From Acidobacteriota bacterium (GTDB lineage: Bacteria > Acidobacteriota > Vicinamibacteria > Vicinamibacterales > CAVVIG01): a DNA stretch of 34,643 nucleotides. The notes beneath the pieces were generated by a model that was given only the letters and a program-made list of their open reading frames with translations, made no database searches and was not told the origin of the DNA. Location of the stretch: contig JAHFUL010000016.1 in NCBI GenBank assembly GCA_023265155.1, positions 1 to 34,643 on the forward strand, written 5' to 3'. Position numbers and translations under genes: made by a program. Positions 1-34,643 of the stretch are shown here, piece by piece (the first letter of the stretch is position 1; each line of letters starts with the position of its first letter).

Positions 1-1
1 G

Positions 2-1576
2 GTCGCGCCGACTCCGGTTGCTCCGTCTCCGATCCGCGAAACGCCCCCGCCGGCTTCAGGCGTGCAAATCCCGGCGCGCGTGAGTGCTCCATCAGCGCCG
101 GCCCCGACGCAAGTAGCTCCTGTATCGATCAGTCATGGGGCCGAGCCGGTTCCTGTTGCGAAGGCCCCGTCGCCCGTTGGCGATACTCCTGCGCAGGCTC
201 CGGCGTGGCCGCCGCCGGTCCCGCCGACGGTCCGCGAAACGTCGGCGTCCGCCTGGGAAGCCGAAGCCGCTGCGAAGTTGAGCGACCTGCAGCCGGCCGC
301 CTGGCAGACACCGCCGCCGCAGGTGCGTGAACCCGTCTCGACCCCGGCGTGGCAAGCGCCTCCACCCACGCGCGTGCAGAACCTGATGCCTGCCGGGTTC
401 GACACGCCACCCGCGGCCGTTCTGCCGCTATCGAGAAACTCGATTCGTCCCGACGTGCCGCCCCCTCTGGTGGAGCAGGCGCTCTCCAATCTGGATCAGT
501 TGCTGCGTCTGGCGGCCGCCCGGGGCGCTTCGATGCTGTACTTGTCGTCGGCCTCGCGTCCGTCGGTTCGCGTGGACGGGGAAATCTACACGCTCGACGG
601 CGCACCGGTCCTTGGCCCCAACGACGTCGAATCGCTGCTGCTGACGCTGATGCCCGAGCGCAACGCCGAAGCGCTTCGCACCGGTGTCGCCAGCGAGTGG
701 ATTTGCGAGCTCCCGGAGGTCGGCCGCGTCCGCTGCCTGGGTTTCCGCGATCACCGCGGTCCGGGTGGCGTGTTCCGGATGATGCCGGTTCGGGCCATCA
801 CGGCCGAGCAGCTGGGCCTCAACCGGGAGATTCAGGCGCTCGCGATCGAGCCCGAGGGCCTCGTGCTCGTGGCGGGCCCGCGCGCGAGCGGCAAGCGCAC
901 GCTGATGTCGGCGTTCGTGGATCTCATCAACCGGACGCGCCGCGATCACATCATTTCGATCGAGAGCGAGATCAACGTCGTGCACGAGCGCAACGGCTCG
1001 CTCGTCAGCCAGCGCGAAGTACGCGGGGGGGCCGAGGAGATGTATGCGGCCGCCCGTGGCGCTCTCAGAGAAGATCCCGACGTGCTGGTGCTGGAGGATG
1101 TGCGGACGGCTGCGATGATGAACCTGGCGCTCGAAGCGGCGACCTCGGGCCATCTCGTCATCGGCGGTTTCCCGGCGCACAACGCGAGCGGCGCCGTCGA
1201 TCGCATCATCGATTTGTATCCGCCGGAGTACCGGCGTCAGGTGCAGATCTCCCTCGCCCAGAATCTTCGCGGCGTCGTCTCGCAGGTGCTGCTGCGCAAG
1301 CGGGGGGGCGGTCGACTCGCGGCGAGGGAAGTGCTGCTGAACACACCCGCGGTGGCCAGCGTGCTCGCCGAAGGCCGGACATCACAGTTGCCGCTGGCGA
1401 TCGAAGGCGGTCGCAAGGTGGGCATGATGCCGCTGAACGACGCGCTCGTCGGTTACGTCCAGTCCGGCGCGGTCGATGTCCAGGAGGCCTACCGCCGGTC
1501 GGCAGATCGGGCCGGGTTCCTCGCGCTGCTGAAACGGCAGGGCGTCGACACCTCCGCGGTGGAGCGACTGGCCTAG
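2..1576 (+). CDS. PilT/PilU-like type IV pilus retraction ATPase, divergent, with Pro/Ala-rich N-terminal region; 5' end truncated by window
   Basis: Frame is open to the left edge (VAPTPVAPSPIRETPPPASGVQIP...). Core has PilT-like order: EGLVLVAGPRASGKRTLMSAF (Walker A-like), ALREDPDVLVLEDVRT (Walker B region), ALEAATSGHLVIGGFPAHNASGAVDRIIDLYP, SLAQNLRGVVSQVLL. Confidence 0.85.
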   Translation, partial: VAPTPVAPSPIRETPPPASGVQIPARVSAPSAPAPTQVAPVSISHGAEPVPVAKAPSPVGDTPAQAPAWPPPVPPTVRETSASAWEAEAAAKLSDLQPAAWQTPPPQVREPVSTPAWQAPPPTRVQNLMPAGFDTPPAAVLPLSRNSIRPDVPPPLVEQALSNLDQLLRLAAARGASMLYLSSASRPSVRVDGEIYTLDGAPVLGPNDVESLLLTLMPERNAEALRTGVASEWICELPEVGRVRCLGFRDHRGPGGVFRMMPVRAITAEQLGLNREIQALAIEPEGLVLVAGPRASGKRTLMSAFVDLINRTRRDHIISIESEINVVHERNGSLVSQREVRGGAEEMYAAARGALREDPDVLVLEDVRTAAMMNLALEAATSGHLVIGGFPAHNASGAVDRIIDLYPPEYRRQVQISLAQNLRGVVSQVLLRKRGGGRLAAREVLLNTPAVASVLAEGRTSQLPLAIEGGRKVGMMPLNDALVGYVQSGAVDVQEAYRRSADRAGFLALLKRQGVDTSAVERLA

Positions 1577-1998
1577 CGAACGACGAAGGGCTCGAGCTCC
1601 GTCAACAGGAAATTCAGGACGTCTTCTTCGGTGAGCTCCGGAATGGGTTGTGTCCCGAGCCGGCGCTCGGACTCCACCACCCTCCGGCCACGCGCGAGCC
1701 TGGTCGCGCCCATCACGCTCGGGTGCCCGCCGCTCGTGTCCAGTGACAACTCGATGTAGTCGTCGGCGCGCGCCTCGGACATGAGCCGCACGCTCTCGCT
1801 CGGCGTGAAGACGCGAAACGCGTAGCCCTCCGTCCTGAGGACATTCGCGACCTGGCGGAAGACCGGGACCGCGACGCGCTCGAGGAAGAGGGCGTACTCG
1901 CGAGCCGCTTCGTCATGCCGCGCGCGCCGCCCGGCGGCCTCGCGCCTGGCCCGCTCGATCGTCTGGGTGAGCCGCCTTCGCACGTCCGAGATTTCCAT
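1573..1998 (-). CDS. conserved hypothetical protein (141 aa)
   Basis: Intact ORF in the gap between two supported genes, convergent with the PilT-like gene (4-nt overlap) and abutting the CoA transferase on the same strand. Confidence 0.6.
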   Translation of the reverse strand: MEISDVRRRLTQTIERARREAAGRRARHDEAAREYALFLERVAVPVFRQVANVLRTEGYAFRVFTPSESVRLMSEARADDYIELSLDTSGGHPSVMGATRLARGRRVVESERRLGTQPIPELTEEDVLNFLLTELEPFVVR

Positions 1999-3177
1999 TT
2001 ACACGATCCCTTTCCCCCGCAGCACCTCGACGTCGCTCCCCGCGATACCGAGATCGCGCGTCAACACAGACTCCGTGTGCTGGCCGAGAGTTGGCGGCGC
2101 CGTGCGAATGCCCCCGGGCGTGTGCGACAGCTTCAACGGCGTACCCAGGACTCGCGTGAGCCCAATCGTGGCGTGCGCGACGTCGTGGACCATCTCGCGA
2201 GCGCCAACCTGAGGGTCGGCGAACAACTCTTCCAGATCGCGAACCGAGCCGCAGGGCACACCGGCAGCGGTGAGTCGTTCGATCCAGTATCCACGCGACT
2301 TGGTCCGCAGACGCTCGTCCAGAATGGGCCTGAGCTCGGCGTACAGTGTGATTCGCTGCCGGTTGGTCGCAAAACGGTCCTCCTCGGCGAGCTCCGCGAC
2401 GCGGCAGAAGCGCTTCCATTGATCGTCATTCCCGACGGCGAGCACGAACTCGCCGTCGAATGCACTGAACGTTTCATATGGCACGATCGTCGGGTGACGA
2501 TTCCCCATGCGTGACGGTGCAGTACCGGTGGCGAAATAAATCCCCGCCTGATAGGTGAGCAGCGCGGCCACCGAATCCAGCATGCCGATATCCACTGCCT
2601 GCCCGCGTCCCGTCCGCTCCCGCGCGAACAGCGCCAGAGCAACGCCTTGCGCGGCAAACATGCCGGAGGCGATGTCGGCGATGGCCACGCCCAGCCGGAA
2701 CGGGGGGCCGTTCGCCGCACCGGTCATGCTCATGAGCCCGCCTTCAGCCTGCATGACCGCGTCGTATCCGGCTTCCTGACTGCGCGGGCCCGTCTGCCCG
2801 AATCCCGAGATCGAGCAGTACACGAGCCGCGGATGATCGGCCGCGAGCGACGCGTAGTCCAGGTTCAGCTTTCCCAGCGTGCCAGGCCTGAAATTCTCGA
2901 CCAGGACATCTGCCTTTGCGATGAGCCGATCCAGGACGGCGCGCCCTTCGGGTCGTTTGAAATTCAGCGTGACGCTTTCCTTGTTGCGATTGATGCTCAG
3001 GAAGTACGCGCTCTCGCCCTCGAGAAATGGCGGGCCCCACCCGCGCGTATCGTCGCCCTTCCCGGGCTGTTCGATCTTGATGACCCGTGCGCCCATGTCG
3101 GCGAGGAGCATCGTGCAGTACGGGCCGGAGAGCACCCGAGTGAGGTCGAGCACCGTGATTGCGTCAAGGGGCGCCAT
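1999..3177 (-). CDS. CaiB/BaiF family CoA transferase (family III)
   Basis: MAPLDAITVLDLTRVLSGPYCTMLLADMGARVIKIEQPGKGDDTRGWGPPF, VENFRPGTLGKLNLDY, GQTGPRSQEAGYDAVMQAEGGLMSMTG. Start chosen at the internal Met (3177) rather than the 3261 ORF start. Confidence 0.92.
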   Translation of the reverse strand: MAPLDAITVLDLTRVLSGPYCTMLLADMGARVIKIEQPGKGDDTRGWGPPFLEGESAYFLSINRNKESVTLNFKRPEGRAVLDRLIAKADVLVENFRPGTLGKLNLDYASLAADHPRLVYCSISGFGQTGPRSQEAGYDAVMQAEGGLMSMTGAANGPPFRLGVAIADIASGMFAAQGVALALFARERTGRGQAVDIGMLDSVAALLTYQAGIYFATGTAPSRMGNRHPTIVPYETFSAFDGEFVLAVGNDDQWKRFCRVAELAEEDRFATNRQRITLYAELRPILDERLRTKSRGYWIERLTAAGVPCGSVRDLEELFADPQVGAREMVHDVAHATIGLTRVLGTPLKLSHTPGGIRTAPPTLGQHTESVLTRDLGIAGSDVEVLRGKGIV

Positions 3178-3223
3178 GGGATTGACATCGGGCCGACAGT
3201 CGCGCCGCGCGAATCTACTATAC

Positions 3224-3240
3224 TCATCACTTGGTGATGA
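3224..3240. promoter_or_regulatory. perfect inverted repeat TCATCAC-TTG-GTGATGA in divergent intergenic region (candidate operator)
   Basis: 7-bp perfect arms separated by 3 nt, between divergent CoA transferase and SUMF1 genes. Confidence 0.45.
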
Positions 3241-4116
3241 ATGTCGATGAATGTCGACCAACGCCGAGCCGGTCGGGCCCCGTCAGCGATGCCGGTCCTG
3301 ACGGCGGCGCTGGCGTTGGCGGGCGACACCATGACGCGTGTCGCGGCTGATCTGGCGCGCATTCCGGCGGGGGAATTCCTCTTGGGCGCTTCCGACGCCG
3401 AAGCCGACGAGCGTCCCATTCACCGCGTGTTCGTCAGCGAGTTCTTCATCGGCCGTTTCCCGGTCACCAACGGCGAGTACGCGCGATTCGTGCGGGCCAC
3501 GGGACACCGGCCGCCGGCGGTTCGCGCGCTTCCAATGATTGCCAGCGCCGGGCAGGACGCGACGTTCAAGGAGCTCGCCGCCCAGTACGTCTGGACGGGC
3601 ATCGAGCCGCGGCCCGGCCGCGGCGGCCATCCCGTCGTCCTGGTCACCTACGAAGATGCAGAGGCCTATTGCGCGTGGATGTCGCAGACGCTCGGTCGTC
3701 TCGTTCGAATGCCCACCGAGGCGGAATGGGAGAAGGCGGCGCGCGGCGGCGTGGACGGTTGCCGATATCCGTGGGGCGACGAGATCGACCAGTCGCGCGC
3801 CAACTATCTCGTCGATCCGTCGCTGAAGAATCAGCGCGGCACCGCGCCCACCGGCACGTACGCGCCCAACGCCTACGGTCTGTGTGACATGGCCGGTAAC
3901 GTGTGGGAGTGGGTGTCCGACTGGTACGGGTCCGAGTACTACGCCGCGGGCGACGCGCGGAATCCGCAAGGACCCCGGGACGGCGCCATGCGAATCGTTC
4001 GAGGCGGCTCGTGGGTGAACGAGGATGTGCGGGCGCTGCGGTGCAGTTGCCGCCATCCGGTGCCGCCCGATACATACGCGTACAGCATAGGGTTTCGCAT
4101 CGTATGCGCAGCATGA
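3241..4116 (+). CDS. SUMF1/formylglycine-generating-enzyme-fold domain protein
   Basis: IPAGEFLLGASDAEADERPIHRVFVSEFFIGRFPVTNGEYARFV, PTEAEWEKAARGG, YPWGDEID, GLCDMAGNVWEWVSDWYG, MRIVRGGSWVNED, IGFRIV. Start uncertain (3241, 3247, 3289 or 3331). Confidence 0.9.
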   Translation: MSMNVDQRRAGRAPSAMPVLTAALALAGDTMTRVAADLARIPAGEFLLGASDAEADERPIHRVFVSEFFIGRFPVTNGEYARFVRATGHRPPAVRALPMIASAGQDATFKELAAQYVWTGIEPRPGRGGHPVVLVTYEDAEAYCAWMSQTLGRLVRMPTEAEWEKAARGGVDGCRYPWGDEIDQSRANYLVDPSLKNQRGTAPTGTYAPNAYGLCDMAGNVWEWVSDWYGSEYYAAGDARNPQGPRDGAMRIVRGGSWVNEDVRALRCSCRHPVPPDTYAYSIGFRIVCAA

Positions 4117-4829
4117 TCTTCCCCGTCATCGTCTTCATGGCTGGCCTGACGTTGGCCGCTGCTCAGGATCCGGCGACGCCGCAGCCTGCCGCAATCGTCA
4201 CCGGCGGAGAAGCCCTGGTGAGCCGCGCACCCGATCAGGCGTTTGTGACCGTCGCCGTCGAATCGCGCGCCAGGAGCCCGCGTGATGCGCAGGCGCAAAA
4301 CGCGGCAGCGATGACCGCGGTGCAGCAGCGCATCACGGCGTTGGTGTCGGGTGCGGCGCCGGTCGTGACGAAAGATGCACTGCGGACCGAGGGGTACACG
4401 ATTCAGCAGGAATTCGACTTCGTGAACGGCCGCCGGGTGCCGCGCGAATACGTCGCGCGAAACGGACTGGAGGTTCGGCTGGACGTGGTGGAGCGCGTCG
4501 GCGATGTGATCGACGCAGCCGTGCAGGCAGGCGCCACCTCGGTGAGCAACATCAGATTCGACCTGAAGGATCGCGCTGGCGCGGAACGCGAGGCGCTGCG
4601 GCTGGCGGTGGTCGATGCCCGCGGGCGCGCCGATGCGGCAGCCGCCGGCGTCGGACGGACCGTGGACCGCGTGCTCAAAATCGAAGACCATCGCCAGCCA
4701 CCTCCCATCCCACGACCGGTGATGATGGACTTTGCGCGAACCGCTGCTGCCGCCACGGTCGACACACCCGTGGAGCCAGGCACGATCGAGATCCGCGCCC
4801 AGGTGACGCTGACCGTGACGCTGAAGTAG
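4104..4829 (+). CDS. SIMPL domain (DUF541) protein with signal peptide
   Basis: MRSMIFPVIVFMAGLTLAAAQ signal-like N-terminus; IVTGGEALVSRAPDQAFVTVAVESRARSPRDAQAQNAAAM...TSVSNIRFDLKD. Overlaps upstream gene by 13 nt. Confidence 0.85.
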   Translation: MRSMIFPVIVFMAGLTLAAAQDPATPQPAAIVTGGEALVSRAPDQAFVTVAVESRARSPRDAQAQNAAAMTAVQQRITALVSGAAPVVTKDALRTEGYTIQQEFDFVNGRRVPREYVARNGLEVRLDVVERVGDVIDAAVQAGATSVSNIRFDLKDRAGAEREALRLAVVDARGRADAAAAGVGRTVDRVLKIEDHRQPPPIPRPVMMDFARTAAAATVDTPVEPGTIEIRAQVTLTVTLK

Positions 4830-4915
4830 GCCCGAGTTTGCAGGCCCGAGCTGTAGGCCCGAGCTGTAGGCCCGAGCTGTAGGTCCGAGCTGTAGGCCCG
4901 AGCTTTAGCTCGGGC
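4827..4915 (+). repeat. ~13-bp tandem direct repeat TAGGCCCGAGCTG (about six copies) ending in a palindrome GCCCGAGCTTTAGCTCGGGC
   Basis: Read directly; the array starts at the TAG stop codon of the SIMPL gene. Confidence 0.9.
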
Positions 4916-4944
4916 GGCTGAGGCTGAGCGATTGGCGATGACTC

Positions 4945-5036
4945 GCCCGACCTCAAGGTCGGGCCTACGATCGGATGTGCCCGACCTCAAGGTCGGGCCT
5001 ACGATCGGATGCGCCCGACCTCAAGGTCGGGCCTAC
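4945..5036 (-). repeat. three copies, 34-bp period, of palindromic GCCCGACCTCAAGGTCGGGCCTAC + GATCGGATG(T/C)
   Basis: Units start at 4945, 4979 and 5013; opposite orientation relative to the preceding array. Confidence 0.92.
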
Positions 5037-5040
5037 ACTC

Positions 5041-5694
5041 ATGACCCCAGAAGATTACGCCCGCGCGCGCCGCCTCCTGATGCGGCGCGATCCGATCCTC
5101 GGCGCCGCGATCAAGCGTATCGGCCCTTGCGGTATGGCAGAACGCCAGCACGCGGATCACCTCAGCGCGCTCACTCGCTCGATTGTCAGCCAGCAGTTGT
5201 CGACGAAAGCCGCCGCGACGATCTTCCGGCGATTCGCCGCGCTCTTTCCCGACAACGCCGTCACGAGCGCGCACGCCATCGCGCGCTTCGACGATGCGAC
5301 GCTGCGCGGCGTGGGATTGAGCGGTCAGAAGGTCGGCTATCTTCGCGATCTCTCCGCACGGATCATCGACGGCCGTCTGGAGCTCGATGCGCTCGACCGT
5401 CTTCCCGATGAAGAGGCAATTGATCGGCTGACATCAGTCAAGGGGTTTGGACGCTGGACCGCGGAGATGTTCCTGATGTTCCGGCTTCATCGGCCTGACG
5501 TGCTGCCCGTCGGCGACCTGGGCATCGTCAAGGCGGTGCAGCAACTCTATCGCCTCAGGAAAAGACCCGACGCGAAGCGGCTCCTGAAAATCGGCGAACC
5601 CTGGCGCCCGTACCGATCGGTCGCCTGCTGGTACCTCTGGCAGACACTTCACCAGCCGGCGCCCTCGCCAACGATCAACCGCACGAAGAAGTAG
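5041..5694 (+). CDS. DNA-3-methyladenine glycosylase II, AlkA-like (HhH-GPD)
   Basis: HLSALTRSIVSQQLSTKAAATIFRRF, VGLSGQKVGYLRDLSARI, LTSVKGFGRWTAEMFLMF (HhH), LPVGDLGIVKAVQQLY, WRPYRSVACWYLWQ. Confidence 0.92.
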   Translation: MTPEDYARARRLLMRRDPILGAAIKRIGPCGMAERQHADHLSALTRSIVSQQLSTKAAATIFRRFAALFPDNAVTSAHAIARFDDATLRGVGLSGQKVGYLRDLSARIIDGRLELDALDRLPDEEAIDRLTSVKGFGRWTAEMFLMFRLHRPDVLPVGDLGIVKAVQQLYRLRKRPDAKRLLKIGEPWRPYRSVACWYLWQTLHQPAPSPTINRTKK

Positions 5695-5824
5695 TCGTCG
5701 AAGTAGTAGTCGGAGGGAAGCAGGACTCGTAGCGCAGACCTTCCAGTCTCCGCTCGCAACCCGGATCCGCGAGCTATGGCTAGGCTCGCCGACGCGTTGC
5801 GAAGGCGGCAGGCCTGCCGGGTCA

Positions 5825-5848
5825 GCAGGACTAAAAGTCCTGCGCTAC
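5825..5848 (-). repeat. hairpin repeat, minus-strand reading GTAGCGCAGGACTTTTAGTCCTGC
   Basis: gcaggactaaaagtcctgcgctac on +; same element type as the last unit inside hscA (15078-15100). Confidence 0.85.
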
Positions 5849-5864
5849 GAGCACATCGACCGTC

Positions 5865-6761
5865 TCAGGCCTTTACGTACTTGGCGAACCAATCCAACGT
5901 GCGTTGCCAGGCCTGCTTCGCAGCGGCCTCGTCGTACCGCGGCGTCGTGTCGTTGTGGAAGCCGTGGTTGGCCTTGGGATACACGTATCCCTCGTGCGGG
6001 ATGTTGTTGGCCTTCAGAGCCTCCTCGTACGCCGGCCATCTCCCGGCCAGGGCCGTATCCAGCTCGCCGTGGTGGGCCAGAACCGCCGCCTTGATCTTGG
6101 GCACGTCCGCGGCCGCCGGCGCGGCGCCGTAGAAGGGAACAGCTGCTGCGAGGTCGGGCATTCGGACTGCCAGCGTGTTCGCGATGCCGCCGCCGAAACA
6201 GAACCCCACCACGCCGAGCTTGCCCGTCGCATCGGGACGCGATTTCAGCCAGGTGGCAGCGGCGACGAAATCCTCCGTCATCTTGGGGCGATCCACCGTG
6301 CCGAACAGCTGGACGCCTTTCTCTTCGTCGCCCGGATATCCACCGACGGACGTGAGCCCGTCCGGCGCGAACGCCATGTAGCCGGCCGTGCCGAGGCGGC
6401 GGGCGACGTCTTCGATGTATGGGTTGAGGCCGCGGTTCTCGTGGACGACGAGGATAGCCGGGTATTTCCCGCCTGCACCAGCCGCCGCGGGTCGCACGAG
6501 GTAGCCCTTGATCGAGCCATTGCCCTGGGGCGACGCTACGGTCGCTGCTTCAGTCCGGATTCGGGCGTCATCCTTCGGGACCTGCTGCGCCCAGGCGAAG
6601 TTGGGCTTGAGCATCTCGAACAGCGCCGCCGTGGTCAGTCCGCCAACGGCGAACTTGTTCGCCCGCTGCAAGAACGTGCGCCGATCGATGTCGCCGTGAA
6701 CGTACTCGTGGAAGATATCCAGGAGTTCCTGCGGAAAGTCGGAGGCCTTCTTTCGCTCCAT
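5865..6761 (-). CDS. dienelactone hydrolase family protein with Tat-type leader
   Basis: DRRTFLQRANKFAVGGLTTAALF (RRxFL motif), AILVVHENRGLNPYIEDVARRLGTAGYMAFAPD, KLGVVGFCFGGGIANTLA, HGELDTALA, NHGFHNDTTPRYDEAAAKQAWQRTLDWF. Start taken at MERKKAS; the longer 526-aa ORF is spurious upstream. Confidence 0.9.
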   Translation of the reverse strand: MERKKASDFPQELLDIFHEYVHGDIDRRTFLQRANKFAVGGLTTAALFEMLKPNFAWAQQVPKDDARIRTEAATVASPQGNGSIKGYLVRPAAAGAGGKYPAILVVHENRGLNPYIEDVARRLGTAGYMAFAPDGLTSVGGYPGDEEKGVQLFGTVDRPKMTEDFVAAATWLKSRPDATGKLGVVGFCFGGGIANTLAVRMPDLAAAVPFYGAAPAAADVPKIKAAVLAHHGELDTALAGRWPAYEEALKANNIPHEGYVYPKANHGFHNDTTPRYDEAAAKQAWQRTLDWFAKYVKA

Positions 6762-6871
6762 CGCTGACTCCTTCCGGATTATGAGAACCGAGCTGACCGG
6801 AATGCGGTCCGGCTGCGGGCGAGAATAGCAAAGATCTGCCGACTCTGCGATCTTTGGGTTGCCGATTAAAA

Positions 6872-7495
6872 TTAAATGCTGTGCTTGGCCCAGAGGAGCA
6901 GATAGCCCAGGGCAATCGCGATGAGCGTCCCTCGCTCGCTGAAGAGCGTCTCGCGCCAGGAGAACGTCGCCGCGTCTTCTGGATGAGTTGGCGAGATTGC
7001 GGAAGGTATCCAGCGCGGCACTTGCGCGACATAGGCGCGGTAGCGTTCCCCGAGCCGTGCGTCGAGGAGGTCTTCTTCCCATCGGACGATGGCGTGATAG
7101 ATGAGGGCGAGGAGCAATATAACCACAGGCGCCATCCACGGGAGACCGGCGGACAGGCTGAAGCCTGCCCATAGCGCGATGTTGCCGAGGTACAACGGGT
7201 TGCGAACGATCGCGAACGGGCCGGTGGACACCAGAGGTCCAAGGCGGTCGCTCCGCGTCCTGGAGATCACACCGATCTGACGCACCGCCCAGAGCCTGAT
7301 GAGCTCGCCAAGGGCGGTCAGAACAACGCCGGGCCACAGACGCCAGGCGGGGCTGGACGCTGGAACGATCAGAAGCGCGAGGGCGATCGGGAGCGGCAGC
7401 GAGGTCCGCCAAGTGAACAGCCATCCACCAACCCTCGCCAGCCAATCTGGATCTCGCTGGCGTGTCTGGGGTTGTGGCGCGGGCCCTGGGGTCAT
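6872..7495 (-). CDS. isoprenylcysteine carboxyl methyltransferase / phospholipid methyltransferase-like membrane protein
   Basis: RLWAVRQIGVISRTRSDRLGPLVSTGPFAIVRNPLYLGNIALWAGFSL, multiple hydrophobic segments, EEDLLDARLGERYRAYVAQVPRWIP. Start MTPGPAPQ assumed. Confidence 0.85.
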   Translation of the reverse strand: MTPGPAPQPQTRQRDPDWLARVGGWLFTWRTSLPLPIALALLIVPASSPAWRLWPGVVLTALGELIRLWAVRQIGVISRTRSDRLGPLVSTGPFAIVRNPLYLGNIALWAGFSLSAGLPWMAPVVILLLALIYHAIVRWEEDLLDARLGERYRAYVAQVPRWIPSAISPTHPEDAATFSWRETLFSERGTLIAIALGYLLLWAKHSI

Positions 7496-7571
7496 TCGGC
7501 TTTCAGCATACAGCGAGAGGTAGACTCCCGACTGCTGGGACGTGAGCATCAAACGCCGACCAGCGGCTCTT

Positions 7572-7602
7572 TTGACGGTGTAGTACCGATCGTTGCTATA
7601 AT
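7572..7602 (+). promoter_or_regulatory. candidate sigma70-like promoter TTGACG-N19-TATAAT upstream of cysM
   Basis: TTGACG 7572-7577 and TATAAT 7597-7602, 26 nt before the ATG at 7628; spacer is long. Confidence 0.45.
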
Positions 7603-7624
7603 TCGGACTTGTTCGGTCGCATAT
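7600..7624 (+). promoter_or_regulatory. candidate IscR/Rrf2-type box GACT-N5-GGTC just downstream of the cysM -10
   Basis: AATTCGGACTTGTTCGGTCGCATAT; core matches the GACT-N5-(A/G)GTC layout of type 1 IscR sites. Confidence 0.4.
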
Positions 7625-7627
7625 CGT

Positions 7628-8584
7628 ATGTCCCCGTCACAACTCCCATCCCAGCCGGCGAGTCCAGCGGTCAGTGGCCCTGCCGCCTCCGTTCTTGATC
7701 TGATCGGACGGACGCCGCTCGTTCGGCTCCGCCGGTTCGAGCGGGAGACGACGGGAGTCGAGCTGTACGCGAAGGCGGAATGGCAGAATCCCGGCGGATC
7801 GGTGAAGGATCGCGCGGCCGCGCGGATGATCGCCGAAGGCGAAGCGTCTGGCGCGCTGAGGCCCGGACTCACGATTGTCGACGCAACCTCAGGAAACACC
7901 GGTATTGCGTACGCGATGATCGGTGCGGCCCGCGGCTATCCGGTGAAGCTGTTCCTGCCGCACAACGCGAGCCACGAGCGCAAGCTGATTCTCCGGGCCT
8001 TCGGCGCCGAGCTCGTGCTGACCGATCCGATGGAGGGCACCGACGGCGCGATTCGCGAAGTGCGCCGGCTCGTGGCGGCCGACGCGGAGAAGTACTTCTA
8101 CCCGGACCAGTACAGCAACGATGCCAACTGGCGCGCTCACTTCGAGACGACGGCGCCGGAAATCATCGAGCAGACGGCCGGCCGCGTCACGCACTTCGTC
8201 GCCGGCCTTGGTACCAGCGGGACATTCATCGGGACCGGGCGGGCGCTCCGCCAGTTCAATCCGTCGGTCAGGCTGATTTCGTTTCAGCCCGATTCGCCGT
8301 TCCACGGGCTCGAGGGCTTGAAGCACATGGGATCGGCGATGGTGCCGGCCATCTACGACGCGAAACTGGCGGACGAAGATCTGGCCGTCGGGACGGAGGA
8401 AGCGCACCGGATGGTGCGCCGCCTGGCGCGCGAGGAGGGGCTGCTCGTCGGCATCTCGTCGGGAGCGGCGCTGGCTGCGGCGCTCGACGTCGCGCAGCGG
8501 ATCGAGCGAGGTATTGTCGTGACCGTGTTTCCCGACGGGGCTGAAAAATACTTGTCGGAGTCGTTCTGGACGACCGGGGACTGA
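7628..8584 (+). CDS. cysM: PLP-dependent cysteine synthase, CysM-like
   Basis: VLDLIGRTPLVRLRRFERETTGVELYAKAEWQNPGGSVKDRAAARMI, DATSGNTGIAYAMIGAARGYPVKLFLP, GLGTSGTFIGTGRALR, GISSGAALAAAL. Neighbourhood (Mec, CysO) supports the CysM type. Confidence 0.93.
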   Translation: MSPSQLPSQPASPAVSGPAASVLDLIGRTPLVRLRRFERETTGVELYAKAEWQNPGGSVKDRAAARMIAEGEASGALRPGLTIVDATSGNTGIAYAMIGAARGYPVKLFLPHNASHERKLILRAFGAELVLTDPMEGTDGAIREVRRLVAADAEKYFYPDQYSNDANWRAHFETTAPEIIEQTAGRVTHFVAGLGTSGTFIGTGRALRQFNPSVRLISFQPDSPFHGLEGLKHMGSAMVPAIYDAKLADEDLAVGTEEAHRMVRRLAREEGLLVGISSGAALAAALDVAQRIERGIVVTVFPDGAEKYLSESFWTTGD

Positions 8585-9045
8585 TGCCGAATGCACGTCG
8601 CGTGAAGCTTGCCCCGGAGGTGGAGGCGGCAATTCGGAAGCACGGCGAGGAAACCTATCCTCACGAGTGCTGTGGCGCGCTCGTGGGCGCGGGAGATCGC
8701 ATCGACGCCGCCGTCGCGTTGCCGAACACGACGGAAGAAGGACCGCGCCGGCGCTTTCTGGTGCGGCCGTCGGACTATCGTCTGGCGGAGCAGCAGGCGA
8801 GCGAGCAGGGCGGCGAGCTGCTGGGGTTCTATCATTCGCACCCTGATCATCCCGCGCGGCCGTCTCAGTTCGATCTCGATCATGCGTGGCCGACGTTCGC
8901 ATACATCATCGTGGCCGTCGCCGCGGGCGCCGCGGGCGACATGACGGTCTGGTTCCTCACAGAAGATCGATCAAGTTTTGAAGAGGGCGAGCTGAATGGC
9001 GACAAGAATATTGATTCCAACACCGCTACGACCGTACACGGATAA
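8584..9045 (+). CDS. mec: JAMM/MPN+ metallopeptidase, Mec-like
   Basis: YPHECCGALVG...LLGFYHSHPDHPARPSQFDLDHAW (E...HxHP...SxxD JAMM motif); adjacent to cysM and a CysO domain as in the Mycobacterium mec-cysO-cysM cluster. Confidence 0.88.
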   Translation: MPNARRVKLAPEVEAAIRKHGEETYPHECCGALVGAGDRIDAAVALPNTTEEGPRRRFLVRPSDYRLAEQQASEQGGELLGFYHSHPDHPARPSQFDLDHAWPTFAYIIVAVAAGAAGDMTVWFLTEDRSSFEEGELNGDKNIDSNTATTVHG

Positions 9046-10528
9046 GAAAGATGCCGTCGACGCCGACGGCACGACGGTTGGCGAGCTTCTGGCGGATCTG
9101 ACGAAAAGGCACTCCGGGTTGAAGGCACACCTGTTCAACGAGCAGGGAAAGCTGCGGAGCTTCGTCAATGTCTATCTGAACGACGAGGACATCCGCTACC
9201 TGCAGAAGGAAGAAACGAAGGTCTCGTCAGGCGACACCATCAGCATCATTCCATCCGTGGCGGGAGGAGTCGAGACGACTCTCGATCGTGATCGCGGCGT
9301 CCGCCTCGAGCAGGACTCCACGGGCGGAGACCCCACGACCGGGTCGGATCGAGAGCTCCCCTCGCTCACCAATGACGAAATCAGGCGCTATAGCCGGCAT
9401 CTCATCATGCCGGAGGTCGGCGTCGATGGTCAGCGGAAACTGAAGGCGGGCAGTGTGTTGTGCATCGGCGCCGGCGGCCTGGGATCGCCCGCGGCGATGT
9501 ATCTCGCCGCCGCCGGGGTTGGCCGGATCGGCATTGTCGATTTCGACGTGGTCGACTTCAGCAATCTGCAGCGGCAGATCATTCACGGCACGCCCGATGT
9601 GGGCCGTTCGAAGCTCGCCTCTGCGAAAGATCGACTGACGGCGATCAATCCGCTCATCGAGGTGGAGACGTACGAAACGGCGCTTTCGTCCGAGAACGCC
9701 CTCAAGCTGTTCGAGCCGTACGACGTGATCCTCGATGGCACCGATAACTTCCCGACGCGCTATCTCACGAACGACGCGTGCGTCCTCGCCGGCAAACCGA
9801 ACGCATACGGCAGCATCTTCCGCTTCGAGGGTCAGGCGTCGGTGTTCGCGACCCAGCAGGGTCCGTGCTATCGCTGCCTCTATCCGGAGCCGCCGCCTCC
9901 AGGGCTCGTGCCGAGCTGCGCCGAAGGCGGAGTGCTCGGCGTGCTCCCGGGGGTGATCGGTGTGATTCAGGCGACCGAAGCGATCAAGCTGATCACCGGC
10001 ATCGGCGAGCCGCTCGTCGGACGCTTCCTGATCTACGACGCGCTGCGGATGCGCTTCCGGGAGCTGAAGCTGAAGAAAGATCCCGATTGTCCGGTGTGCG
10101 GCACGCACCCGACCGTCACCAGACTCATCGACTATGAGCAGTTCTGCGGCATCCATCCAGCCGCCCCGGAGACCCTTACTGTGAAAGTTCAGGACAACGC
10201 CCAGAAGAACGCCCTTGACATCAGCGCCGTCGAGCTGAAAGAGCGGCTCGACCGCGGCGACACGCTGACACTCGTCGACGTGCGCGAGCCCAACGAATAC
10301 CAGATCAACCGGATTCCGGGCACGTCCCTCATCCCGCTGGGGGACCTGCCCCGCCGCTACGCCGAGCTCAATAGGGACGACGAGATCGTCGTGCACTGCA
10401 AAATGGGCGGAAGAAGCGCGAAAGCGGCCGATTTCCTGCGATCGGTGGGGTTTAGCCGGGTCCTCAACCTCAGGGGTGGGATTCTGGACTGGATTGATAA
10501 GGTTGATCCAAGCCAGCCCAAATACTAA
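8996..10528 (+). CDS. fusion protein: CysO-like ubiquitin-fold sulfur carrier + MoeB/ThiF E1-like adenylyltransferase + rhodanese (CysO-MoeZ fusion)
   Basis: N-term IPTPLRPYTDKKDAVDADG...FVNVYLNDEDIRYLQ...DTISIIPSVAGG; E1 domain YSRHLIMPEVGVDGQRKLKAGSVLCIGAGGLGSPAAMYLAAAGVGRIGIVDFDVVDFSNLQRQ, CYRC/CPVC; rhodanese LVDVREPNEYQINRIPG...VVHCKMGGRS. Confidence 0.93.
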   Translation: MATRILIPTPLRPYTDKKDAVDADGTTVGELLADLTKRHSGLKAHLFNEQGKLRSFVNVYLNDEDIRYLQKEETKVSSGDTISIIPSVAGGVETTLDRDRGVRLEQDSTGGDPTTGSDRELPSLTNDEIRRYSRHLIMPEVGVDGQRKLKAGSVLCIGAGGLGSPAAMYLAAAGVGRIGIVDFDVVDFSNLQRQIIHGTPDVGRSKLASAKDRLTAINPLIEVETYETALSSENALKLFEPYDVILDGTDNFPTRYLTNDACVLAGKPNAYGSIFRFEGQASVFATQQGPCYRCLYPEPPPPGLVPSCAEGGVLGVLPGVIGVIQATEAIKLITGIGEPLVGRFLIYDALRMRFRELKLKKDPDCPVCGTHPTVTRLIDYEQFCGIHPAAPETLTVKVQDNAQKNALDISAVELKERLDRGDTLTLVDVREPNEYQINRIPGTSLIPLGDLPRRYAELNRDDEIVVHCKMGGRSAKAADFLRSVGFSRVLNLRGGILDWIDKVDPSQPKY

Positions 10529-10552
10529 TATAGGACTGACCTGGTCGGACTT
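10528..10552 (+). promoter_or_regulatory. candidate IscR box GACT-N5-GGTC upstream of iscR
   Basis: ATATAGGACTGACCTGGTCGGACTT, 50 nt upstream of the iscR start. Confidence 0.45.
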
Positions 10553-10602
10553 CCGCGGGGAGCGCCTGCGTCGGCGTTCCGTCTGCGGCGGCGTTCAATG
10601 AA

Positions 10603-11070
10603 ATGCTAAGACTCTCGAAAAAGGCGGATTACGCGCTGATGGCCATGAAGCACCTGGCCCTGCGCGGCGATCGCGGCTCTTCGAGCGCGCGCGAGATCGC
10701 CGAGCAGTACGACATTCCGATCGAGTTGCTGGCGAAAGTGCTGCAGCGGCTGGTGCGCCGCGGACTGCTGGCATCCCACCAGGGGACGCGCGGCGGCTAC
10801 CAGCTGGCGCGCATGCCGCTGCAGATCTCGGTTGCGGATGTGATTCAGGCGATTGACGGCCCGGTGACCGTCACCGCCTGTTCAACGGATGAAGCCACGT
10901 GCGATCAGTTCGCCAAGTGCAACGTCCGCGATCCGTTGTGGAGAGTGCGCGAACGCATTCTCGCGGCTTTGGGAGAGTGCACGATCGCCGAGCTGGCGGC
11001 GGACGTGCCGGCGGGCGCTTCGCAAGCGGCGGTGTTGCATCGCGGGCCTGAAAGGGCCGCGTTACGTTAA
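10603..11070 (+). CDS. iscR: Rrf2-family Fe-S regulator IscR
   Basis: MLRLSKKADYALMAMKHLAL, KVLQRLVRRGLLASHQGTRGGYQLAR, DVIQAIDGP, three-Cys cluster CSTDEATCDQFAKC; first gene of the isc operon. Confidence 0.92.
   Translation: MLRLSKKADYALMAMKHLALRGDRGSSSAREIAEQYDIPIELLAKVLQRLVRRGLLASHQGTRGGYQLARMPLQISVADVIQAIDGPVTVTACSTDEATCDQFAKCNVRDPLWRVRERILAALGECTIAELAADVPAGASQAAVLHRGPERAALR
11042..11061 (-). repeat. GGCC-type hairpin repeat copy inside the 3' end of iscR
   Basis: gcgggcctgaaagggccgcg, related to the GCGGCCCTTTTCAGGGCCGC repeats downstream. Confidence 0.6.
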
Positions 11071-11077
11071 CGGAGAG

Positions 11078-11143
11078 GTAGGGCGGTCCTTTCAGGGCCG
11101 CCGGGACAATTGAGAGTAGAGCGGCCCTTTTCAGGGCCGCCGA
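11078..11143 (+). repeat. two hairpin repeats GTAGGGCGGTCCTTTCAGGGCCGCC and GTAGAGCGGCCCTTTTCAGGGCCGCC between iscR and iscS
   Basis: Read directly; the second has 8-bp perfect arms with TTTC loop. Confidence 0.88.
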
Positions 11144-11150
11144 GATCAAC

Positions 11151-12371
11151 ATGGCTGTGAAACTTCCTATCTACATGGACTACCACGCAACCACGCCGGT
11201 CGATCCACGGGTCGTGGAGGCGATGCTGCCGTACTTCACGGAGCACTTCGGCAACGCCGCGAGCCGCAACCATCCCTTCGGCTGGGAGGCCGAGGAGGCG
11301 GTCGACACGGCCCGGAAGCAGGTGGCCGACCTCATCGGCGCGAACGCCAAGGAGATCGTCTTCACGAGCGGCGCGACCGAGTCGGACAACCTGGCGATCA
11401 AGGGCGTCGCCGAGATGTACCGCGAGAAGGGGAATCACATCATCACCTGTGTCACCGAGCACAAGGCGGTGATCGATACCTGCAAGCGGCTCGAGAAGGA
11501 AGGCTATCGCGTCACGTATCTCCCAGTGCAGAAGGACGGACTGATTTCGCTCGACGATCTCCGGAACGCCATCACCGACAAGACGATTCTCATGTCGATC
11601 ATGACCGCCAACAACGAGATCGGCGTCATCCAGCCGATTGCCGAGATTGGCGCCATTGCGAAGGAGAAGGGCATCCTGTTCCATACCGACGCGGTGCAGG
11701 CGGTGGGGAAGGTGCCGTTCAACGTGAACGACCTCAAGGTCGATCTGGCGGCGATGAGCGCGCACAAGATGTACGGGCCCAAGGGCGTCGGCGCGCTGTA
11801 CGTGCGGCGTCGCAATCCGCGCGTGCTGCTCTCACCGATTATCGACGGCGGCGGCCACGAGCGGGGCATGCGGTCCGGCACGCTGAACGTGCCGGGCATC
11901 GTCGGCTTCGGCAAGGCGGCTGAGCTCTGCCGGCTGGAGATGGAGGCCGATACCAAGCACCTCAGCGGCCTGCGCGACCTCCTGAACGAAAGGCTGCAGA
12001 AGGGGCTCGACGAGATCTACATCAACGGCTCGACCGAGCACCGGTTGCCGCACAACCTGAACATCAGCTTTGCCTACGTGGAGGGCGAGTCGCTCCTGAT
12101 GGGCATCAACGACGTGGCGGTCTCTTCGGGATCGGCCTGCACCTCGGCCAGTCTGGAGCCGTCGTATGTGCTGAAGGCGCTCGGCGCCGGCGACGACCTG
12201 GCGCACTCGTCCATCCGGTTCGGCCTCGGCCGCTGGTCGACGGCCGAGGAAGTGGACTACGTGGCCAACAAGCTGATCAACGTCGTGACCCGGCTGCGCG
12301 AGATGTCTCCGCTGTACGAGCTGGCGAAAGAAGGCGTCGACTTATCGACCATGCAATGGGAAGTTCACTGA
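11151..12371 (+). CDS. iscS: cysteine desulfurase IscS
   Basis: [100 protein letters not shown]. Confidence 0.97.
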
Positions 12372-12434
12372 GAAACGGGAAATTTCAGATCGCAGATTTC
12401 AGAGTGCAGATTGACTGCACAGTGGAGAGCGTAA

Positions 12435-12860
12435 ATGGCTTATTCGAACAAGGTGATCGACCACTACGAGAACCCGCGCAACGTCGGTTCGCTTCCGAAG
12501 GAGGATCCGAACGTCGGAACGGGCCTCGTCGGTGCACCGGAGTGTGGCGACGTGATGAAGCTGCAGGTCAAGGTGAATCCGGCGACCGGGGTCATCGACG
12601 ACGCGAAGTTCAAGACCTTCGGCTGCGGGTCGGCGATTGCGAGCTCGAGCCTCGCCACCGAATGGCTCAAGGGCAAGACGGTGGACGAAGCGCTCGCGAT
12701 CAAGAACACCGACATCGTGACTGAGCTGAGCCTGCCGCCCGTGAAGATCCACTGCTCGGTGCTCGCCGAGGACGCGATCAAGGCGGCGATCAGTGACTAC
12801 AAGAAGAAACAGGGCGTGACCGGCAAGACGGCCGACACGCACGCGCAGCCGACGGCGTAA
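12435..12860 (+). CDS. iscU: Fe-S scaffold IscU
   Basis: MAYSNKVIDHYENPRNVGSLPKEDPNVGTGLVGAPECGDVMKLQ, FKTFGCGSAIASSSLATEWLKGKT, LPPVKIHCSVLAEDAIKAAISDYK. Confidence 0.97.
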   Translation: MAYSNKVIDHYENPRNVGSLPKEDPNVGTGLVGAPECGDVMKLQVKVNPATGVIDDAKFKTFGCGSAIASSSLATEWLKGKTVDEALAIKNTDIVTELSLPPVKIHCSVLAEDAIKAAISDYKKKQGVTGKTADTHAQPTA

Positions 12861-12873
12861 TCGGGGCGTACTC

Positions 12874-12897
12874 GTAGCGCGGGGCTTTAGCCCTGCC
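12874..12897 (+). repeat. hairpin repeat GTAGCGCGGGGCTTTAGCCCTGCC between iscU and iscA
   Basis: Perfect GGGCTTTAGCCC core. Confidence 0.85.
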
Positions 12898-12904
12898 AAC
12901 AGCA

Positions 12905-13231
12905 ATGATCGAGATCACTGAAACCGCGGCGCGGAAGATCCGGACGTTGATGGCCAAGCAGGGCCTCGACGAGGGAGGGCTGCGCGTGGGAGTCAAAGGC
13001 GGCGGCTGTTCCGGTTTGAGCTATATCTTCGCGTGGGAACGGGAGCCGCGTTTTGGCGATGACGTATTCGAGGGGTCCGACGGAGCCAAGATCTTCGTGG
13101 ACAAGAAGAGCCTGCTCTATCTGAACGGCACGGTCCTCGACTACGACACGAGCCTGATGAGCAAAGGGTTCGTCTTCAACAACCCCAACGCGAAGTCGAA
13201 CTGCGGCTGCGGCAGCTCGTTCGGGGCGTGA
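12905..13231 (+). CDS. iscA: A-type Fe-S carrier IscA
   Basis: MIEITETAARKIRTLMAKQG, LRVGVKGGGCSGLSYIF, CGCGSSF C-terminus. Confidence 0.95.
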   Translation: MIEITETAARKIRTLMAKQGLDEGGLRVGVKGGGCSGLSYIFAWEREPRFGDDVFEGSDGAKIFVDKKSLLYLNGTVLDYDTSLMSKGFVFNNPNAKSNCGCGSSFGA

Positions 13232-13926
13232 CTGCCCCCACGATTCAGGTCTGCCGCACGTGCGGTGGTGGCGCGCCGATCGACGTGCACTTCTGTCCGC
13301 AGTGCACGAAAATCCTCACCCTCGGGCGTCAGGGAGACTATTTCGCGTTTCTCGATATGCCGCGCAAGCTCAATCTCGACGTCGGCGAGCTCGAACAGAG
13401 ATTCCGTGCCCTGAGCCGGCGGTTCCATCCCGATTACTTTTACAACGCGCCGCTCGCGGAGCGGCGGGCGAGCCTCGAGCGGTCGTCCTATCTGAACGAC
13501 GCGTACCGGACACTGCGCCAGCCTGTCGCGCGGATTGAGTACCTGCTGGAGCTGGAGGGGATGGCGGCCGGCAGTGCCGAACGGTCGGGAGCCGCACCCC
13601 AGGGCGGAGCGGTGCCGCCGGCGTTGCTCGAGGAGGTGTTTGCGCTGAACGAAGAACTGGACGAGGTTCGCGCGCTGCGCGAAGCCGGCGCGCCGGAGAG
13701 CGCGTGGAAAGGGCGGCTGCAGCGTGCCCGCCAGCCAATCGACGCGAAGCGGGCCGAGCATGAAGAGCACCTCGAGGAGCTCTCGGCGAAATGGGACGCG
13801 CTCGTCGACAGCCATGGAAGCGATGGCGATCGCCTTGCCGTGCTGACGGCGCTGCACCAACGGATGCTCGAACGGAACTACATCAACAACCTGCTCGCCG
13901 GAATCGAGCGGGAGTTAGCCACGTAG
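13228..13926 (+). CDS. hscB: Fe-S co-chaperone HscB with N-terminal CxxC...CxxC zinc-ribbon-like extension
   Basis: VCRTCGGGAPIDVHFCPQCTK followed by J-domain DYFAFLDMPRKLNLDVGELEQRFRALSRRFHPDYF (HPD). GTG start overlapping the iscA stop (GTGA). Confidence 0.92.
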   Translation: MTAPTIQVCRTCGGGAPIDVHFCPQCTKILTLGRQGDYFAFLDMPRKLNLDVGELEQRFRALSRRFHPDYFYNAPLAERRASLERSSYLNDAYRTLRQPVARIEYLLELEGMAAGSAERSGAAPQGGAVPPALLEEVFALNEELDEVRALREAGAPESAWKGRLQRARQPIDAKRAEHEEHLEELSAKWDALVDSHGSDGDRLAVLTALHQRMLERNYINNLLAGIERELAT

Positions 13927-13974
13927 GACAGGACAGGACGCTTGGGGCGCAGAGTAGGACGCGAGGCCAGGTTT

Positions 13975-14030
13975 GTAGGCCCGACCTTCAGGTCGGGCGC
14001 ACGGCTGTGGAGTCCGGCTTTAGCCGGACT
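13975..14030 (+). repeat. two hairpin repeats, GTAGGCCCGACCTTCAGGTCGGGC and GGAGTCCGGCTTTAGCCGGACT, between hscB and hscA
   Basis: Perfect palindromic arms, different stems, similar centre. Confidence 0.88.
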
Positions 14031-14051
14031 GCTTGAGAGCGTTGTCGCGAT

Positions 14052-16079
<2,028 letters not shown>

Positions 16080-16097
<18 letters not shown>

Positions 16098-16130
16098 CAG
16101 TCGACCAGATCAGTTGACTGTCGACCAGAT
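16080..16130 (+). repeat. 20-bp tandem repeat GTCGACCAGATCRGTTGACW, ~2.5 copies, spanning the hscA stop codon
   Basis: gtcgaccagatcggttgaca / gtcgaccagatcagttgact / gtcgaccagat. Confidence 0.92.
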
Positions 16131-16154
16131 GTAGGCCGCCCTTTCAGGGCCGCC
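16131..16154 (+). repeat. hairpin repeat GTAGGCCGCCCTTTCAGGGCCGCC between hscA and fdx
   Basis: Palindrome with one arm mismatch. Confidence 0.8.
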
Positions 16155-16163
16155 GAGGACAAG

Positions 16164-16574
16164 ATGCCGAAGGTCACTTTTATCATCGACGGCGAGGTGC
16201 AGACCGTCGAATTCGAGCACGGCCAGCTGCCGTATTCCCACCATGGCAAGGCGGAGTCGTTCCTCGACGTCGCCAAGAATTTCCATATCGCCCTGGAGCA
16301 CGCGTGCGGCGGAAGCTGCGCCTGCACGACCTGTCATGTGATCATCCGCGAGGGCGAAGGGCATCTCAGCGAGATGCAGGACGACGAGGCCGATCGCCTC
16401 GACACGGCGTGGGGACTGACCGCGCAATCGCGCCTCGGCTGTCAGGCCGTGATTTCCGGCGACGTGGTGTGCGAGCTGCCGATGTATACCCGCAACTACG
16501 TGCAGGAGGGCGGAGGCATTCAGCTCGGCAAGTCCACCCGTCCCGAACGCAAGGCGCAGGAGGGGACGCCGTGA
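16164..16574 (+). CDS. fdx: isc-type [2Fe-2S] ferredoxin
   Basis: ALEHACGGSCACTTCHVIIREG...LTAQSRLGCQAVISGDVVCELP; ISC ferredoxin pattern and operon context. Confidence 0.94.
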   Translation: MPKVTFIIDGEVQTVEFEHGQLPYSHHGKAESFLDVAKNFHIALEHACGGSCACTTCHVIIREGEGHLSEMQDDEADRLDTAWGLTAQSRLGCQAVISGDVVCELPMYTRNYVQEGGGIQLGKSTRPERKAQEGTP

Positions 16575-16780
16575 AATGGATCGACTCTGAAGACATCGGC
16601 CTCGCGCTCGCCGAAAAGTTTCCGGGCGTGGATCCGTTGACGATTCGATTCACGGATCTCCGGGAGCGCGTCCTCGCGCTCGAAGACTTCGACGACGATC
16701 CGAAGACATCGAACGAGCCGAAGCTGGAAGCGATCCAGATGGCGTGGTACGAAGAGTTTCAGGACAGCACAGCAAGCTAG
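16571..16780 (+). CDS. iscX: Fe-S assembly protein IscX
   Basis: VKWIDSEDIGLALAEKFPGVDPLTIRFTDLRERVLALEDFDDDPKTSNEPKLEAIQMAWYEEF. GTG start overlaps the fdx stop. Confidence 0.92.
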   Translation: MKWIDSEDIGLALAEKFPGVDPLTIRFTDLRERVLALEDFDDDPKTSNEPKLEAIQMAWYEEFQDSTAS

Positions 16781-16797
16781 AATACCGCGACACCACT

Positions 16798-16902
16798 CCT
16801 AGCAGTCCGTGGCGCAAGTGCGTTGCCGCTCGAAGAAGGGGTCAGACCCCTTGCGACGGCCGACAACAAAGGGGTCAGACCCCTTCTTCTGCCTGCGCCT
16901 GG
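16798..16902. repeat. 105-bp dispersed element, copy 1 (REPIN-like, two inverted GGGGTCAGACCCC units)
   Basis: CCTAGCAGTCCGTGGCGC...GAAGAAGGGGTCAGACCCCTT...AAAGGGGTCAGACCCCTTCTTC...GCCTGCGCCTGG; near-identical to 31188-31292. Confidence 0.9.
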
Positions 16903-16978
16903 TCTCTTGCGCAATCACGCGCTTGACGAACGCCTGGTTCGATCCAACGGGTAGTACAGCAAATGCTTCCTGTCGACT

Positions 16979-18247
16979 TCACGCCTTGACGACGCGAATC
17001 AGCTCCGGCAGCGTCGGCCGCTTGCCGGTCATCAGCAGCGCGTACTGGAAGATCTTCCCTGCCGCCCAACCGGCGGTGATGCTCGCACCGACCAGGAGCG
17101 CGATGCCGAGCCACACCTCCCACAGCGGCGGCATCAACAAGTTCACGCGCGCGAGCATGACCAACGGCGTGAACACCGGGATCAAGCTCAGCACGCGCGT
17201 GGTCGTCGTCGCGGGATTGGAGATGACGCTGATCGCGGCCATCAGCGAGACAACCATCGGCAGAACCGCCGCCATCATCGCCTGCCCGAGCTCCTCGGTG
17301 CTGGTGCACGTGACGGCGACGACGGAGAACAGGATCGAATACAGCAGGTAGCCGAGCGAAAAGAACACGGCGAAGTAAAAGATCAGGCGAGCGCTCAAAA
17401 TGGTCGACAGATCGATACCCGACATCGTTGTCCCGATCGCGAGCGCAGGCGCCGCCTGCAAGAGCGCGACAACCGCGACGAGTATCCAGATCGCCAGCTG
17501 CGTCAGCCCGGATCCGAGTACGCCAAGAATCTTGCCCGTCATGAACTCGGTGGCGGTGACCGCGCCGAGGATGACTTCGATGAGCCGCGACGACTTTTCC
17601 TCGACGATGGCCGTGGCCATCCCCTGGCCGTTGATGAGCACGGCGATGTACAACAGCATCGCCAGGGCCATCGTGGAGGCAAACGCCACGCCGAACCCTC
17701 CTTCCCGCTCACCCTGATCCGAGACCGTCACGGCGCCGAGATCCAGCTCCTGCGCGCTCCTGACCCTCGCGCTGTCTACGCCGGTGCCCTCGAGAAGCCG
17801 CCCGATCACCGCCGACTGCACCGCCAGCCGCAACTCGCGCAAGAGCGCCGGGTTGCCCGATTGACGCGCGAAGTATCGGACGCGCACAGGCGCCGATTCA
17901 GCGCGCTCGAGCATCAGATAGCCGTCGAGCGTCCGATCGCGAATCGCCCCATTCAGCCGATCGCGGGCAGTCGGGTCGACCGCCTCCGTGGCCGACGTCT
18001 GAGTGATGGCGATGTGCGGACGCTCAATCGCACGCAGGCGCTCGGCGAGCGATGCGCCGAGGCCGGTTCCAGCGTCGAGGATCGCCACGCGGAGATCGTT
18101 GTTGCGGGAACCCGCGAGCATCGGCACCGCGAGCATGTACAACCCCAGAAACGACGGCACCAGGACCGTCATCACGATGAATGCCTTGCTGCGCACCCGT
18201 GCCAGGAACTCGCGGCGCGCGATGGTGAGAACCAGCGCCAAACTCAT
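16979..18247 (-). CDS. ABC-2 type (NatB-like) permease
   Basis: LVLTIARREFLARVRSKAFIVMTVLVPSFLGLYMLAVPM, EKSSRLIEVILGAVTATEFMTGKILGVLGSGLTQLAIWILV, multiple TM segments. Start set at MSLALV. Confidence 0.9.
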   Translation of the reverse strand: MSLALVLTIARREFLARVRSKAFIVMTVLVPSFLGLYMLAVPMLAGSRNNDLRVAILDAGTGLGASLAERLRAIERPHIAITQTSATEAVDPTARDRLNGAIRDRTLDGYLMLERAESAPVRVRYFARQSGNPALLRELRLAVQSAVIGRLLEGTGVDSARVRSAQELDLGAVTVSDQGEREGGFGVAFASTMALAMLLYIAVLINGQGMATAIVEEKSSRLIEVILGAVTATEFMTGKILGVLGSGLTQLAIWILVAVVALLQAAPALAIGTTMSGIDLSTILSARLIFYFAVFFSLGYLLYSILFSVVAVTCTSTEELGQAMMAAVLPMVVSLMAAISVISNPATTTTRVLSLIPVFTPLVMLARVNLLMPPLWEVWLGIALLVGASITAGWAAGKIFQYALLMTGKRPTLPELIRVVKA

Positions 18248-19158
18248 TGTGATCGCTCCGAGGCGCTGATGGTCTCCAGGTAGATATCCTCGATCCTGGG
18301 CTCGTCGAGTCGCATGGACGAGACTTCGACGCGATCGAGAACGGCGCGCATCACGCGCTGGGGATCCACGTCGGGCTCGAGGCGCAGGCGGGCCTCCCGG
18401 CCGCCGTCGTCGCAAGTCTGGACGCCGGGAACCTGATTCAAACAGCCCGGTCCGCCGCTGTGTTCGACGACGATCGTGTTGCGGCCGTACTTCGCCTTGA
18501 TGTCTCGCAGGCGGCCGCTCAGAACCGCACGGCCGTGGTGAATCAGGCAGATCGATTCGCACATCGCTTCGACCTCTTCCATGCGGTGCGTCGACAGGAC
18601 CACCGTGGTGCCCTTCGCGCGCTGCTCGAGAATGAGCTCCTTGACCAGCCGCGAGTTGATGGGATCCAGGCCGCTGAACGGTTCGTCGAGGACGACGAGA
18701 TCGGGATCGTGGATCACGGCGGCCGCGAATTGCACCTTCTGCTGGTTGCCCTTCGACAGCTCGCGCGTGAGCGACTGCGCGCGCGCCGCGAGGCCGACAC
18801 GGTCGAGCCATGCGGCGGAGCGCCGTTCGGACTCCGCGGAGGACAGCCCGCGGATAGAGGCCAGGAACGCGAGCTGCTCTTGCAGCTTCATCCTCGCATA
18901 CAGGCCTCGCTCTTCGGGCAGGTAGCCGGTTCGGCGCCGGACGGCAAGCGGATCACCCGATCCCAGCACCTCGACGGAGCCGCCATCGGGTTTGTAGATC
19001 CCGAGCGACGTCCGAATCGTCGTGGTCTTCCCCGATCCATTCGGGCCGAGAAGGCCGAAAATCGTTCCGGCGTCAACCGTCAGATCGAGACCGTCGAGGG
19101 CGCGTGTCCCGTCGAACGTTTTGATCAATTGGCGGCAAAGAAGCGCCGGCGTCGGCAT
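18244..19158 (-). CDS. ABC transporter ATP-binding protein (NatA-like)
   Basis: IFGLLGPNGSGKTTTIRTSLGIYKPDGG, LSKGNQQKVQFAAAVIHDPDLVVLDEPFSGLDPIN, VVLSTHRMEEVEAMC; 4-nt overlap with permease. Confidence 0.95.
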   Translation of the reverse strand: MPTPALLCRQLIKTFDGTRALDGLDLTVDAGTIFGLLGPNGSGKTTTIRTSLGIYKPDGGSVEVLGSGDPLAVRRRTGYLPEERGLYARMKLQEQLAFLASIRGLSSAESERRSAAWLDRVGLAARAQSLTRELSKGNQQKVQFAAAVIHDPDLVVLDEPFSGLDPINSRLVKELILEQRAKGTTVVLSTHRMEEVEAMCESICLIHHGRAVLSGRLRDIKAKYGRNTIVVEHSGGPGCLNQVPGVQTCDDGGREARLRLEPDVDPQRVMRAVLDRVEVSSMRLDEPRIEDIYLETISASERSQ

Positions 19159-19170
19159 AAGGTCTGGTGA

Positions 19171-19584
19171 TTATGGCTCAACGCCTGGAAAATCTTTTCG
19201 GGCCGCCACGAGATCAGGCGGCGCGATGTCGCTACGACACTGCGTGGAGCCGAGAAACAGCTCGAGTCCCTGGTCGATGCCGGCGAGCTCGCTCGACGAC
19301 ACCTGTCCAAAGATGCGGCGGATGCGCCGCTTGTCGATTGATCGGAGATGATCGACGAGGGCGGAGGACGCCCTCGTGAGGCCGCTCGTTCCGGGTGACA
19401 GGGCAGGATAGAGCGCGCCCACGCCAGCCGTGCCGGTCACTGGTACTACCGCGATGAGGGGAAAGCGTCGATCCGAATTGACGGAAGGATCGCTCACCGC
19501 GATGCAAGGCCGCACGCCGCGCTGCTCGTGACCCACCGCCGGATCGAGCTCGACGAGCACGACGGTGCCTCGATCAAGGGTCAC
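19171..19584 (-). CDS. PemK/MazF-family endoribonuclease toxin
   Basis: TLDRGTVVLVELDPAVGHEQRGVRPCIAVSD...FPLIAVVPVTGT...LRSIDKRRIRRIFGQVSSSELAGIDQGLELFLG. GTG start at 19584 assumed, overlapping the antitoxin stop. Confidence 0.88.
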   Translation of the reverse strand: MTLDRGTVVLVELDPAVGHEQRGVRPCIAVSDPSVNSDRRFPLIAVVPVTGTAGVGALYPALSPGTSGLTRASSALVDHLRSIDKRRIRRIFGQVSSSELAGIDQGLELFLGSTQCRSDIAPPDLVAARKDFPGVEP

Positions 19585-19883
19585 GCGGTCTCTTTCACCC
19601 AGCCCTGCCCTTCGACCCAGCGAACGGCCGTCCCTCCCGCCACATCGACGAGCCCGCCCTCGTCGGGCAGGTCGGCGGTCCAATCTCCCAGGCCGGTATC
19701 AGCCAAGTCAGCTGTCTCGGGATGCGGGTTACTCACCGAGTTGAGGAGCGACTCGCGACGACGACGGGCCAGCTCGTGCTCAACGGCTTCGGCGATGAAG
19801 CGGCTGCGGTTCCGTTCGAGCCGGTCGATCCCCTTCACCAACTCGGCAGCCAACGTAACGGTGACACGTTCCGTCGTGTTCAT
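19581..19883 (-). CDS. ribbon-helix-helix antitoxin of MazEF-like module
   Basis: MNTTERVTVTLAAELVKGIDRLERNRSRFIAEAVEHELARRRRE RHH pattern; 4-nt overlap with MazF-like gene. Confidence 0.85.
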   Translation of the reverse strand: MNTTERVTVTLAAELVKGIDRLERNRSRFIAEAVEHELARRRRESLLNSVSNPHPETADLADTGLGDWTADLPDEGGLVDVAGGTAVRWVEGQGWVKETA

Positions 19884-19888
19884 GGCTC

Positions 19889-19915
19889 AAGTATGACCTG
19901 AAGTATGATCATACT
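19889..19915 (-). promoter_or_regulatory. candidate autoregulatory operator: AGTATGATCATACT palindrome plus third TCATACTT half-site
   Basis: Minus strand AGTATGATCATACTTCAGGTCATACTT directly upstream of the antitoxin ATG. Confidence 0.55.
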
Positions 19916-20244
19916 CAATCGGTAGGGGAGCGACTCCTCAATCATGTTGCTACCTTCGAATCGGCCCGATTTGGCCTTCGCCCAGCAAGCGGGGGTTCCT
20001 CAACGCACTCGATCGAGCGGTGGGCCAACCAGGGTGGCCGATCGAGGAGCGGCCGGTGGCGGGTCCGACGCCCCGGGCAGAAAACATCGCCGCCGACGCA
20101 GCCCTCCCACCAGGTCGCCCGCGTACGCACCGAACGATCTCAAGACGCCCGACGTGTGAGATCCGCGAGAGCGAGGCGCACCGAAGTAAAAAGACCGCGA
20201 TTTTGTTCGTCCGGCTCGCTTATGATCGTGGCGAGAACCTCCTT

Positions 20245-21492
20245 ATGAAGCTCGAACGCACCGCGTGGATCGTCGTCGTTGTCACGTTCGTGGGCGGATT
20301 TGCGAGCGGCCTCTTTGGCCAGAGCCGACCCGCCGACTGGCCGCAGTGGCGCGGGCCGAACCGCGACGGCCTCCTTGCTTCGTTCACGCCGCCGGGCACG
20401 TGGCCCGAGCAGCTGAGTCGAAAATGGAAGGTCGATATCGGTCTCGGCTACGCGACACCCCTCGTCGTAGGAAATCGACTCTACGTATTTTCCCGTCAGG
20501 CAGAGAACGAAGTGATGTCGGGACTGGACGCAGATACAGGTAAGGTCCTGTGGCAGACCGCCTATCCGGTTCAGTTCACCATGAATTCGGCCGCGTCACG
20601 CCACGGGCCGGGGCCCAAATCGACGCCTGCTTTGGCCGACGGCAAGCTGTTCACAATCGGGATGACCGGAATCGTCACGGCGTTCGACGCGGCGACGGGG
20701 AAACAGCTCTGGCAGAAACCCGCGCCGAGCGTCCAGCCCACTTACACGACGCAAGCATTCTCACCGCTCGTCGACCGCGGCATGGTCATCTTCCACGTCG
20801 GCGGCAATAACCAGGGAGCGCTGACCGCGTTCGACGTGAATACGGGCGACGTGAAATGGAGCTGGAGCGGCGATGGCCCTGGTTACGGGTCGCCGATCGT
20901 CGCCACCATCGGTGGAACACGCCAGGTTGTGACGTTTACACAACAAAAGCTGGTCGGCGTGGACGAGGCGACCGGCGCGCTGCTCTGGGAGCGCCCGTTC
21001 ACGACGCCCTCGACGCAGAACAACATCACGCCGATCCTCTACGGCCAAACGCTGATCATATCGGGCCACATGAACCCGGTCACGGCCCTGAGCGTCACGA
21101 AGCCGGGCAATCAATGGGTGACAGAGAAGCTCTGGGAGAACACCGACGTGGCGCTGTACATGAGCAACGCCGTTGTCCTCGGCGACACGCTGGTCGGGAT
21201 GTCCCAGCGGATGAACGGCCAGTTCTTCGGGCTGGATCCGAAAACGGGAAAAACACTCTGGATGAGCGACGGACGTCAGGCCACGAACGCCGCCATCGTC
21301 GGGGCAGGCGATCTGTGGTTCGCGCTCAAAGACGACGGGGAGCTCATCGTCGCGAAGAAGAGCGCGACTGCCTTCGAGCCGGTTCATCGCTACACGGTCG
21401 CGGACAGTGCCACCTGGGCACAACCGGTGATCTCGGGCAATCGCGTCTTCGTGAAGGACGTCTCTACGCTTGCACTGTGGACGCTGAACTGA
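20245..21492 (+). CDS. secreted PQQ-type beta-propeller repeat protein
   Basis: Signal-like MKLERTAWIVVVVTFVGGFASGLFGQ; DWPQWRGPNRDG, GLDADTGKVLWQTAYP, AFDAATGKQLWQKP, GLDPKTGKTLWMSD. Confidence 0.9.
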   Translation: MKLERTAWIVVVVTFVGGFASGLFGQSRPADWPQWRGPNRDGLLASFTPPGTWPEQLSRKWKVDIGLGYATPLVVGNRLYVFSRQAENEVMSGLDADTGKVLWQTAYPVQFTMNSAASRHGPGPKSTPALADGKLFTIGMTGIVTAFDAATGKQLWQKPAPSVQPTYTTQAFSPLVDRGMVIFHVGGNNQGALTAFDVNTGDVKWSWSGDGPGYGSPIVATIGGTRQVVTFTQQKLVGVDEATGALLWERPFTTPSTQNNITPILYGQTLIISGHMNPVTALSVTKPGNQWVTEKLWENTDVALYMSNAVVLGDTLVGMSQRMNGQFFGLDPKTGKTLWMSDGRQATNAAIVGAGDLWFALKDDGELIVAKKSATAFEPVHRYTVADSATWAQPVISGNRVFVKDVSTLALWTLN

Positions 21493-21517
21493 AGTCTTCT
21501 CCGCGGGACGGCGGCGC

Positions 21518-24500
21518 CTAATTGAACTGAACCCGCGTCAGTTCGCTCAGGAGCATGTTCCGGTTCGCCGCCGACACGGCCGCGTGCTCGATGTAGTTCT
21601 GGGTGCCCGCATACGACCAGCGATTCGTGAAGTCTCGTGGAAGCGATGCAAGGAACGTGGACAAGTCCTCTCTGGCCAGGCCGGCAGCCGTCTGGTCGCC
21701 TTTTAGGACCAGCGCGGCAAGGGCGATGAACCTCGCATTGAGCGCCGTTTCGTTGATTTCCGGCGTTGCGTTGGTTGGGACGTTGCGCAGGACCTCCTCC
21801 GCAAGCCGGGCGGCCTCGTCATACTTGCCGGCGGTCAGGCTGGCCTCAGCCAGATTCGCGTCGAATTCGAGCGGGTCGAAGTCGTCCGACGGCTGGGAGG
21901 AAACCTTGTCGGTCAGCGTCCTGAGGCTCGAGAGGATTCGATAACTGGCGTCGTACGACTGTGGGTCTGTCAGGGCTAACTGTTCGTGAGCCCGGAATTC
22001 GAGCTCGAGTCCAAGCGTGAACAAGTCGGGCACGCTCTCGGGCTCAACCTTGGTGTCGCCCACGGCAGCGAGTCCTTTCCAGAAGTCGGCCTCAGCGCTT
22101 GGGTATTCCGTCATGCTGAAGGCTGCCAACCCGCGGCGGCCGTATACCTTTGCGACCAGAATCCTGCCGCGCGGCGCACGGGGATCATCTCCGAGCACCT
22201 TCTGCGCGAGGCGCAGGGCCTGGTCGTAGTCCGACTCCCCCAGGAAGTACTCGAACCGAAGCAGCGGGTCGGCGCGCTCGGTCGCGCGATCAACGGCGGT
22301 GCGGAGATCCGAGGGGAGCGCGGGGCTGTGGCTCAGTTCGCTCAACAAGTGCAACGGCGCCACGCCGGCGCTGTCGATGCTCCCAAGGGCGTTGATAGCA
22401 TCCAGCCTGAGACGGAGCTCGGGATCATCGGCTGGCGACGGCTGAACTTCGCCCGGCCTGCGGCGCGTCGGACCGGGGCGTTCCACGAATTCTTTCAGCT
22501 TCGCCGCGGCCTGCGGCGTTCCAATCTGCTGCAACGCATCGACCGCGAGCTTTCGCGAGACGGGATTCAAGCCGGAGTTGCTGAGCAATTCTTGCACGGA
22601 GGTTTCGAGCTCCGGCAGTCTGGATTTCCCTTGAACGGCGGATGAAGCTCCGAACACCCTCGGCACGATGCTGAGGATCTCGTTCAGGACCATTTCGGCA
22701 GTTATCGGATTTTCTTCATCGGCGAGTGCCGACAGGAGGCTGGTGGCGGCCATCCTCGAAACCTGTTTATTGCCCGACTTCGCGAGGCCCTCCAATCTCT
22801 TGAGTGCCTCGACGCGGGGGTCGCCTGGAGTCGCCCCCGGTTGAACGATTGGCTGCAGGAGGCGCTGCAGGAGGGAGTCGGGCGCGGGTTCTCGTTGAAC
22901 GATCTGCAGCAGGTGCTCGGGTGTGTTCTGCGTGTATCGGTACAGAACCCCGATGTACGCGCCGAGCACCAGCACCGCGATCACCATCAAGCCCAGAAGA
23001 GGCTTTGGCCAGACAGAAAAGCGGAAATTCCAGAGCGACCGGACATAACGAAGGCGCCCGCGCCAGCCGAGCGTGGGCGCCACGGTCCGCAGGAATTCGA
23101 CCGAATCGGCGTCCGGACGCCAGGCCATGATCCTCAGCAGGCGCGCGCGCGTGGCTCCGTCACCCTCCGGCCAGAGTCCGCGCAACGCGTCCCGCATGGC
23201 GCTTCGATACTGCTGCGCGATCCGCGTAGCCCACCGCACTTGCTTCCTATCGGAGCTCCGCAAGGCATCGAGGACGTTCGCCGAGGCCGCTGGATTTCTC
23301 AGGAGCTGGGAATAGACGTGGTCGATCCTGAGGCGGATCTGGCGCCGGTCGCGCCAGAAGAACGTCTCCAGCAGCACCGTTCCGATGCCGGTGATGTACG
23401 AGATGGCGAGCAACGAGTACCCGGCAATCGTCAACGCCCTGGGAACGAAGCGGATGGTTGAGGAGAGTTGATCGAAGCCGACGAGCGTGCCCTCGAAGAA
23501 GTAATCAAAGCTGACCAGCAGGAACAGGCCCACGGCCTCGAAACCGATGAGGACGAGACCTCGACGCCCTCTTCTCGCCAGCATGCTGGCCAGACCGTGA
23601 AAGAAGAAGAAGAAGGTCACGACGTCGAACGCGAACAGGACCGCGCCCAAACGTTTTCGGTACCGGCTCTGACGGACCCCGTCAAGGCGCTCGCTGAGCA
23701 GGATCTGAGTGGGTCTCAGGATACCCACCGACCAGGTGGACAGCAACAGCAGCAGACCCAAGGCCTCCGCCTCCCCTTGGCTCGACCACGCGAAGAGCGC
23801 GAAACCGGCGCCTTCGATCACCGTCAACGCCACGGCAAACCTCACGCGTCCGATGGTCGCGAGAATCAGCCCGTGAATCACGAAATTCAGCAGCACGGTG
23901 ATTGCCGCCACTCCGGTCTGCGCCAGCGCAATGAACGCGGAGGCCGGCGAGAGTGACAGCTGCGGCCGCCGCGTCGAGTCCCGAGGCTGCTTCAACCGCT
24001 CCAGCACGCGGCGCGACGAGACGCTCGAGCCCGCGCGACCCAACGCGTGGGCTGCCCCCTCCCGATCCTCGGCGTCTTCGTCCTGCAGCGCGATGCCGAG
24101 CAGCGCGTCGGCCGACTGTGTCGTGCCTTGACGGCTCAACGCGTCGATGGCTCGGCTGCGCGCGGCGAGGTCCTCCGCGGGCGCGTGGTTGCCGATGATC
24201 CGGACGAGGCATTCGACGGTGTCATCGTCGGTGAAGATCCGAAGCCCATCGATCGCCTGCAATCGGTACGGGCTGCTCTTCTGTTGGACTTCTTTGATCA
24301 GGGATGCTCTGAGGTCCGAGTCCTTGATGGCGTCCAGGCTGTCGATCGCCTGCGCCCGGACGGCCTCGTCCGGGTCGCGAAGCGCCAGCAGATGGAGCGG
24401 GTCCCGCACCTCCGGCCGGGCGAACTCGCGTAAGCGCCCCGCGGCCCGCCGCCTGACGTCTGCCCGCGAGTCGCATAGCGCGTCCAGCAGAATCTCGACG

Positions 24501-25744
24501 TTGACCTCGGGATCTTTCACGCGCCGCAGCCAGTGCTCGGTGGCGCCTGCGAGGAGGTCATTCTCGTACGCCAGCGAGCAGCGAAGCATCAGCGCGGCTT
24601 CCTCGGGGTCGACGATGAGCGCGCTGCGATGCGCGTGCACCTTCTTGAAGCTCTGCTCGGAGAGGAGCGCGTCGCCGTCCGCGAAGTGCCGGACGCCCTG
24701 CCGCAGAATCCATCGCGACTGCTCGGCGGCATCCGCCTCCCGCTGCGCCCTGGCTTCGGCCGCCGCGACGAGCTGGCCGGGCACGACGTCGAAGCCGCCG
24801 TCGGAGCTCGCGCGCAGGATGCGCCGGTCTTCTTTCAGCCACCCCAGCACGCGCGAAGGCACGTCCATGGGGACGTCAAATCGATGGGACACGTCGGTGA
24901 GGTCGACAGGCTGCCCTCGGCGCACAGTCACGACCTGCTGGAGGACGGCCCAGCCGATTTGCGGCTCTATCGAGTCGGGCAAACGCTCGAACACGAAGTC
25001 GAGGTGCGCCTCCAGCATACCGGTGAGGCCGCCGACGGCCTGATGGTCCGCCTGGGCCAGCTCCCGGTCGACAACCTTGGATCGGCAAAGCTCGAACGCC
25101 AGGACGGCCACCACCTCGGGATTGAGTCCGGCCTTCGTCCGCACGCTCTCGAGGTCATGCGCCAGCGCTTCGAGAAAGGCGGTGGACACCCGAACGCCGC
25201 ACGGGCCGATCGCGTGTGCGAGGGACTGCAGGAGCCGGGGCTGGGACATTCCCGGGATCTCGCCGACATCGTCCAGAAGCCGGGGGATCGAGCCACGAAG
25301 CTGAAAGAGGGCGCTGAGGTGATCCTCTTCCAGGATCAGCACGACCCTGGCTCGGCCACGTTGCTCCGCACATCGCGACAGACGCTTGAGCAGGTTGCCG
25401 CGAAGAGGCTCGTCCGCGACCAGCCACCGCTCGAAGTCGTCCCACACCTCGATGACCGGCGAGTCCGGGTCCGTCGCTGCCGCCGCCATCTCGCCGGAGC
25501 CTCGATACGCCACGCGCCAACCGAGTGCGTTTTCGTTCAGCACCGGAATGACGTATCGCTGGATGAGCTCGGTCTTTCCCGATCGGCGCGGGCCGTGAAA
25601 CACGATGATCGGGGCGTCGCTGCGGAGAATGTGCTCGGCCAGGGCCTTGCCCTCGTCGGGCCGCTCGATCCAGAGCTCGTCCGATGCGAGCAGCTCGTCG
25701 AGGAAGACCAGCTCGCCCGACGGTCGGGGCGCGGCGGGAGTCAT
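21518..25744 (-). CDS. large P-loop ATPase with HEAT-like repeats, ~7 hydrophobic segments and C-terminal HEAT/TPR-like region (~1408 aa)
   Basis: APIIVFHGPRRSGKTELIQRYVIPVL (Walker A), VIEVWDDFERWL; HEAT-like DPEVNVEILLDALCDSRADVRRRAAGRLREF...DPDEAVRAQAIDSLDAI; hydrophobic stretches such as TVLLNFVIHGLILATIG, GLLLLLSTWSVGIL, PLLGLMVIAVLVLGAYIGVLY; C-terminal repeats. Start at 25744 (ATGA overlap). Confidence 0.82.
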   Translation of the reverse strand: MTPAAPRPSGELVFLDELLASDELWIERPDEGKALAEHILRSDAPIIVFHGPRRSGKTELIQRYVIPVLNENALGWRVAYRGSGEMAAAATDPDSPVIEVWDDFERWLVADEPLRGNLLKRLSRCAEQRGRARVVLILEEDHLSALFQLRGSIPRLLDDVGEIPGMSQPRLLQSLAHAIGPCGVRVSTAFLEALAHDLESVRTKAGLNPEVVAVLAFELCRSKVVDRELAQADHQAVGGLTGMLEAHLDFVFERLPDSIEPQIGWAVLQQVVTVRRGQPVDLTDVSHRFDVPMDVPSRVLGWLKEDRRILRASSDGGFDVVPGQLVAAAEARAQREADAAEQSRWILRQGVRHFADGDALLSEQSFKKVHAHRSALIVDPEEAALMLRCSLAYENDLLAGATEHWLRRVKDPEVNVEILLDALCDSRADVRRRAAGRLREFARPEVRDPLHLLALRDPDEAVRAQAIDSLDAIKDSDLRASLIKEVQQKSSPYRLQAIDGLRIFTDDDTVECLVRIIGNHAPAEDLAARSRAIDALSRQGTTQSADALLGIALQDEDAEDREGAAHALGRAGSSVSSRRVLERLKQPRDSTRRPQLSLSPASAFIALAQTGVAAITVLLNFVIHGLILATIGRVRFAVALTVIEGAGFALFAWSSQGEAEALGLLLLLSTWSVGILRPTQILLSERLDGVRQSRYRKRLGAVLFAFDVVTFFFFFHGLASMLARRGRRGLVLIGFEAVGLFLLVSFDYFFEGTLVGFDQLSSTIRFVPRALTIAGYSLLAISYITGIGTVLLETFFWRDRRQIRLRIDHVYSQLLRNPAASANVLDALRSSDRKQVRWATRIAQQYRSAMRDALRGLWPEGDGATRARLLRIMAWRPDADSVEFLRTVAPTLGWRGRLRYVRSLWNFRFSVWPKPLLGLMVIAVLVLGAYIGVLYRYTQNTPEHLLQIVQREPAPDSLLQRLLQPIVQPGATPGDPRVEALKRLEGLAKSGNKQVSRMAATSLLSALADEENPITAEMVLNEILSIVPRVFGASSAVQGKSRLPELETSVQELLSNSGLNPVSRKLAVDALQQIGTPQAAAKLKEFVERPGPTRRRPGEVQPSPADDPELRLRLDAINALGSIDSAGVAPLHLLSELSHSPALPSDLRTAVDRATERADPLLRFEYFLGESDYDQALRLAQKVLGDDPRAPRGRILVAKVYGRRGLAAFSMTEYPSAEADFWKGLAAVGDTKVEPESVPDLFTLGLELEFRAHEQLALTDPQSYDASYRILSSLRTLTDKVSSQPSDDFDPLEFDANLAEASLTAGKYDEAARLAEEVLRNVPTNATPEINETALNARFIALAALVLKGDQTAAGLAREDLSTFLASLPRDFTNRWSYAGTQNYIEHAAVSAANRNMLLSELTRVQFN

Positions 25745-27573
25745 GCGATCGGCTCTGGGAACCGATCTTCCCTGATGTCGGGAAAATGATTCCTGATGAA
25801 TTCGACGATCTGTCTCGTGTTGCGTCCGGGGTCGCAAATCATTTTCAGGAAGCTTCGAATCAGGCGCCGCTCTTCCGTGGAGAGATCATCGAGGAGATCC
25901 ATCAGGCTGCTGTTGTCTTTGATGGAGTCCAGCGCGGCCCGCAGGCCCGGGGCGGGCAGTTGGTCGTATCCCTCCCATTTGGGAAGGAAGCCTCTCGCCA
26001 GGTAATAGCAGATGGTTTGTACGTGCGCGAGCGTGAACGACTGGTCGCCACGCTTCAAGCCCTCCCGGTACTCGTTACTCAGCGTGGTGATCAAGTCGGG
26101 GTCGAGCGCGACGTCTCCCTTGCGAGCCGCGTACCTGATGATGCTGGCCACCCGCTCGGGAGGCAAGGGGGGAATGTCTGCGGGATCTTCAGGACGCTTC
26201 AACGAGATGAAGAGCTTTGAGAACGCATTCTCGTCGACGGCGATGAACACGAACACCAGACGCTCGTCCGCATGCTTCAGCAGACGGCCCGCCAAATCGA
26301 GAATGGATTTCTTCTTGTCCGGAGACTCCTGAGCCGCCCGGGCCGCTCGCTCGAACTGATCCAGGAAGATCACGATGCACTTCGAGGTCAGCGTTTTGAG
26401 GCGTGGCAGCAGGGTCTCCCACGCCTCGTCGTCGACGGAGAATCGTGCCTTCAGGGCCGCCCGAAGCTGTGGCTCGACATCCTGCTTGCAGCGAACGTAG
26501 ACGCACTCATACTCGTACTTGTTCGCGTCCTTCCCCCGCCTTGGCTTGAGGGGCTTGAGGAGATAAGGAGTGAGTCCGGCGCGAATGAAAGACGTCTTGC
26601 CCACCTTCGGTTTGCCGGAAAGAAAGAGCGCCGGGGGCGGCACGCCTTCGAACAGCTTCAGTACTTTTCGCGTCAGCTTTCGTCGTCCGAGAAACCAGAG
26701 CTGCTGATCTTCCTGGTAGTGGTCGAGGAACTTGAAGCTGTTCTGCCGCGTCCGCGCCGTCGAAGCCTCGACCGGCGTGGTCAGCTGGCGATGAAGCGTC
26801 TCGACGAAGTCGTCGAACTTTCCAAGGTCCCCGCCGATGACCCTCTCCAGCGAGCGCCTGCGGGACAGGAGCCCCTTGACGTTCTCGACTGCGCCGGAGG
26901 GATTGACGTAGTAGATGTCTCCGCCGCCTTTCGACGGGTCGAAGGCCCGCCGCAAACACTCGTCGTTGAACGCGTATCCGCAGATGACGATGTCGCGGCT
27001 GGTCAGATCGCTGATCACTTTCTCGAGATCCGGCGGATAATTCAGCATCTCCTCCTTGGAAAACAGGAAGTAATCCGAGGATTGCAGGCTCCCGTGCATC
27101 TTGAGGATCTTCACGCGGGGCTCTCGGCTCTGCACCAGTTTGGCGATGCTCTGCACGTCCGTCTCGCCGCGAATAATCGTTTTGTAGTCCGTGAACCCCG
27201 CGTCGTCCAGCGCGCGTTCGAGGAGGCGATCGAAGTTGAACGTGATGACGACATCGAAGAATCCGCGCTGAATGAGCTCGGCGAGCCGATGGTATCCGCT
27301 CGACGGCGGGCGGTTCAGGTACGGTTTCAGCCAAAGCCCCCGGTTGGCCTCGCTGCCAGTGCGCCAGAGCTCGTCGAAGCGATCTTCTATCGTGTCGGCC
27401 GATGCCGTCTGGGTGGCATATGTCGAGACCAGCTCCTCCATGATGGTGGCGGTCGGCTTCACGCCGGAGCTCAGCGACGCTCCAGCACCGAGCATGAGCA
27501 CGAAGCTCTCGCCCGCGGTCTTCTTGAGATTGAGGAGCTGTGCCAGATTCCGAATTCTATCCAGCGTCTGCAT
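25741..27573 (-). CDS. SIR2-like NADase domain fused to STAND-type P-loop NTPase (610 aa)
   Basis: SIR2-like FVLMLGAGASLSSGV, DVVITFNFDRLLERAL, VKILKMHGSLQSSDY, IVICGYAFND; NTPase FLGRRKLTRKVLKLFEG...PALFLSGKPKVGKTSFIRAGLTPYL (Walker A) and CIVIFLDQFERAA (Walker B). Confidence 0.87.
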   Translation of the reverse strand: MQTLDRIRNLAQLLNLKKTAGESFVLMLGAGASLSSGVKPTATIMEELVSTYATQTASADTIEDRFDELWRTGSEANRGLWLKPYLNRPPSSGYHRLAELIQRGFFDVVITFNFDRLLERALDDAGFTDYKTIIRGETDVQSIAKLVQSREPRVKILKMHGSLQSSDYFLFSKEEMLNYPPDLEKVISDLTSRDIVICGYAFNDECLRRAFDPSKGGGDIYYVNPSGAVENVKGLLSRRRSLERVIGGDLGKFDDFVETLHRQLTTPVEASTARTRQNSFKFLDHYQEDQQLWFLGRRKLTRKVLKLFEGVPPPALFLSGKPKVGKTSFIRAGLTPYLLKPLKPRRGKDANKYEYECVYVRCKQDVEPQLRAALKARFSVDDEAWETLLPRLKTLTSKCIVIFLDQFERAARAAQESPDKKKSILDLAGRLLKHADERLVFVFIAVDENAFSKLFISLKRPEDPADIPPLPPERVASIIRYAARKGDVALDPDLITTLSNEYREGLKRGDQSFTLAHVQTICYYLARGFLPKWEGYDQLPAPGLRAALDSIKDNSSLMDLLDDLSTEERRLIRSFLKMICDPGRNTRQIVEFIRNHFPDIREDRFPEPIA

Positions 27574-27595
27574 TATGTCGGGAGTCGAGGGCGGT

Positions 27596-27624
27596 AGTAT
27601 TACTGTTCACTCATGCGGTGTAAA
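27596..27624 (-). promoter_or_regulatory. possible internal promoter TTTACA-N17-AATACT upstream of the SIR2-STAND gene
   Basis: Within the only sizeable gap (138 nt) of the cluster; weak -10. Confidence 0.25.
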
Positions 27625-27711
27625 GAGCTCATGGGCGGCGAGCGCTGATCGCAGCTCACGACGCGCGGATGGAACTTCCGCAGGAGCAGCAGGCGAACCG
27701 CACGGCGGAGT

Positions 27712-29019
27712 CTACGCGATTGCCGTTCGAACGGCGTGGGCGACCTGCTTGCCGGTCACGTCGCCGTGGCTCTTGATGAAGTCACTCGCTTCAAGGTTGA
27801 AGAACACGCCGGCTCTGAACGCGTAGCTCGCGCCTGCCTCCAGCAATGTCCCTTCGATCGTTTCGCCGTTCTGCATCTGCTGGACGCCGTTGCGGCCGAG
27901 GCCACCGAAGACGTCGTTCTTGTCGCCGAACGCCGCCGCCTTGTCGCCGATGATTCGCGACGCCAACGGGTACGCGACGCCCACGGCTTTGTCGTTCGGC
28001 GTGTGGGTCACCAATATCGGGCCGCCGACCCGTTGTTGATCGACCACGCTCCGGAAGAAGCCATTCATCGTTTTCGAGAACCCGTTGTGCGAAAACGCCG
28101 TTTGCAGGAGCGACAGGCTCTTGATCTTGTTCGTGGTCGAGTTGGCGGCGGTGGCGGCGACGACGCGTCCTCCGAAGCTGTGACCCACGAGGTGAATGCG
28201 CTCGACCTTCAGCGCCAGCTCGTCAACCAGCTTGGCGACGCCGTTCTTCCCGACCGTTCCTGCTCGGGCCTTCATCTCGTAATACGTCGTGAAATTCAGG
28301 ACGTTCATGGCCGACGCCTTGAAGCCGGAGAGCGACTCCCTCAACCCTGCCGCTCCGCCCGTCTCCAGACCCGTGCTCCCGACGCCAAGCGGCAGAGAGG
28401 CGCTGCCGTCAGTTGATCCGGCGACTTCGGGATCGAGATCCTCTTCGTCGACTTTGAGGTTGTCCATCAGCTCATTGCCGTCGCTCTTGAAGAACGTGAG
28501 GGACGCGTCCTCCTTGTTCGCGGCCGATGGATCGAGCAGCGAGCGGATCGTGTCGACGAACGCACGGCGTGCGGAGGCGCTGTCCTCGAGCTCGGAGACC
28601 AGTGCCTGTGCTTCCTCGAGGATCTTCTGCTGCTCAGGGTCGGCGAACAGGTCCTTCATCCGATCGAGCTTCTCATCGAGCGCCCGGCGCGAGCGATCAT
28701 CCGCGGCGCCCAGACTCGCCGAGCCCTGGGCGTCGCCAGCCTGTCCCGCGACCGCCACCAGCTCGTCGAACTTCTTCGACGGCCAGATGACGCCGACGAT
28801 CCCGAATCTGCGGCCAGGCAGGTCGTTGGGCGCGCCGACTTCGACGAAGTTCGTGAAGAACGCTCGGTACATATTGCGCGCGTCGTCCGCGCTGTTGTTC
28901 CATCCGTGCGACATGACGAAGAGATCGGTGACGCCATCAGGGAGTGTCACGGCACTCTCGAGGGCACCGTTCTTGTCGAACCGCGCCTCGACGTAGGGAA
29001 TTCCAGAAATGTCGGTCAC
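27712..29019 (-). CDS. alpha/beta-hydrolase fold protein, no evident signal peptide
   Basis: TDLFVMSHGWNNSADDARNMYRAFF and VERIHLVGHSFGGRVVAATAA (G-H-S-F-G nucleophile elbow). GTG start. Confidence 0.8.
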   Translation of the reverse strand: MTDISGIPYVEARFDKNGALESAVTLPDGVTDLFVMSHGWNNSADDARNMYRAFFTNFVEVGAPNDLPGRRFGIVGVIWPSKKFDELVAVAGQAGDAQGSASLGAADDRSRRALDEKLDRMKDLFADPEQQKILEEAQALVSELEDSASARRAFVDTIRSLLDPSAANKEDASLTFFKSDGNELMDNLKVDEEDLDPEVAGSTDGSASLPLGVGSTGLETGGAAGLRESLSGFKASAMNVLNFTTYYEMKARAGTVGKNGVAKLVDELALKVERIHLVGHSFGGRVVAATAANSTTNKIKSLSLLQTAFSHNGFSKTMNGFFRSVVDQQRVGGPILVTHTPNDKAVGVAYPLASRIIGDKAAAFGDKNDVFGGLGRNGVQQMQNGETIEGTLLEAGASYAFRAGVFFNLEASDFIKSHGDVTGKQVAHAVRTAIA

Positions 29020-29050
29020 GAGACCTCCGTTTCGAGCCGTTTCACGCGGC

Positions 29051-30997
29051 TCAGATGGACTGGATCGTTCGCATCAAGTCGACGAGACCTGCACCCTGGA
29101 AATAACGGTCGCGGCGCAAGTCCGTCGCGCTCGACACGAACAGCTCCTTGACGCGTTCCGGCTTCCCGACGAATTCGCTGCGGACCGACAAAAACGCCGC
29201 GATCACGCCGCTGACGTGCGGGGCGGCCATGCTCGTGCCGCTGCTCTCGACGTAATCACACTCGCGGCCCTTCGCCCCCTCGGTTTTCAGCAGGCCGGTG
29301 GCGCAGGACAGGATCTTCTCGCCCGGCGCGACGAGGTCCGGCTTCAATCGTCCGTCGCCGGTCGGCCCCTTCGATGAAAAATACGAGACGCCGTACACGT
29401 GCGGCATGTCGCGATGCGTGGAGCCCACCGTGATGGCGAGGTCGGCATTGCCGGGGTCGTTGATGGTCAGCGCCATGCCGGCCGAGGTCGCGCCGATGGA
29501 CGACTTCAACGTGCCGTACCCGGTGTTCCCGGCGGCGACCACCACGACCACGCCCGATTTGACCAGCCGGTCCACCTCGACGCAGAGCGGACTCTGCCCG
29601 CACGCAAACCATTCGGGCTCGAAGTTGTAGCCGAGGCTCATGTTCACGCCATGGATGATGAGCCGGCGACCGTAGCCGTTCCTTTCCTGCACGTGGGCAA
29701 TCGCCGCAATCAGGTTGCTGACCGACCCTTTTCCGTTCTCGTCGAGGACGCGCAGACTCACGAGCTGACATCGCGGGGCCATCCCGCTCGCGCCCTCGAG
29801 GCGCGCCCCCCGATACTCGGTGTCCCCCTTCTCGTTCAGAGACCGGGAGACGGCGGTCGGCCGCTGTGCTTCGGGCGCATCGGGTGGGACGCGCCATTCT
29901 CCCGCGATGATCCCGGCCACATGCGTCCCGTGGCCGTTCTCGTCGTCGAACGGCCCGGCGCCATCGGTCGTGAAGTCCTTGTGCAGCGGCGAATTCGGAT
30001 CGACGTTGGCGTATTTGGCGAAATGCCGGTGATCGTGCTTGATGCCCGAGTCCATCACCGCCCACGTCACGCCTGCGCCATGCGCCGAAAATGAGTTTTG
30101 CGCCGCGTCGGCCTTGACCGTGGCGATCGACTTGTTGATGCACGCGGACACATCGAAATCTGGCCAGATGTGAAAGATCGCCCGGTACTTTCGTGCGTCG
30201 ATCGTCGCCATGATGGTGGGATTGGTCGTCGCCCCGCGGCGCTTGTCCGCCTCGACCTCAGCCTGCGCGATGTCCAGTTCCACGAGTTTGCGGATGGTCC
30301 GCGCTTCCAGCCGGGCGAAGAGGTACTGGCTGTTGGGATTGTCTTTCTCCCAGTGCAGGTCCTGTCCCGCGTCGCGGACGTCGGCCTGTGCTTTCGCAGG
30401 CTCGATGTGGTCGACCACCCACCGCCTCGCGGCTTCGCGGCCGCGCGGGTGCTCGAGATTGAGATCGATGATCACGTCGAATCGCGCCGGACCGAGCCGC
30501 GTGATCGGCTGCGGCCGGCCGACTGATCCCTCGCGCTCGTTTTCGTTGAGAATTCGTCGGACGACAGCCGCGTGGAGACGCGCGAACCCGTAGTGGCTCC
30601 CAGGCACGAGCGGTGCGATCGTCTGCACGGCGATCGCCTCGATCATCGCCTGATGCCGCTTCTCCATGCGTTCGCGTAATGCCTCGGGGGCCCTCTCGCC
30701 TTGCGCCGCCGACATTTTCGAGGCCTGCGTTGCGGCACGTCCTGCCATCTCCTGAACCGCTTGACGCGCCGCTTCGGCCCCACCGGGAAACCCGACGTTG
30801 TATTCGACGGCGGTATTGAACTCCACCACCGCCTCCGGGTGGTCTTTCATGATCGCGTTGATGGTGTCGACATCCTCCTGCATCGCCCTGAGCAGCGGCA
30901 GCGCAATCACCGTGCGGTCCAGCACGAGCGGATTGAACTGTTTCACCTTGAGGTGTTCTTCCAGGAGCCGGTGGGAGTCTGGTGTCAGGTCGTCCAT
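29051..30997 (-). CDS. S8 subtilisin-like serine protease, no evident signal peptide (648 aa)
   Basis: VTWAVMDSGIKHDH (Asp), ENGHGTHVAGIIAGEW (His), VESSGTSMAAPHVSGVIAAFL (Ser). Confidence 0.93.
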   Translation of the reverse strand: MDDLTPDSHRLLEEHLKVKQFNPLVLDRTVIALPLLRAMQEDVDTINAIMKDHPEAVVEFNTAVEYNVGFPGGAEAARQAVQEMAGRAATQASKMSAAQGERAPEALRERMEKRHQAMIEAIAVQTIAPLVPGSHYGFARLHAAVVRRILNENEREGSVGRPQPITRLGPARFDVIIDLNLEHPRGREAARRWVVDHIEPAKAQADVRDAGQDLHWEKDNPNSQYLFARLEARTIRKLVELDIAQAEVEADKRRGATTNPTIMATIDARKYRAIFHIWPDFDVSACINKSIATVKADAAQNSFSAHGAGVTWAVMDSGIKHDHRHFAKYANVDPNSPLHKDFTTDGAGPFDDENGHGTHVAGIIAGEWRVPPDAPEAQRPTAVSRSLNEKGDTEYRGARLEGASGMAPRCQLVSLRVLDENGKGSVSNLIAAIAHVQERNGYGRRLIIHGVNMSLGYNFEPEWFACGQSPLCVEVDRLVKSGVVVVVAAGNTGYGTLKSSIGATSAGMALTINDPGNADLAITVGSTHRDMPHVYGVSYFSSKGPTGDGRLKPDLVAPGEKILSCATGLLKTEGAKGRECDYVESSGTSMAAPHVSGVIAAFLSVRSEFVGKPERVKELFVSSATDLRRDRYFQGAGLVDLMRTIQSI

Positions 30998-31034
30998 GCT
31001 TTGGAGGCGGCTCTACGGCGACGGAGCAGCCGTG

Positions 31035-31062
31035 ATTATGGGCGGCGCGACGGAATTGTCAA
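31035..31062 (-). promoter_or_regulatory. candidate sigma70-like promoter TTGACA-N16-CATAAT for the four-gene cluster
   Basis: Minus strand TTGACAATTCCGTCGCGCCGCCCATAAT, ~38 nt upstream of the subtilase ATG. Confidence 0.5.
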
Positions 31063-31187
31063 GGGCCGTGGTGCGAGATTCTCTCTCTTCTCGCTCGAGG
31101 AAGAGGTCAGGAAGCAGACGGTTTGTGGGAGAATCGCATCTCATACCCGATTCCGGCAATCGCTGACGGGAGGTCAGCGGATCGGAA

Positions 31188-31292
31188 CCTAGCAGTCCGT
31201 GGCGCACGTGCGTTGCCGCTCGAAGAAGGGGTCAGACCCCTTTGCGATGGCCGAGAACAACGGCTCTGACCCCTTCTTCTGCCTGCGCCTGG
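31188..31292. repeat. 105-bp dispersed REPIN-like element, copy 2
   Basis: CCTAGCAGTCCGTGGCGCACGTGCGTTGCCGCTCGAAGAAGGGGTCAGACCCCTTT...GGCTCTGACCCCTTCTTCTGCCTGCGCCTGG. Confidence 0.9.
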
Positions 31293-31364
31293 GACTGCAC
31301 CAGCTCGATATGACTTTCACCACGGCTGCTTAGAGTAGACCGCGTTTTCTTCGAGGAGGAGCTG

Positions 31365-31469
31365 ATGCAGAGGAAGCGATTAGGAGCGTTGGCAGTCGCG
31401 GCAGTCCTGAGTCCAGCCGTGGCGTTCACCCAGACGGGGAACGCGCCCGTGCCGGCGGCCCAGGGTTGA
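31365..31469 (+). pseudogene. 34-aa signal-peptide-like ORF, likely 5' remnant of a secreted protein gene
   Basis: Purine-rich GAGGAGGAGCTG before ATG; MQRKRLGALAVAAVLSPAVAFTQTGNAPVPAAQG*. Confidence 0.4.
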
Positions 31470-31697
31470 GGCCGCCTTCTTCTATCAGCGTGTTCGGCAT
31501 CGGTGGCGAGCCGCCCCTCGCGCCCAAGCGTGACGCCGATTCTCTCCTATCGTCGTCACGATGGGAGATGGCAACCCAGCGAATTTCCGGCAGACAAGTG
31601 TCTATCGCCGGCAAGCAGTAGCGCCCTAACGCGAGTCCGACGTCATGCAGGCGTTGACCGGAACCTCCGAAACGCGGGGACCGCAGGGGACCTTTGG

Positions 31698-32768
31698 ATG
31701 ACACTCCTCTTCGCGAGCCTGACTCTTATGGGCACGCTCGGCGCGAGTCAACTCCCGCAGCCGGTCACACCCATGGGTCAAGTGTCGGGACAGGTGATCG
31801 AAGACGGCACGAATGCACTGGTCGCTGGCGCCCGCGTGTTCGTGATCCTCGAAGAGCGATTCGCGCCAGCCGACCCGCCTCCGGCCTCCGTTACCGACGA
31901 GGACGGTCGCTATCACTTCGACGCGTTGCCGGCTGGGCGGTACCGCATCGCGGCCCAGAAGACTGGCTTTGCGCCTCCGATGGAACCTTCGACGATGGCG
32001 ATGTTCGAGCTGTCGGCTGGTCAGGTTCTGGACGGTCTGACCGTGTCTTTGCAAAGGGGCGGTGTGATCACTGGGCGTGTGCTCGATCAGTTTGGGAAAC
32101 CGCTCGTCGATGTCGGGGTGACGGCGTTGTTGAAACGGCTCCACTTGAACGACCGGCCGGCGGGGCTGAGCTCCTCAGGTGCCCCCTTGCTCATGCCGTC
32201 CGGCCAGGATCAGACGAACGACCTCGGGGAGTTCCGGATCTTGGGGCTCCCGCCGGGCGAGTACGTGATCGCGGCGAGTCCGCGCTCGGATTTCACATTC
32301 TTTCCTGGCACGCCCGACGTGTCCGCTGCTCAACCCGTGTCGGTGTTGTCGGGTGAAACGGTGAGCGCGCTGACTATCCAGCTCGTCGCCGTCCCCGCGT
32401 TCCGCGTGTCGGGTGTGGTCGTCGACGGAGTGGGCGCTCCCGTCGCGGGCGTGACGGTGATGCTGATGACGGCGCCGCGCGGAACCGATTTTCTCGTCTC
32501 TCTTGCGATGGGAGCACCCCGCATGAGCCAGTCGGACGCGAGCGGCGCATTCACCTTCGGTGATGTGGCTGCCGGTTCGTACACATTGCGGGCAGCTGGC
32601 TTCGGCGGGATCTTCGCTGCTACCGACAACTTCGGCATCGACATCGACGGAACGCCGCGAGCAGACCCGATCCGCCCGACGCCCGCGCTGGAACCAGGGA
32701 CACTTGACGTGACCATCGACACCGCGAACGTCAGCGATCTCAGGATCGTCGTGGCTGGAGCGCCCTAG
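31698..32768 (+). CDS. secreted carboxypeptidase-regulatory-like (CarboxypepD_reg) domain protein
   Basis: MTLLFASLTLMGTLGASQLPQPVTPMGQVSGQVIEDGTNALVAGARVFVI...VTDEDGRYHFDALPAGRYRIAAQKTGFAPP; further repeats of the same pattern. Confidence 0.83.
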   Translation: MTLLFASLTLMGTLGASQLPQPVTPMGQVSGQVIEDGTNALVAGARVFVILEERFAPADPPPASVTDEDGRYHFDALPAGRYRIAAQKTGFAPPMEPSTMAMFELSAGQVLDGLTVSLQRGGVITGRVLDQFGKPLVDVGVTALLKRLHLNDRPAGLSSSGAPLLMPSGQDQTNDLGEFRILGLPPGEYVIAASPRSDFTFFPGTPDVSAAQPVSVLSGETVSALTIQLVAVPAFRVSGVVVDGVGAPVAGVTVMLMTAPRGTDFLVSLAMGAPRMSQSDASGAFTFGDVAAGSYTLRAAGFGGIFAATDNFGIDIDGTPRADPIRPTPALEPGTLDVTIDTANVSDLRIVVAGAP

Positions 32769-32791
32769 ACGGCTCCGACCGTGAATTGTAG

Positions 32792-33166
32792 ACATGGTGC
32801 CAGGATCTCGGCCTGTGGCTGATGACCTACGACAGCCGGCCGCCGGCGACGCAGGGGATCCAGTTTTCGTACTCGACGACACCGTGGGGGCCGTGGAGCG
32901 AACCACAAGTCATCCTGGACGCCAATCGCGATGCCGCCGGCAAGTTCATTCACGACCCTCGCGCCAGACCGCCGGATGGACTCTCGGGGCCGGTCATTGG
33001 TCAGGGCCAGGCAAACCCTGAGGCCGTGCGCGGCGGCGGATATGCGCCATACGTCGTCGAGCGCTGGACGAAGCGGCTGGGATCCGAGTTGAATGTGTAC
33101 TACGTGCTCTCGACCTGGAATCCCTACGTCGTCGTGTTGAACAAGTCGCGCCTGCGCATCGAGTAG
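32792..33166 (+). pseudogene. 5'-truncated DUF4185-like (glycosidase-type) C-terminal remnant
   Basis: Frame opens after TAG (32789) with TWCQDLGLWLMTYDSRPPATQGIQFSYSTTPWGPWSEPQVI...GGGYAPYVVERWTKRLGSELNVYYVLSTWNPYVVVLNKSRLRIE*; no start consistent with a whole protein. Confidence 0.6.
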
Positions 33167-33201
33167 ATAGTCAGCGGCCGCTTCGTCAGTCAGGAGGCAT
33201 C

Positions 33202-33420
33202 GTGATGGAACATCAACGTCAACTCCGACTGGTGCCAGGCGTCGTCCTCACACTGCTGACGCTCGCCGCCGTGACCACGGTCGGGCGCGTCCGGCAGCCG
33301 CAACCGTCGCGACCCAATATCCTGTTCGTCCTCGCGGACGACCTCGACGCGGCAGAATTGACCTACCTCCCAAAAATCAACGCGCTTCTCACGGGAAGCT
33401 GGGTCAGGGGCTCGGGATGA
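33202..33420 (+). pseudogene. 3'-truncated sulfatase N-terminal remnant
   Basis: MEHQRQLRLVPGVVLTLLTLAAV...SRPNILFVLADDLDAAELTYLPKINALL then diverges to TGSWVRGSG*; lacks the CxPxR active site. Confidence 0.65.
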
Positions 33421-33622
33421 GCTGGGTCGAGCACTCAGGGTGAACCACCATGCTCGTTCGTGCGGCGTCGTCGAGGCGGCGCGAGCAGTTCCGGATTCGC
33501 CTATCGGGCGCTCCGGGGGCCGGCGATATCCTACGCGTCACCGAGACGCGCCATGCGCGCTCGAGTCACGGCATCGTCACCGCGTGCGCGCCGACACTGA
33601 ATGCGCGCAGCGACACTCCGAC

Positions 33623-34083
33623 TCACCGGTCCGCGCGGGCGCGAAGGATGTCGAGAGGACTTCGCGCCGGGTTGCGCAGGTCCTTCGCAACGTGGGTATA
33701 CACCATGGTCGTCTCGACGTTGGCGTGCCCAAGGTATAGGAGTAGTGCCGGGTTCTGATGCGCGACCGCAGTTGTTCGAGGGCCGCCAGCGGACCGGCCC
33801 GGCCGTGCTCGTCCACGATCGTGCTGCCTGACCGCCGATGCCAGTCGGTTCGCTGGAGGAAGTTGACGAAGTAGATGCGGAGGGCCTGTTTCAGCCTGGA
33901 GCACTTGCCAGTCCTGACAGCTGCCGCTCCGTTCTAACTCTTCGCGGAACCGCTGCACTTGATCCGCCAGCGGCTCGTTGGAGGCCTGACGCGTGAGAAC
34001 CGGCGCACCCAGCGCACGCAGTAGGGCGCTGCTTTCTCCTTCACAAGCTGCGCCTTGAGAAGGAACTCCCCGAATTGCTGCAA
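33623..34083 (-). pseudogene. integron-integrase-like tyrosine recombinase pseudogene, frameshifted and internally deleted
   Basis: Minus-strand fragments in different frames: LETSLQQFGEFLLKAQLVKEKAAPYCVRWVRRF / PLADQVQRFREELERSGSCQDWQVLQAE / QALRIYFVNFLQRTDWHRR...LEQLRSRIRTRHYSY / YLGHANVETTMVYTHVAKDLRNPARSPLDILRAR*. Confidence 0.78.
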
Positions 34084-34266
34084 CGACGTCTCAAGCTCTC
34101 GCAAGGCGCACCTCGGTCGTCACACGGGGTAACCGGCGTGCCAGATCGACGCCGACGCTGGAAGTGGCGAGCCGGCCAGCCCTTGTCGATCCGGCCGCAC
34201 GGGTCCCCCACGGCTGGTGCGGTGCGGCGGCGCTTGGCGGAAACCGACGTTGACGCGGACACCCGA

Positions 34267-34286
34267 AATTGGCGCCCTCCACCTAT
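34267..34286 (+). repeat. 20-mer direct repeat AATTGGCGCCCTCCACCTAT (copy 1)
   Basis: 19/20 identical to 34460-34479. Confidence 0.8.
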
Positions 34287-34459
34287 CCCTCGGATTCCGT
34301 GGTTATGGCGCCCGCACCAATCCACGGCTGAAACGCAGGCCGCAGCCGGCAATCGCTTGTGGAGATTGCCCTTGACGCTTTACCAATGCGCGGGAAAAAT
34401 GGCGGCAGACGAGCGAGTGAGAGCGTGGCTGCGTGCGCGTACCGTGGGCTGGCAACGGC

Positions 34460-34479
34460 AATTGGCGCGCTCCACCTAT
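34460..34479 (+). repeat. 20-mer direct repeat AATTGGCGCGCTCCACCTAT (copy 2)
   Basis: 19/20 identical to 34267-34286. Confidence 0.8.
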
Positions 34480-34643
34480 ACAACGTTGAACTAAACCGCT
34501 GATCGCGGTAGGAAGAGACCGGTCGTTTCCACGCTCGTGATCGTCGTGTTCGCGTGATTTCTTCGGCCGCGTCCCTCTCGTCGCCGGCCTCGTTCCCCTC
34601 CGTTCCCCGTTGCAGAATCCGCGTTGACGAACGCTCATGGTGA

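Follow-up and report, generated by a model that had tools for sequence, protein, structure and literature searches.

A subtilase–alpha/beta hydrolase gene pair adjoining SIR2–STAND and membrane STAND genes in an Acidobacteriota genome: a possible conflict locus

The window analyzed here, the whole 34,643-nucleotide stretch of an Acidobacteriota contig (JAHFUL010000016.1), carries a block of four consecutive minus-strand genes (Table 1), with 31 nt between genes 1 and 2, 138 nt between genes 2 and 3, and an ATGA stop/start overlap through which genes 3 and 4 are likely coupled in translation. ORF calling reproduced the coordinates and spacing given in an initial annotation of this DNA, and the TTGACA-N16-CATAAT promoter-like sequence reported there upstream of gene 1 was recovered; it is the best of four such sites that the scan gave for the region, where 1.1 would be expected. 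Antisense ORFs within the block were excluded from the gene count as high-GC antisense frames. A weaker promoter-like site between genes 2 and 3, absent from the initial annotation, would allow genes 3 and 4 to be transcribed separately. The block is flanked by degraded integrase-like sequence and palindromic repeats.

Table 1. Coordinates of the genes and sequence features of the block (positions in the window).
Feature	Position	Strand	Details
Gene 1: S8 subtilase, intracellular-type	29051..30997	-	648 aa; Pfam, alignment, AF2 model
Gene 2: alpha/beta hydrolase	27712..29019	-	435 aa; alignment of 18 homologues, AF2, Foldseek
Gene 2 variable insertion, residues 82–246, proposed gate or lid	28282..28776	-	alignment, AF2 model
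Gene 3: SIR2-like NADase domain fused to nSTAND1 NTPase	25741..27573	-	610 aa; profile matches, motifs
Gene 4: diverged nSTAND1 NTPase + HEAT + membrane segments + TPR	21518..25744	-	1408 aa, counted from ATG; profile matches, motifs
ATGA stop/start overlap, genes 3/4	25741..25744	-	sequence gcATGActcc
Promoter-like TTGACA-N16-CATAAT, upstream of gene 1	31035..31062	-	11/12 matches
Weaker promoter-like TTTACA-N17-AATACT, gene 2/gene 3 gap	27596..27624	-	9/12 matches

Profile searches and alignments bear out the earlier assignment of gene 1 as a subtilase and gene 2 as an alpha/beta hydrolase, with the catalytic motifs of both intact. Gene 1 matches Pfam Peptidase_S8 at 3.5e-42, and its catalytic residues Asp316, His356 and Ser589 are invariant in an alignment of 12 homologues. 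The N-terminal 265 residues include repeated "F.v.i.lN...GG..aAR" units and no signal peptide is seen; the AF2 model, whose pLDDT of 60 indicates low to moderate confidence, finds its best PDB matches among propeptide-bearing subtilisins. The match to the T7SS mycosin model of NCBIfam (TIGR03921) stays below the cut-off (93.6 vs 278.75 bits). Gene 2 belongs to a hydrolase family for which there is no dedicated Pfam family, and matches Abhydrolase_1 at 4e-6; the oxyanion motif HG (residues 38–39), the nucleophile Ser281 (GHSFG), Asp343 and His418 are invariant among its 18 aligned homologues. Foldseek comparison of its AF2 model (pLDDT 71) returned mostly alpha/beta hydrolases and lipases, as weak, fold-level matches with none below an E value of 0.004, and a search of PDB sequences with the hydrolase profile yielded nothing beyond chance-like matches, dodecin being the best. 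The core is interrupted by an insertion (residues 82–246) that ranges from 128 to 168 residues among homologues; residues 80–249 contain no invariant column, and the majority fraction is 0.39 here vs 0.56 in the core. The AF2 model leaves the insertion partly unstructured and is unreliable there (block pLDDT 26–87, mostly below 75).

The SIR2 and STAND calls made for gene 3 in the initial annotation also stand. The protein matches SIR2_2 (3.3e-11) and nSTAND1 (3e-15, 57 bits vs a cut-off of 27.1), with intact SIR2 motifs (GAGAS at 29, TFNFD at 111, KMHGS at 158) and with Walker A (GKPKVGKT, 320) and Walker B (DQFE, 405) sequences. His160 aligns to His146 of the NADase KomC, the residue altered in the PDB entry KomC(H146N), and by its SIR2_2 domain and conserved Asn and His gene 3 classifies as a putative SIR2-type NADase effector. 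Its best PADLOC match is PDC-S65 (1.7e-22), and the nSTAND1 match stops at residue 600 of 610, leaving the protein without C-terminal sensor repeats. Gene 4 had been described as a membrane HEAT ATPase. HEAT repeats (HEAT_2, 4e-24) and hydrophobic stretches (at about 605–654, 701–719, 729–747, 778–796 and 916–934) are indeed present, the former at about residues 400–600, followed by the membrane segments and a HEAT and TPR C-terminus, whereas the ATPase scores weakly against Pfam (ATPase_2, 0.035) and was recovered by a small nSTAND1 profile built in this analysis (5e-14). With motifs GPRRSGKT (51) and WDDFE (101), gene 4 thus classifies as an nSTAND1 protein through this profile only, gene 3 doing so through Pfam. 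Searches of 297 same-phylum genomes and of 27 same-family genomes revealed no full-length relatives of either gene. Gene 4 matches within the phylum are HEAT-only proteins, save for one OmpR-nSTAND1-HEAT protein, and three gene 3-like hits considered as cases of SIR2 and long-protein synteny (L016, L017, L018) have methylases, helicases and restriction-like genes as neighbours.

The four genes had been proposed as one system, but their conservation as a unit is not supported: no homologue of gene 3 or 4 adjoins a subtilase–hydrolase pair at any other locus, and the exact four-gene set was not found elsewhere in the genomes searched, those of the same phylum and family included. What recurs is the subtilase–hydrolase pair, adjacent, in conserved order and usually with fewer than 60 nt between the genes. 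The pair spans at least five phyla and is also carried by plasmids of Rhizobium, Sinorhizobium and Rhodococcus. The S8 gene lies directly upstream of the hydrolase gene at this locus and at all 13 loci of a genome scan, and the pair occurs in additional genomes from this order and phylum. Divergence of the two proteins co-varies (Mantel r 0.83, 0 of 9999 permutations), and the two very probably act together. In the hydrolase tree gene 2 groups with Methylobacter, next to the Rhizobium plasmids, from which we conclude that the pair moves between phyla. Apparent subtilase–hydrolase fusions in Sinomonas (L029) and Nocardia (L021) trace to a false off-frame ORF, the predicted translation containing the hydrolase alone and the subtilase lying in another frame.

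The hydrolase is the shared element of these loci, and its partners vary: relatives adjoin a protease of the S8, CHAT or C25 type, and at times an NADase or a STAND NTPase. A genome of the same family carries the hydrolase followed after 49 nt by a TIR gene and then an overlapping nSTAND1 gene; elsewhere in the order there are a hydrolase–TIR fusion, a hydrolase preceded at 27 nt by CHAT and TPR-S, and an operon of the composition HEAT-hydrolase-C25-CHAT-NB-ARC. CHAT and C25 partners also accompany plasmid-borne relatives, and a SIR2 gene (PDC-S65, 3.5e-102) lies divergent from a broken hydrolase copy. Both TIR-linked hydrolase copies are located at contig ends, where an S8 partner may or may not exist. 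The fusion carries GHGYG as its nucleophile motif, by which that copy is predicted to be incapable of hydrolysis, and this speaks against hydrolysis as the universal output of the family.

In agreement with the initial annotation, the combination corresponds to no named system, there being no full match in PADLOC or NCBIfam. Two published themes come close. Kaur et al. (2020; PMC7159879) describe, in conflict systems, a caspase that always comes with an alpha/beta hydrolase, and the MoxR-vWA (VMAP) ternary and GAP1-N1 systems described there resemble the present locus in placing a protease beside an alpha/beta hydrolase, the two thought to cooperate under an NTPase. Those systems, however, combine a caspase-superfamily protease with a MoxR-vWA-VMAP or GTPase core, whereas here an S8 subtilase stands beside SIR2-nSTAND1, and the likeness is one of alpha/beta hydrolase class, with no family identity implied; the VMAP ternary systems are defined by a VMAP-MoxR-vWA triplet in set order, but vWA, MoxR and VMAP models gave no match in the four proteins, and the scanned flanking genes are of other families. 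The second theme is that of gated nucleases activated by proteases at demonstrated cleavage sites (Tuck et al. 2025; PMC12799240). The nuclease–protease pairs known from Hachiman, AVAST, Lamassu, DRT and canu likewise join an insertion-bearing effector to a co-evolving protease and are swapped between systems, and both the co-varying protease and effector and the variable effector insertion are found here. They differ in protease class (trypsin and caspase there, S8, CHAT and C25 with the present hydrolase family) and in effector, an MBL-fold nuclease whose cleavage is demonstrated as opposed to an alpha/beta hydrolase that we infer to be cleaved. Since both pairings are already published, the locus varies a known theme; through the present hydrolase family, the pairing described for caspases and alpha/beta hydrolases now takes in subtilases as well as SIR2/TIR-STAND contexts.

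Other defence systems share single components with the block. Gene 3 has the SIR2-like domain and catalytic Asn/His motifs of the defence NADases KomC, DSR2, Thoeris ThsA and the candidate PDC-S65, but here the domain is joined to nSTAND1 and the next gene encodes a membrane STAND-HEAT protein; gene 3 scores 25.5 bits against the NCBIfam Dsr2 cut-off of 1400. As in Avs/AVAST, an N-terminal effector is joined to a STAND NTPase, yet Avs proteins carry a C-terminal, TPR-like sensor in the same polypeptide, whereas here repeats and membrane segments reside in gene 4; no Avs model matched. Like IetS, gene 1 is an S8 peptidase encoded in an NTPase-containing locus, but it scores 45.4 bits against the IetS cut-off of 900, and no IetA-type partner was recognised. 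Pfam and PADLOC gave no gasdermin match.

Together these data suggest, tentatively and at somewhat short of even chances, that the locus comprises a mobile, perhaps protease-gated effector pair (module A, genes 1–2) joined to a SIR2-STAND/membrane-STAND module (module B, genes 3–4). The hydrolase would be made in a restrained form, with the variable insertion lying over the active site or displacing it, while the subtilase, itself made with a propeptide-like N-terminus, would upon activation cut the hydrolase; that the protease acts on the hydrolase at all is an arguable proposition, to which we lean slightly unfavourably. The freed hydrolase may then attack an ester substrate, most likely a membrane lipid, and so harm the infected cell. 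Sensor repeats lacking in gene 3 would be supplied by membrane-anchored gene 4, which, in sensing phage, might bind a ligand, drive STAND assembly, switch on SIR2 hydrolysis of NAD+ and trigger module A, giving two lethal outputs. Whether modules A and B form one system is evenly balanced: the other pairs lack genes 3 and 4 as neighbours, so the link draws on the analogy of TIR for SIR2 and on adjacency, not on orthologous co-occurrence. A role in phage or other conflict is probable, and to this extent the conflict character proposed in the initial annotation is supported. Co-divergence with a protease, a variable insertion and the exchange of three protease classes and of NADase/STAND partners make the hydrolase family a concrete candidate effector (cf. 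Tuck et al.). It could conceivably, though this is rather unlikely, represent an additional, so far undescribed class of death effector gated by proteases, alongside gasdermins and MBL nucleases. Such an effector would be a lipase-like proenzyme, released by S8 subtilase, CHAT or C25, that is handed on together with its protease among unrelated alarm systems of the NADase/STAND type; here it would act in parallel to NAD+ depletion by SIR2, both being controlled by one STAND-membrane sensor. The subtilase–hydrolase unit offers a defined minimal pair on which this can be tested.

The main competing reading, which has a substantial though lesser than even chance of being right, is that two independent cassettes adjoin, a separate SIR2-STAND/membrane-STAND defence pair having inserted by chance downstream of a stand-alone subtilase–hydrolase pair. 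Stand-alone pairs are the commonest arrangement, the 138-nt gap carries its own promoter-like site, tight ATGA coupling is confined to genes 3–4, and an orthologous four-gene set is lacking. Chance insertion sits poorly, however, with the TIR-nSTAND1 neighbourhood and the TIR fusion in relatives, with the single operon that unites the hydrolase with STAND, CHAT and HEAT genes, and with a hydrolase–TIR association commoner than TIR density predicts (2 among 13 loci vs 0.015 expected, an estimate that takes no account of defence-gene clustering). It is improbable that module A serves ordinary intracellular housekeeping proteolysis and esterase chemistry. Stand-alone pairs do occur amid metabolic genes (Rhizobium pRL11, pRsp_Pop5_4, Nocardia), on Rhizobium plasmids between transport and thiamine genes, and no homologue turned up in the phage records and viral contigs searched; the distribution is nevertheless patchy, with 12 of 162 genomes of the order and one of 299 of the Azohydromonas phylum (the Azohydromonas genome itself), module A has crossed phyla, and its partners CHAT, C25, TIR, SIR2, nSTAND1, NB-ARC and TPR-S are typical of conflict systems. 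An artefact of misassembly or gene decay is very improbable: although the source MAG is fragmented (66% complete, 114 contigs) and the integrase-like sequence beside the block is degraded, the four long frames are open with motifs intact, G+C runs smoothly at 0.61–0.69 over the block, and the gene 1–2 junction recurs in many unrelated genomes.

The four-gene block of subtilase (gene 1), alpha/beta hydrolase (gene 2), SIR2-nSTAND1 protein (gene 3) and membrane nSTAND1-HEAT-TPR protein (gene 4) is not where the main interest of this region lies; that belongs to the hydrolase family, with proteases that are interchangeable. Querying 85,462 genomes with gene 2 gave 13 loci (in Methylobacter, Azohydromonas, Nocardia, Mycobacterium, Mycobacteroides, Sinomonas, Gemmatimonadaceae, Eremiobacterota and Chthoniobacterales), and in 13/13 an S8 homologue lies directly upstream of the hydrolase, as it does on Rhizobium, Sinorhizobium and Rhodococcus plasmids and in further genomes from the window's own order and phylum. 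The divergence matrices of the two proteins correlate (r = 0.83; 0/9999 permutations), which shows co-inheritance and not contact, since co-inherited genes of any kind correlate in this way. Presence is patchy, at 12/162 genomes in the window's order and 1/299 in the phylum of Azohydromonas (the Azohydromonas genome itself), and in the hydrolase tree the window copy groups with Methylobacter, near the Rhizobium plasmids, a placement that implies transfer across phyla.

In gene 1, D316, H356 and S589 are kept in 12/12 aligned homologues; by its sequence, the N-terminal third contains repeated propeptide-like units, and the AF2 model (confidence low to moderate) best resembles propeptide-bearing subtilisins. 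Gene 2 keeps H38-G39, S281 (GHSFG), D343 and H418 in 18/18 aligned homologues, and its fold search returned weak matches, mostly to alpha/beta hydrolases and lipases. None of its 34 invariant positions falls between residues 80 and 249, a poorly modelled stretch of variable sequence and length (128–168 aa).

Hydrolases that fall outside the main S8 group are accompanied by CHAT or C25 caspase-like proteases, namely in Gemmobacter, Planktothrix, Nostoc, Bradyrhizobium (adjoining DUF499/DUF1156 genes) and Sinorhizobium terangae (with WYL and UvrD/PD-(D/E)XK genes nearby), and a second hydrolase copy in Azohydromonas is likewise found with a CHAT or C25 protease. Within the window's order, one locus has CHAT and TPR-S 27 nt upstream of the hydrolase and another is an operon HEAT-hydrolase-C25-CHAT-NB-ARC. 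A functional analogue of the block, with the hydrolase adjoining an NADase and nSTAND1, recurs once, in a relative from the window's own family, where the hydrolase is followed after 49 nt by TIR and then by an overlapping nSTAND1 protein that probably has a membrane segment. TIR neighbours were seen twice among 13 loci against 0.015 expected from TIR gene numbers in those genomes, an optimistic expectation since defence genes cluster. Another genome carries a broken hydrolase copy and, divergent to it, a SIR2 gene belonging to the PDC-S65 family. Hydrolase and TIR are fused at a further locus of the window's order (L081:2-1636; G570 contig C850), which by its sequence is a pseudo-hydrolase joined to an NADase-type domain: the nucleophile Ser is replaced by Gly (GHGYG), so that the hydrolase domain there must have a non-enzymatic role, for example as a protease-cut regulatory or targeting domain.

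At four comparison loci from several lineages (L015, L037, L087, L089) the order hydrolase, 450–608 aa protein, CHAT, ~470 aa protein recurs; a Pfam scan of the proteins flanking CHAT (L015, L087 and the first one of L089) gave no match. At L062, a catalase-like gene, recognised by eye, lies upstream of the hydrolase homologue and a DUF7379 alpha/beta hydrolase lies on the opposite strand, and peroxidase-family genes are also annotated within a few kb at L034 and L039.

As for the block itself, the initial annotation had described four minus-strand genes with 31-nt and 138-nt gaps, an ATGA overlap and a TTGACA-N16-CATAAT element, all of which we found in place; a second, weaker promoter-like element lies between genes 2 and 3, within the 138-nt gap. 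Pfam bears out the S8 peptidase, alpha/beta hydrolase, SIR2_2 plus nSTAND1 and HEAT assignments; the ATPase proposed for gene 4 falls short of Pfam cut-offs and is matched by a small homologue-built nSTAND1 profile (5e-14). In line with that annotation, which did not recognise the four-gene combination as a named system, neither PADLOC nor NCBIfam matched any named defence component over its full length; the top hits were a generic 'subtilase' model with gene 1 and, over the SIR2 part only, the candidate PDC-S65 with gene 3. The proposal that precisely these four genes form a system comes close to refutation on the annotation's own terms, as no homologue of gene 3 or gene 4 was found beside any other subtilase-hydrolase pair; nor did 297 phylum genomes, 27 family genomes and the plasmid collection yield a full-length relative of either. 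The observation is confirmed, and its interpretation partly supported.

Gene 3 carries the SIR2 motifs GAGAS, TFNFD and KMHGS, and its H160 aligns with H146 of the NADase KomC; a complete nSTAND1 domain follows, then almost no further sequence. Another nSTAND1, a diverged one, is found in gene 4, together with HEAT repeats, membrane segments and HEAT/TPR repeats. Gene 3 lacking sensor repeats and gene 4 having them, the ATGA-coupled genes may be a single STAND machine divided in two. Our preferred reading is that genes 1 and 2 (module A) would act as an effector pair, the protease probably acting on the variable insertion of the hydrolase, and genes 3 and 4 (module B) as a SIR2-STAND switch whose STAND partner sits in the membrane; ester hydrolysis, probably of lipid, and NAD+ loss would then harm the infected cell. 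Here we infer gating, substrate, trigger and coupling between the modules, and it is nearly as likely that the two modules are neighbours independent of each other.

Further features of the window
Feature	Position	Strand	Details
PemK/MazF-like toxin with small antitoxin-like ORF upstream	19171-19883		PF02452, 2.6e-19
Frameshifted remains resembling integron-type tyrosine integrase	33531-34119	minus	several frames; GHANVETTMVYTHV...RSPLD
Palindrome AAGGGGTCTGACCCCTT, REP-like	31226-31275 and 16836-16885		paired copies 33 nt apart
48-nt in-frame tandem repeat	14935-15099		within HscA/DnaK-like gene (14052-16097)
13-nt repeat array, then three 34-nt repeats	4826-5046		with palindrome GCCCGACCTCAAGGTCGGGC; intergenic

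The toxin lies ~2 kb from gene 4, with a PQQ-type propeller gene in between. The integrase-like remains, identified by eye and without a Pfam match, are located close to the end of the contig, ~2.5 kb upstream of the block. The REP-like palindrome has 8 matches over both strands against 0.04 expected, one pair lying just upstream of the gene 1 promoter, and the HscA/DnaK-like gene belongs to an Isc-type iron-sulphur cluster.
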